42,285 nt of DNA from a virus, in IMG/VR virus record IMGVR_UViG_3300025286_000035, positions 1 through 42,285 of that record. One strand, given 5' to 3'. The position numbers and the translations under genes were made by a program. The notes beneath the pieces are model-generated. The model did not search any database and was not told the origin of the DNA. It was given only the letters and a program-made list of their open reading frames with translations. Below, in pieces: positions 1 to 42,285 of the stretch. The stretch's first letter is position 1. Each line of letters starts with the position of its first letter.

Positions 1-2686
1 ACTTGGCCCCATCACGTACGGTTGGCCAGTTCTCCTCGGGTACCCGCTGTAGGAGGCTCTCAAGCCTGGAGGCCATGAAGCCGCTTTCACCGGCAGCCCT
101 TCGCCTTCCAGCCAGGACAGCTTCGATTGCCCTCTTCTCAGGGTCAACCCACATTCTCCTGATGGCCCCTTTCTGTTTCCAACCCCAGAACATCGTGCCG
201 GGACCGCCCGCGATGTACTCTTTGGCAGCATTCAACGCCGAAATCTGGCCAACGACAGGCAGTGCCCAGTGCGCAGCTTGATCAAGAATGCGAGCAACAT
301 CTTCTATGATCAAAGCGTCCTCAACATGACGCAGCGCCTTGGGATTCTTCTTTAGGGCCTCGCGATTAGGGATGGTCCTCAGCCGCCTGGGTATCAGTTC
401 CCTCATCTTATTGACGGCCTCTACAACAGCCTGCCGCTCAAACAGATCCCTAACAAGAGTTGTGACCGTGGCATTTAGTTCGCTAATTGTGCTTTCATAA
501 CCGGGCATCGCGAGGATATCCAGTTCACCCTGCTTTGCCCACAACTCCACCAACTCTACCTGCACGCTTTCCGGCAGTTCAGATGGCCTGGGGTACTTCT
601 TTCGCGGCCCCTCACCAATCTTAATCCTGTAGGGGTCAAGAATCTTCAGAGCCCTCTTCCTGCCCTCCTTATTCACTATGTCTTTAAGGATGGTATGGAC
701 AGTCGTCGGCATTTCGTTTTTAGCGAGCCGATTCGCAAAGCGCTTCATGCGCTTGACCATCGGCCCCATGCCCTTAGTTGCAGCGCCCACAGCATCTCTT
801 GCTTTTGACAGGGCTCTATCTACTTCTATTATGTCATCAACGGCCTGTTGTGGATTGAGCTTCCTTTCGGCCCTCTCTACCGCACTCACCCACCTCGGGT
901 CGCCGTACTGCTCTGCCTTGACCAGCGTGGGCTTGGGGGTGAACTTCATCTCTTTACCAAGAACAAGCTCGCCTAAGCGCACCTCCTCTTCCGCAACGAG
1001 CATCGGTGCGTAAGGGGACGGGTAGTCCTTTATCCGGTGGAACACGTACTCGCCGTTTTCGATCTTTATCAGGGTGGCCTTGGGCAGGTAGGGGTTAGCG
1101 TTCCTACCACCCATCATGTTCTGGGCCCTGGCCATGGAACTCCTGGCCATGCTCCTTGCTACGGCAGTGGGGATGCCAGCAACCATGGCCCAGTCCATAA
1201 GGGCTTTGAACACACCCTCCTCGGCCAGTTCACCGAACCTATCGGTCAACAGCAAGTGGAGCCTGTCGCCCATGTGTTTTGATATCTCAGAGACAGTCCC
1301 GGTGGTAGCCTCAAGCTTCTCTTTGTTTGTCCCTGGACCGGCAAAGTGCGCGCCGACTGTGCCAGCCATGTTAAGAAGGTGCACCGGCAGGAACAGTGCC
1401 CCAGGCACCTCTTGAGCCGTGCTGATCTTCAGCTTGTGCCAGTCTATTGGCCTGTCTTTTACGGCAGGAAACTGGACTTCAAAACCGGAAACCATGCCAG
1501 GACCATCACTACGGGCAGTAGCGAGGTTCCGCCGCCCAAAACCCCAAGGGATACTGGGCCCGGCGGTCGTAACTACCCCACGCATGGCCTGCTCTATAAA
1601 AAGCTCCACAACAGCCGGGTTCCTGGCCAGGTATGCGCTCACGGTCTTGTTGGCAAACTCACCAAGCGCCCTGTACGTGTCTCTTATCCTGTCCTCTGCG
1701 TGGCCCGGTGTTGGCTTTATAAAGTTCCCCTTGGCGTCTATGAGCGAACGCTTTGACTGCCATAGGGCATCTTCGGTGATCATCGTCACGGCCTCGGTAG
1801 GCACACTTACCACCGACGAGACAAATGTGGGCATTATGCCAAGCCAGCCGGTCTTGTTTGGATCGGCGTCAACAGGGATGAGCCCGCGAGCCCCAAACAG
1901 GGCCGGGAGCGCGTTGGCGAGTATATTGCCTGGGGTAGCTATGTACCCGTAGACTGCGCGGCCAAAGTCTTCGTAGAGCGTTGGCTCCACCATTCGACCC
2001 GTTGGGCCCATGCGAAGCACTGCCTTCTGAAGACCACGCGCCTTAGCCGCAGCGTCCAGCATGAACTCGCGGCGACTGACCTCTTCGGGACGCCCATAAA
2101 ACACCTCTGCGGCAGCTTCAAATTGCTCAATGAGCTTGAATGCGCCGGAGGACTCCTTCTTTGCCCGCGCCTGCACCTCCTCCCTCTTCCGCTCTATAGC
2201 GGCAACCTCCTCATCGAGAAGGTACTTGGCCACAGGGGAAACGCCGGTCTCAAGGGTGCCTGTCGCCCGCAAAATCTCAGTGACACCCTTCCCCACAGGC
2301 ACTTCTTCGTGTGGCTTGAACGTCTGCACTGGTGGCAACGGCAGGCCTACGTGCTTTGCCCACTTGCCGACAATGGCTCCAGGAGGCTCCCACAGCCCGT
2401 GCTTTCCGAGTTTGACTACCTCGGTACCCGGAGGTGGCTCTATGTCTGTTACAGCGGGGTCCGCGCGCTCCTGCGCCGCCCGCGCATCCAACTCTTCAAT
2501 TGAGTACTCCCTGGGCTCATCAACTTCGGCCACAGGGAGCCCTTCAAGCCTCTCATGCTCGTCAAGCTCTTCAATGGAGTACTCTTTATGGGCGCTGGCC
2601 TCTGCCGTAACGGCCACCCCCTCCTTTTCAAGCCTCTCATGCTCGTCAAGCTCTTCAATGGAGTACTCTTTGAAAGGCTCACCCAT
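1..2686 (-). CDS. Giant virion-associated protein, N-terminal 895 codons (gene continues across the contig ends)
   Basis: The frame opens with ATG at 2686, one base after the stop of the upstream 699-residue gene, and stays open to base 1. It continues in frame at 42285, so this is the N-terminal half of a protein of 1908 or 1910 residues. The start has no clear Shine-Dalgarno, so translation may be coupled to the upstream gene. Residues 7-14, 35-42 and 60-67 repeat the motif EYSIEELD in an acidic leader. After that come Lys/Glu-rich helical stretches and a few hydrophobic patches. I recognise no catalytic motif. Its size and place after two other large Ala-rich proteins in the structural arm suggest an internal virion (DNA-ejection) protein. 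A large polyvalent protein is the alternative. Confidence 0.8.
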   Translation of the reverse strand, partial: MGEPFKEYSIEELDEHERLEKEGVAVTAEASAHKEYSIEELDEHERLEGLPVAEVDEPREYSIEELDARAAQERADPAVTDIEPPPGTEVVKLGKHGLWEPPGAIVGKWAKHVGLPLPPVQTFKPHEEVPVGKGVTEILRATGTLETGVSPVAKYLLDEEVAAIERKREEVQARAKKESSGAFKLIEQFEAAAEVFYGRPEEVSRREFMLDAAAKARGLQKAVLRMGPTGRMVEPTLYEDFGRAVYGYIATPGNILANALPALFGARGLIPVDADPNKTGWLGIMPTFVSSVVSVPTEAVTMITEDALWQSKRSLIDAKGNFIKPTPGHAEDRIRDTYRALGEFANKTVSAYLARNPAVVELFIEQAMRGVVTTAGPSIPWGFGRRNLATARSDGPGMVSGFEVQFPAVKDRPIDWHKLKISTAQEVPGALFLPVHLLNMAGTVGAHFAGPGTNKEKLEATTGTVSEISKHMGDRLHLLLTDRFGELAEEGVFKALMDWAMVAGIPTAVARSMARSSMARAQNMMGGRNANPYLPKATLIKIENGEYVFHRIKDYPSPYAPMLVAEEEVRLGELVLGKEMKFTPKPTLVKAEQYGDPRWVSAVERAERKLNPQQAVDDIIEVDRALSKARDAVGAATKGMGPMVKRMKRFANRLAKNEMPTTVHTILKDIVNKEGRKRALKILDPYRIKIGEGPRKKYPRPSELPESVQVELVELWAKQGELDILAMPGYESTISELNATVTTLVRDLFERQAVVEAVNKMRELIPRRLRTIPNREALKKNPKALRHVEDALIIEDVARILDQAAHWALPVVGQISALNAAKEYIAGGPGTMFWGWKQKGAIRRMWVDPEKRAIEAVLAGRRRAAGESGFMASRLESLLQRVPEENWPTVRDGAK
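2543..2671 (-). repeat. Two identical 45-bp copies encoding the EYSIEELD motif
   Basis: Bases 2543-2587 and 2627-2671 are identical over 45 bp and lie 84 bp apart, so the frame is kept. Each encodes KEYSIEELDEHERLE at the start of the giant protein. A third, diverged copy of the motif (REYSIEELD) follows 25 residues after the second. The near-perfect DNA identity indicates a recent in-frame duplication. Confidence 0.9.
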
Positions 2687-2687
2687 G

Positions 2688-4787
2688 CTATTTTACGCTA
2701 GCTCTCGCCTGCTTCAACAGTGAGCGCTGGATGGATTTGGACATCAACTTGCCCTTATTATCTTTATCGTTCTTCCACTCTGCCTTCAGCCTCGTAAACT
2801 CCGCGTTGACAGCCGCCTTTCTCTTTGCGTGCGCTGCGAACATCGCTTCAACCTGGGCCGTCGTCATTGTTGGTGCAGCCGCAGGTTTAGCCGCCGGGGG
2901 CGGTATGAGTCCTGTGGGCGGTTCTTCCTCGGGCAATGCCGCTGGCTTGACACCCGGCAGTGTAACCGTCCCACCAAATTTGCCTGGCACTACCCTTTCC
3001 CTTGTGTCCTCCGTCATTTTCAGTAAGGACTTATTTCGGTCGCGGGCCAGGTTCAGGCGAGCCCTTAACTTTGTAAACTTATCCTTCTGCTCCCCTTTCA
3101 GGAAGACTATTCTTTCTTCGCCTGCCTGAACGTAGCCTAGCAGGTCAATCGCATTCAGATGCTTCGCCTGCAACCTTGCTGAGGCGTCGTTCCTCCGGGC
3201 CGTGGCTGCTGCCTCCTGTTGCAGCGCCTTCTTCTTGGCTGCATTTTTCTCGGCAGCTATTCTTGCTTCTAGCCTGCTCATCGCCGCTGCATTATTCTCT
3301 ATCGTTGTGGCTAACTGGGCCGCCAGTCGTTCTGCTTGGCGGGCCGCGTTTTCCGAATCCTTGTACAACTGTAGTTCCGTCTTGTCCCTGTGCTTGCGGT
3401 CCTGCTTGGTGTCCCACCCAGTCAGAACAGTTTTCAGGTGGGCGTATCCAGGGGCATTCTTGTTGACAGTGTCCAGAACAGCCTGTCGGCTCTCCCTCCC
3501 CTCGGCTATAAACGCCGCCAGGCCGGACTTGGTTACCGGGAGCCCTGCGGCCACAAGCAGAGGTGCCAGTTCTTTCGAGGCAGCCAGGCGCTGGGCAATC
3601 ATCGGGTCCTTGGATGATTTCTCAAGGTCCTTGATAAACTGCTTGGCGTCTCTGACGAGGTTCCATTTATTCCTTTTACCCGTGTACCTATTGATCGCCT
3701 CCTCGGAGTTCTTTATAACTCTGAACGCATCCAACGGGCTCATCTGGCCGTTCGCTGCTGCCTGAGCGGCCCGCGTGGCCTTGTTTCCCAGATCGAGAAT
3801 ATAACCAGATGCTTTGGGTACAGTCTTGCCCTTTACCCTCTTATACCCATACGCCCCAGTCTTAACTCCGATGCTAATGGTTTCGGCAATGTTCTTAATG
3901 CCCTGCGTTAGCTTGTAATCCTCTTCACTCTTGGCCTTCCGCCCAGCAGCCGTTGCTGCGGTCCTCTCCTTAATTATATCCTGCATCGCCGTGAACTCGG
4001 CCAACTGCTTTACCTTGGCCCTGAGCTTTTCGGAGCGGGTCTTTGCCTCTGGCTCCAGCGGCTTCTCAATCGGCGTCGGCTTTGGGATTTCAGGCTTGAT
4101 GGCCTCTCTTTCCCTGGCCGCTGCTGTCAGAAGCGGGTCCGATCTACCCATACGCTCAAGGGCATCGGGGGGCACTGGGGCACCAGGCTGAGGTCCAAGC
4201 TCCTCCTCACCAACCGGGTATGGTATTCTGCCAGCGGCTGCACGTGGGTCGAAGGCAGTGGCCAATCTCCTGGCCTGCAACCGAACAGACTCATCCTCCC
4301 CCGGAACATCCCATCGCGCGTCTTCCGGCCAGTGTGGCGGTCGTTCGGTGAACGCGTAGTCCGCCCCCGTCTGGAATGGGCGTGACACGGGTGCTTCCTC
4401 TCGCGCAAGCATTTCCGCCGCAGGGCCTAGCATGTTGAGACTGGCCCCTAGCTGCTTATCTAACTTTTCGGCCTCAGCCCTGGACTTCGCAGCCTCGTAT
4501 ATCCGCATCTTAGCCTGCGCCTTCTCGAACGGGAGGCTCTCCATTATCTCTTTGCGCTCTTTTCGCTCACGCTCAGAGACTTTCCACGGCATCTCCTCTT
4601 CTATGGCTTTGAAGCCCAGACCAAGGCCACCCTTAATAAGGCCCGTGCCCAGGACATCACCCATGCGCTCTAAGAACGTGGGCTGCTGGGCCGCCTTCAG
4701 TCGGTACTCCTCTTTAAGGAGTTCAAATCTCGCCTCACGCTCTTTCTTGGCCTTCTGGTAGCCCGGTTCAAATACTCTCAGCGCCAT
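2688..4787 (-). CDS. Large Ala/Lys/Glu-rich coiled-coil protein, probable internal virion protein
   Basis: This 699-residue protein is highly charged and Ala-rich. Heptad-like stretches lie near residues 1-30, 85-115 and through much of 480-620, and there is a Pro-rich linker near 235-255 and another near 630-650. One Gly/Leu-rich segment sits around residues 45-60. No enzymatic motif is visible. It starts at ATG 4787 with an upstream GGAGGG at good spacing and ends one base before the giant gene. Position and composition fit an ejection-type protein of the podovirus core. The homology is not certain. Confidence 0.7.
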   Translation of the reverse strand: MALRVFEPGYQKAKKEREARFELLKEEYRLKAAQQPTFLERMGDVLGTGLIKGGLGLGFKAIEEEMPWKVSERERKERKEIMESLPFEKAQAKMRIYEAAKSRAEAEKLDKQLGASLNMLGPAAEMLAREEAPVSRPFQTGADYAFTERPPHWPEDARWDVPGEDESVRLQARRLATAFDPRAAAGRIPYPVGEEELGPQPGAPVPPDALERMGRSDPLLTAAAREREAIKPEIPKPTPIEKPLEPEAKTRSEKLRAKVKQLAEFTAMQDIIKERTAATAAGRKAKSEEDYKLTQGIKNIAETISIGVKTGAYGYKRVKGKTVPKASGYILDLGNKATRAAQAAANGQMSPLDAFRVIKNSEEAINRYTGKRNKWNLVRDAKQFIKDLEKSSKDPMIAQRLAASKELAPLLVAAGLPVTKSGLAAFIAEGRESRQAVLDTVNKNAPGYAHLKTVLTGWDTKQDRKHRDKTELQLYKDSENAARQAERLAAQLATTIENNAAAMSRLEARIAAEKNAAKKKALQQEAAATARRNDASARLQAKHLNAIDLLGYVQAGEERIVFLKGEQKDKFTKLRARLNLARDRNKSLLKMTEDTRERVVPGKFGGTVTLPGVKPAALPEEEPPTGLIPPPAAKPAAAPTMTTAQVEAMFAAHAKRKAAVNAEFTRLKAEWKNDKDNKGKLMSKSIQRSLLKQARASVK

Positions 4788-4802
4788 GGTCAGACCCTCC
4801 GT

Positions 4803-6506
4803 CTACCCTTCCCAGCTAGGGTAATGCTGTTTCTTGATCATCTGCCTCACATAATCAGCAGCCTGCTCTTTGGTTCCGTAATCAATCCCGTTGGCCTCCA
4901 TGGAGAATATGAAATTGCTTATGACATGATTGACCGCACTCTCGTGGAAGAATGACTCCGGGTTCAGCAGATCTTTCATACCTCCTGGGGTGTTGGGTTC
5001 GGACCACCTGGCGAACTGGCTGTACGCCTGATTATAAACCGCCCCCCACATCTCCTCATCTATGTCATGAAGCTGACCGCCTTCACCGCCTTCACCGCCT
5101 TCACCGCCTTCACCGCCTTCACCGCCACCCTCTTCGTCAGAAGTGTATGTGAAGTCCATCTTGCCACCAGTGGTCTTCTTCATGTACTTGGAAGCACCAG
5201 CATTAAGCTCTTCCCATCCGAGATGCTTGTTGTCGGCATAATACTGCTGCGCCCTAGCGAAAGCACCCTTCGCCCACCCATCCGCGTCCTGCGAATCCAT
5301 ATAGTTTTTCATATGGACCTGGAAGTTCTCCCACTTCTGCATGTCCATTATCTCGCTACTTTCTTTGGCCTTGGCCCTTTCAACCTCCCTGGCCACAGCA
5401 ATCCTGTTCTCGTCAGAAAGGATGCCGCCGTACAGCGCAGCAATGGTCTTGAACTTTTCTGCATCCGCTTGGGCGTTTACCTTCTTGGCCTCAAAATGGA
5501 CTGTCAGTATCGCTTCGAGGGCCTGCGCGTGTATATCCCCCATACCAAGCTGAATCAGGCCGCTAGCGCCCATACCACGAGAAGCCATGGTTTGCGCCAT
5601 CCTGTGCATCTGGTCAACGGATGCGTTCTCAATGTTCTGAACCATGTCAGCAACATCTTCTTCGGAGATGCCCGTCTCCTTGGATAAGTAGTCCAGCGCC
5701 CACCCCTGGAACTTTATCTTCAGCTTCATCGGGTGGCTCTCTACGCCAGTGGCACCCCCGGCAACATCCCCGGTTTCGGATGGCTTGCCGTTCTTATCGT
5801 AAAACTGCCCCCCGGCAGTAAAGTACCCGTTCCAGTTGCCCTCGTCGTCGTATGACTTCTCTAGCTTCTCGCCGTCCTGCCAAAAGTCGCCCTCCTCATC
5901 TTTGAGTATGCCAGCCTGGGCATTAGCAACGGTCATCCCGGTCTCTTCTTCCTGGGCCTCAAGGGCAACCCCGCCCTCGACGGGTGCCGGTTGACCCGCC
6001 CCGACCTGCTGCTCCTCCTTAACCATAAGGGGATCTTCTTTTACCGGGGCCGCTTGAGGAAGCTCCTCCCCGCCAGGCTTCTGGGCACCGCCAGTGATGC
6101 GTTCAACTGCCCCTGGGACAACCTCGGTAACACCTGCCGGTGTTGCGGCTGGCTGGGCTGCGGTGAAGGCTATGGGGACAGTCAGCGCGGGCGTTGTGAT
6201 CGGAGGAGCGCCAGCAACGCTACGGCTCATCATACCCTCTGCCGCCTTCGCGCGCGTAGCGGGCTCTGCCGTTGCGGCTGCTCCCATAGCCATCTGCTGC
6301 GCAGCTTGACGCTTGTAGTCCGCCTGGCCTGTCACAGGGATGTCGGGGGAGCCGAACTTTGGCTGTCTGGCCGTTGCTGCGGCATCCATCTGCATGAACC
6401 CAGGGCCCCTAATTGGGGCGCGGAGCGCCTTTTGTGTTGAAGGCAGAACGCCGCCGCCCTTCGGTATTGCTGGGTTCTTGTACTGTTTTTTATCTGCGTA
6501 AGGCAT
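4803..6506 (-). CDS. Probable internal virion or structural protein with a Gly-Gly-Glu repeat
   Basis: The 567-residue product has an Ala/Pro/Thr-rich N-terminal third, an acidic middle, and a helical segment (about 255-400). A run of Gly-Gly-Glu triplets around residue 465 is followed by a more ordered, aromatic-rich C-terminus. It lies between the 177-residue structural protein and the 699-residue protein, so it belongs to the tail/ejection block. No family was recognised. The low-complexity Ala/Pro region resembles flexible segments of virion proteins, and the C-terminal 90 residues look like a folded domain. Confidence 0.65.
   Translation of the reverse strand: MPYADKKQYKNPAIPKGGGVLPSTQKALRAPIRGPGFMQMDAAATARQPKFGSPDIPVTGQADYKRQAAQQMAMGAAATAEPATRAKAAEGMMSRSVAGAPPITTPALTVPIAFTAAQPAATPAGVTEVVPGAVERITGGAQKPGGEELPQAAPVKEDPLMVKEEQQVGAGQPAPVEGGVALEAQEEETGMTVANAQAGILKDEEGDFWQDGEKLEKSYDDEGNWNGYFTAGGQFYDKNGKPSETGDVAGGATGVESHPMKLKIKFQGWALDYLSKETGISEEDVADMVQNIENASVDQMHRMAQTMASRGMGASGLIQLGMGDIHAQALEAILTVHFEAKKVNAQADAEKFKTIAALYGGILSDENRIAVAREVERAKAKESSEIMDMQKWENFQVHMKNYMDSQDADGWAKGAFARAQQYYADNKHLGWEELNAGASKYMKKTTGGKMDFTYTSDEEGGGEGGEGGEGGEGGEGGQLHDIDEEMWGAVYNQAYSQFARWSEPNTPGGMKDLLNPESFFHESAVNHVISNFIFSMEANGIDYGTKEQAADYVRQMIKKQHYPSWEG
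5076..5126. repeat. 9-bp tandem repeat encoding (Gly-Gly-Glu)n
   Basis: The unit ACCGCCTTC repeats about 5.7 times without error. On the minus strand it encodes alternating Gly-Gly-Glu inside the 567-residue protein. Because the unit is 9 bp, slippage changes length without breaking the frame, so copy number may vary between isolates. Confidence 0.95.
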
Positions 6507-6508
6507 GG

Positions 6509-7042
6509 TTATGATGCGCTCCTATGCTCCGCGATAAACCAAAGGGTTATCGTCACGCCCACGGCGTCGTTTGTTGCAACATCCGCCCTGACAAATAGTG
6601 CCGCTGCGGCAGCAAACGCCTCACTTGTTGATGCTGAGGTGGCAAAACCAGCAGCGGAGTCGTCCACTATTGTTGCTGTGGCGTGGGCGGCTGCCGTGGT
6701 GTTGTTGTACGCATCGGCGTATGCAGCGTATAGCCTTGCCGTGACAGCGCCCAGGTTCGTGGCGGTGTCAACCGCGGCCCCTCCACCCCGGTAAACCTGA
6801 AACTCCCGAAGCTTGAGGCCGCCAGTGCTGAACGTCGCCGGAACCCTGAACCCTCGTATCTTATTTGTACCAGCGGTCATGTCCCCAATCTCAATACACA
6901 CACATACATTGTGCGACTCGTTCGCCAGGTCTGAGTTTGGTATTCCAGCGGCCAGGTAGTCGTTTACCTCGTCAAAATTGCCATCGAGGTCAGACGCCGT
7001 TATGACCTGACCTTCACTCAGCGGGGTGAAACTAATTGCCAT
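6509..7042 (-). CDS. Small virion structural protein, tail/fibre associated
   Basis: This 177-residue protein begins with MAISFTPLSEGQVITASDLD followed by GNFDEVNDY. That type of N-terminus is common in phage tail-fibre and appendage proteins, where short helices precede a beta-rich body. The rest is Ala/Thr/Val-rich with alternating beta-strand character and ends in an aromatic strand (ITLWFIAEH). It sits two bases upstream of the 567-residue gene and directly after the beta-helix gene. The role as a minor tail or fibre component is inferred from context. Confidence 0.6.
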   Translation of the reverse strand: MAISFTPLSEGQVITASDLDGNFDEVNDYLAAGIPNSDLANESHNVCVCIEIGDMTAGTNKIRGFRVPATFSTGGLKLREFQVYRGGGAAVDTATNLGAVTARLYAAYADAYNNTTAAAHATATIVDDSAAGFATSASTSEAFAAAAALFVRADVATNDAVGVTITLWFIAEHRSAS

Positions 7043-7831
7043 CTAACAACGCTCCTCGACGCGGGACGGATCGATTACATTGAGCGCGCTTCCCGTTTCA
7101 ACGCTCTGACCTGCGAAATAACTAAGCTGGGTGTTCGTTGCATCAAACGTGTTGGCGATGACGCTGACCTCGGAAACGTTGTCACCGAAGTACAAATTTC
7201 CGCCTCCGCGCTCAATTACGTTCGATGTAACGATGCCACCTCTGCACGTTCCACTATACTCAATCGCCCTGTTTACGCCAGTGGTGAACTCGCAATCCGA
7301 GACCTTCACGTAGTTCGCACCGTCCACCAAGATTGCATTGTAATAGTCCTCGAACGCACAATTCCGAACAACCGTATTGTTTCCGGTTATCTTCAGGACG
7401 CTGGTGCTGACTGTGTCAGTCTCGTCTATGAACCGTATTCCCTCGAACACGCTACCGTCACCGGTTGACTGTATGATTGGATCGCTGGTTGCCATTGAGG
7501 CAGACCGCCTGAAAATTGTCTGCCCCGGAGACAGCGAGATAAGCTGCACAAACCCAGAGTCTATCGTGAGCGACTCATTGAAGTTCCATAAACCTTCTGT
7601 GAAGTAGATTCTGCCGCCGTTCTTTCCGACAGACCCAATGGCTTCCCTGATCGGCACATCGGGTGATGCGCAGATATCACAGTGCCGCTTTGCCAACCAC
7701 TCTATCTGACGCCCAACCGTGCGGAACCTGTGGTCCTTGGTGAACATGGACACAGGGAAGTTGTCGCTAGACCTTTTCATTGAAAAGGTGTTCTTGACGA
7801 TGTTTAGCGACACCAGGGATACAAGCATCAT
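7043..7831 (-). CDS. Right-handed beta-helix protein, likely tailspike or fibre-like
   Basis: The 262-residue product has a short N-terminal domain (to about residue 60). Repeating strand-turn units typical of pectin-lyase-like beta-helices follow: phrases such as GSVFEGIRFID, NTVVRNCAFED, YVKVSDCEFTT and GIVTSNVIERG recur about every 22-24 residues, with Asn at turns. Such folds bind or cleave surface polysaccharide in phage tailspikes. No catalytic set can be assigned here and the protein is short for a tailspike. It overlaps the upstream gene by four bases (ATGA). Confidence 0.7.
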   Translation of the reverse strand: MMLVSLVSLNIVKNTFSMKRSSDNFPVSMFTKDHRFRTVGRQIEWLAKRHCDICASPDVPIREAIGSVGKNGGRIYFTEGLWNFNESLTIDSGFVQLISLSPGQTIFRRSASMATSDPIIQSTGDGSVFEGIRFIDETDTVSTSVLKITGNNTVVRNCAFEDYYNAILVDGANYVKVSDCEFTTGVNRAIEYSGTCRGGIVTSNVIERGGGNLYFGDNVSEVSVIANTFDATNTQLSYFAGQSVETGSALNVIDPSRVEERC

Positions 7832-9852
7832 CTCGTGTCACCCACCTCCACATCGACAATAATGCCTTGTATTACGAGTTCGGGTGCCCTTACGTTCGCT
7901 GCCGTCGTCGTGAATCCAGACCTAAAACCCACCCGGAGCGACCTGGAGCGTATCGATGCTGGCTCAAGCTTCGATGTAAACCAGTCGCGCTCCTGGTACT
8001 TGCACCTGCCCACGCCGTACTTTGCGTTGGACGAGTAGAACAACTCAAGAGTTGTTGCGCTGCCGTCCGTTGGGTGCAATGGAATGGACCCGCTTGTGGC
8101 CTGGCCCTCTGTCGACAACTCGACAGCATCTGAACCATCAAGCTGCTGCCCATCGGCATGAGCCTCCTCGCCCTCAGCAAACCACTCAGGGCCATGGTCA
8201 CTGTCACCCAGGTTGCCCCATGACAACATCTTGAGCCGTATCGGCCTAAACAAGGATGCTGAGGAGCTACTCTTGAATAGCCTTCCGGTCAAGTATATGA
8301 ACGGTATCGGGTTTGACGCATGGTTGTCGTCGTCCCTTCCAGACCCGTACCTCAGAAGAGCGTGTATGAAGTCCTGGCCCGATCCAGGCGACTTCTCCCT
8401 TGTAGTGCTCGTGTACACGTACTCTTCACCGTTCTCAAGCACGACAGTGCCATCGTACATGCACGACGCCTTGTCACTCACATAGCTGGCACCAACATCC
8501 TTCGCTACACCGGTAGGTTCATACAATGACCACGCACCATGGTAATAGTCGTACACGAGCGTGACAGCAAACGAGCCTGGCTTTGTGCCCTTGATGTCAA
8601 TGCTCCACCATATCTGGTTCTTCGTCTGAACGTGTATGACGTTGCTGTACATCATTGAGTTCTTTCTGATGGCAAACGGCCAGCCCATGTTCGCCATATC
8701 TTCCGCAATGGTCGCTGGCATGTGCGTCTGCGCGAAATCTCCGCTGAATATGGAGTCAATTGGCTTTGATACCTTCTGAGCCCTTGACTCTGCACCCATG
8801 CCGCCAAAGGCGTATATGCCGTCCCTTGCCATGAAGTACAGGATGCCGCCCGCCTCGACAATGCTGTTCGGGGCAACGCACCCGACACCAGAGACCGCCT
8901 TGAACAGGCTGTACGTTTTCACGTCCCCGCCGGTCAGGACATAAATCGACCTGTCGGTAAATATTACCAGTTGCTCTTGAAACGACTTCAGCCCCGTTAT
9001 GGCTTCCATCTCCTCCACCGCCAGGAATTGATAGGCCACTATCCCAAGTGGATCGAATGGATCTGACCAAGCAACCCACTCAGGGCCAAACGGCATCCTC
9101 GACCTGTCGTTCTGGTCTATCCATGTCTCTGGTATCTGGCTTTGGTTCTCATGGATGGGGCTAGTCAGCGACGTGCTGAACCCCTGACCGAACCCGGCGT
9201 ACCATATGGAGCCAAGATGTTCTGTCATTATCGGGCCAAACGGACCAGCGCCTTCCGGCCTGTTTTTCCAGTAACCCCAGTTTATGCTGTTGAACGTAAC
9301 CGAATCGCCTTCCATGTCGGCCAGCGTCGGCGTGAGTGTCGCGCCCTCCGGGTCAAAAACCCACAGGTTGCGCTTGGTATATACCAAAGTTACATGCCGT
9401 GGTGTTTCCTTTATTCCGTCACCGTCCATGTCTTTTGCAATGATAGTATCCGCGAACTGACACATGAAATCAGGGTCTGGCGGCTCTCCGACGAGGATGC
9501 CCTCTTTGTACACCTTCTTGCCGTTGGACGAGTAGACGATGTAGTGAACTTCCTGCTTCTCGGTCGCCACGCCGTCCCTTTTTGTCACACCAAGGCCGAG
9601 TATGAACCTCGGCTTGCCATTCACCTTTACGGTGTGAAGGCGCATTCGGTCGTAGCCTTTAGTGTTTATGTAGGAGAAGCCCTTGCGGCCCTCGATGTAG
9701 CCGCGATGAAAGTCAACGTTCAGCGCAAGCTGACAATGCTCCTCGGTCTGGAAGTTCTCACGCTCCTCCATGCCAAGCCACGGGCCGAAGAACGAGCCTC
9801 TCTCACCCCGCTTACTCCCACGGGCCTTGTCTCGTTTACTCCCACGGGCCAC
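7828..9852 (-). CDS. Large tail protein, probable beta-propeller tail-hub/nozzle component
   Basis: This 674-residue protein follows the head-tail adaptor candidate directly. After a basic leader with the repeat ARGSKR, it has NVDFHRGYIEGRKGFSYI, which resembles the start of podovirus tail hub or stabilisation proteins (N-x-D..G.I..R.G). Strand-rich blades follow, for example IVFTDRSIYVLTGG, GGILYFMARDGIYAFGG and KNQIWWSIDIKG, and they fit a beta-propeller. The start is GTG at 9852 and overlaps the upstream gene by 17 bases. The role as P22 gp10-like tail hub is inferred from order and blade pattern. Confidence 0.65.
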   Translation of the reverse strand: MARGSKRDKARGSKRGERGSFFGPWLGMEERENFQTEEHCQLALNVDFHRGYIEGRKGFSYINTKGYDRMRLHTVKVNGKPRFILGLGVTKRDGVATEKQEVHYIVYSSNGKKVYKEGILVGEPPDPDFMCQFADTIIAKDMDGDGIKETPRHVTLVYTKRNLWVFDPEGATLTPTLADMEGDSVTFNSINWGYWKNRPEGAGPFGPIMTEHLGSIWYAGFGQGFSTSLTSPIHENQSQIPETWIDQNDRSRMPFGPEWVAWSDPFDPLGIVAYQFLAVEEMEAITGLKSFQEQLVIFTDRSIYVLTGGDVKTYSLFKAVSGVGCVAPNSIVEAGGILYFMARDGIYAFGGMGAESRAQKVSKPIDSIFSGDFAQTHMPATIAEDMANMGWPFAIRKNSMMYSNVIHVQTKNQIWWSIDIKGTKPGSFAVTLVYDYYHGAWSLYEPTGVAKDVGASYVSDKASCMYDGTVVLENGEEYVYTSTTREKSPGSGQDFIHALLRYGSGRDDDNHASNPIPFIYLTGRLFKSSSSASLFRPIRLKMLSWGNLGDSDHGPEWFAEGEEAHADGQQLDGSDAVELSTEGQATSGSIPLHPTDGSATTLELFYSSNAKYGVGRCKYQERDWFTSKLEPASIRSRSLRVGFRSGFTTTAANVRAPELVIQGIIVDVEVGDTR

Positions 9853-10576
9853 GGGTAGCCCTCACAGACATGGGTTCATCAACATCTCTAGCATGGGCGT
9901 AGCTCTGCATCCGCACAACCCCTTCCTGCCACATCTGTTCGACCATCACGTTCTGCCCGTTCTGCCTGGCATTCATGAGCTTGGCCGTGTACACAGCGAC
10001 TAGATCACCGAACGCACCTGCCGCCCCGTTCGCGTCATCCTTGTCGCTCCTCAGAACGATGTCGGTGTCTGATGTAATCTCATCTATGTTCTTGATCCAG
10101 TAGATATGAACGTTCAGCGCCGATTCGGGTATGGGCGCTATAAACAGCTTGTTCCTGACCAGGCAATAGTACCGCCCGCCGCTGGGCGATACCCTGGCGT
10201 CTCTTCGCTGTATCATCCACCGGTCAGCAAACCGCATCGGCTTCCACTTTAGCGGAAGGTTGTCCGGGGCCACCGCGCCGCTGTCGGGCGTGTTCTCTAT
10301 ACCAATTATCTTGTACGGGATGGACCCGTTGAGGAAGCTTGCGCTGGCTATGTCAACAGACTCTGTGTTTTTGGGCCACGTGAACGGGCCGTCAGCCGTC
10401 TCTATGAAGAACTCAGGGTTGCTCTGAACTAGCTCTCGAAACACGGCCCGGTTGGCCTCGTTGGCCAGCCTGTTCTGCTGCGCTTCGCTCCAAAACAGGT
10501 CGCCTGTTTCGTCAAGAAGTACCTTTGCGTAGGCCCTGACCTCTTCAAGCGACGTGCATAGGTTGCTTATAGTCAT
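9836..10576 (-). CDS. Head-tail connector/adaptor protein
   Basis: The 246-residue protein opens with a helical domain (EVRAYAKVLLDE, then AQQNRLANEANRAVFRELVQ). A beta-rich middle follows with RRDARVSPSGGRYYCL and KLFIAPIPE, and a helical end (AFGDLVAVYTAKLMNAR). This layout matches the small adaptor proteins that sit below the portal in podoviruses, such as the P22 gp4-like and gp6-like families. Its place between the capsid genes and the large tail gene supports that. Family membership is inferred, not proven. Confidence 0.6.
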   Translation of the reverse strand: MTISNLCTSLEEVRAYAKVLLDETGDLFWSEAQQNRLANEANRAVFRELVQSNPEFFIETADGPFTWPKNTESVDIASASFLNGSIPYKIIGIENTPDSGAVAPDNLPLKWKPMRFADRWMIQRRDARVSPSGGRYYCLVRNKLFIAPIPESALNVHIYWIKNIDEITSDTDIVLRSDKDDANGAAGAFGDLVAVYTAKLMNARQNGQNVMVEQMWQEGVVRMQSYAHARDVDEPMSVRATRGPWE

Positions 10577-10577
10577 A

Positions 10578-11078
10578 TCAGTTCATGAAGAAAAAGCGGT
10601 CTGGCTTCTTGTGTCTTACGTCCGTACCACATCTCTGGTCGGCAATCTGCTTGAAGGGTTTCCACATCTCGTGGGTGCCCTTGTACACAAGATCATCCAG
10701 GGTGCTCTTTTCCCTTTGTTCCTCCAGTCGCTCTACCTTGTCGTATTGAAGCAGGTACTTACTTGAGCCCATGCGCCACAGGTCACATCTTCTGATGTAG
10801 GGAATCAGACGGGGATCCCTGATATCCAGGTACGACCCGTCGTCATCTTCCCAAACCTTCCATACAAATGGCACACGCTCTTTTGTCGGAATAGTTTTGA
10901 CGCCGAACTGAATCTCAACGGTCGCATCAACAATGCGAGCAAGCATCCACCGCTTCTCGCGGCCACACCACCCCACGATAAGGCTATCATCGTGGACTCG
11001 CTCACGGATCCTATTGGATTCTTTTTGATTCCACTTGATCCGCTTGATGTCGTTCCATTGAGTTTCAGTCAGCAGCAT
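10578..11078 (-). CDS. Hypothetical head/neck-region protein
   Basis: This 166-residue basic protein is rich in Arg, Lys and Trp (for example RIKWNQKESNRIRERV and CGREKRWMLARIVD). It ends in an aromatic tail, RFFFMN. No known domain was recognised. It overlaps the upstream gene by one base and ends one base before the adaptor gene, so it is co-transcribed with the head-completion block. A role in head completion is possible from position only. Confidence 0.55.
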   Translation of the reverse strand: MLLTETQWNDIKRIKWNQKESNRIRERVHDDSLIVGWCGREKRWMLARIVDATVEIQFGVKTIPTKERVPFVWKVWEDDDGSYLDIRDPRLIPYIRRCDLWRMGSSKYLLQYDKVERLEEQREKSTLDDLVYKGTHEMWKPFKQIADQRCGTDVRHKKPDRFFFMN

Positions 11079-11662
11079 TATGCGTCCGTTGGCACAGGCT
11101 GGTCATTGACCTGCGGCCCGTCAGTTAGTTTCGGTAAGTACAGGATTTCTAAGCCAGCAAAGTAGCAATTTGCGTTGTTTGCGCCATCATCGTCGTAAAC
11201 AACGTGAAGTTTTAGCCAGTCGCCCGCGCTCGTGACTATAGTGCCACCGTCAACCTTCCCCCACGGGGTCGCAACAAGCCGCTGCGCCGTTGTGGGTAGC
11301 GTGTCTGACAGTGAGGTGCTGGAGATAGCGGTGCCGTCGTCTTGAGTAAAGGCTTCACCGAACGACGGCGTGAATGACTTGACCGTCCAGACACAGGTTC
11401 CCGCATCGGTGCTGACGTTTGCGTAGTGGACTCGAAGATGAATGTCGTTTGCGAAGTCAATCCACGTTGGCATCGCAGAGCCCCAACTGGCAAGGTCTGT
11501 GTCCTCAACATCCATCTGAAGAGCGGTTATTTCCGTTCCGCCGATTTCCGCAAAAACAGGGGCTCCGCCGCCGCCTGTACCCGCTGCGCTTACAACATGA
11601 AATCCCGCAGCCGGGATGAAAAGGTTCTGATACTTGTAGCCAATATTTCTATCGCGAATCAT
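11078..11662 (-). CDS. Hypothetical structural protein downstream of the capsid gene (beta-rich)
   Basis: The 194-residue product is Thr/Ala/Gly-rich and beta-strand rich, with phrases such as WIDFANDIHLRVHY and WLKLHVVYDDDG. Its style resembles the 177- and 179-residue virion proteins elsewhere in the window. It lies directly after the capsid gene and its terminator. A capsid decoration or head-fibre-like protein would fit this position, but no family was recognised. It has its own start (ATG 11662) just beyond the terminator. Confidence 0.55.
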   Translation of the reverse strand: MIRDRNIGYKYQNLFIPAAGFHVVSAAGTGGGGAPVFAEIGGTEITALQMDVEDTDLASWGSAMPTWIDFANDIHLRVHYANVSTDAGTCVWTVKSFTPSFGEAFTQDDGTAISSTSLSDTLPTTAQRLVATPWGKVDGGTIVTSAGDWLKLHVVYDDDGANNANCYFAGLEILYLPKLTDGPQVNDQPVPTDA

Positions 11663-11705
11663 AGTTTACCACTCCACAGTTTGCCCCCCATTGCGGGGAT
11701 ACTAA

Positions 11706-11739
11706 GTAAAAGAAAACACCAGGGGGCTATTCGCCCCCT
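11706..11739 (-). terminator. Rho-independent terminator after the major capsid gene
   Basis: Read on the minus strand, AGGGGGC-GAATA-GCCCCCT forms a 7-bp GC stem (11721-11739) followed by GGTGTTTTCTTTTA. The hairpin and T-rich tail lie about 25 bases after the capsid stop codon. A partial terminator here would keep capsid mRNA high relative to the downstream tail genes. Confidence 0.85.
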
Positions 11740-11762
11740 AGTGGCTAGAGTATGCACGTACC

Positions 11763-13070
11763 CTAGAAGATCAGGTTATCGACAGTGATGTCATCAAGCA
11801 ACGTGTGACTAAAGCGTCGCTCACAGCCAATGTCACCGTACCAGCACATAAATGCTTCCCAACTGTCAGAGTTGGCTTTACGGCTAAAGGTCGAACCGTC
11901 ACGGTCGGCCCACGCCCAGTCCTTCATGACGTACAACTTGATGTCGCCCGTGTTAATGAAAAACAGCTTGTTGTACGGAGCCATGCGGTCGAACTCAATC
12001 GGCATCGGTCGAGTTCCACCAGCGTACGTCAACTTCTGGAATCCACCACGCAGTTGCTCAGGAGCATAGCGCACGTCGGCAGTCAAGAGATTGATGTACT
12101 CACGGCGAACACTGTGATGACCCATGACGAGATTGGGCTCTGTGCCGGAAACCTCGTCAGTGCTGTCAATGGCAAGCTGCATCAACTCCAGGGACAGCGG
12201 TCGGTTGTCGTCGTTGTTATCAAGAACGGTGGACTTCCACTCAGGATTGTTGCCAGTGTCTACTTCTTGCAAGTCGTCATCAGCATTGGACACGATGAAG
12301 CTAAGGCCAGTAATCTCCTGGTTAAACGTGTTGTCGTTGGCATCGCCGCGAACGCAGATGTCATTCTCAGCAACGTCGATAGCGCCAGACGTGTTGTTCT
12401 TAAGAACAGCCACAGTCGTGCTTGTCACTGAATCAACGTCCAATTGGCCGGTTCCCCCTGTTGCCAGGGTGCCAGTACCGAGACCCGTAGCCGTTCCGAT
12501 GTTGAGCGTCATCCCGGCCTTGAGGTACCGCGTTCCCGGCTCATCAAATGTGACGCTTACGGTAGCGCCCGCCGCAAGACTGGCCGGTTCACTGTTGAGT
12601 TTGGCCAACAAGCCCGTGTTAAGCACACCGCCACCAGTATCGGCAACTGGGTTGCCCCAGACCTGGCGATTCATATCAACCCGAAGGTCACGACGAAGAC
12701 CGTCAACCTCTGTCCGAAGCGCAGAAGCGAACGAGCCTTTGTCGCCCTCTGAGGCGGCGATGGCTAGACCAATCAACTCAATGCGACCATAGATCTGCTT
12801 GACGTTGATCTTGCTTTCCACGTACTGCTGACGACCGGGCGACGGCAAGAAGCCAGATGCGCCACGAGCGCCCACGCCATGGTTGCGACGCAGGTGAACC
12901 GGGAACCGGACATGACGACCGCTCCAGCTTCGCTTGGATTTTTCAATGTACTCCAAGATAGGAATACTATTATTGAGGTGCTCCCGTACGGGGCCCTCGT
13001 AAAACTCTTTCAGTACGGCATCAAAATTACTTTTGGTTACCGCATTATCAGCAATGTTGGTATTAGCCAT
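11763..13070 (-). CDS. Major capsid (coat) protein
   Basis: The 435-residue protein is close in length to P22-type coat proteins and follows the scaffold gene. The N-terminal part has NNSIPILEYIEKSKRSWSGR and RFPVHLRRNHGVGARG. An amphipathic helix follows (FASALRTEVDGLRRDLRVDM), then a Gly/Thr-rich inserted beta domain (about 130-230). A conserved-looking C-terminal part contains NLVMGHHSVRREYINLL and KLFFINTGDIKLYVMKDWAW, the style of HK97-fold capsids in environmental podoviruses and siphoviruses. The start follows a GGGTAAG element, and a strong terminator lies downstream. Confidence 0.85.
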   Translation of the reverse strand: MANTNIADNAVTKSNFDAVLKEFYEGPVREHLNNSIPILEYIEKSKRSWSGRHVRFPVHLRRNHGVGARGASGFLPSPGRQQYVESKINVKQIYGRIELIGLAIAASEGDKGSFASALRTEVDGLRRDLRVDMNRQVWGNPVADTGGGVLNTGLLAKLNSEPASLAAGATVSVTFDEPGTRYLKAGMTLNIGTATGLGTGTLATGGTGQLDVDSVTSTTVAVLKNNTSGAIDVAENDICVRGDANDNTFNQEITGLSFIVSNADDDLQEVDTGNNPEWKSTVLDNNDDNRPLSLELMQLAIDSTDEVSGTEPNLVMGHHSVRREYINLLTADVRYAPEQLRGGFQKLTYAGGTRPMPIEFDRMAPYNKLFFINTGDIKLYVMKDWAWADRDGSTFSRKANSDSWEAFMCWYGDIGCERRFSHTLLDDITVDNLIF

Positions 13071-13094
13071 TGTTCTTACCCTTTAGCGTTTGAG

Positions 13095-13832
13095 TTATTC
13101 ACCAGATAGAAACGCACGGGCGGCGGCTTCAGCGGCATCCAGGTCTTCACCAAAGTCCTTACTCACAGCAGCCGGTCCACGGCCACGCTGCAACGACTTC
13201 GGTGGTGACTTGTAACCCCTTTTCTTTACCCGCTGTTCAAAAGCAGCAACTTCGCTTTCATGGCTTCTTTTCGCCAGCGCCATCACTGAGGCGTTGGGGT
13301 TTTGGGCAATCGAGTTGATAACGTCCATCTCACGCATCTCAGGGTACTTTTGTCGCGCTGAGTTTATTTCACCCATTATCTGCCGTTCGGCCTGCGCTAC
13401 CTCCAGGGACTGGGCCCTGGTCGTAAAGTACTCCTGCTGTTGAACAAGCTTTTGCTCAAGCTGCTTGATGCGCCGCTCATTCTTCTCGTATGGGTCAAGC
13501 TCCAGAAGCGGATCTTCATGACGCTGACTGCTTTCGGCAGCCTGCTGCTCCTGGAGCTTCGCCCACGCCCACTGATTCCATTCGGCGTGTTGCTGATTTT
13601 GCGCCCGCAGCGCCTCAGCCTCCTGTTGAAGTCGCGAAAGGTTCTCTTTCGTTTCATTCAACTGGCTCCGACTTTCCTTGAACCGCTCATACGGAATAGG
13701 TGCCGGATTGCCCTTCTCATCTAACTCAGGCCCACCTGTATCGCCGGTTTCCGCGTTACCATCAATAGATGAATCAGAGGTCTGCGAACCCTCAATGGAG
13801 CTTCCGCTCGTATCGCCATACTCGTCACTCAT
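13095..13832 (-). CDS. Capsid scaffolding protein
   Basis: I place the start at ATG 13832, five bases after a GGAG, rather than at the GTG six bases earlier. The 245-residue product is acidic at the N-terminus and has the phrase PIPYERFKESRSQL, which is typical of phage scaffolds. It then forms a long Gln/Glu-rich coiled coil (about 45-160) and ends in a basic region followed by a short acidic helix (DFGEDLDAAEAAARAFLSG). Its place between portal and coat is the standard order. Such proteins guide procapsid assembly and then leave the shell. Confidence 0.85.
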   Translation of the reverse strand: MSDEYGDTSGSSIEGSQTSDSSIDGNAETGDTGGPELDEKGNPAPIPYERFKESRSQLNETKENLSRLQQEAEALRAQNQQHAEWNQWAWAKLQEQQAAESSQRHEDPLLELDPYEKNERRIKQLEQKLVQQQEYFTTRAQSLEVAQAERQIMGEINSARQKYPEMREMDVINSIAQNPNASVMALAKRSHESEVAAFEQRVKKRGYKSPPKSLQRGRGPAAVSKDFGEDLDAAEAAARAFLSGE

Positions 13833-13869
13833 TTGCACTCCACGTACCGGTTATCGTACCAGCAGACGC

Positions 13870-16038
13870 TTAACGTGATCCTGCCTCAAAACCAGCCTCA
13901 TAGTCAGGTCGCCCTGGACCTCGCGTGCCAACGGCCTCGTTGAGTTCCGGGGTTCCACCGCCCATAAGACCTGGTGAACCACCTTGTTGCTGGGGGGGTG
14001 CCATTCCACCCGGAGCCGCACCCCCTTCACCGACATCAAGCCCACCATCTTCTGCACCCGGCGGCATACCCTCGACGCCTGCATCAACATAGGGTTGCCA
14101 CCAAGGCACCCCTTGTCTCTGCTGGCTCTCTGCATAGTAATGCCACGCAACATGCCTCTCAATATTGGCCTGAATTTCAGTAGGAAGCAAACGAAAGTCT
14201 ACTGTCTTCATAAAATCCAGGTGAACATCGATGTGTGTAATGTGGTCTTCCCAAGGAGAAACATCCGGCACACCACCGGCACGGAGGATGTAATTTTCCT
14301 CCTTGGCGTAGTTTCTATCCTTGGTCAAATCACCATGGAGCGGGTCTACATCGCCAAACTCCATGAGCTTCCGTGCTTTCATGGCGGTGGCTGGATCTTG
14401 CGGGTTGCCAAGCATACCCACCTGATACATCTGCATCACCTGCTCACGTCTGTAACTGGCCATCTTGGGCAGCATGCTGTTGGACTGGATGCGCACCCTT
14501 GTGGTCTTGATCTGCGACGCATGAAACTCAAGGACCTCAAGCGCATGACCTGTCCCAATGACCTGAATCGTCGCCGGTATGGGCATATACTCACGCCACA
14601 TCCACAACCACATCTCAGACATGCGCTCAACAGCATACTCAAGCTCGCGCACAGTGGGTCCATGGCGTGTCGTATCCATGTCACTCATCAGCCCAATGGC
14701 ACGACCGCTTATCTGAGATGGTATATCACCGCGTGCCACGTCAGAGATTCCACTCAGGTTGGTGATGTGCTCGATCTGCTCCTTCTCCAGCAAGCGGTGC
14801 TCGGGGGAAAGGGGCGGCGGTGGCAACGGCTCAGGTGGTCTTGCCGCAGTTCGATTGTAGAAGATAATCTCACCGGGCTCGTCGGTGAAGCTCTGACGGT
14901 CAACGGAGCCCTTCTCCGCGCGCCACTTGGGCTGGGCGTGCAGGTTCTTGTTCTCGATTCGCTGACTCACGCTCTTGTTGAGTTCCTTCTGCGCCGGAAT
15001 GAGCGGCGTTACGATGCCCTCTCCAGCCAACTTACCCGGTACCGTGTTATGTCGAGCTATGACAAACGGAAGCTTCTTGTAGGGCAAGAACTCCTGCTCT
15101 TCTAAGACAATGCTGCCGGATATAATTGCATAGTACCCTTCAGGGTGCCTGGGGCTGGGTCGCTCAAAGTACTCAAGCACCATCACCCTATCCATGAGTG
15201 GGCTTTCGTTTGTAGCCGTATTCCTCGAAAACTCGCGAAGTATCTGCTGGCTATACTGATCAGTATCTGAGGACATGTTTGGATCGATGTGCTTGCCCTT
15301 CTTCCAACGGTCCCTGACCTCATCAACGTGCAGCATGTTGGCATGAATCATCCAACGACATGTATCCATGTCCTTTGCGCCTGGATCCCAGCCAACTTCA
15401 AGCGGAGACAGTACGTCCACAACAGGGAGGCCGGTCTTCCTGGTCTCAGGGGTCTCCGCCTTCCCGAAATCAACGCCAAGCCCCTCAAGATACTCTATCG
15501 TGTCATCGACACGCTCCTCTTCAAACTCGTAATCCTCACCAAGAGCCGTGTCCCACCAGCACTTGAAGAACGCTGTACCTGATATAGCCATCCACTTTAC
15601 GGCTTCGTGAATCTTTCTCTGCATGCCCAACTCATGCCACAAAAACATCAGCAGTCGCTCCGACTGACGCGCCGCTTCGGCATCGTCCTCGTCATCTGAT
15701 GCTGGCACCGCTATAAAGCCTGGGCGGTTCTCGGTGAGCTTTCCGGCAAGCGTCTCTATTGTGGGCAAGATGTAGTTCAGCACCATCCTGACGCGCCATG
15801 GCGGCGGATTATCTTCGGACAGCAGCCTGGTAACGCGATTGTACCTTGACCACTGCCGACCTGTGTAGAACGCAAGGCCCAGCCACGTGTTCTCCACTAT
15901 AGCTCGCTTTGAATCCTCCGAAGCCTGCCACTGCTCCCTTACGAAATCAGCGGTCTTTGACTCTTTTTCAGTTGGACTATAGGTATCTGTCCGCTTTTCA
16001 GAGTACTCTTTGGTTATCGCACCTGTCGTTTGCGTCAT
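13870..16038 (-). CDS. Portal protein, P22-like
   Basis: The 722-residue length closely matches P22-type portals. The N-terminal third has LGLAFYTGRQWSRYNR, MVLNYILPTIETLAGKLTEN and MAISGTAFFKCWWDT, characteristic of this portal class. The middle has the clip/stem region (IPAQKELNKSVSQRIENKN; LSGISDVARGDIPSQISGRA). The C-terminal tail is long, Gly/Pro-rich and probably disordered (from about 655). It would form the dodecameric DNA entry ring at one capsid vertex. It overlaps the upstream small gene by four bases (ATGA) and is followed by scaffold and coat. Confidence 0.88.
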   Translation of the reverse strand: MTQTTGAITKEYSEKRTDTYSPTEKESKTADFVREQWQASEDSKRAIVENTWLGLAFYTGRQWSRYNRVTRLLSEDNPPPWRVRMVLNYILPTIETLAGKLTENRPGFIAVPASDDEDDAEAARQSERLLMFLWHELGMQRKIHEAVKWMAISGTAFFKCWWDTALGEDYEFEEERVDDTIEYLEGLGVDFGKAETPETRKTGLPVVDVLSPLEVGWDPGAKDMDTCRWMIHANMLHVDEVRDRWKKGKHIDPNMSSDTDQYSQQILREFSRNTATNESPLMDRVMVLEYFERPSPRHPEGYYAIISGSIVLEEQEFLPYKKLPFVIARHNTVPGKLAGEGIVTPLIPAQKELNKSVSQRIENKNLHAQPKWRAEKGSVDRQSFTDEPGEIIFYNRTAARPPEPLPPPPLSPEHRLLEKEQIEHITNLSGISDVARGDIPSQISGRAIGLMSDMDTTRHGPTVRELEYAVERMSEMWLWMWREYMPIPATIQVIGTGHALEVLEFHASQIKTTRVRIQSNSMLPKMASYRREQVMQMYQVGMLGNPQDPATAMKARKLMEFGDVDPLHGDLTKDRNYAKEENYILRAGGVPDVSPWEDHITHIDVHLDFMKTVDFRLLPTEIQANIERHVAWHYYAESQQRQGVPWWQPYVDAGVEGMPPGAEDGGLDVGEGGAAPGGMAPPQQQGGSPGLMGGGTPELNEAVGTRGPGRPDYEAGFEAGSR

Positions 16039-16367
16039 GTCATGTACCCCGGCGGTGGAATCATTGGCGCTTTACTGGCTTCAATCTCATCCATCAGCTT
16101 CTTTCTTCGCAGCAGCGCAGCTAAAATACGTGGATCTGTCGGCGCAGCCAACCCAGCATAACCAGGTGGCCTGTCTGACATGCCGAACGTGGGCCTCTCC
16201 TCACCCCTACCGGTTATCCCCTGCCGTCGCCTACGCTCAAGCATGACGCGCATCAACTCAGGGTCTACGCCAAGAGCCTCCATGGACAAATCACGCCTCG
16301 GCTTGAACATCGACCTGTCATCAAATGCAAGCTCAGGCGAAGTCCTGCCAAGCGAAGGTAGGGGCAT
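16035..16367 (-). CDS. Small Arg-rich hypothetical protein upstream of portal
   Basis: The 110-residue basic protein contains clusters such as RVMLERRRRQG and ILAALLRRKKLMDEIEASK, and a Pro-rich end (APMIPPPGYMT). I use ATG 16367; a TTG lies one codon earlier. No domain was recognised. Overlap with the portal start suggests coupled translation. It may be a minor head protein or packaging accessory, but that rests only on position. Confidence 0.5.
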   Translation of the reverse strand: MPLPSLGRTSPELAFDDRSMFKPRRDLSMEALGVDPELMRVMLERRRRQGITGRGEERPTFGMSDRPPGYAGLAAPTDPRILAALLRRKKLMDEIEASKAPMIPPPGYMT

Positions 16368-16377
16368 CAATTAATAC

Positions 16378-16743
16378 CTATGCCAGCCCAGGAGGAGGTC
16401 CGCCGGGAGGGGGTCCGCCAGCGCGAGCCGTAGCCGCTTCCCTCAGGCCTGGCCCAGGGCCGGGGCCGGGACCGGCTGCACCGGGACCAGCAGCGCCTCC
16501 TGTTTTCGCAGCAAGCTTCTGCTGTAGTGTTTGAATCAGCATCTGAATCGCCTCTGGCGGCAACTCATCAGCCACATTCCCCATGATTTTGTTTAGGTCT
16601 TCCACTGTGGGTTGTCGTTGCTGACCGCCACCGGCAGCAGGGCCACCGGGTGGTCCGCCGGGGGCACCGCCAGGAGGAAGGCCCATCGGGCCACCAGGAC
16701 CAGGACCACCGGGGGGTGGGCCCATTGGCATTTGATTAGGCAT
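16378..16743 (-). CDS. Collagen-like Gly/Pro-rich small protein
   Basis: The 121-residue product has long Gly-Pro-rich tails on both sides of one short helical segment (TVEDLNKIMGNVADEL to LIQTLQQKLAAK). The first 42 and last 40 residues are almost entirely Gly, Pro, Ala and Met. Its DNA is locally very GC-rich. It lies two bases before the 190-residue gene's stop side in the same run of small genes between terminase and portal. Such composition suggests a flexible virion component. I found no recognisable family. Confidence 0.55.
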   Translation of the reverse strand: MPNQMPMGPPPGGPGPGGPMGLPPGGAPGGPPGGPAAGGGQQRQPTVEDLNKIMGNVADELPPEAIQMLIQTLQQKLAAKTGGAAGPGAAGPGPGPGPGLREAATARAGGPPPGGPPPGLA

Positions 16744-16745
16744 CT

Positions 16746-17318
16746 CTACGCTCTCCTTGATCCAAGTCTCGGGGTACCAAACGCACCCACTTCAGGTCCC
16801 TTCTGCCCAAATGTCTGCGCGCCGTACTTAGCCAGCATGCTGTCTGCCGCTGTCTGTCTTACTGGTTCGACGGATGGCACCTGTAGCTGTGTCCTGCCAG
16901 GATCCATCGCCGCGTAATCAAAGTGCTCCAACCTTGGCGCGGTGCGACCCGCATAGGGCACTGGCACAGGCTCCCTTTTCGGTGGTGGCGCTACGCGCCC
17001 TGGCGAACTTGTTGCCTTACCAAGCAGCCAGTCAAGCCCGGCACCCACCAGTGTCGCACCAAGAGCAATGCCAAGTATACCCCATGGCCCAAGGGCAATT
17101 GCAGCGGGCCCAGCAACACCACCGAGTGCTGCCGCCTGATACGTGCCAGCCGTCCCCGCTATACTAGCTGCCCCAGCCGCCTTTACGGCCCCAGGAGCAA
17201 TACCGCTTCCAATCATCCCGCCGACAGTGGCCCCCCAGCCGCCCGTATAACCCTGCTTCGGCGGGGTACCCGTTTGGTATACTGGTTCTGAGTAGTCCTT
17301 GAACGTCCGAAGTGCCAT
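16746..17318 (-). CDS. Glycine-zipper-like hydrophobic protein, possible minor virion protein
   Basis: The central region of this 190-residue protein (about 28-95) is rich in Gly and Ala with small-residue spacing: VGGMIGSGIAPGAVKAAG, then GPWGILGIALGATLVGAGL. This could form membrane-inserting helices. The C-terminal half is soluble and Pro/Arg-rich. Such glycine-zipper segments occur in minor phage proteins that enter membranes during DNA entry. Its position between terminase and portal is compatible with that, but function is not established. Confidence 0.5.
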   Translation of the reverse strand: MALRTFKDYSEPVYQTGTPPKQGYTGGWGATVGGMIGSGIAPGAVKAAGAASIAGTAGTYQAAALGGVAGPAAIALGPWGILGIALGATLVGAGLDWLLGKATSSPGRVAPPPKREPVPVPYAGRTAPRLEHFDYAAMDPGRTQLQVPSVEPVRQTAADSMLAKYGAQTFGQKGPEVGAFGTPRLGSRRA

Positions 17319-17320
17319 GG

Positions 17321-17527
17321 CTAACCGTCCACTATGCTAGTGACGTAACTTCTCTCGAAGTCGTCCTTGTATTTTGCTTCAAACTCGTCCCACGAGGACT
17401 GGGTGTGTTCGGCCTGGCGGATCAACATCTTACGGTTTTCTCTGCGGTTCCAGTCAAACAAGATGTAACCGAATATGCCAGTAAGGGTCACGGCACACAA
17501 AGCAAGAACTGAATGTATTACCACCAT
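17321..17527 (-). CDS. Small single-span membrane protein
   Basis: The 68-residue protein has one N-terminal hydrophobic segment (VIHSVLALCAVTLTGIFGYI, about residues 3-23). A basic stretch follows (NRRENRK), then an acidic/aromatic tail. The positive residues after the span predict an outside-to-inside orientation. It overlaps the end of the large terminase gene by ten bases and ends two bases before the next gene. Function is unknown; the holin candidate lies elsewhere. Confidence 0.55.
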   Translation of the reverse strand: MVVIHSVLALCAVTLTGIFGYILFDWNRRENRKMLIRQAEHTQSSWDEFEAKYKDDFERSYVTSIVDG

Positions 17528-19296
17528 CTACCTAAATGCTCGTCCCTTTCTTCGTCTGCGCCGACATTAAGTCTAGCGACAGAGTCATATGAAAGCTCTC
17601 TCTTCTCAGGCACCACGCTCGATACTGACGCATCTTCCAACTCAGAGTCAACATATATGGCTATGGCCATTGCCATCACCGCGTCATCATGCTCACCCGG
17701 CATCGCCTCGCACCGCCTGGCGGCTGTTTCTATGAACACCTTACACTCATTGAGAAGGCGAAGCGAATTGAACGTATGGCTCCCCAGCCGGATGGCCTTG
17801 GCCAGCGCCGCAATCGCGGAATCTCTCTTATCCTTCGCCTGCGTCCGAAAACCGTAACGCTGTGTCCAGTTTGCGGCATTTATATTTCGCACGTACAGAT
17901 TCTGGTAATCACGGTCCAGTAGGTCTTTTATGACCGCCATGCCGGGTCCGTCGATTTCAGGCACCAGCAGCGCGCTGTTATAGAAGTTACCGGCGATCAC
18001 AGCCTGGGCCGCAACAATATCGGGCGGAACGCGAGAATAAAACTCTGCCACCTGCACCCGCTCGTTCCTGTCGATGACCTCAATGCATGAGAAATCGCCA
18101 TCCTCCACACCGTGTGCCGTATCGACCGTGACGATATATTCATGCCCCTCGACAGGCTCTTCGTATATCTGCCAGGCATCGCGCCCCGGCTGTAACGTAA
18201 AGTCCTCGTTGAACAACACCCCGCCGTTCAGCGGCTTGAGTGCGAGTAGCTCATCGATGCGATCTTGTATCGCCTGCTGGTCAAATGGCGAGCGGGCGCT
18301 GGAGGTAAAGGCCACCTGCGGTGACAACGGATACTCGGTATCGAAGCGCGTGATGTCGCCACCGAACTTTGTGCGCAATGTCTGAATCGCCCACTTGACC
18401 CGCTCTGGTGGTAGCTCGAACTCAATCGCACGCTTCGCCCATAGCTCGTCATAACCAAGCTCGGTGGCAAGACGGTAGAACAACATGTCGTCCTCGGCGG
18501 CATGCGCCTTACGCATGCGCTTGTCCAGCCGGGTATCAGTTATGTTTTCTGGGAGGATGTATCTGTCGTGGTCTTGCCACCCGAAGAAGACGTGCTGGTA
18601 GATGTTTCCTGGCTCGTTCTTGTAGGCCTGCCAAAAGCGAGTATAGAAAGCTCCCGAGGCCCCATTGGCAGTTGACTCCATGAAGACATAAGTTCCCGCA
18701 ACATCCGCAACTGCGGCCAGTTGAGCCTGAAGGGCGTCTTCGTCGCTGGTCGTTCTTCGCCGCTTGTGCCATAGCGCGACCTCAGAAAGGTGCAGAAAAT
18801 CCCAAGTTGAGCCACGCGCTGCGTCGGTGCTTCCTTGTGTTTGGATTTGATATCTTGCGCCATGCTTCCACCTCACTGAGTTACCGATAAGTCTTGCCGG
18901 GGCCACTTCCGATATGGCCTGCGGCAGGTTCTGTTGATACCGCTTTACGATATGAAATATTTCCTGAGTAGACTCGCGCAGGTGCGCGATGCTCATTGCG
19001 TTCGCCTGCTTTTGGAACTGGCAATGGTGGTGCCCCAGCGCCTTGAAGAACGTGGTGCCACCGACCTGCCTCGACTTCAGGTCGAGAATGCGCACCGGCT
19101 TTCGCTCTGACTCCATGGTTTCGATCATACTGAGAAGCACTTCCTGCTCGCCATTGAGGAGGAGCGGCATCAGCCGGTAGGTGTCGCCAACGATGGTCCG
19201 TATCTTCAGGCAGTTCTGGAAGTAGAACCGGCGGTCGAACTTACACCGCTCCCAGAACTCATGGAATTTGTATTCCTCTTTTGAAAACCCACCCAT
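17518..19296 (-). CDS. terL: Terminase large subunit (packaging ATPase-nuclease)
   Basis: The 592-residue protein has the ATPase motor motifs: an atypical Walker A, KSRQVGGTT (about residue 75), Walker B WDFLHLSEVAL (about 165), and the coupling motif FMESTANG (about 205). The C-terminal RNase-H-like nuclease has VDTAHGVEDGD (about 390), PEIDGPG and a final acidic pair in HDDAVMAMA. Length is normal for the family. I use ATG 19296; a TTG lies one codon earlier, and neither has a clear ribosome binding site. It cuts and pumps DNA into the procapsid through the portal. Confidence 0.92.
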   Translation of the reverse strand: MGGFSKEEYKFHEFWERCKFDRRFYFQNCLKIRTIVGDTYRLMPLLLNGEQEVLLSMIETMESERKPVRILDLKSRQVGGTTFFKALGHHHCQFQKQANAMSIAHLRESTQEIFHIVKRYQQNLPQAISEVAPARLIGNSVRWKHGARYQIQTQGSTDAARGSTWDFLHLSEVALWHKRRRTTSDEDALQAQLAAVADVAGTYVFMESTANGASGAFYTRFWQAYKNEPGNIYQHVFFGWQDHDRYILPENITDTRLDKRMRKAHAAEDDMLFYRLATELGYDELWAKRAIEFELPPERVKWAIQTLRTKFGGDITRFDTEYPLSPQVAFTSSARSPFDQQAIQDRIDELLALKPLNGGVLFNEDFTLQPGRDAWQIYEEPVEGHEYIVTVDTAHGVEDGDFSCIEVIDRNERVQVAEFYSRVPPDIVAAQAVIAGNFYNSALLVPEIDGPGMAVIKDLLDRDYQNLYVRNINAANWTQRYGFRTQAKDKRDSAIAALAKAIRLGSHTFNSLRLLNECKVFIETAARRCEAMPGEHDDAVMAMAIAIYVDSELEDASVSSVVPEKRELSYDSVARLNVGADEERDEHLGRWW

Positions 19297-19340
19297 CAAT
19301 TACAGGGGAAACCGATGGGCGGGGAGGAAGAGACTAATGG

Positions 19341-19376
19341 GGTCTAACATGGCAGGGGGGAGAACCCCTGTAGACC
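19341..19376. other. Stem-loop between the two terminase genes
   Basis: GGTCTA pairs with TAGACC and, inside it, CAGGGG pairs with CCCCTG around GGAGAA. The left side has a six-base bulge. It lies in the 110-base gap after the putative small terminase and before the large one, with no T-run, so it is more likely an mRNA processing or stability element than a terminator. Confidence 0.55.
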
Positions 19377-19406
19377 TAGCATGGCGTGAGCGTAATACGA
19401 AACCTG

Positions 19407-19883
19407 TCATGACGCAATAACAACTGATTTTTTGCGGGTGCGCTGGATACCTTGCTTTTTAACAAGGCTCTTGAGTTTCTTTGGCGACATCCCGGTGTTG
19501 TCGCTTATTTCGCTATATGTCAGCCCGGCCTGATACAGCGCCACCGCCGCCGACTCGCTGGATGTGATCGCCGTGAACTCAGCCTTGGCCTCCACAATCT
19601 CCAGCTTGGTCTCCAGTGTAGAGGTGCTGGAGAATGGATCCCATTCAACTGACGGATCCTCAACAGCAACACACTTCTCAATCAAATCCGCAATGGACGA
19701 CCGCGCCTTGATATACTGGTTCACCGCCTTGAGGTTCCGCGACAACGATATGTAGTCGTCGTCAGCGTCCACAACCGCCCGTTCGAGCAGTTCATGAGCA
19801 CTATGCGCAGATTCTTTGTAGTATGTAACTAAATCTGGCGGTTGGTTCTGTTGTTTAGTAACCTGCGTATCATCTGATGCCAT
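19407..19883 (-). CDS. Putative terminase small subunit
   Basis: The 158-residue protein precedes the large terminase. It has a helical N-terminal part and a C-terminal helix-turn-helix-like segment, AVALYQAGLTYSEISDNTGM followed by SPKKLKSLVKK, and a basic tail. Small terminases recognise packaging-site DNA, but their HTH is usually N-terminal, so the call is tentative; a regulator is the alternative. The ATG at 19883 has no Shine-Dalgarno on this strand. Its start lies only 18 bases from the start of the divergent plus-strand gene. Confidence 0.55.
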   Translation of the reverse strand: MASDDTQVTKQQNQPPDLVTYYKESAHSAHELLERAVVDADDDYISLSRNLKAVNQYIKARSSIADLIEKCVAVEDPSVEWDPFSSTSTLETKLEIVEAKAEFTAITSSESAAVALYQAGLTYSEISDNTGMSPKKLKSLVKKQGIQRTRKKSVVIAS

Positions 19884-19901
19884 ATAAGGAGAATAGAGGA
19901 C

Positions 19902-20387
19902 ATGGGCAAGAAGAACAAGAAGAACAGCTTCACTAGTTTAACCCCCCCTTCAACTAGTCAACCACCCAGTGACAAGGCTGACAGAACTGACAGAACTCAA
20001 ATAACGGACCCTGCCGTATGGGACCTTCTGAAAAAGACCTCTGAGCGGTCTAACATCGGAAAAGCGCTCCTAGTGGAGGTCGCCTGCCAGGCAATGCTTG
20101 GATCTATAGACAACTACGGCTACAAATTCCGGGAAGCCTGGGACGGTGAGCGGGAAGCACCGACCAAAGGACCCGTAGAAAAAGGGGGTAGCGTCATATT
20201 GACCCCCCCTACCTTGAATGACGTCAACGCCGCCGCCGTTTACTTCGGCATCAACGCCAGCGACCTGGTCCGCGATGCGATCTTAGGCCAACGGTTCAAC
20301 TGGCAACGCCTGCACCCAGTAAACGCTCGCAGCATGTCAAGCCTGAGAATGCAAATGTTCGAGCTTGAACAACTAGGTGGTCGATAA
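19902..20387 (+). CDS. Hypothetical protein, first gene of the plus-strand arm
   Basis: The 161-residue protein has a Lys/Ser/Pro-rich disordered leader (MGKKNKKNSFTSLTPPSTSQ). A helical middle follows (LLKKTSERSNIGKALLVEVA), and a C-terminal helical part has LNDVNAAAVYFGINASDLVR. The last part resembles an HTH or ribbon-type DNA-binding segment, but weakly. Translation signals (GGAGAATAGAGGAC before ATG) are good. It sits alone before a gene-poor region. A packaging or regulatory role is possible because it is divergent from the terminase genes; I do not recognise a family. Confidence 0.6.
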   Translation: MGKKNKKNSFTSLTPPSTSQPPSDKADRTDRTQITDPAVWDLLKKTSERSNIGKALLVEVACQAMLGSIDNYGYKFREAWDGEREAPTKGPVEKGGSVILTPPTLNDVNAAAVYFGINASDLVRDAILGQRFNWQRLHPVNARSMSSLRMQMFELEQLGGR

Positions 20388-20690
20388 TTCAAAATACGCT
20401 GTGTAGAGGTCCTACATCTAGAAGGTCTCGGAGCGGGGATGCGGCCCAAGGTACCCAGCCCCCTTCGGGGGCTGACCCCTCGCGCGCGATCTATACTATC
20501 CGCGAACACCCCTGACTGCACTGACTGGCCAGTAGGTTTACCAGGTGAACACCCTGGACCAAACAAAAGCCACAAAGGGCCAACCATTACAGCACCTTGC
20601 GACCGATTGCCAACTAATTGAGCACCCCTATTCGCTGCACGTCGCGACATTTACACACCTAATCGCGTCTCTATTCGACACACTGCGCCA
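20388..20690. other. Gene-free stretch with one strong hairpin
   Basis: No convincing gene is seen here. Short frames exist but lack ribosome binding sites and known content. It contains the hairpin at 20456-20474 and an imperfect inverted repeat near 20540-20556 (CCAGGTG and CACCCTGG). It likely serves as a boundary between the first plus-strand gene and the regulatory region downstream. Confidence 0.5.
20456..20474 (+). terminator. Strong hairpin after the first plus-strand gene
   Basis: CAGCCCCC-TTC-GGGGGCTG makes an 8-bp perfect stem about 70 bases after the stop codon at 20387. No T-run follows, so it may be a Rho-type pause or an mRNA 3'-end stabiliser rather than a classic intrinsic terminator. 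Confidence 0.45.
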
Positions 20691-20878
20691 CATTCGCACC
20701 ATTCGCACCACTGCCTCACGTACACACAATCACAGGGCAGTACACCGTTTAACCCAAGATGCAAATCAGGTGCGAACTAGTGCGAATCAAGCGCAGTCTA
20801 CCGTTCTTAACGCGAATTCTAGTGCGAATCCAGACCAGTCCATCGTTTAGCCCACAATCACCAAACACCTATTCGCAT
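20691..20878. repeat. Iteron-like cluster of ATTCGCAC / GTGCGAAT
   Basis: The 8-mer ATTCGCAC occurs at 20692 and 20701 as a direct tandem of CATTCGCAC. Its complement GTGCGAAT occurs at 20780 and 20822, with GTGCGAAC at 20770 and ATTCGCAT at 20871. Six close copies in both orientations within 190 bp of gene-free DNA suggest binding sites for a replication initiator or a regulator. Location at the start of the early arm fits an origin, but no initiator gene is recognised. Confidence 0.55.
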
Positions 20879-20901
20879 CACTGCTCTGCATTGCTAAGTT
20901 A

Positions 20902-21051
20902 TTTTGTGTCAAATTTGCCACAAAAGTGTTCAGTTTCTGTACGATTTCCGTACAGTTGCTGTACAGTGCCACTTTTCCCGAGCAATTACCGTCACTTACT
21001 GGCCATTGTCCACAGCAAATCCTCAAAAGTGTACAATCGGTGGTCACTTTT
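20902..21051. promoter_or_regulatory. Operator-like palindromes (CTGTAC and AAAAGTG/CACTTTT families)
   Basis: Several inverted repeats lie close together: TTTTGTG (20902) with CACAAAA (20919); CTGTACG-ATTTC-CGTACAG (20937-20955); the palindrome CTGTACAG (20959-20966); and AAAAGTG/CACTTTT pairs at 20922/20970 and again at 21025/21045. Such nested palindromes upstream of an early gene block are typical of repressor or activator binding sites. The two XRE-type proteins at 27.2-27.7 kb are possible binders. No clear -35/-10 pair was found within it. Confidence 0.5.
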
Positions 21052-21206
21052 AGCAGCACCCGTTTCCGTGCCTTTTGCAGTGCAGTGCAGCGTTTAGCCA
21101 ACTTGGCATGCATCCTGCTATCTTCTTTGGCCGGAAACGATGAGCGCCAAGCTCGCAATTGCACACAGAGCCTTTGCGTGCGGCCAATGTTGCGGTAGGT
21201 CATTGA

Positions 21207-21770
21207 GTAGAGCTAGAAGAGTCTGGCTACCTATCGACAAGCTCAAAAGTAGGATCGGCATTGCCTATATCGCTTGCAAGGTACACTAACACCGCGTTGC
21301 TGGCTTGGCGTTCATCGTTTCCTGGTAAGACATAGGTTGTGGGCTAGGACAGTTTCGAGGGGAGCCTTGAAACAACGACCAGCACAACCCTGCAAACCAA
21401 TGGTGTGCCTTTAGGCACGCCAGCACAAGTGGTCCCTATGATACGACATTCCTTCGGGAGTGGGCTTCGATGCAGGAGCAGTTAGGGATCGATACTCTTC
21501 TGAGTAGCATAACCCAACATTGGTAAAGGCGTAGCTTTCAATGCAGCGCGCTTCCGTTATACCGATTCGTGGCACTGAGGCGATAGGACCTTTGCATCAC
21601 ACGGCTTTGTAGTAAGGCACGAAATAGTGGACTAGGGAAACGGACCATAGGGTGAGGCCGGGAAGAGTAGCGCGCCGCGTGTGAGTGTGAAATCAGGATA
21701 ACGAGGGCCTGTTTCGGCAGGAGTAACACTTATTGAGCGATGGTACGGGTGACGCCCTACGTCAAAGCAC
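21207..21770 (+). ncRNA. Candidate large structured RNA (multi-branched)
   Basis: No credible gene fits this 560-base stretch, but nested helices can be drawn by hand. A long-range helix joins 21230-21236 to 21581-21587. Inside it, 21335-21341 pairs with 21383-21389 around the hairpin 21352-21373 (9 bp, loop GGAG). Next to that, 21396-21401 pairs with 21519-21524 and encloses three arms: 21401-21422 (9 bp), 21431-21438/21483-21490 containing a C(UUCG)G tetraloop hairpin at 21448-21461, and 21493-21506. Mismatches in these helices are G-U only if the plus strand is the RNA. Giant phage RNAs such as GOLLD or ROOL are the obvious comparison; identity is untested. Confidence 0.6.
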
Positions 21771-21771
21771 A

Positions 21772-22058
21772 GGTGTTTTTGCCCCTCAACTTGTGGCCTC
21801 AGGCCGACAAGGAGAGACAAAATGGCGTATTCAAAACGACAATTAGCGAGAGCGTTTAAGGTTGGTGGCACACGTCGTCCAGCTAAGAAACAACGAATTG
21901 CACAGTCGTTCTCTGCTGCGAAGCGGGGTTCGGGGTCAAACAAACCAAGACGAGTTCCAAGTAAATCCGAAGGTAATGGCATGTCTTACAACAAGTCAGA
22001 CTGCGGGCGAAAGAAACAATAGATTACTTGGGGCTGCAAGTTGAGGGGCAGAGACACC
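21772..22058 (+). promoter_or_regulatory. 32-bp long-range helix enclosing a small gene
   Basis: Bases 21772-21803 can pair without interruption with 22027-22058: 26 Watson-Crick and six G-U pairs, including a perfect 14-bp core (TGCCCCTCAACTTG with its complement). The loop holds exactly the ribosome binding site and the 66-residue gene: the 5' arm ends 18 bases before the ATG and the 3' arm begins four bases after the stop. A competing local hairpin (21790-21811, CTTGTGGCC-TCA-GGCC-ACAAG) would cover half of the Shine-Dalgarno AAGGAG. The two folds are mutually exclusive, which suggests a translation switch or a protected mRNA. Confidence 0.7.
21822..22022 (+). CDS. Small, highly basic protein inside the long-range stem-loop
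   Basis: The 66-residue product is rich in Lys, Arg, Ser and Gly with few acids (for example MAYSKRQLARAFKVGGTRRP and the end SDCGRKKQ). It probably binds nucleic acid and is partly disordered. The ribosome binding site AAGGAGAGACAAA is strong. The gene is enclosed by the 32-bp inverted complementarity and directly follows the structured RNA, so the protein could bind that RNA or regulate its own message. No family was recognised. Confidence 0.6.
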   Translation: MAYSKRQLARAFKVGGTRRPAKKQRIAQSFSAAKRGSGSNKPRRVPSKSEGNGMSYNKSDCGRKKQ

Positions 22059-22070
22059 ATGCTTGCTTGT

Positions 22071-22113
22071 CCTCTCTTCGGTGACGGTCATGTTGACCAT
22101 CACAGAAAAGAGG
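22071..22113 (+). promoter_or_regulatory. Leader hairpin reaching the ribosome binding site of the next micro-gene
   Basis: GTGACGGTCA pairs with TGACCATCAC (9 pairs, one C-A mismatch, loop TGT). CCTCT at 22071 can pair with AGAGG at 22109, which is the Shine-Dalgarno for the ATG at 22123. The fold would hold the start site closed until melted or bound. Confidence 0.5.
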
Positions 22114-22122
22114 AAAGACAAA

Positions 22123-22197
22123 ATGAATCCAGACAGAAGTACTGTGGTTCCATTGCCTTCACCATGCAGGGAGGAGGAAAAATGGCACGACAGATAA
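22123..22197 (+). CDS. 24-residue micro-protein
   Basis: ATG 22123 follows AGAGGAAAGACAAA, nearly the same initiation context as the gene at 21822. The product (begins MNPDRSTVVPLPSP) has no recognisable domain. Its last 16 bases overlap the start of the next gene, whose GGGAGGAGGAAAA site lies inside this frame. It may be a leader peptide whose translation opens the downstream start. Confidence 0.35.
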   Translation: MNPDRSTVVPLPSPCREEEKWHDR

Positions 22198-22301
22198 ACA
22201 GGCCACGTAAGGTGACATCGCTTTTTAGTGGTCGCTGTGAGTTTACTACGGTCCGACGTCGCAAGAAAGGCGACACGGGACGCGGTGTGGCGGTAGCGTA
22301 A
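22182..22301 (+). CDS. 39-residue basic protein
   Basis: The start at ATG 22182 is preferred over longer frames because GGGAGGAGG lies at the right distance. The product begins MARQINRPRKVTSLFSGRCE and continues with VRRRKKGDTGRG, so it is strongly basic and may bind nucleic acid. It overlaps the next micro-gene by one base (TAATG). No family was recognised. Confidence 0.5.
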   Translation: MARQINRPRKVTSLFSGRCEFTTVRRRKKGDTGRGVAVA

Positions 22302-22375
22302 TGGCAGTTATAATCCTGTCTACTTATGGTGCTCTGGTCATCACAGTGGTGTTTTGCAGCGCTGTGTTCTGTTAG
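22301..22375 (+). CDS. 24-residue hydrophobic peptide, single membrane span
   Basis: ATG 22301 overlaps the previous stop (TAATG), so translation is probably coupled. The product, MAVIILSTYGALVITVVFCS plus AVFC, is almost entirely hydrophobic and is the length of one membrane-spanning helix. Two Cys lie near the end. Such peptides in early phage regions can modulate membrane proteins or act as toxins. It could also be a chance frame, but the junction argues for a real gene. Confidence 0.4.
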   Translation: MAVIILSTYGALVITVVFCSAVFC

Positions 22376-22610
22376 CTCTGGTGTGATCCCCAGTCCTTGG
22401 AGGAGGGCTGGGGGTCAGCGAAGAGAGGACGAGCCTTTCTAATTTTTAACCGCATCGTGTCTCCATTGTGGGGCATGGGTTATGGGGTATCTGGGTAGGG
22501 TTCGAGTCCCTAGTGCCTATCGACACAAGCCAGGGCACTGGCAAGTGGCCATATAGCGATAGTGGCGCAACGCGTGATAGAGGTAGTTCAGGTATCACAG
22601 GCTAGCTGCC
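22376..22610 (+). other. Gene-free region with a series of hairpins, one tRNA T-arm-like
   Basis: Visible hairpins are: 22385-22416 (13 pairs, loop TGGAGG); 22496-22512, TAGGG-TTCGAGT-CCCTA, which has the stem length and loop sequence of a tRNA T-arm; 22529-22542, GCCAG-GGCA-CTGGC; about 22548-22566, GCCATAT with ATAGTGGC; and 22575-22599, GTGATA with TATCAC. I could not complete a tRNA cloverleaf around the T-arm. The first hairpin may be a weak terminator for the micro-genes. The rest could be a small structured RNA or leader. Confidence 0.5.
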
Positions 22611-22627
22611 CATGCCTCACAGTGGGG
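22611..22627 (+). repeat. 17-bp leader repeat, copy 1
   Basis: CATGCCTCACAGTGGGG is repeated exactly at 23392-23408. Both copies lie 20-50 bases before a gene start (22657 and 23431) and can form a small stem (CCTCA with TGGGG around CAG). The shared placement suggests a common regulator or RNA element. Confidence 0.75.
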
Positions 22628-22656
22628 GCACGATGCACGACAAAGTGAGGAAGAAA

Positions 22657-22806
22657 ATGGCAGGAAAGACAAGTAGGTTAGTGGCAATTACGAAATACTT
22701 CGGCATGACCTTGCAAGAGGCGAAGGACGAAATTACTACGCTTTCGGACAAGGATAAGCAGGAGTTGTTCGAACTTGTGAGGGCGGAGGCTGCGGACCAA
22801 TGTTAG
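22657..22806 (+). CDS. Small hypothetical protein, 49 residues
   Basis: The start at ATG 22657 is chosen because GTGAGGAAG precedes it; an earlier in-frame ATG falls inside the repeat. The product is helical: a basic start (MAGKTSRLVAITKYFGM), then an acidic amphipathic part with QEAKDEITTLSDKDKQELFE. The pattern suits a small regulator or anti-host factor, but no family was recognised. It overlaps the next gene by seven bases. Confidence 0.55.
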   Translation: MAGKTSRLVAITKYFGMTLQEAKDEITTLSDKDKQELFELVRAEAADQC

Positions 22807-23291
22807 TTGAGGATGTAATATCAGCAATTCTCAAGGGTCCAGGCCAAGGCCTGAACACTCCTCAGAGCGTTAACTATGCCAATGCGTTCGCATGCATCTT
22901 GCGCGTGAATCGCAATAGCATTGAGTACGCTAACAGCATTCTCTATCTGGAGGATGTAAGGAGCGACCTCGAGGCCAAGAACAAGGAATTGCTTGAGCGT
23001 TCCTTGAACCTTGCTGTTGATTGCGAAGGTCTCAGGCGTGAAGTTGAGGTGCTCCAAAGAAGGCTCTTTGACTGTGAGAACTGTGAGAACTTTGACCGAC
23101 TCCAGACCGACAAGATAGACGCTAACATTGATGAGGTTAGCGAAGGTCTCCAGGAGCGGGCTCGCAGCGCCAAGGGGAAAGGTACCGTTATCGGCTTTGG
23201 GGTTTCGGGCTCGTGGGAGTCGGCGGACCTGGGAAAACGGCAGGCTGCATGCCACCAAAACCCAAGGTCGGACAACGACACAAAATGGTAG
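22800..23291 (+). CDS. Coiled-coil hypothetical protein
   Basis: The 163-residue product has an N-terminal helical domain and a coiled coil around residues 45-95 (DLEAKNKELLERSLNLAVDC, then REVEVLQRRLFDCENC). A Gly/Ser-rich, probably unstructured C-terminus follows. Cys residues cluster near 90-96. The start overlaps the preceding gene, so translation is likely coupled. Function is unknown. Confidence 0.6.
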   Translation: MLVEDVISAILKGPGQGLNTPQSVNYANAFACILRVNRNSIEYANSILYLEDVRSDLEAKNKELLERSLNLAVDCEGLRREVEVLQRRLFDCENCENFDRLQTDKIDANIDEVSEGLQERARSAKGKGTVIGFGVSGSWESADLGKRQAACHQNPRSDNDTKW

Positions 23292-23430
23292 CTGGCGTCG
23301 AATAACGCTTTACGCTCACATGGGACTGAACATCCCCGTGAGCGTATGGAGTCATTCGACTCATATTCCTGATTGGACAAGCAAGCAGTGTCATGCCTCA
23401 CAGTGGGGACATGACACAAGGAGAATTGAT
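23292..23430 (+). promoter_or_regulatory. Structured leader before the DUF932-like gene
   Basis: Two hairpins follow one another: TACGCTCAC with GTGAGCGTA (23311-23346, 9 bp, GGG/CCC inside) and GAGTC-ATTC-GACTC (23349-23362). The second copy of the 17-bp leader repeat (23392-23408) comes next, then AAGGAGA before the GTG start at 23431. The order hairpin, repeat, ribosome binding site suggests post-transcriptional control. Confidence 0.5.
23392..23408 (+). repeat. 17-bp leader repeat, copy 2
   Basis: This is an exact match to 22611-22627. It is followed by ACATGACACAAGGAGA and the GTG start of the DUF932-like gene. Confidence 0.75.
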
Positions 23431-24258
23431 GTGAATGCAGCAGTATTAATGGGCGAAGGTAATTGCGTGCGTCGTGAGGACCTGCACCTCATTCCAATGC
23501 CAGCAAACACGGCAACGTGCGCGCTGATGCCTTGGCAGTACTTCGTTGACACTATTTGTCACCGTATCGAACTGGCGGGTTGGTCTATAAAAGAGGTCAA
23601 GCTGCTTACGAGCGGTAAGAATAAGCAAACGGGCTGGGTGCAGGAACTCTTTGGGACGATAGTCCTTGAGCATTCTGATACCGAAGTCCAGCCATGCTTT
23701 GGCCTTAGGACGTCATACAACCACACGTACCTGTCGAGTCTAATCGCAGGGCTGACGGTTACTGCCTGTAGCAACGGGTGTTTTTCCGCTGACTATGGCG
23801 TGGCGTTCAAGAAGCAGCGCGCACTGGGAGGTAAGCGCAACGACGCTCTGTTTATCGAGAGACTGGAGACTGGAATCAGTCTTGTTGGTCGAGCTTTTGA
23901 CGGTATGCGGCGAAAGCGAGATTTCCTGAAGTCTGTCCCGCTGTCATTGAACCACGGTCACGCGCTTATTGGCATTGCGCAGGGCCATGGTGTCATCACT
24001 GACACAATGGGCAATGAAGCGAGACGGTGCTGGAACAAGCCAATTGAGTATCAGGTAAACGGTCTCACAGAGGCACCTTTTGCTGAACTCAACGCTTGGA
24101 GTCTTTACAACGGCTTCACTGAGGCCGCGAAGAAAACCCGAGCGGGTAATCTTTTGGATGCCCACACAAAGATAGATGCGTATTTTTCAGACAGCCACAT
24201 TATCCCAGCCGCAGCAAGTGTCTGGGACGAGGGTGGTTCAGAGGTAATCCCGTTCTAA
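23431..24258 (+). CDS. DUF932-like phage protein
   Basis: I choose GTG 23431, seven bases after AAGGAGA; longer frames run through the leader hairpins. The 275-residue protein has a central segment, FGLRTSYNHTYLSSLIAGLT followed by VTACSNGCFSADYGVAFKKQ, that resembles the conserved core of DUF932 proteins of phages and plasmids (a dgs.a and V.CsN pattern). Near the C-terminus are AWSLYNGFTEAAKK and a final WDEGGSEVIPF. The biochemical role of DUF932 is not established; it is usually found in early phage or plasmid regions. It is one of the largest early genes here. Confidence 0.6.
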   Translation: MNAAVLMGEGNCVRREDLHLIPMPANTATCALMPWQYFVDTICHRIELAGWSIKEVKLLTSGKNKQTGWVQELFGTIVLEHSDTEVQPCFGLRTSYNHTYLSSLIAGLTVTACSNGCFSADYGVAFKKQRALGGKRNDALFIERLETGISLVGRAFDGMRRKRDFLKSVPLSLNHGHALIGIAQGHGVITDTMGNEARRCWNKPIEYQVNGLTEAPFAELNAWSLYNGFTEAAKKTRAGNLLDAHTKIDAYFSDSHIIPAAASVWDEGGSEVIPF

Positions 24259-24278
24259 ACGGGGAAGAGAGGACAAGA

Positions 24279-24716
24279 ATGAAAAACGTAAAGATTCTTC
24301 ACGACGACCACGGTCTGGGTGATGATCATATCAAGTTCGTAAACCACGTAGTGGCGAACGAGCCCGATGGATTCTTTATCAAGCTGTTGGTATTGCCGCC
24401 TGAGTGCAGCGACCTGATGAGTGCGCTGCACGGGCCAACCGTCGGTGACGATCCAGTCAATGAGGACGAGGTAACGTACGTCGTCCGAAACGGCAGACCG
24501 GGACCGTCACGTCTCGTTGACAGGCCGGAACGACCGTGCAGGAACATAGTCATTATCGGCATGGGCGGAGGCACCCCGGTGGTGATTACCGCATACGGTA
24601 CGCAGTCGCCGTTCCCGTCACCGCGTGAGTGGTGGGACAGTGGCATGAGGCCTCGGGAGGCTGTCGATGCCGCCGTGTTCTGGATGGAACACGCGCTATC
24701 GGGAGGAGGTGAGTAA
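24279..24716 (+). CDS. Hypothetical early protein
   Basis: The 145-residue acidic protein follows GAAGAGAGGACAAG. It has beta-type strands (FFIKLLVLPPE and NIVIIGMGGGTPVVITAYG) and a helical C-terminus (PREAVDAAVFWMEHALSG). No known family was recognised. Its stop overlaps the next start by one base. Confidence 0.6.
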   Translation: MKNVKILHDDHGLGDDHIKFVNHVVANEPDGFFIKLLVLPPECSDLMSALHGPTVGDDPVNEDEVTYVVRNGRPGPSRLVDRPERPCRNIVIIGMGGGTPVVITAYGTQSPFPSPREWWDSGMRPREAVDAAVFWMEHALSGGGE

Positions 24717-24895
24717 TGCCTGAGACAGATGAGCAGGTAGTCAAAAGACTGTTGGAGGCCATCCGGCTTCACAGGGAAGAGTATATCCAAGGCAAACTGG
24801 ATTCACTGACGTGGGTTCGAGCGCACAGGATGGTCATAAGGGAAGCCGAGTTTCTTGGCGTCACTGACCTGATGCTGCAAAGGGGGGACAAGTGA
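24716..24895 (+). CDS. Small helical protein, 59 residues
   Basis: The ATG overlaps the previous stop (TAATG). The product is charged and helical (VVKRLLEAIRLHREEYIQGK and TWVRAHRMVIREAEFLG). It shares a GTGA overlap with the next gene. Function is unknown. Confidence 0.5.
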   Translation: MPETDEQVVKRLLEAIRLHREEYIQGKLDSLTWVRAHRMVIREAEFLGVTDLMLQRGDK

Positions 24896-25047
24896 GTAGA
24901 GACGGAACGCTACCGCCCGGTGTGGAACACTGTGACATACCAGGCGAGAGCGATGGAGGACACCGGGATGACTGCTGCACCGTGGTCAACAGCCATTGGC
25001 AGAGTCCAAGGTGTAACTGTAGCGAACTAGATGAGGAGGACGGATGA
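24892..25047 (+). CDS. Cys-rich small protein, 51 residues
   Basis: The frame starts at GTG in a GTGA overlap after GGGGGGACAA. Cys and His are placed as HCDIP, HRDDCCT and RCNCSE, which could bind a metal. It is followed by an ATGA overlap with the next gene. Both junctions support it as real, although the start codon is weak. Confidence 0.45.
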   Translation: MSRDGTLPPGVEHCDIPGESDGGHRDDCCTVVNSHWQSPRCNCSELDEEDG

Positions 25048-25217
25048 GAGCACATAGCGGCTGTTGCCTGAACTATAACCACAGCAAGGAAATGCTGCAC
25101 GAGCGAGCGTTCAACAGCATGAACGGGCCAGGAAGGGCTCACGTGTGGGGCGGGCCGTATATCCCGCCGAAATACGAATGCGTCTGCAAGACAAAGGAGG
25201 ACAAGCAAAACAAATGA
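25044..25217 (+). CDS. Cys/His-containing small protein, 57 residues
   Basis: ATGA overlaps join it to the genes on both sides. The product has SGCCLNYNHSKEMLHE and a C-terminal PPKYECVCKTK, so Cys pairs and His could form a zinc site. The DNA for the C-terminal part is duplicated at 25824-25866. Confidence 0.5.
   Translation: MRAHSGCCLNYNHSKEMLHERAFNSMNGPGRAHVWGGPYIPPKYECVCKTKEDKQNK
25153..25195 (+). repeat. 43-bp direct repeat, copy 1 (coding)
   Basis: It is identical to 25824-25866. This copy encodes GPYIPPKYECVCKTK at the end of the 57-residue protein and is followed by the ribosome binding site of the next gene. Confidence 0.95.
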
Positions 25218-25474
25218 GTGCGATGACTGAGTTTACGTTTATAGAGGACCCTGGTCACGGCTGGCTCATGGTGCCCAAGGATGTAGCGCGCCAAGTGGGG
25301 TACAAGCCGACAGGATATGACTACGAGACCGAGGACCACTGGTACTTCGAGGAGGATTGCAGTGCTTCGGCATTCATCGCCGCGTACAAGACGCACCACC
25401 CCGACAGGCAATTCACGGTCACAGTCAAGTACGAAGAGGACTTTAGGCAGCGGGCAAGGAGGTTGGACGGATGA
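25214..25474 (+). CDS. Hypothetical early protein, 86 residues
   Basis: The start at 25214 (ATGA overlap, after AAAGGAGGACAAG) is preferred to an earlier in-frame ATG that lies inside the upstream gene. The acidic, aromatic-rich product has FTFIEDPGHGWLMVPKDVAR and HWYFEEDCSASAFIAAYK. The first part resembles short phage proteins that begin with a GHGWL.VP phrase; function is unknown. Confidence 0.6.
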   Translation: MSAMTEFTFIEDPGHGWLMVPKDVARQVGYKPTGYDYETEDHWYFEEDCSASAFIAAYKTHHPDRQFTVTVKYEEDFRQRARRLDG

Positions 25475-25662
25475 GTAAGAAGATACCAACGCAGGACCTT
25501 TGGTATATCTGGAACGATCCAGATTACCTAGGCCAGAGGCGAGAAGCAGGTGAAGAGTTGTATGACCGTGTGACGCACGGCGAAAAGCAACCCAACTGGA
25601 CACCGCAAGAACGACGTAAGTTCTTGGACTGGCTGGAAGGGAAGACAAAAGGAGACAAGTAA
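25471..25662 (+). CDS. Small Trp-rich hypothetical protein
   Basis: The 63-residue protein overlaps the previous gene by four bases. It is charged with several Trp (LWYIWNDPDYLGQ, NWTPQERRKFLDWLE). No domain was recognised. It ends with AAAAGGAGACAAG, the initiation cassette used for the next gene. Confidence 0.5.
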   Translation: MSKKIPTQDLWYIWNDPDYLGQRREAGEELYDRVTHGEKQPNWTPQERRKFLDWLEGKTKGDK

Positions 25663-25821
25663 GTGGAAGATTATGTTTACTTGAAAGTGAGGCTAGTGTT
25701 GAAGCCTGGGCAGACACAGGAGTCGATTCAGGAAATAGTTTCTGAGTGTGACTATGGGTTCACCCATGAAGAAATAGTAGAAACCGAAATTATTGACATC
25801 CACGATTTTCAGATTGAGTAA
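25663..25821 (+). CDS. Small acidic hypothetical protein, 52 residues
   Basis: The frame starts at GTG 25663, directly after the previous TAA, downstream of AAAAGGAGACAAG. The product begins with beta strands (MEDYVYLKVRLVLKPGQTQE) and ends acidic with repeated Ile (TEIIDIHDFQIE). A small ferredoxin-like or ribbon fold is possible; function is unknown. Confidence 0.5.
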   Translation: MEDYVYLKVRLVLKPGQTQESIQEIVSECDYGFTHEEIVETEIIDIHDFQIE

Positions 25822-25823
25822 GA

Positions 25824-25866
25824 GGCCGTATATCCCGCCGAAATACGAATGCGTCTGCAAGACAAA
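25824..25866 (+). repeat. 43-bp direct repeat, copy 2 (upstream of gene at 25881)
   Basis: It is identical to 25153-25195 but lies between genes. It carries the same peptide in frame (RPYIPPKYECVC) without a good start codon, and it delivers an AAAAGGAGACAAG ribosome binding site 15 bases before ATG 25881. It is probably a fragment left by duplication. Confidence 0.95.
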
Positions 25867-25880
25867 AGGAGACAAGGACA

Positions 25881-26582
25881 ATGACAATAAAGGCGTGGCA
25901 AGGACCATCAACGATTGACGGCAAGGAGATCATGGCCGTGGTGTCCTGCGAGAAGAGGCCCAGTAAGAACGACAAGACTGGAGATATGGTCCAGGTAGCG
26001 TTCTTCAGTACCGCTGAAAAGCCTGTAATTGCAGCACACAAGACCGGTGATGACGAATCGGTGTGCGGATCATGCCTACTTCGGCCCAAGGTGTGGACCA
26101 AGGAGGTGAGCAAGAAGCCGTGCTACGTGGGCGTCCACTGGATGGCTGCTCAATGGGCTGCCGCAATGAGACTGGGCGAGGACCTGGGTGCGGCAGTGGG
26201 GGCGATGGGTGCAAAGCCTGTGCGCTTCGGGCAGTACGGCAACATGTCGAGCATACTGAGAGCGGTGGCAGAGCGGTTACTGGAGGGCGCTAGCAAGTGG
26301 ACGCTGTACGAGCACGAGTGGATGAAGCCCGAGAACCAGTGGCTAAGACACTTCGCCATGGCGTCCGTACACAGCGAGCACCAAGCGATAACCGCCCAGC
26401 GAATGGGCTGGCGTACCTTCAGAAACAGGGAGGAGGGCGAGCCACTGCTGGACACTGAGTGTCAGTGTCCATACGAGACACGCGGCGTTCAGTGTAAGGA
26501 CTGCCTGCTGTGTGATGGAAAGAGGAAAGGACCGAAGAAAGACAAACGTAAAAGCGTTGCCGTGTACACGCACGGTGGCTAA
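25881..26582 (+). CDS. Conserved phage protein with CGSC...CYV motif
   Basis: The 233-residue protein has MVQVAFFSTAEKPVIAAHKT and then SVCGSCLLRPKVW..KPCYV. This matches a recurrent phage protein type with CGxCxxR and CYV, whose function is unknown. A second Cys set lies near the C-terminus (CQCPYETRGVQCKDCLLC), followed by a Lys-rich tail, and may form a zinc ribbon. The helical middle has MSSILRAVAERLLEGAS. It may bind nucleic acid. It starts the second part of the early arm with strong initiation signals. Confidence 0.6.
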   Translation: MTIKAWQGPSTIDGKEIMAVVSCEKRPSKNDKTGDMVQVAFFSTAEKPVIAAHKTGDDESVCGSCLLRPKVWTKEVSKKPCYVGVHWMAAQWAAAMRLGEDLGAAVGAMGAKPVRFGQYGNMSSILRAVAERLLEGASKWTLYEHEWMKPENQWLRHFAMASVHSEHQAITAQRMGWRTFRNREEGEPLLDTECQCPYETRGVQCKDCLLCDGKRKGPKKDKRKSVAVYTHGG

Positions 26583-26591
26583 GGAGGAAGG

Positions 26592-26990
26592 ATGAGGAAG
26601 GTAAGTGACAAGCAACGTGAAGCCATCGAGGAGATATACAGCCAACTGAGGAACAAGGAGACCGAGCTAGAAAACGAGGTGCAGGTTTGCAACTGCGAGA
26701 TTGAGTCAGCGCTGGAGTCTCTCCAGGATTCCGTGATTGAGTACAACGACCTGGTTGACGAGCTAAACGAGGCGGTCTCTGAGGTCCTGGACGACATCCT
26801 TGAGTTCACGGACAACAAGTCACAGAAGTGGCGAGGGTCCGATGTGGGCCTGGCTCACGCTGAGTGGGCTGAGTGCTTCGAGAACGTGGTGGAGCATGCG
26901 GACGACCCGCTTGACCAGCAGATTGAGGTTTCCGTGGACTTGTGGCACGGGAAGGTTGACGACTACGACTGGGAAGTAAAGGAGGACTAG
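26592..26990 (+). CDS. Acidic coiled-coil protein
   Basis: The 132-residue protein begins after AAGGAGGAAGG. Residues 1-75 form a continuous amphipathic helix (QREAIEEIYSQLRNKETELE, then VIEYNDLVDELNEAV). The C-terminal half is acidic with several Trp. The strong negative charge could mimic DNA, as in some anti-restriction proteins, but this is speculation. The stop is adjacent to the next ATG. Confidence 0.55.
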   Translation: MRKVSDKQREAIEEIYSQLRNKETELENEVQVCNCEIESALESLQDSVIEYNDLVDELNEAVSEVLDDILEFTDNKSQKWRGSDVGLAHAEWAECFENVVEHADDPLDQQIEVSVDLWHGKVDDYDWEVKED

Positions 26991-27212
26991 ATGGCACCGA
27001 AGTTTATAGTTGAGTTTAGCTCGGGCCACTACAGGCAAATAGACGTGGAGGCCGAAGACCAGGGCGATGCGGTAAAGGAAGCGCTCGGCACCGACGACCA
27101 CCTCCCCCTTTGGGCGGTGCATGAAGACCCAAGCTACCCAGGCTGGCAGGAGCTTTGCATCCGAGTCAGTCCCGTGCAGGATGAGGACGAGGAAGATGTT
27201 GACAAAAACTAA
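26991..27212 (+). CDS. Small acidic hypothetical protein, 73 residues
   Basis: It starts immediately after the preceding stop (TAGATG). The N-terminal strand pattern, FIVEFSSGHYRQIDVEAEDQ followed by DAVKEAL, resembles small beta-grasp or ferredoxin-like folds. The C-terminus is very acidic (DEDEEDVDKN). No family was recognised. The candidate promoter for the regulator genes overlaps its end. Confidence 0.55.
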   Translation: MAPKFIVEFSSGHYRQIDVEAEDQGDAVKEALGTDDHLPLWAVHEDPSYPGWQELCIRVSPVQDEDEEDVDKN

Positions 27213-27225
27213 AGACTTTTATAGA
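27199..27225 (+). promoter_or_regulatory. Candidate sigma70-type promoter before the regulator genes
   Basis: TTGACA (27199) and TATAGA (27220) are separated by 15 bases, slightly short. Transcription would start close to ATG 27236, giving a very short leader. The -35 matches consensus, but the spacing lowers confidence. Confidence 0.3.
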
Positions 27226-27235
27226 GGTATAGATT

Positions 27236-27502
27236 ATGGAAGAAAAATGGAACCCAAGAATTGCACGACAGGTTAGGCGGGACATAACCGCCCTGCTTGA
27301 CCGGCCAGTGGGTCAGATGGAGCTTGGCAAGTGGCTGGGTTACAGCCGCACCACTATCCAGAACTGGGAGCATGGTCGGTCAACGCCTGACCCTGCGATG
27401 CGGTTCCTGTTTAACAAACTGACTGTCGATCCAGGTTTCATCACCGAGATTAGGCAGTGGAGCGGAAGTATTCATGGGCCAAGCAAACACGCGACTGGCT
27501 AA
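27236..27502 (+). CDS. XRE-type HTH regulator
   Basis: The 88-residue protein has an HTH of the XRE/Cro kind: GQMELGKWLGYSRTTIQNWE, then HGRSTPDPAMRFLF. The recognition helix would be SRTTIQNWEHG. Such small proteins act as early repressors or activators. It overlaps the second HTH gene by 29 bases. The operator-like palindromes at 20.9-21.05 kb are a possible target. Confidence 0.75.
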   Translation: MEEKWNPRIARQVRRDITALLDRPVGQMELGKWLGYSRTTIQNWEHGRSTPDPAMRFLFNKLTVDPGFITEIRQWSGSIHGPSKHATG

Positions 27503-27740
27503 AGAGAGGCGAGCCGGGAAGCTAACTCGGGAGAAGCTCTGTTCACTCGCACAGGATGACGGTCATTCGCTGTCCTGTGCTGCCCTCGTACAGTACGAGA
27601 GGGGTGAGCGTGCGCCGAAGCTGAAGCTAGCTATCTGGCTTGCCAAGTTTTTTAAACTGACAGTAGAGGAATTGTTTAATGGAAGACAAAGAGACAAAGA
27701 CAAGGACGACGGACGAGAGGATAGAGCAAGCTGCGCATGA
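27474..27740 (+). CDS. Second XRE-type HTH regulator
   Basis: The 88-residue protein has the layout LTREKLCSLAQDDGHSLSCA, ALVQYERGERAPKLKLAIWL and AKFFKLTVEELF. The last phrase is the typical end of XRE/Cro domains. A basic start (RLAKERRAGK) and a Lys/Asp-rich end surround the fold. Its start lies inside the first HTH gene, so both are made from one message. Two adjacent Cro/CI-like proteins on the same strand differ from the usual divergent pair. Confidence 0.75.
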   Translation: MGQANTRLAKERRAGKLTREKLCSLAQDDGHSLSCAALVQYERGERAPKLKLAIWLAKFFKLTVEELFNGRQRDKDKDDGREDRASCA

Positions 27741-27888
27741 CGTCATCGCCCTGTGCGAGATGATCCGAGAACTTACCGATGGCCGTCGTCACGGCACCAA
27801 GTACAACAGGGTGAACCGTGCTGCGCTTTCTGCGCAGTTCCATGCTGAGGGGATCCTTGGCTCAGACCAGAGGCAGGAGAAGCCATGA
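27679..27888 (+). CDS. Small hypothetical protein, 69 residues
   Basis: ATG 27679 follows AGAGGA at nine bases and overlaps the end of the second regulator by 62 bases. The product is helical (DERIEQAAHDVIALCEMIRE) with a basic middle (GRRHGTKYNRVNRAALSAQF). It overlaps the nuclease gene by four bases. Function is unknown. Confidence 0.5.
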   Translation: MEDKETKTRTTDERIEQAAHDVIALCEMIRELTDGRRHGTKYNRVNRAALSAQFHAEGILGSDQRQEKP

Positions 27889-28793
27889 GCGACCTGACAC
27901 TATCGGCTTCAGGTATCGGTGTGTTGCAGTCATGCGCTAAGAAGTACCGGCTCAAGTACATCGAGAACCTCGAAGCCATTGACCGGCCAAGCTACCTGAC
28001 GTTGGGCACTGCGTTCCACAAGTGCGTTGAGATAAAGCGCAAGGGCGGGACGCTGCACGACATGAGGACAGAGGCCCTGAAGGCAGAGGACGATGACATG
28101 CGGTGCGTACTGCTGGTCATGGTCGAGGCGTACTACAGGAAATACGCCGAGGAGTCAGGGTTTAGTGAGGTGGAGTTCGAGTTCATCTGCGAGCTACCTG
28201 ATGGCACACAGGTCAAGGGTGTTGCTGATGCGTTGGCCAAAAACGGTGACGGGTTTCTGATATACGAAACCAAGACAGCCAGCGCCGTCGACGGCACCTA
28301 CCTTGAGAAGCTGTGGTCATCCAGGCAGGCGCTGATGTACTGCCACTTCATCAGCCGCTCTGGCTACAAAATAAACGGCGTGATGTGGGACCTGGTCAAA
28401 AAACCTACCATACACAGGCTCAAGGCCACGCCCATCGACAAGCGCAAGTACAAAACAGATAAGCATACAGGAGAGAAGACTCTATACGCAAATCAACGCA
28501 TCTATGCTGAGACGGATGCTGAGTTCATTGGCAGGTTACAGCGCTGGTACTCGGGGCACCCGGAAGCATTGCACCGTGAGCTTGTTGTTTACTCAGAGCA
28601 GCAACTCAAGGCTATTGCAGAGGATGTGGAGGACGAGGCGGAAAGGCTGCGGTGGCACAAGTCATCACAGAAGTGGCCGAGAAGCCTATCGTCCTGCCAT
28701 AAGTATCGGTCACCGTGTGAGTATGCCGCACTGTGTCATAGCGGGGGTAACCCGCTAATACTTGAGACTCATTACCAAAGAAAGGAGAACTGA
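27885..28793 (+). CDS. PD-(D/E)XK nuclease with Fe-S cysteine set (Cas4/AddB-type)
   Basis: The 302-residue protein has the N-terminal SASGIGVLQSCAKKYRLKYI with one Cys, a GTAFHKCVE phrase, and the nuclease core GVADALAK..GFLIYETKTAS (D, then E-x-K). Three more Cys are in CHKYRSPCEYAALC near the C-terminus. One Cys before and three after the core is the pattern of 4Fe-4S nucleases of the Cas4, AddB and Dna2 kind. It lies directly before a RecA-like ATPase and an SSB-like gene. It probably resects DNA ends to load the recombinase. No CRISPR genes are present, so Cas4 is used here only as a fold comparison. Confidence 0.8.
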   Translation: MSDLTLSASGIGVLQSCAKKYRLKYIENLEAIDRPSYLTLGTAFHKCVEIKRKGGTLHDMRTEALKAEDDDMRCVLLVMVEAYYRKYAEESGFSEVEFEFICELPDGTQVKGVADALAKNGDGFLIYETKTASAVDGTYLEKLWSSRQALMYCHFISRSGYKINGVMWDLVKKPTIHRLKATPIDKRKYKTDKHTGEKTLYANQRIYAETDAEFIGRLQRWYSGHPEALHRELVVYSEQQLKAIAEDVEDEAERLRWHKSSQKWPRSLSSCHKYRSPCEYAALCHSGGNPLILETHYQRKEN

Positions 28794-29509
28794 TGGAGAT
28801 ACCGACAAGCAGGACAAAGAAAGCATCTGGTTTAGGGGACCAGGTCATAACGATATACGGCACACCGAAGATAGGTAAGAGCACACTGGCATCTCAGTTT
28901 CCGAACGCTTTGTTCGCTGCGACTGAGCCAGGGTTGAACTTCCTTGAGGTGTACCAGGTGCCGGTCAATGACTGGGAAGACTTCACCAAGCTGTGCGCCA
29001 TACTGGCAAGCAGCCCGTTGCAGGTCGAGACGCTGGTCATAGACACGGTGGACATCCTGTACCTGCATTGCCGTGACTACGTGTGCAACAAGGCGGGCAT
29101 CATGCATCCGTCCGACGCAAGCTATGGCAAAGGGTTTGCCATGGTCAACGGTGAGTTCCGGCGTGTGCTGGCCAAGCTTGGCACGCTGCGCACAAGGGGC
29201 GGTGGCAAGATGGGCCTGGTGCTCGTCAGTCACGCCAAGGAGATTGAGCACGACACAAGGGTTGGCAAGCAGTTGCGGTGGACGCCGTCGCTGCCCGGTT
29301 CGGCCCGGCAAATCGTTGAAGGCATGAGCGACCTACTGTTGTTCGCTGATGTGGACTCCGGTGATGAGCGTGTGCTCAGGACGAAGCCGTCCAACAAGTG
29401 GGTAGCGGGTGATCGCACGGGAAACCTTCCCGAGACGCTGCCATTGAGCTATGAAGCACTATCGTCTGCCATGAATGGCGGGCAACAAAAGGAGACAAGT
29501 GATGAGTGA
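28793..29509 (+). CDS. RecA-like ATPase, Sak4-type single-strand annealing/recombination protein
   Basis: The 238-residue protein has a Walker A, IYGTPKIGKSTLASQF (about residue 21), and a Walker B, ETLVIDTVDILY (about 83). It also has the conserved phrase GLVLVSHAKEIE and a C-terminal Pro-Gly-Ser region typical of phage Sak4/AAA_24 proteins. It likely binds ssDNA with the SSB-like protein next to it and supports recombination or recombination-dependent replication. Start follows AAAGGAGAACTG and overlaps the previous stop by one base. Confidence 0.8.
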   Translation: MEIPTSRTKKASGLGDQVITIYGTPKIGKSTLASQFPNALFAATEPGLNFLEVYQVPVNDWEDFTKLCAILASSPLQVETLVIDTVDILYLHCRDYVCNKAGIMHPSDASYGKGFAMVNGEFRRVLAKLGTLRTRGGGKMGLVLVSHAKEIEHDTRVGKQLRWTPSLPGSARQIVEGMSDLLLFADVDSGDERVLRTKPSNKWVAGDRTGNLPETLPLSYEALSSAMNGGQQKETSDE

Positions 29510-29984
29510 CAGTTTTGATTGGAGCAAGATAGATAAAAGCTGGGGCGAGGCTGCCTCCGGGGACAAGGGCTCTGCCAGCAAGGGCGTGTTCGACACAGTG
29601 CCGGACGGACCTTATTCGGTGGTGATTGACAAGGCTGAGTTCAAGAACTCCAAGGCAGGTAACCCGTACCTGAACCTGGTTCTGGTTGTGCAGTCTGGCC
29701 CTCACGAGGGACGCTGGTTGTTCAAGCGGTGCATGCTATCCACATCCCAGAACATGACCTTCCTGAAGAAGGACCTGGCCGTGTGTGGCGTGAAGGTACC
29801 TGAGCGTATCAGCGAACTGAACCTTGAGTCACTGCTTGATCGCAAGCTGAAGGTAACGAAGAAGACGAAGGATGACTTCGAGAACATCTACTTCGATAAC
29901 CTTATCGAGAGCTTTGACATGACCCCGAAGCAAGGGGCCACTGACCTTGCTAAGAGGCTCAGTGACGAGGACATACCGTTTTAG
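29502..29984 (+). CDS. SSB-like protein with acidic C-terminal tail
   Basis: The 160-residue protein starts at ATG 29502 after AAAAGGAGACAAG, overlapping the Sak4 stop. It resembles phage DUF669-type proteins: DGPYSVVIDKAEFKNSKAGN, LNLVLVVQSGPHEGRWLFKR and KLKVTKKTKDDFENIYFDN, consistent with an OB fold. The C-terminus DEDIPF closely copies the acidic, Phe-ending tip of bacterial SSB that binds partner proteins. It likely protects ssDNA and recruits the neighbouring nuclease and ATPase. Confidence 0.78.
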   Translation: MSDSFDWSKIDKSWGEAASGDKGSASKGVFDTVPDGPYSVVIDKAEFKNSKAGNPYLNLVLVVQSGPHEGRWLFKRCMLSTSQNMTFLKKDLAVCGVKVPERISELNLESLLDRKLKVTKKTKDDFENIYFDNLIESFDMTPKQGATDLAKRLSDEDIPF

Positions 29985-29985
29985 T

Positions 29986-30324
29986 ATGGGTAAATCGCAA
30001 CGCGACAAAGGACATCGCTTCGAGCGTCAGGTGGCGGCAGATGCCACCGACGCTCTAGGCGAGAAGGTTCAACGTACCATCCAGTTCAGGGGCGGGCAGT
30101 CCGAGGGCTCTGATGTAGTGGTGGAGCCCTTCGCTATTGAATGCAAGCACTACAAAAAGCTCGGCGGTCTAATCAACAGAGCGTACGAGCAGGCCAAGCG
30201 TGATGCTAAGGATGGCTTCATACCCATCTGCATCTGCAAAGGAGATAGGCAGGAGCCGCTGGTCACGATGGGCTACAGGGATTTCTGGGAACTAATCAAA
30301 GAATGGAGGGAGAGAGGTGAGTGA
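29986..30324 (+). CDS. Holliday-junction-resolvase-like nuclease
   Basis: ATG 29986, one base after the preceding stop, is preferred over an upstream in-frame start inside the SSB gene. The 112-residue protein has KGHRFERQVAADATDALG, GSDVVVEPFAIECKHYKK and QAKRDAKDGFIPICICKG. That is a compact PD-(D/E)XK fold (E, D, E-x-K) like archaeal Hjc-type resolvases. It would cut branched DNA before packaging or during recombination. Confidence 0.75.
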   Translation: MGKSQRDKGHRFERQVAADATDALGEKVQRTIQFRGGQSEGSDVVVEPFAIECKHYKKLGGLINRAYEQAKRDAKDGFIPICICKGDRQEPLVTMGYRDFWELIKEWRERGE

Positions 30325-30799
30325 GGCAGCACAGCTTATGCTGTTTGGCAACGACACCCTCGCTGAGGCAAGGGCGCTTGTTGAGAGCAACCTTGATGAA
30401 GGGATGGAATGCCCATGCTGTGGGCAGCTAGCCAGGAAGTACAAACGAAAACTGAACAGCACTATGGCGCGAGGCTTGATCTGGTTGGTGAGACAGGGGC
30501 CGAGGTGGGTTGATGTACCCGCTGAGGGTCCGAGGTGGCTGACAAAGACAAATCAACACGCCACGCTTCGCTGGTGGGACCTCGTTGAGAGACTCTCATC
30601 GGACGATCCAGCGAAGAAGCACTCTGGTATGTGGCAAGCAACGCAGGTGGGGATTGATTTTGTTTACAGAAGAACAACTGTCCCTGCCCACGTGTACCAC
30701 TTCAATAATACCGTTATGGGTTTCAGCGGCGAATCAATAGACATCGAGGCCGCGCTAGGGAGCCACTTTGACTACGCTGAGATGATGGGATGGAGGTAA
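30317..30799 (+). CDS. Conserved zinc-finger phage protein
   Basis: The 160-residue protein starts at GTG 30317 with an eight-base overlap. It has a zinc-binding pair CPCCGQLARKYKRKL and aromatic-rich segments (LIWLVRQGPRWVDV, TLRWWDLVERL, DFVYRRTTVPAHVYHFNN). This type occurs often beside phage recombination genes; function is unknown. Confidence 0.65.
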   Translation: MSEAAQLMLFGNDTLAEARALVESNLDEGMECPCCGQLARKYKRKLNSTMARGLIWLVRQGPRWVDVPAEGPRWLTKTNQHATLRWWDLVERLSSDDPAKKHSGMWQATQVGIDFVYRRTTVPAHVYHFNNTVMGFSGESIDIEAALGSHFDYAEMMGWR

Positions 30800-30802
30800 G
30801 TA

Positions 30803-30985
30803 ATGTTTGAATGCCCGACGTGCGGTGCCCTTATGGAGGGCTCATGCAAGTATCGTGGTGGCAGGAAGCACGTAAAGAAATGCGAAGCTGCAACACCCGC
30901 GCAACGCAAATACTACAAGAGGACAGGGCACTGGCCCAAGAAAGGGAGGACAATTGCAGGCGATAGAAGCGAAGTATCAGTGTGA
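30803..30985 (+). CDS. Small zinc-binding protein, 60 residues
   Basis: It begins MFECPTCGALMEG and has CKYRGGRKHVKKCEA, so two Cys and then His/Cys could bind zinc. The C-terminus is basic (RKYYKRTGHWPKKGR). It overlaps the next gene, whose ribosome binding site lies inside this frame. Confidence 0.6.
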   Translation: MFECPTCGALMEGSCKYRGGRKHVKKCEAATPAQRKYYKRTGHWPKKGRTIAGDRSEVSV

Positions 30986-31259
30986 CAACTGTAAGCGAAT
31001 AACCTACATTCAACAGGGGAGGACGCCCACTGGGTGGCACTCCCTGAAACTCTGGAACGACAGTGATGAACCATCAGACCCACAAGATATCTGCGACAGT
31101 TGTTCGCAGGCGTTACTTCAAGTCATCGGAAGAAGAAAAAGCATTGAACGCGGAAGCTTCAACGAGCCCCCCATGCAACACCACCCCAAGTCACCGGAGC
31201 AGTGTGACGCGCAAGCAAAAAGCTTTGCCGCCAGAATGGCCAGCACCACCACCGACTGA
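30954..31259 (+). CDS. Zinc-ribbon-like small protein, last gene of the plus arm
   Basis: I place the start at TTG 30954, seven bases after GGGAGGA. The 101-residue product has CDNCKRITYIQQGRTPTGWH and ICDSCSQALLQVI, a four-Cys ribbon. The C-terminal half is Ser/Thr/Pro-rich and probably disordered. It ends 91 bases before the convergent minus-strand gene, and I see no clear terminator in that gap. Confidence 0.55.
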   Translation: MQAIEAKYQCDNCKRITYIQQGRTPTGWHSLKLWNDSDEPSDPQDICDSCSQALLQVIGRRKSIERGSFNEPPMQHHPKSPEQCDAQAKSFAARMASTTTD

Positions 31260-31350
31260 GGAGGTGTAGATGCTTCCGTCAGCCATTCATGCGGATTCAA
31301 CCCGTTCTCTTGCGTCGAGCGTAACTGCTGATTGTTCCTCATGTTCCCTG

Positions 31351-31857
31351 TTAACCTTCTCTGCTGTTAAACGGTTTTCGGAGAGTTGAATCTTCCAGCG
31401 GCTTAGGTTTACGGACAGAAAGGTTTACACTTGGAGTCAGATGTAGACCTTTTGCTCCCGCCGCTTCGAGGGTCGCAACCAGCGCCTCGGCTTCTGACCA
31501 GCAGTCCTTTGTGGCGTCCATCACCCACTTGTTATGCGAGCGCAGCTTACTTGGCTCAACACACCACCTGGTTTCGCCGTTAGGAAGTCCGTCGCCAATG
31601 CAACTCAGCCCGGTGTCGCCTACGACACCCCGTACCAATGCCAGCAGGCATCCCAGCGTGGCGGGGTCGGTGAGGTCTGGGATAAGCTGAATATCTCGCG
31701 GGTCAAAACTAATTCCGCTCAGGTCGACATAGTCTCCACTGAAACTAAGAACCCTGCCGCACCCAAAACCATCTGCCTCCTCAAGGGCCATGCCATCCAT
31801 CACACGCCAGCCCTCACAGGCCACTACTCGTCGTGCTATTTGTTCCATGTCGATCAT
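31351..31857 (-). CDS. Hypothetical protein, last gene of the minus arm
   Basis: The 168-residue protein begins MIDMEQIARRVVACEGWRVM and has LLALVRGVVGDTGLSC and CWSEAEALVATLEAAG. Similar small proteins that begin with such a phrase occur near replication genes of phages; their role is unknown. It overlaps the upstream gene by four bases (ATGA). The C-terminus is basic with Pro-rich linkers. Confidence 0.6.
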   Translation of the reverse strand: MIDMEQIARRVVACEGWRVMDGMALEEADGFGCGRVLSFSGDYVDLSGISFDPRDIQLIPDLTDPATLGCLLALVRGVVGDTGLSCIGDGLPNGETRWCVEPSKLRSHNKWVMDATKDCWSEAEALVATLEAAGAKGLHLTPSVNLSVRKPKPLEDSTLRKPFNSREG

Positions 31858-32129
31858 AATGTCTCCCCCTCTCGGTTGTCGTCGTCCACATCCACATCGC
31901 TCTCGTCGAGGACCTGCACAAAGATGTGCGTGCCTTCCTTCTTGGGGTCGATGTGCAGGGTGGCCCAGTGCTCGATTGCCTCGCAGACCATCTCTGTGAG
32001 CCGGTCATCGCCATTACCATCGATCAGCGCCTCTCCGTCTGGGACGTAAGCGTCCCAGTGAACGCGCACAGTGCCGCTGCACGTTGGATCAATGGTCTTC
32101 TGCATGTCGTATAGGTTGCTGAATTTCAT
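31854..32129 (-). CDS. Small acidic hypothetical protein, 91 residues
   Basis: The start at ATG 32129 follows GGGAGGAACC and is preferred to an earlier in-frame start at 32159. The protein has MKFSNLYDMQKTIDP, VRVHWDAYVPDG and MVCEAIEHWATLHIDPKK and ends in Asp/Glu-rich sequence (DVDVDDDN). It lies after the primase-helicase and may be a replication accessory; no family recognised. Confidence 0.55.
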   Translation of the reverse strand: MKFSNLYDMQKTIDPTCSGTVRVHWDAYVPDGEALIDGNGDDRLTEMVCEAIEHWATLHIDPKKEGTHIFVQVLDESDVDVDDDNREGETL

Positions 32130-32186
32130 GGTTCCTCCCGGACTGTTAAACTTTCTCACCGCTGTTCAAGTCGTGATGCCCCAGCG

Positions 32187-34481
32187 CTACTGCATTAGCG
32201 CCAGGTTCTTCTTCCCACCCATAGGCAGGCCAGTGACGCCCCGCCTCCTGCTTCCTCCCATGGGGAAACTGGTATGAGCTTCCGTACCCTTGATGGTCTT
32301 GAAGATAGCGCCCCGTAGCTGCGGCCAGCGCACGGGGTAGCTGATGCCGTGTTGGTTGCACCAGAACTTATAGACCTCGTGAAGATGGCTGCTCGACATG
32401 AAGCCAGACCTTGCGTCAGTGAACGGGCCGTGCCTCTTCTCACCAAGGGCTGCTTCCCAGTCCTTCATGATGGCGGTCAAGCCGATGTCCATGATTGCCT
32501 CTGCGAACTGTATTTCGCTTGGCTTTGACTGATCCAAGAGCAGCGCCCGGTCTGGGTTGTTGAACGGTGCCGCAAGGTCACGCTCTATTGTCCTGTCCAA
32601 GAGCATGTGCAGGAAGTGTCTCGCACCAGGCCACCCGTGGTTCCGCTCAGTAATCATTGTGGAGATAACACCTGGATCCAGCTTGCTGTCCTGGTGGAAC
32701 ACGTTATACCTGCGGTCGCCGGGCTCCAGCCTAATCGGAAGCACGTCGTTGGACAGCATGACCATGTTGAACCATATAGGCACACCGTCCGCCGCCTTGT
32801 GCATGCGGCGCACCTGTATGGTGGGCTCAGTTATCCAGGCCTTCAGCCGGTTCAGTGTCTTCGCATCACGGTAGCCTGAGCAGGCCACCTCGTTGGCCAC
32901 AACCAAAAGAGCAGAGGCAAGCGAGCCAGGCTCGAACTTGTCCTCCATCTGTGACTGCATGATCTCAATCATCATCCGGCCATAGATGGCCTTCATCATA
33001 CCATCCGTACCCCAGAACAAGCCCTTGCCTGTGCCCTGGACACCATGGAATATCAGCGCCGTCTTGTTCCTGCGGGCCCCCTTGCCACGGTACAGGCTCT
33101 GCAACGGCTGCGCTATCCAGTCAAGGCAGTACTCCAACGACTCCGAATCCTCACCACACAGCCAGTGAAGCAGCCACGTATAAGGCGTGCAGTTACCAGG
33201 CTCTGCCTCCAGCGGTAGCCCACGGAACTGGTTGAGCCAGGTGTTACCGCGCTCCACAACAACAGGTTGTGTTGAGTTGGGGTTGAAGACGATGTCACGC
33301 GCAGGGGGTAGCGCCTGAGCCATTCCCTGCGCTTCCTCTATGTCGTAACCTGAGTTGCGCAGTCGCGAGACGAGAGAGGTGCGCCCAGAGCCGTCAAACC
33401 AATGCCCACCCGCCAGGTATGCATAGCGCCCACTGTCCAACTGGTAGAACTTGTAGTGACTACGCGCTGAAGCGTTGAGCAGTGCTACGGCTTCGTTGAT
33501 ACCGTACTTAAACACAGTGTCAGTGAGGTCGGTGTGGTCGGGAAGGATGACCCGCTGTGCGTTCGGAAAGGCACGCGCAGAGCGTTGCCAGTACCGGTCG
33601 CCCGCTGTGTCTGCATCCATGACCAGCACCACGCTGGTTGGTGGGTCGGTGATTAGCTTGGCAGTCTCCTCCCACCAGTTGAGGCTACCAGCGGCACCAC
33701 CCTGCGAGCCTATGATGCCGCCCTCGATGAATCCCTGTTCACGCAGGCACATCAGGAGCAGCGTATCAATCTCACCCTCAGCCACGTAGAGCACCTTGGA
33801 CTTGCATTGAGTTGCTGCTACCGGCGGTGGGTCACCGAACCATACCGGCGAGCCAGAGGGCAGGCCAACGGCTTCGTTGGACAAACGTAAAGACTTGATC
33901 TTGGTCTTACCGAGAGAGACGTACCGCCTGACAGCGGTGACGACACTACCAAACTGGTCGTACAAAGGAACGACTAGCGTGTGGTCTGGGAAAGAGGTCC
34001 AGTAATCAGTCTTCAAGCCGCTGGCCCACCCAATGAATTGTATCGCGTCTTCAGCGAGCGTATCGTCTCGCCACCGACGCTTGAAATATTGGAAGGCCTT
34101 CCTTGATTGTGGTGCTGTGGCCTGTGCCTTCAGCCATGTCTCCTGGATGTCGATGGGCTCGGTGGGGGGCCGCTCCTTCCGCTTCCTCTGCGCCACCCTT
34201 GGCGGCACGTACCGCTCGTTGCCACTGAGGACCTCATGCGTTACAGCTAGCTCCTCAGCCAGACCTATGGCGCTCCAGTTCTGGTCACAGTTGCGGCAGG
34301 TTATGCCGCCTGGATCCTTCGGGCCATCACAGCCAGGAGGGTACACCATAGCAGGACCAGTGTTCCTGCTCTGGTTCTTGTGTTCAATGACAGGGCACGG
34401 AAGGTTGCGGATGGGAGATGTGCCGAGTATCTTCCCGATGGCAGGGTAATCCACCTGCTCAAGTACTTTACGAATGTCCAT
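32187..34481 (-). CDS. Bifunctional primase-helicase (Toprim primase plus D5/SF3-like helicase)
   Basis: The 764-residue protein has a zinc-binding head (C29, H34, C62, C65), then a Toprim primase core with YVAEGEIDTL (about 232) and MDADTAGD (about 288). A C-terminal helicase domain has Walker A FHGVQGTGKG (about 478) and the following LLVVANEVACSGYRD and IWFNMVMLSNDVLP of D5-like/DUF5906 helicases. It would unwind DNA and make primers at the fork. It is the only replication enzyme on the late strand and sits far from the plus-strand recombination genes. The ATG at 34481 has no Shine-Dalgarno. Confidence 0.85.
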   Translation of the reverse strand: MDIRKVLEQVDYPAIGKILGTSPIRNLPCPVIEHKNQSRNTGPAMVYPPGCDGPKDPGGITCRNCDQNWSAIGLAEELAVTHEVLSGNERYVPPRVAQRKRKERPPTEPIDIQETWLKAQATAPQSRKAFQYFKRRWRDDTLAEDAIQFIGWASGLKTDYWTSFPDHTLVVPLYDQFGSVVTAVRRYVSLGKTKIKSLRLSNEAVGLPSGSPVWFGDPPPVAATQCKSKVLYVAEGEIDTLLLMCLREQGFIEGGIIGSQGGAAGSLNWWEETAKLITDPPTSVVLVMDADTAGDRYWQRSARAFPNAQRVILPDHTDLTDTVFKYGINEAVALLNASARSHYKFYQLDSGRYAYLAGGHWFDGSGRTSLVSRLRNSGYDIEEAQGMAQALPPARDIVFNPNSTQPVVVERGNTWLNQFRGLPLEAEPGNCTPYTWLLHWLCGEDSESLEYCLDWIAQPLQSLYRGKGARRNKTALIFHGVQGTGKGLFWGTDGMMKAIYGRMMIEIMQSQMEDKFEPGSLASALLVVANEVACSGYRDAKTLNRLKAWITEPTIQVRRMHKAADGVPIWFNMVMLSNDVLPIRLEPGDRRYNVFHQDSKLDPGVISTMITERNHGWPGARHFLHMLLDRTIERDLAAPFNNPDRALLLDQSKPSEIQFAEAIMDIGLTAIMKDWEAALGEKRHGPFTDARSGFMSSSHLHEVYKFWCNQHGISYPVRWPQLRGAIFKTIKGTEAHTSFPMGGSRRRGVTGLPMGGKKNLALMQ

Positions 34482-34508
34482 TCAGGCAAGGTTGCACGTT
34501 GAAATAAT

Positions 34509-34534
34509 GGTGTCAACAGGAACCTTGTGACACC
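34509..34534. promoter_or_regulatory. 7-bp inverted repeat upstream of the primase-helicase gene
   Basis: GGTGTCA and TGACACC are separated by 12 bases, 28 bases before the start codon. On the minus strand the right arm contains TTGACA, a consensus -35, but no good -10 follows. It may be an operator or leader hairpin giving the gene separate control from the lysis genes. Confidence 0.4.
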
Positions 34535-34554
34535 CAGGTGTACTACAGGGAAAG

Positions 34555-34695
34555 CTAGCGACCTTTGCCGATTCTGCTGGCTAGATTAGCCGCTGCCTGT
34601 GCCCGTGGATTCTTTTTCTTTTTCTTCTTGGCCTTGGCTGCTGCCGCATAGCCTTCTTTGGTATACGGGTAATGCTTCTTTCCTACCTTGGGCAT
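34555..34695 (-). CDS. Small Lys/Ala-rich basic protein, 46 residues
   Basis: ATG 34695 directly follows the stop of the 71-residue gene. The product begins MPKVGKKHYPYTKEGYAAAA and continues with KAKKKKKKNP and RIGKGR. Short proteins with a start like this occur in many phages and may bind DNA or RNA. The Lys run is a likely nucleic-acid-binding segment. Confidence 0.6.
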   Translation of the reverse strand: MPKVGKKHYPYTKEGYAAAAKAKKKKKKNPRAQAAANLASRIGKGR

Positions 34696-34911
34696 CTAGT
34701 CCTCCCGCTCGTCAATGATTTCTGCGGTGTCCGATTCTATACGGGTGATGGTGATGTCTTCGATGACCCTGACCAGCGCCTGCTTTAGACCGTGGCCGAT
34801 GAGGTCAGCGAACGCGCCCAACCAACTGGCCTTGACGTAGGACGGCAGCCGCTTGCGTGCGTGGCTCTCAATGCTCGCGACGAGCAGGTCAACTACCTGC
34901 TCTGGGCTCAT
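34696..34911 (-). CDS. Small hypothetical protein, 71 residues
   Basis: It overlaps the holin-like gene by four bases. The product is helical (VVDLLVASIESHARKRL, SWLGAFADLIGHGLKQALVR) with an acidic end. The middle is moderately hydrophobic but too polar for a clear membrane span. It belongs to the lysis operon by position; function is unknown. Confidence 0.5.
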   Translation of the reverse strand: MSPEQVVDLLVASIESHARKRLPSYVKASWLGAFADLIGHGLKQALVRVIEDITITRIESDTAEIIDERED

Positions 34912-35276
34912 TTGAGGACCTCTTTGCTGACGATGATGGCCTTGTCCTTGCCGTCACATTTCACTGTGATCTTACCCGCTGGCTTAGGCAACTCAGGGTG
35001 CTTGCTGATTACAATGCTCGCCTTGCTGCATAGAACAGGCCCGCAGTTGATTGAACTAAGCGGCAACATGCACAGTATAATAACTGGTAGAGCGCGGCGC
35101 AGGCCGACTGTAAGAGAAACACCAAGCAGTCCGCATAAACTTTCAAACAACTCATCGGGGATTTCATAACCTGTATACACCGGCAGCACTGCCTTTAGGA
35201 TTATAAGAACACCGAGGGCCACCGCTGACTGCACAGTAAGGCTCTGGTGCAAGGGTTTCTTTTCTTTGTCAGTCAT
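34908..35276 (-). CDS. Holin-like membrane protein with an internal lipobox-like site
   Basis: The 122-residue protein has a hydrophobic span at about residues 15-33 (VQSAVALGVLIILKAVLPVY) and a second one near 48-75 (LCGLLGVSLTVGL; ALPVIILCMLPL). Two spans and the position after the spanin-like gene fit a class II-type holin. The second span ends in LPLSSINC, a lipobox-like sequence, followed by a soluble tail. The C-terminal half alone would resemble an outer-membrane spanin (Rz1-like). A fused or dual-start gene is possible. Confidence 0.5.
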   Translation of the reverse strand: MTDKEKKPLHQSLTVQSAVALGVLIILKAVLPVYTGYEIPDELFESLCGLLGVSLTVGLRRALPVIILCMLPLSSINCGPVLCSKASIVISKHPELPKPAGKITVKCDGKDKAIIVSKEVLK

Positions 35277-35590
35277 TACTTCTCCAGCTTCTTCAAGATT
35301 CGGTCCTGGTTTCTAATGATCGTGGTCTGGTTGGTCTCTATGCGGATGACAGTCGCTGTCGTTGAGTCCACCTTCTTCCGTAGTCGGTTGACCTTCTTGT
35401 CAGTAGAGTCGATGCGCTTGTGGATTCGGACATCTTCTTCTTGTAGGTCTACACGCTGTTCTGCCGCGCTCGCATTCTGGTGCTTGGCTTCTGATTTCAT
35501 CTCGCCAAGCTCGATTGAGCCGGTAACTAACCACACCAGCGCACCGATTACACCCACAACGACTGGCCAAAATTTGAGTAACTGCCTCAT
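35276..35590 (-). CDS. Spanin-like (Rz-type) inner-membrane coiled-coil protein
   Basis: The 104-residue protein has an N-terminal span (FWPVVVGVIGALVWLVTG, residues 7-24). A long charged coiled coil follows (EEDVRIHKRIDSTDKKVNRL to the end). This is the architecture of Rz inner-membrane spanins, which link to an outer-membrane lipoprotein and disrupt the outer membrane in lysis. It overlaps the endolysin by four bases and the holin-like gene by one. This supports a Gram-negative host. Confidence 0.6.
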   Translation of the reverse strand: MRQLLKFWPVVVGVIGALVWLVTGSIELGEMKSEAKHQNASAAEQRVDLQEEDVRIHKRIDSTDKKVNRLRKKVDSTTATVIRIETNQTTIIRNQDRILKKLEK

Positions 35591-36390
35591 GCATTCACCT
35601 TTAACTTGTCCAGTGAGCCCGCTTTCATTCGGTTGCGATCACACTTGCCTTCGATTCCAGCCACCTTGCCGCCGCCGGTCCACTGCCACACGTCCCACGC
35701 CCTCCACGGAGCGAGGTTCTTGGTCGGTGCTACGGTCTTTGCAGGTCTGTATTCAGCCCACCATAACGGGAACTCAGCCAAGCGGTCCAGCAATTCCCTG
35801 GACGCCCGTAAGATGCGGCTGGTTGAGGCCCAGCGTGCGGTGTAAATTATCGGCGTGACACCGAGGGCATCCTCGACAGTCGCTGCCCACTCAAGCACCC
35901 ACATCAGATTATAATCGTGGTCGTTCTTCAGCAGGCCCGATTCCAGGTCCAGCGCAGGCACCAAGTCATCTGGTTGGACGGTCCCGTAGCAGTCCAAGAA
36001 GTTCTTGGCTTCACGCCTGGCGTCTTCCATGTTCAGCCGCTGGTAAGTATCTGGTCTGGCGAAGTGATAGCCACCGACAGCGATGCCAGCGCCGCGAGCA
36101 CCATCCAGGTTCTGTTGGCGGCGTTTGTTCTTATGGGTGGTGCCCTCGGAGCACTTCACCCAGGCGAACTTTATCCCGGCGTTGGCCACCCTCTGCCAGT
36201 CCACCACACCCTGGTAGGAGGACACGTCCACACCCTCCAGATGTGCGGGTGCAATGGCCTCGACGTTGTTCCTCGTGGCAGCGTCTAGCGCGCGCCTGGT
36301 GCGCGGACCATATATGCCGTCCACCGGTCCTGGGTTGAAGTGCAAGTCAACAAGAAGTTGCTGCACCTTCCTGATGTCAGACGGGCTCAT
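35587..36390 (-). CDS. Endolysin: peptidoglycan-binding domain plus GH25 muramidase
   Basis: The 267-residue protein has an N-terminal peptidoglycan-binding domain (about 5-45, QQLLVDLHFNPGPVDGIYGP). A GH25 lysozyme domain follows, starting GVDVSSYQGVVDWQ with D55 and carrying the catalytic-type pair PALDLES (D148, E150). The end has WDVWQWTGGG, typical of GH25. It cleaves the glycan chain. No signal peptide is seen, so release would depend on the holin. It overlaps the upstream 37-residue gene by four bases. Confidence 0.9.
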   Translation of the reverse strand: MSPSDIRKVQQLLVDLHFNPGPVDGIYGPRTRRALDAATRNNVEAIAPAHLEGVDVSSYQGVVDWQRVANAGIKFAWVKCSEGTTHKNKRRQQNLDGARGAGIAVGGYHFARPDTYQRLNMEDARREAKNFLDCYGTVQPDDLVPALDLESGLLKNDHDYNLMWVLEWAATVEDALGVTPIIYTARWASTSRILRASRELLDRLAEFPLWWAEYRPAKTVAPTKNLAPWRAWDVWQWTGGGKVAGIEGKCDRNRMKAGSLDKLKVNA

Positions 36391-36500
36391 TTCTTTTTGG
36401 ACGTCTTCTTCTTGGCCTTGGGCTTGGCCTTGGGCTTTGCCTTAGCCTTGGGCTTAGGTGCAGCCTTGGCTCGTCGTCTTCGCGTTATAATAGAGAACAT
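36387..36500 (-). CDS. 37-residue Lys/Ala/Pro-rich histone-H1-like peptide
   Basis: ATG 36500 follows GGAGGTAGGT, a strong site. The product begins MFSIITRRRRAKAAPKPKAK and continues as repeats of KPKAKAK to the end KKKTSKKK. Over half the residues are Lys or Ala, like histone H1 tails or bacterial Hc/AlgP-type repeats. It likely coats or condenses DNA or RNA. It opens the lysis cassette through an ATGA overlap with the endolysin. Confidence 0.6.
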   Translation of the reverse strand: MFSIITRRRRAKAAPKPKAKAKPKAKPKAKKKTSKKK

Positions 36501-36532
36501 ACCTACCTCCTAACCGCTTGTTACAAAACACA

Positions 36533-38629
36533 TCATGGACCACCACCACCGCCGCCGGAATCGTTCAACGTCTCAGCTACCATGAAGTAGTCGGCACCGT
36601 CGCTCACGACGGTTATGCTGTCGTAGTTGTCAGCGAGAGATTTTGTGTTGGCACCATCAATTGTGTCACTGCCGCTTCGGCTTACGGTGATAGCTCCGTC
36701 ACTTGTGCCATCGTCTACCCGCTTGACGCAAAACTGGCTGCCTGCATCGGAGTTCTCTGGCAGAGATATTGTGATTGAACGTGATGCCAGGATTGTGTGA
36801 TCGGCCGATGTCATTGAGTAGCTGGCGGTCTTCCTGGCAGTCTTTACCATCACACCGTTTAGGTGTGTCGGGCTTGCCATTTCAATGAGGCCAGTGCCGT
36901 TACAGGTCAGGGTGATGTCACCGTCCGCACCGTCGGTGATGGTAATGTTTCCAGTAGTCGAGTTGCCTGTCTGAAGCTTTAAATCGTAATCACCGTCAGA
37001 CTGGAGTACGCCAGTGCCATCCGCTGGCCCAACCGCAACAGCGCCCGATCCATTGGGGGTTATACTAATGTTGTTATTGGCACCATCTGTGATGGTTATC
37101 GAACCCGAATTGGTTCCAGAGTTGGTTGCCAACGTAAGGTTGTGGGCACCGTTGGATGAGACGGCGGCACTGGCAGACCCAGTGCCAAGCAAAATGACAC
37201 CCGTGCCCTTCGGCATAATGGTCGCGTCAATGTTTGAGTCGCTAGACCCAATAACCTCAAGGGCTGGGCTACCCCCATTCGCCGCATTAGTCATCGACCA
37301 TGCGTTGGTGGCGCTAGCACTCCCAATAACAAACTCTAACTGCTCATTACCGTTGGCATCAGCAATGAAACCGTCGTCTGCAATCTTGGGTGCGGTCAAC
37401 GTCTTGTTGGTCAACGTATCTGTCGTCGCCTTGCCCACAAGCGTGTCTGTCGCTGACGGCAGTGTAAGCGTTACATCTGCCGTGGACGCCGGTCCGATAA
37501 CTGTTACAGAGTTAGTTCCGTTGTCACTGTCTTCGTAGAAGTTGACATAGCCTGCGCCCGTGTCGCCGTTCTTTACATCGATACCAGCGTTGGCAATCAC
37601 CTCGCCAGTGACTGTAACGTCAGCGGCAAACGTGCAATCACCACCATCGACAATTGTGATTGCATTATCGCCATCGGTGTAACCAATGTTAGCAGTCTGG
37701 ACTTCACCGGATACGCTAATGTCAGCAGCGAAAGTAACATCCTGGGTGTCATCAATAGTAACAGCGGCGGTCAGGGCAGAGCCTGTGTGGGTAGATAGAA
37801 TTAGTTTACCCTTGGTATCATCTGAGCTTCCGCTGTGGCTTCCTTCTACCTGAGCAAGCGTTACGTCTGCGTGATCTTCAAAGATAATCTTAGACTCGCA
37901 GCCACCCGCTGTGTTTTCAGCGGTGCTGTTCTTCAGCGTCACGTATGGCGCTGTGCCTGACATCTGTAATTGGGTGCCGGGAGCAACATCACCAATGCCA
38001 ACATTGCCGGATGGTTTTACTGCAAACGGCAGTGCGCCTGAATTAGCACAGCGGATGCCTATGTAGTCATCAGTGTGAAACATTACTTCGCCACCGGGGT
38101 CACCGCCCGAGTCAACGCCAATCTGAACATTGCCCTGTGATAGGGATGCCTCCGCTCCCGCAAAAGAGCCTATACCAATCACATCTAAGGCTACAGCCGG
38201 TGCCGTTGTGCCGATCCCCACGTTGCCGGATGGCTTCACCGCAAGAGGCAAAGCCCCGGCGTGGGCGCACCGAATGCCGACATAATCATCGGTATGAAAC
38301 ATCAACTCGCCGCCCGGATCGCCGCCTGAATCGACACCTACCTGAACATTGCCCTGTGATAGGGATGCCTCCGCTCCCGCGAAAGAGCCTATACCAATCA
38401 CATCCAATGCGACTGCCGGGCTCGTAGTGCCAATACCAACGTTGCCCTGCGGCTCCACTAATATATCACCCGCAGTGCCGTCTTTGATTGTAATAGAGCC
38501 AGAGTTCGTTCCCTCGTTGGTGTTTAGAATAAGGTCACGAGTGCTCTCGGTGGTGACTGTAAGTGCTGTTGCTGTTTCCGTTGTTTCAACTGGGAAACCT
38601 GCAATGCGTATTCCTGTGCGAACGCTCAT
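36533..38629 (-). CDS. Repeat-rich tail fibre protein
   Basis: The 698-residue protein is rich in Gly, Ser, Thr and Asn with beta-strand repeats such as SGSITITDGAN, GNITITDGADGDITL and the phrase GNVGIGTTSPAVALDVIG common in phage fibres. A 73-residue unit (63-135) is duplicated at 136-208. The C-terminal part (about 590-680) looks like a small beta-sandwich (SMTSADHTILASRSITISLP; QFCVKRVDDGTSDGAITV) and ends in a Gly run. No S74 self-cleaving chaperone was seen. It likely mediates host binding. Confidence 0.7.
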   Translation of the reverse strand: MSVRTGIRIAGFPVETTETATALTVTTESTRDLILNTNEGTNSGSITIKDGTAGDILVEPQGNVGIGTTSPAVALDVIGIGSFAGAEASLSQGNVQVGVDSGGDPGGELMFHTDDYVGIRCAHAGALPLAVKPSGNVGIGTTAPAVALDVIGIGSFAGAEASLSQGNVQIGVDSGGDPGGEVMFHTDDYIGIRCANSGALPFAVKPSGNVGIGDVAPGTQLQMSGTAPYVTLKNSTAENTAGGCESKIIFEDHADVTLAQVEGSHSGSSDDTKGKLILSTHTGSALTAAVTIDDTQDVTFAADISVSGEVQTANIGYTDGDNAITIVDGGDCTFAADVTVTGEVIANAGIDVKNGDTGAGYVNFYEDSDNGTNSVTVIGPASTADVTLTLPSATDTLVGKATTDTLTNKTLTAPKIADDGFIADANGNEQLEFVIGSASATNAWSMTNAANGGSPALEVIGSSDSNIDATIMPKGTGVILLGTGSASAAVSSNGAHNLTLATNSGTNSGSITITDGANNNISITPNGSGAVAVGPADGTGVLQSDGDYDLKLQTGNSTTGNITITDGADGDITLTCNGTGLIEMASPTHLNGVMVKTARKTASYSMTSADHTILASRSITISLPENSDAGSQFCVKRVDDGTSDGAITVSRSGSDTIDGANTKSLADNYDSITVVSDGADYFMVAETLNDSGGGGGGP
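38006..38443 (-). repeat. 219-bp in-frame duplication in the fibre gene
   Basis: Two 219-bp units (38225-38443 and 38006-38224) encode nearly identical 73-residue segments. Blocks of very high DNA identity (for example around 38127-38190 and 38346-38409) alternate with diverged blocks, which suggests gene conversion or selection on only part of the unit. Confidence 0.85.
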
Positions 38630-38638
38630 AGTCTACTC

Positions 38639-39178
38639 CTAGCTATTCTCTTGGGTTCCAGCGGCAAACGTGCCCTCGAATGTACACTGCCCAGACCGGT
38701 ATGCTTTTACTTTAATTGTGGCCGTACCATCAACACCAGCGGCAAGCTTTTCAACCACCTCGAACATCAAACCTTTCCACGCCTGATCAACGATTATCGA
38801 CTGGACACTGAGAGCAGCCATATCATAGCCACCCCCAGACACATAAGCGCCCTCATCAAGAACAATTGCCCCGGATGAGTAGTTGTCCTTGATGTTCAAC
38901 TCAAACTTGGTCCCCGCTGCTGGTACAGATGTCGCTGGCGCAGTGGCCGTATTAGAGTAATCATCGTCTAACCCAAACACGCGCACCATGGGGTCTTGGC
39001 TGCCAAGCGCAATAAAAATCTCCCACGTGTCACATGCATACGCCGGAAGAACCCGGTAGACCTTGCCCGTAGTGACGGTGCATTTTTCCATGTGCGGGGC
39101 AAGCAAGCCTGCCTTCTGGCCGTAGCCGCCTACCTGCGTAATCGCGCTGCTGTCGCCTGGGATACTGATAGTCGCCAT
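38639..39178 (-). CDS. Hypothetical structural protein, beta-rich
   Basis: The 179-residue product begins MATISIPGDSSAITQVGGYG and contains TWEIFIALGSQDPMVRVFGL and SIIVDQAWKGLMFEVVEK. Its beta-rich, Ala/Thr-rich style fits a minor virion protein, like the 177- and 194-residue proteins. AAGGAGTAGATA before ATG 39178 is a strong site. The 60-base gap from the giant gene holds only a 17-codon frame that ends at this site, perhaps a coupling device. Confidence 0.6.
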   Translation of the reverse strand: MATISIPGDSSAITQVGGYGQKAGLLAPHMEKCTVTTGKVYRVLPAYACDTWEIFIALGSQDPMVRVFGLDDDYSNTATAPATSVPAAGTKFELNIKDNYSSGAIVLDEGAYVSGGGYDMAALSVQSIIVDQAWKGLMFEVVEKLAAGVDGTATIKVKAYRSGQCTFEGTFAAGTQENS

Positions 39179-39238
39179 TATCTACTCCTTGGGCCAGTGG
39201 CCGCTCGCTGTGAGGGTAGCATTGATGCACCTCATTTT

Positions 39239-42200
39239 CTATTGTCCAGTTCTTTCCAACTGAACCTCATTGGACAGCCCCTGGCCCTTCTCCCATACCG
39301 ACTGCGCCTCTTTTGCCTTGACGCTAAGGTACTTCAGTTTCTCGGGGTCGAACTTTCGCTCTGGTGGGAGCTTCGCGTTACGCTCTCTGACCAGGTATTC
39401 TTTCAGGGCGCTGTTCTCCTGAGCTTCCTCGATGAGGCGGTCCAACTCCTTCATCAGGTGCCTGTGTTCTTTCTCGTGCCTGTCCTGGTTTATTTTGTTG
39501 TTCATAAACTGGTACTCAAGGCTGCCGATGGCCTTCGACAGCTTATTCAGTTTGAAGTGGAGCCTGGCGTCGCCTATCTCAAGCAGCCTGTCGGGCGTCC
39601 ACTTGTTTGCGTTGAGGCCGCTGAATCGGCCTAACTGTTCCTCGTAAACGCTCATCGGCTGGCTCTCCAGGAAGGGGATCTCCCCGCGCTTCGCTCGCTC
39701 AACGCGCTCCTCGGACCAGCCTTTCACATCCCAGTCGGTGAGCGGGGCTTTCGGCAGCACCCCCCCAAGGCCAAACAGGTCAGGCGGGATCCAGACCTGA
39801 ACCATTCTCTTTATTACCTTCTCTATAGCGTAGTCGAGGCTGTCAGTTTCTTTGTAGACAGCGCCCCTAAAGTACGTCTCCATGCCAAAGATACCATACA
39901 TAATGGTGCTGAAGAATGGATGGTCTGCCCCAAATGCCCTGCCAATCGCAGTAAAAGCATTGTCCGACACGCCAGGCATTCTCCTCATGCCGGGGACATA
40001 CTTCAGAGGGTCAATGCGCCAATCCCTGATATCAACGTTCGCCGCATCGGCCATCCACGTCGGAAACACATCGGTCAACCATATCTGGTACTTCTCGGCG
40101 TCAGGGACCTGCGGGTTGTTGAACGCCCTCATGAGATAGTCTGTATCTATGTCGGCGCTGTACCGGTTCATCTCCACCATGTACTCATGCAACCCAAACA
40201 TCACCCTTGTTTGTGTTGGGTTGGTGAGCATCCGGCTCATGGTTTTTGGGATCATCTTGGCATCAAAGGCAACGAACATCTGCCCAAGTAAGCCGCTTCG
40301 GATCACCTGGAAAGCGCCAGAAAGATGCTCATAGTCTGCGAAGTTATACCGCCCCATCATAGCGCCTTTTGAGTCAAGCGCCTTGTTCCTTCGCACAAGA
40401 CCACCACCCTCATCGACCACCTTCAGGAAATTGGCGTACCTGTGGATGTTATCTGCCACCGCATACATGCCAAATGGTATGCTGAACAACTGGTTCCCAA
40501 TCCCACCCGTGGACCTGGCAATGAGGTCGAGGTTGCCAGTGAAAATGCCTCTTATGAGCCCAGCAACGTTTCTGTGCACGTGCTTGGCGTTGCCGAATAT
40601 ACCCTTGTAGATGCGGCCAATGCCTCGGTGAGCATCACGTATGAACTCGGCCCTGCCGATGGTTCCTGCCGGTCCCAGTCCGGCTGAACGTATCCACCGC
40701 TGATACAGTGGTGAATCGACCTGTGAGGCAAAGTCCTTATACGCCTTTCGGTAGTACTTCCAAGACCTTGGATCCCACATTGACATGCCAGCCATTGGCG
40801 CAAGGAACAAGATGTTGCCAAGCCAATTTGTCATGTGCGTCGATATTGCGCCTATTGTCTTTGTTGCCTTGAAAAAGCCTGTGGCGGCCATGCTGAGGCT
40901 CTTGTACTTCAGGGCAAGTTCATATGTCCCGGCAAGCTCGTAAGCAATGTCGGGGTGTACCATCCCGTTGAGCTTACCTCGTTGCAACACGTTTTTGTTC
41001 GTACCAGGGACGTGTCTGTTCCTTATACCGACAAGCTCGCCCTTGCCATTGTAGTAAAAGTCCCCCGTGTGTTTGGTAGCGCCGCCCATACCTTCGCCAA
41101 CGCGCGTGCTGAACTCAACCCAGCCAAGCTCGGAAAGCTGCTCTCTCAACCTTATGTCGTGTATCAGGTCCTCAGCACGAGCAACCATATCTGCGTCGCC
41201 CTTCTCAATCCCTTTTCTGAGGGTCTTTTCCGCCTCCTTCATCGAGAAGTATTCGCCCTGGTCCCACTGTCTTCTGAACGCCTGATGTGAGGCCGGGTCG
41301 GTGGCCATTTCATTGAAGGCCTTGAGCAACTCAAGCTCGTACATGGATTCAGGTATCTTGATTAGGATCTCATCTGATGGCCGGTCTGATATCTTGTAGC
41401 GCTTTCCTTCGTAAAGGATGCCAGCTTCTCGCTCGGCAATCGTGTACTTCTTGCCGGTCTCGGGGTTTATCATCTTCTTAAAATGGTTGGCCGCGATTGA
41501 TATTCCAGCGGCATGGTCTTTGGCTACAGCGCCCATCGTCTCTATGTCGTCAATTGTGGCTGCGATTGTGCCGCGAGAGTGGTACCAGTCAGAGGCCTCG
41601 TCCCAGTCGCGCTTGAGCACCGCCTTTGAGAACCCGGCAACACGCTCTCTCAGGTCACTGATCCGCTCTGACATGGTCATGCTCTTGTCTGACACCTCTG
41701 GGTAGTAGGCAACGTCTGCCTTCTCCGGTGCATAGAGCGCGTCTGCCTCAAGGGCCTTTTTGTGTACTTCTACCTGGTAGTCGATTATGTCATCGTACTT
41801 GTTGTGTATGGCAAGCTTCTTTAGGATGTCTGGCGTCGGCTCTACCCCCGGCTTCAGCCTGAATCTGCCGCCCAGCAGCGTCGCTATGTGCTCTGACGAC
41901 ATCTCAGGGGTTACAGGGATGCCCCTCTTCTTCGCCAGGGCAGCGATGTCATCGCGGTCCATTCTGAGGAGGCGCACGATTTCAGACTCCCCCTGGGCGC
42001 GGCTTTTGAGAAGGGACACGGGGATCCCCTTGTCTGCTGCCTCACCGGCAAGCTCCTCCGGGGTAAGCTTTGACATCCTGTTGAGGTCAAGCTCTGCCCT
42101 GGTGAGTTCCTCTGGTGTCATGTTCAGGTGTTTCGCCATTGACGCCGGGTCGGTCCAGACACGCTCACCCGTCTTCGGGTCTATTATTATCTCACCGACA

Positions 42201-42285
42201 TCGCGGGTCACGTAGTCAGGCGCTCTCATTTGATCTGGAGTCTTCGTCACAAGCAGGTCATCGACCTCGTCAGCCAGGAACTTGG
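39239..42285 (-). CDS. Giant virion-associated protein, C-terminal part
   Basis: The frame is open at base 42285 and ends at TAG 39241-39239, so about 1015 codons lie here. The GTG at 42250 is only an internal codon if the ends are joined. The part near 42200-41900 is charged. A middle region has mixed motifs (MTNWLGNILFLAPMAGMSMW, FSIPFGMYAVADNIHRYANF, GRYNFADYEHLSGAFQVIRS) that resemble a C-terminal region shared by very large phage virion or polyvalent proteins (LPD38-like is possible). The last 150 residues are charged and helical. Likely an ejected core protein; no catalytic site recognised. Confidence 0.75.
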   Translation of the reverse strand, partial: KFLADEVDDLLVTKTPDQMRAPDYVTRDVGEIIIDPKTGERVWTDPASMAKHLNMTPEELTRAELDLNRMSKLTPEELAGEAADKGIPVSLLKSRAQGESEIVRLLRMDRDDIAALAKKRGIPVTPEMSSEHIATLLGGRFRLKPGVEPTPDILKKLAIHNKYDDIIDYQVEVHKKALEADALYAPEKADVAYYPEVSDKSMTMSERISDLRERVAGFSKAVLKRDWDEASDWYHSRGTIAATIDDIETMGAVAKDHAAGISIAANHFKKMINPETGKKYTIAEREAGILYEGKRYKISDRPSDEILIKIPESMYELELLKAFNEMATDPASHQAFRRQWDQGEYFSMKEAEKTLRKGIEKGDADMVARAEDLIHDIRLREQLSELGWVEFSTRVGEGMGGATKHTGDFYYNGKGELVGIRNRHVPGTNKNVLQRGKLNGMVHPDIAYELAGTYELALKYKSLSMAATGFFKATKTIGAISTHMTNWLGNILFLAPMAGMSMWDPRSWKYYRKAYKDFASQVDSPLYQRWIRSAGLGPAGTIGRAEFIRDAHRGIGRIYKGIFGNAKHVHRNVAGLIRGIFTGNLDLIARSTGGIGNQLFSIPFGMYAVADNIHRYANFLKVVDEGGGLVRRNKALDSKGAMMGRYNFADYEHLSGAFQVIRSGLLGQMFVAFDAKMIPKTMSRMLTNPTQTRVMFGLHEYMVEMNRYSADIDTDYLMRAFNNPQVPDAEKYQIWLTDVFPTWMADAANVDIRDWRIDPLKYVPGMRRMPGVSDNAFTAIGRAFGADHPFFSTIMYGIFGMETYFRGAVYKETDSLDYAIEKVIKRMVQVWIPPDLFGLGGVLPKAPLTDWDVKGWSEERVERAKRGEIPFLESQPMSVYEEQLGRFSGLNANKWTPDRLLEIGDARLHFKLNKLSKAIGSLEYQFMNNKINQDRHEKEHRHLMKELDRLIEEAQENSALKEYLVRERNAKLPPERKFDPEKLKYLSVKAKEAQSVWEKGQGLSNEVQLERTGQ

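Follow-up and report, generated by a model that had tools for sequence, protein, structure and literature searches.

The window analysed here, that is, the whole stretch of DNA, is a complete virus record of 42,285 bases. It carries structural and packaging genes (portal, major head protein, terminase and a gene of internal-virion type), genes for replication and recombination (exonuclease, Sak4-type annealing protein, SSB and primase-helicase) and a likely endolysin. The best match of its terminase in INPHARED was less than 30% identical, and a close isolate is absent there. A nucleotide search of the phage collection with the window gave no matches, and the genome collection searched with its terminase yielded no relatives and therefore no clue to the host. 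Relatives, designated here by L numbers, were drawn from IMG/VR by way of the terminase, a phrog_2554 gene and the orphan gene immediately left of the gap described below. Judging by the type of records involved, a marine origin may be guessed. A 125-residue protein encoded at 29947-30324 (plus strand) is 96% identical in L013, a phage whose terminase is only 59% identical to that of the window; this points to unusual conservation or recent transfer. On the plus strand of the gap, the structured domains and small genes are arranged in a chain in the order D1, D2, spacer, D3 and D4 (Table 1).

Table 1. Positions of the features discussed, numbered from the first base of the window.
Feature	Position	Strand	Remarks
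Palindromic repeats CTGTAC...GTACAG	20928-20964	.	Read from the sequence; lie about 140-175 bp before the promoter match
Sigma-54-type promoter match TTGGCATGCATCCTGCT (-24/-12)	21103-21119	+	2 mismatches to YTGGCACGNNNNTTGCW
D1	21133-21322	+	26-pair helix 21133-21159/21296-21322 around a 136-nt loop region; z -4.58, 0/200 shuffles
D2	21323-21530	+	Array of hairpins, one of them C(UUCG)G, and a three-way junction; core of the first-pass annotation; z -3.45, 0/200 shuffles
Spacer without significant local structure	21531-21771	+	21530-21800, z +3.0
D3	21772-22058	+	Helix 21772-21803/22027-22058, encloses the first basic ORF; z -5.70, 0/200 shuffles
Basic 66-residue ORF	21822-22022	+	tblastn 42% to L033; alignment
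D4	22065-22434	+	Helix 22065-22085/22414-22434, 21 positions, encloses the second basic ORF and the hydrophobic peptide ORF; z -6.78, 0/100 shuffles
Basic 39-residue ORF (MARQINRPRKV...)	22182-22301	+	Inside D4
Hydrophobic peptide ORF, 24 residues	22301-22375	+	Sequence reading
GH25 lysozyme with peptidoglycan-binding domain	35587-36390	-	Likely endolysin

Our analysis revealed that the structured RNA is real, and that its boundaries and nature are unlike those first proposed. The first-pass annotation had drawn one large structured unit at 21207-21770. This interval did not exceed shuffled sequence (z -1.25, with 12 of 100 shuffles equally good), because its boundaries were wrong: they cut off the 26-pair helix at the 5' side and added about 240 unstructured bases. 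The stretch 21170-21800 gave a z of only -0.5, and 21530-21800 is less structured than its shuffles, all 100 of which folded at least as well. The hairpins, UUCG tetraloop and three-way junction of the original description were all recovered within D2, as hairpins at 21352-21373, 21401-21422, 21447-21462 (C-UUCG-G), 21464-21479 and 21493-21506. The junction is closed by 21430-21438/21483-21491, and most helices have pair probabilities of 0.85-1.0. In contrast, the long-distance helix said to close the structure has a sole candidate, 21184-21192/21515-21523, with arms about 340 bases apart. It is absent from the minimum-energy fold and would cross the far stronger closing helix of D1, which had been overlooked, has a mean pair probability of 0.98 and was also scored as an inverted repeat (I3). 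Folding models thus lend the D1-D2 core thermodynamic support.

The description of the stretch as non-coding held, since its longest stop-to-stop frame is 62-63 codons and comparison with about 145 fetched loci turned up no convincing relative for any frame, the best match covering 25 residues at E 0.012. The plus-strand assignment had been argued from imperfect pairs of the G-U type. Ten long helices hold 39 G-U and no A-C pairs on the plus strand, a count that is biased and supportive only, as the search behind most of these helices favoured G-U. D1-D2 folded with a z of -5.0 on the plus strand and -2.8 on the minus strand. A rough scan of the genome (12 shuffles per window) gave z values of -7.2, -8.6 and -6.4 for 400-base windows at 21131, 21731 and 22031, and a lowest value of -3.8 among 66 genome-wide windows. 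A structured plus-strand RNA at this place is well supported. No nucleotide homologues of the leader were found in phages or among the loci from the viral-collection scans, the D1-D2 core could be aligned with none of the relatives' leaders, and a 92%-identical relative, L002, stops at 20985, short of the RNA.

Beyond the spacer, the structure continues into protein-coding sequence. The D3 helix consists of 32 unbroken positions (26 Watson-Crick and 6 G-U pairs) and was equalled by none of 300 sequences in the helix shuffle test. The 66-residue basic protein enclosed by it is 42-44% identical to its L033 counterpart and more distantly related to those of L081 and L085, and no Pfam family was found for it; homology between this protein and the 39-residue basic ORF of D4 is not established. 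Short hydrophobic ORFs similar to that in D4 follow the basic ORF in several relatives. The small basic proteins probably bind RNA. In modelled transcripts lacking the 3' arm, the ribosome-binding site (RBS) was mostly paired in D3, D4 and L085, and it opened once the 3' arm was present, the unpaired value rising from 0.37 to 0.67 in D3, from 0.20 to 0.50 in D4 and from 0.25 to 0.48 in L085. The effect was reversed in L081 and L018, and no change was seen in L015, L017 and L019.

The region of the D4 5' arm, 22060-22085, has 12-19 bases of complementarity to sites located at or close to the starts of several downstream genes (23375-23387, 24264-24277, 24880-24898, 25196-25208 and 30942-30953), and L081 is similar. 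It may be a simple anti-Shine-Dalgarno tract or a multi-target antisense element; this complementarity carries little weight, because any anti-Shine-Dalgarno tract would have it. Hairpins with CAUGCC...GGCAUG-type stems also lie just 5' of downstream RBSs at 22609-22628 and 23389-23413 in the window and at about 4540-4566 in L081, and the genes preceded by them include the gene at 23431 and its L081 counterpart.

The equivalent gap in L003, L033, L081, L085, L015, L017, L018 and L019 also ends with a small basic ORF. L081 and L085 share PTGTH[VI]RKK as a C-terminal motif of the basic protein; for L003 and the L015 group kinship was judged by position and composition only. Pattern searches for the basic protein and the promoter recovered, among the relatives, only L081 and L085. 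The relatives' leaders, of about 180-470 nt, are wholly different from one another in length and sequence. Leader and basic ORF co-occur in the relatives read, and the relatives without the basic ORF (L013, L111/L142 and L120, and by reading L011 and L012) have no comparable leader.

A helix enclosing the ORF was found in eight modules in seven phages. It was matched by none of 300 shuffles in L081, L085, L015, L017, L018 and L019, of which the last four are mutually close and count as about one independent case; it is weak in L003 (6/300 shuffles), and none was found in L033 (99/300). Covariation, which had been proposed as a check on structured RNA, was found for the D4 helix only. Across the window, L085 and L081, compensatory changes occurred in 10 of 21 pairs (0/500 shuffles), and 98% of the cells of the alignment pair, with slid registers falling far short; this result rests on three sequences that are far apart and whose arms align without gaps. 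A few covarying pairs occur within the L015-type leader itself, which is not of the same family as that of the window; the covariance model built on its core recovered its own four members only. An additional weak match to this model in L018 (6170-6238) lies inside a small membrane-protein frame and was taken as chance. These relatives keep their ORF-wrapping stems while the letters change in step, indicating a real RNA architecture that is apparently undescribed.

Two further RNA features were observed in L018, both on its minus strand. At about 2415-2595, the leader carries an insert, relative to L017, whose terminal helix of 25 pairs encloses about 120 nt; its size is similar to that of D1 of the window. 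At 1272-1464, an RNA shaped like a tRNA has an acceptor stem, D and T arms and CCA, but its anticodon arm is longer by about 100 bases. With introns allowed, and only then, ARAGORN called it a tRNA-Met(cat) whose intron is 99 bases long; Rfam gave no match there, and the close relative L017 does not have this RNA.

The base of the D1 stem begins about 12 bases after the promoter match TTGGCATGCATCCTGCT, and the 5' end of the RNA is predicted at about 21128-21131. Sites with GG and GC at the -24/-12 spacing and consensus flanks occur at the same place in L081 (2970, 1 mismatch), L085 (7197, 2 mismatches) and L003 (1817 on the other strand of the stored locus, 1 mismatch). Over nine loci, 14 such sites lie in 9.6 kb of gap (RNA strand) versus 13 in 269 kb elsewhere, a 30-fold enrichment in which some of the 13 are gap sequence on the opposite strand. 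The sigma-54-like sites of L015, L017, L018 and L019 are farther upstream of the RNA, and no such site was found in L033. No sigma-70 promoter near the leader rose above shuffles. The sigma-54-type match is the best promoter candidate, and transcription would depend on RpoN (sigma-54) and on an enhancer-binding activator if the motif is read correctly. Another sigma-54-like match, at 27143, lies inside an open frame and was attributed to chance.

Activators of sigma-54 bind upstream of the promoter, at the distance range of the palindromes that occur 50-175 bp upstream of the match in the window and L085. These palindromes may be activator sites, which is only suggestive. The gap in which GC skew switches sign contains, at 20620-20880 of the window, repeats of the words ATTCGCAC/GTGCGAAT running in either direction; these are possibly iterons of a replication origin. 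TGCGAA words similar to these repeats were seen in the corresponding gap of L003 and L081. Other repeat sets (CCATATATGGCA; TGGAGTA...TACTCCA) occupy this gap upstream of the promoter match in L085 (6600-6760 and 7030-7150) and L081 (2660-2800).

The explanation we favour, to which we give about an even chance, is that of a cis-acting leader followed by RNA for processing or translation control in an operon of small basic proteins, and not that of a stand-alone RNA like GOLLD or ROOL. The plus strand would be transcribed from about 21128 off the sigma-54-type promoter into a polycistronic mRNA. The 5' leader of this mRNA, structured and about 650 nt long (D1, D2 and the spacer), would act in cis, as would the long-range stems D3 and D4 in which the first small genes are each sealed. 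As processing stalks, D3 and D4 could, by analogy, be cut by RNase III to yield a separate leader RNA and short mRNAs whose ends are paired. As switches, their pyrimidine-rich 5' arms would cover the RBS until the 3' arm is made and captures the 5' arm. The two mechanisms are non-exclusive; processing is the reading that applies more widely, since the RBS switch is not general across relatives. Expression of the small basic proteins would then be set by RNA structure, with the leader perhaps left as a cut-off RNA, and the basic proteins, if they bind RNA, could act back on the leader.

Our computations established the helices and ORFs, the compensatory changes of D4, the promoter match and the gene order held in common. 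The cis-acting reading draws on the findings that D1, D2, D3 and D4 each beat all shuffles, that the helix recurs in relatives with compensatory pairs, that the promoter match lies at the 5' edge of D1 and that the basic ORF is conserved beside the leader, no comparable leader occurring without it. Counting against it are the leader core, which aligns with no relative, L033, which has neither helix nor promoter match, the weak helix of L003, the limited occurrence of the RBS switch and the more distant sigma-54-like sites of L015, L017, L018 and L019. A further proposal, which we hold only tentatively, is that of a hitherto undescribed type of phage RNA operon, a sigma-54-driven, fast-evolving ornate leader with tandem sealed basic-protein ORFs, in which the stem is kept while the sequence is replaced, and protein and leader form an RNP or feedback pair.

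Several other explanations were weighed against the cis-acting leader. D1-D2 could be a discrete trans-acting RNA of 0.4-0.65 kb, alone or bound by the adjacent basic protein. Its compact significant fold, the co-occurrence of leader and basic ORF, and the abundant non-coding RNA of comparable length (about 800 nt) in ICP1 (PMC7567579) are consistent with this idea. However, no intrinsic terminator near the leader or after D2 exceeds shuffles, significant structure extends into the ORFs, and the wholly different leaders of the relatives hold no conserved core of the kind seen in the GOLLD 3' region, so that we consider a stand-alone RNA rather unlikely. It is improbable that the locus is a translation switch only, in which the 5' arms are anti-Shine-Dalgarno elements that silence the gene until the 3' arm has been synthesised and D1-D2 is merely a protective 5' structure. 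The modelled opening of the RBS in D3, D4 and L085 and the complementarity of the D4 5' arm to several RBSs of the operon agree with such a switch, but the opening is not general across relatives, and the complementarity is a property of any anti-Shine-Dalgarno tract.

The inverted repeats might instead act as DNA, as parts of a replication origin or as a MITE-like hairpin insert beside the repeats at 20620-20880. The change in sign of GC skew at about 21 kb, the short direct and inverted repeats in the gap and the 25-pair hairpin block of L018, missing from its close relative L017, would fit. Yet the skew change coincides with a switch in gene direction, the helix arms lie 220-330 bases apart around ORFs, the imperfect pairs are G-U and not A-C (in a search biased towards G-U), and D1-D2 folds better on the plus strand; a role as DNA is accordingly quite improbable in our view. 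Chance folding of an intergenic gap balanced in AT and GC would explain why 21207-21770 did not exceed shuffles, but the correctly bounded domains beat all shuffles. It is already disfavoured for D4, whose helix is maintained by compensatory changes, and is highly improbable for the locus.

If confirmed, the preferred reading, a cis-acting leader and gene-enclosing stems, would mean that, in a group of uncultured phages, a sigma-54-type promoter and a large structured leader precede whole small genes wrapped in stems that are conserved in their pairing and not in their letters. A limited literature search found no report of phages using a sigma-54-type promoter in this way. It would also tie a fast-evolving ornate RNA to the neighbouring basic protein in a way open to testing, which bears on the purpose of large phage RNAs.

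With respect to known families, Rfam models (GOLLD, ROOL, OLE, HEARO and others) gave no matches at the gathering score in the whole window or in eight relatives, and permissive scans of the region and two homologous gaps gave only chance-level matches. The RNA thus matches no described family, and the likeness to GOLLD and ROOL suggested at first is limited to size and phage setting. A homo-oligomeric nanocage is a further mark of GOLLD and ROOL. GOLLD and ROOL often, though not strictly, lie near tRNA genes, and a T-arm-like hairpin at 22496-22514 had been offered as a link to them. No cloverleaf surrounds this hairpin, neither an acceptor nor a D arm lies at the proper distance from it, and ARAGORN found no tRNA or tmRNA in the window, even with introns allowed. 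The window shares with GOLLD and ROOL a large structured non-coding phage stretch with a complex multi-hairpin fold, but differs in having neither a model match nor a tRNA island, in an RNA that runs on into stem-enclosed ORFs and in the lack of a conserved sequence core among relatives (PMC12286853). Since the RNA is continuous with small ORFs inside further helices, it looks like an operon leader and not a discrete ornate RNA. Vibrio phage ICP1 likewise has a long ORF-free stretch of comparable length with no tRNAs nearby; its abundant RNA was shown by RNA-seq, whereas that of the window is predicted by computation and gave no match in the phage-collection search (PMC7567579).

The stems themselves resemble other systems. 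Long helices join the flanks of a transcript segment in rRNA processing stalks and T7 RNase III sites. The D3- and D4-type helices bring flanking sequences together in the same manner and, at 21-32 positions, are long enough for an RNase III stalk, but the enclosed segment is a small protein gene, and cutting by RNase III is proposed here by analogy. In hok-type mRNAs, too, the sequences on either side of a short ORF pair with each other, and an element on the 5' side has an alternative pairing close to the RBS. No antisense RNA as in those systems was seen here, and the proteins are basic and not membrane toxins, yet a hydrophobic peptide ORF follows in D4. No description of such an architecture was found in the open-licence papers searched. 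Precedents exist for large phage RNAs, for processing stalks and for long-range pairing in mRNA. To our knowledge, it is new to find these combined with sealed basic-protein genes and a promoter of the sigma-54 type.
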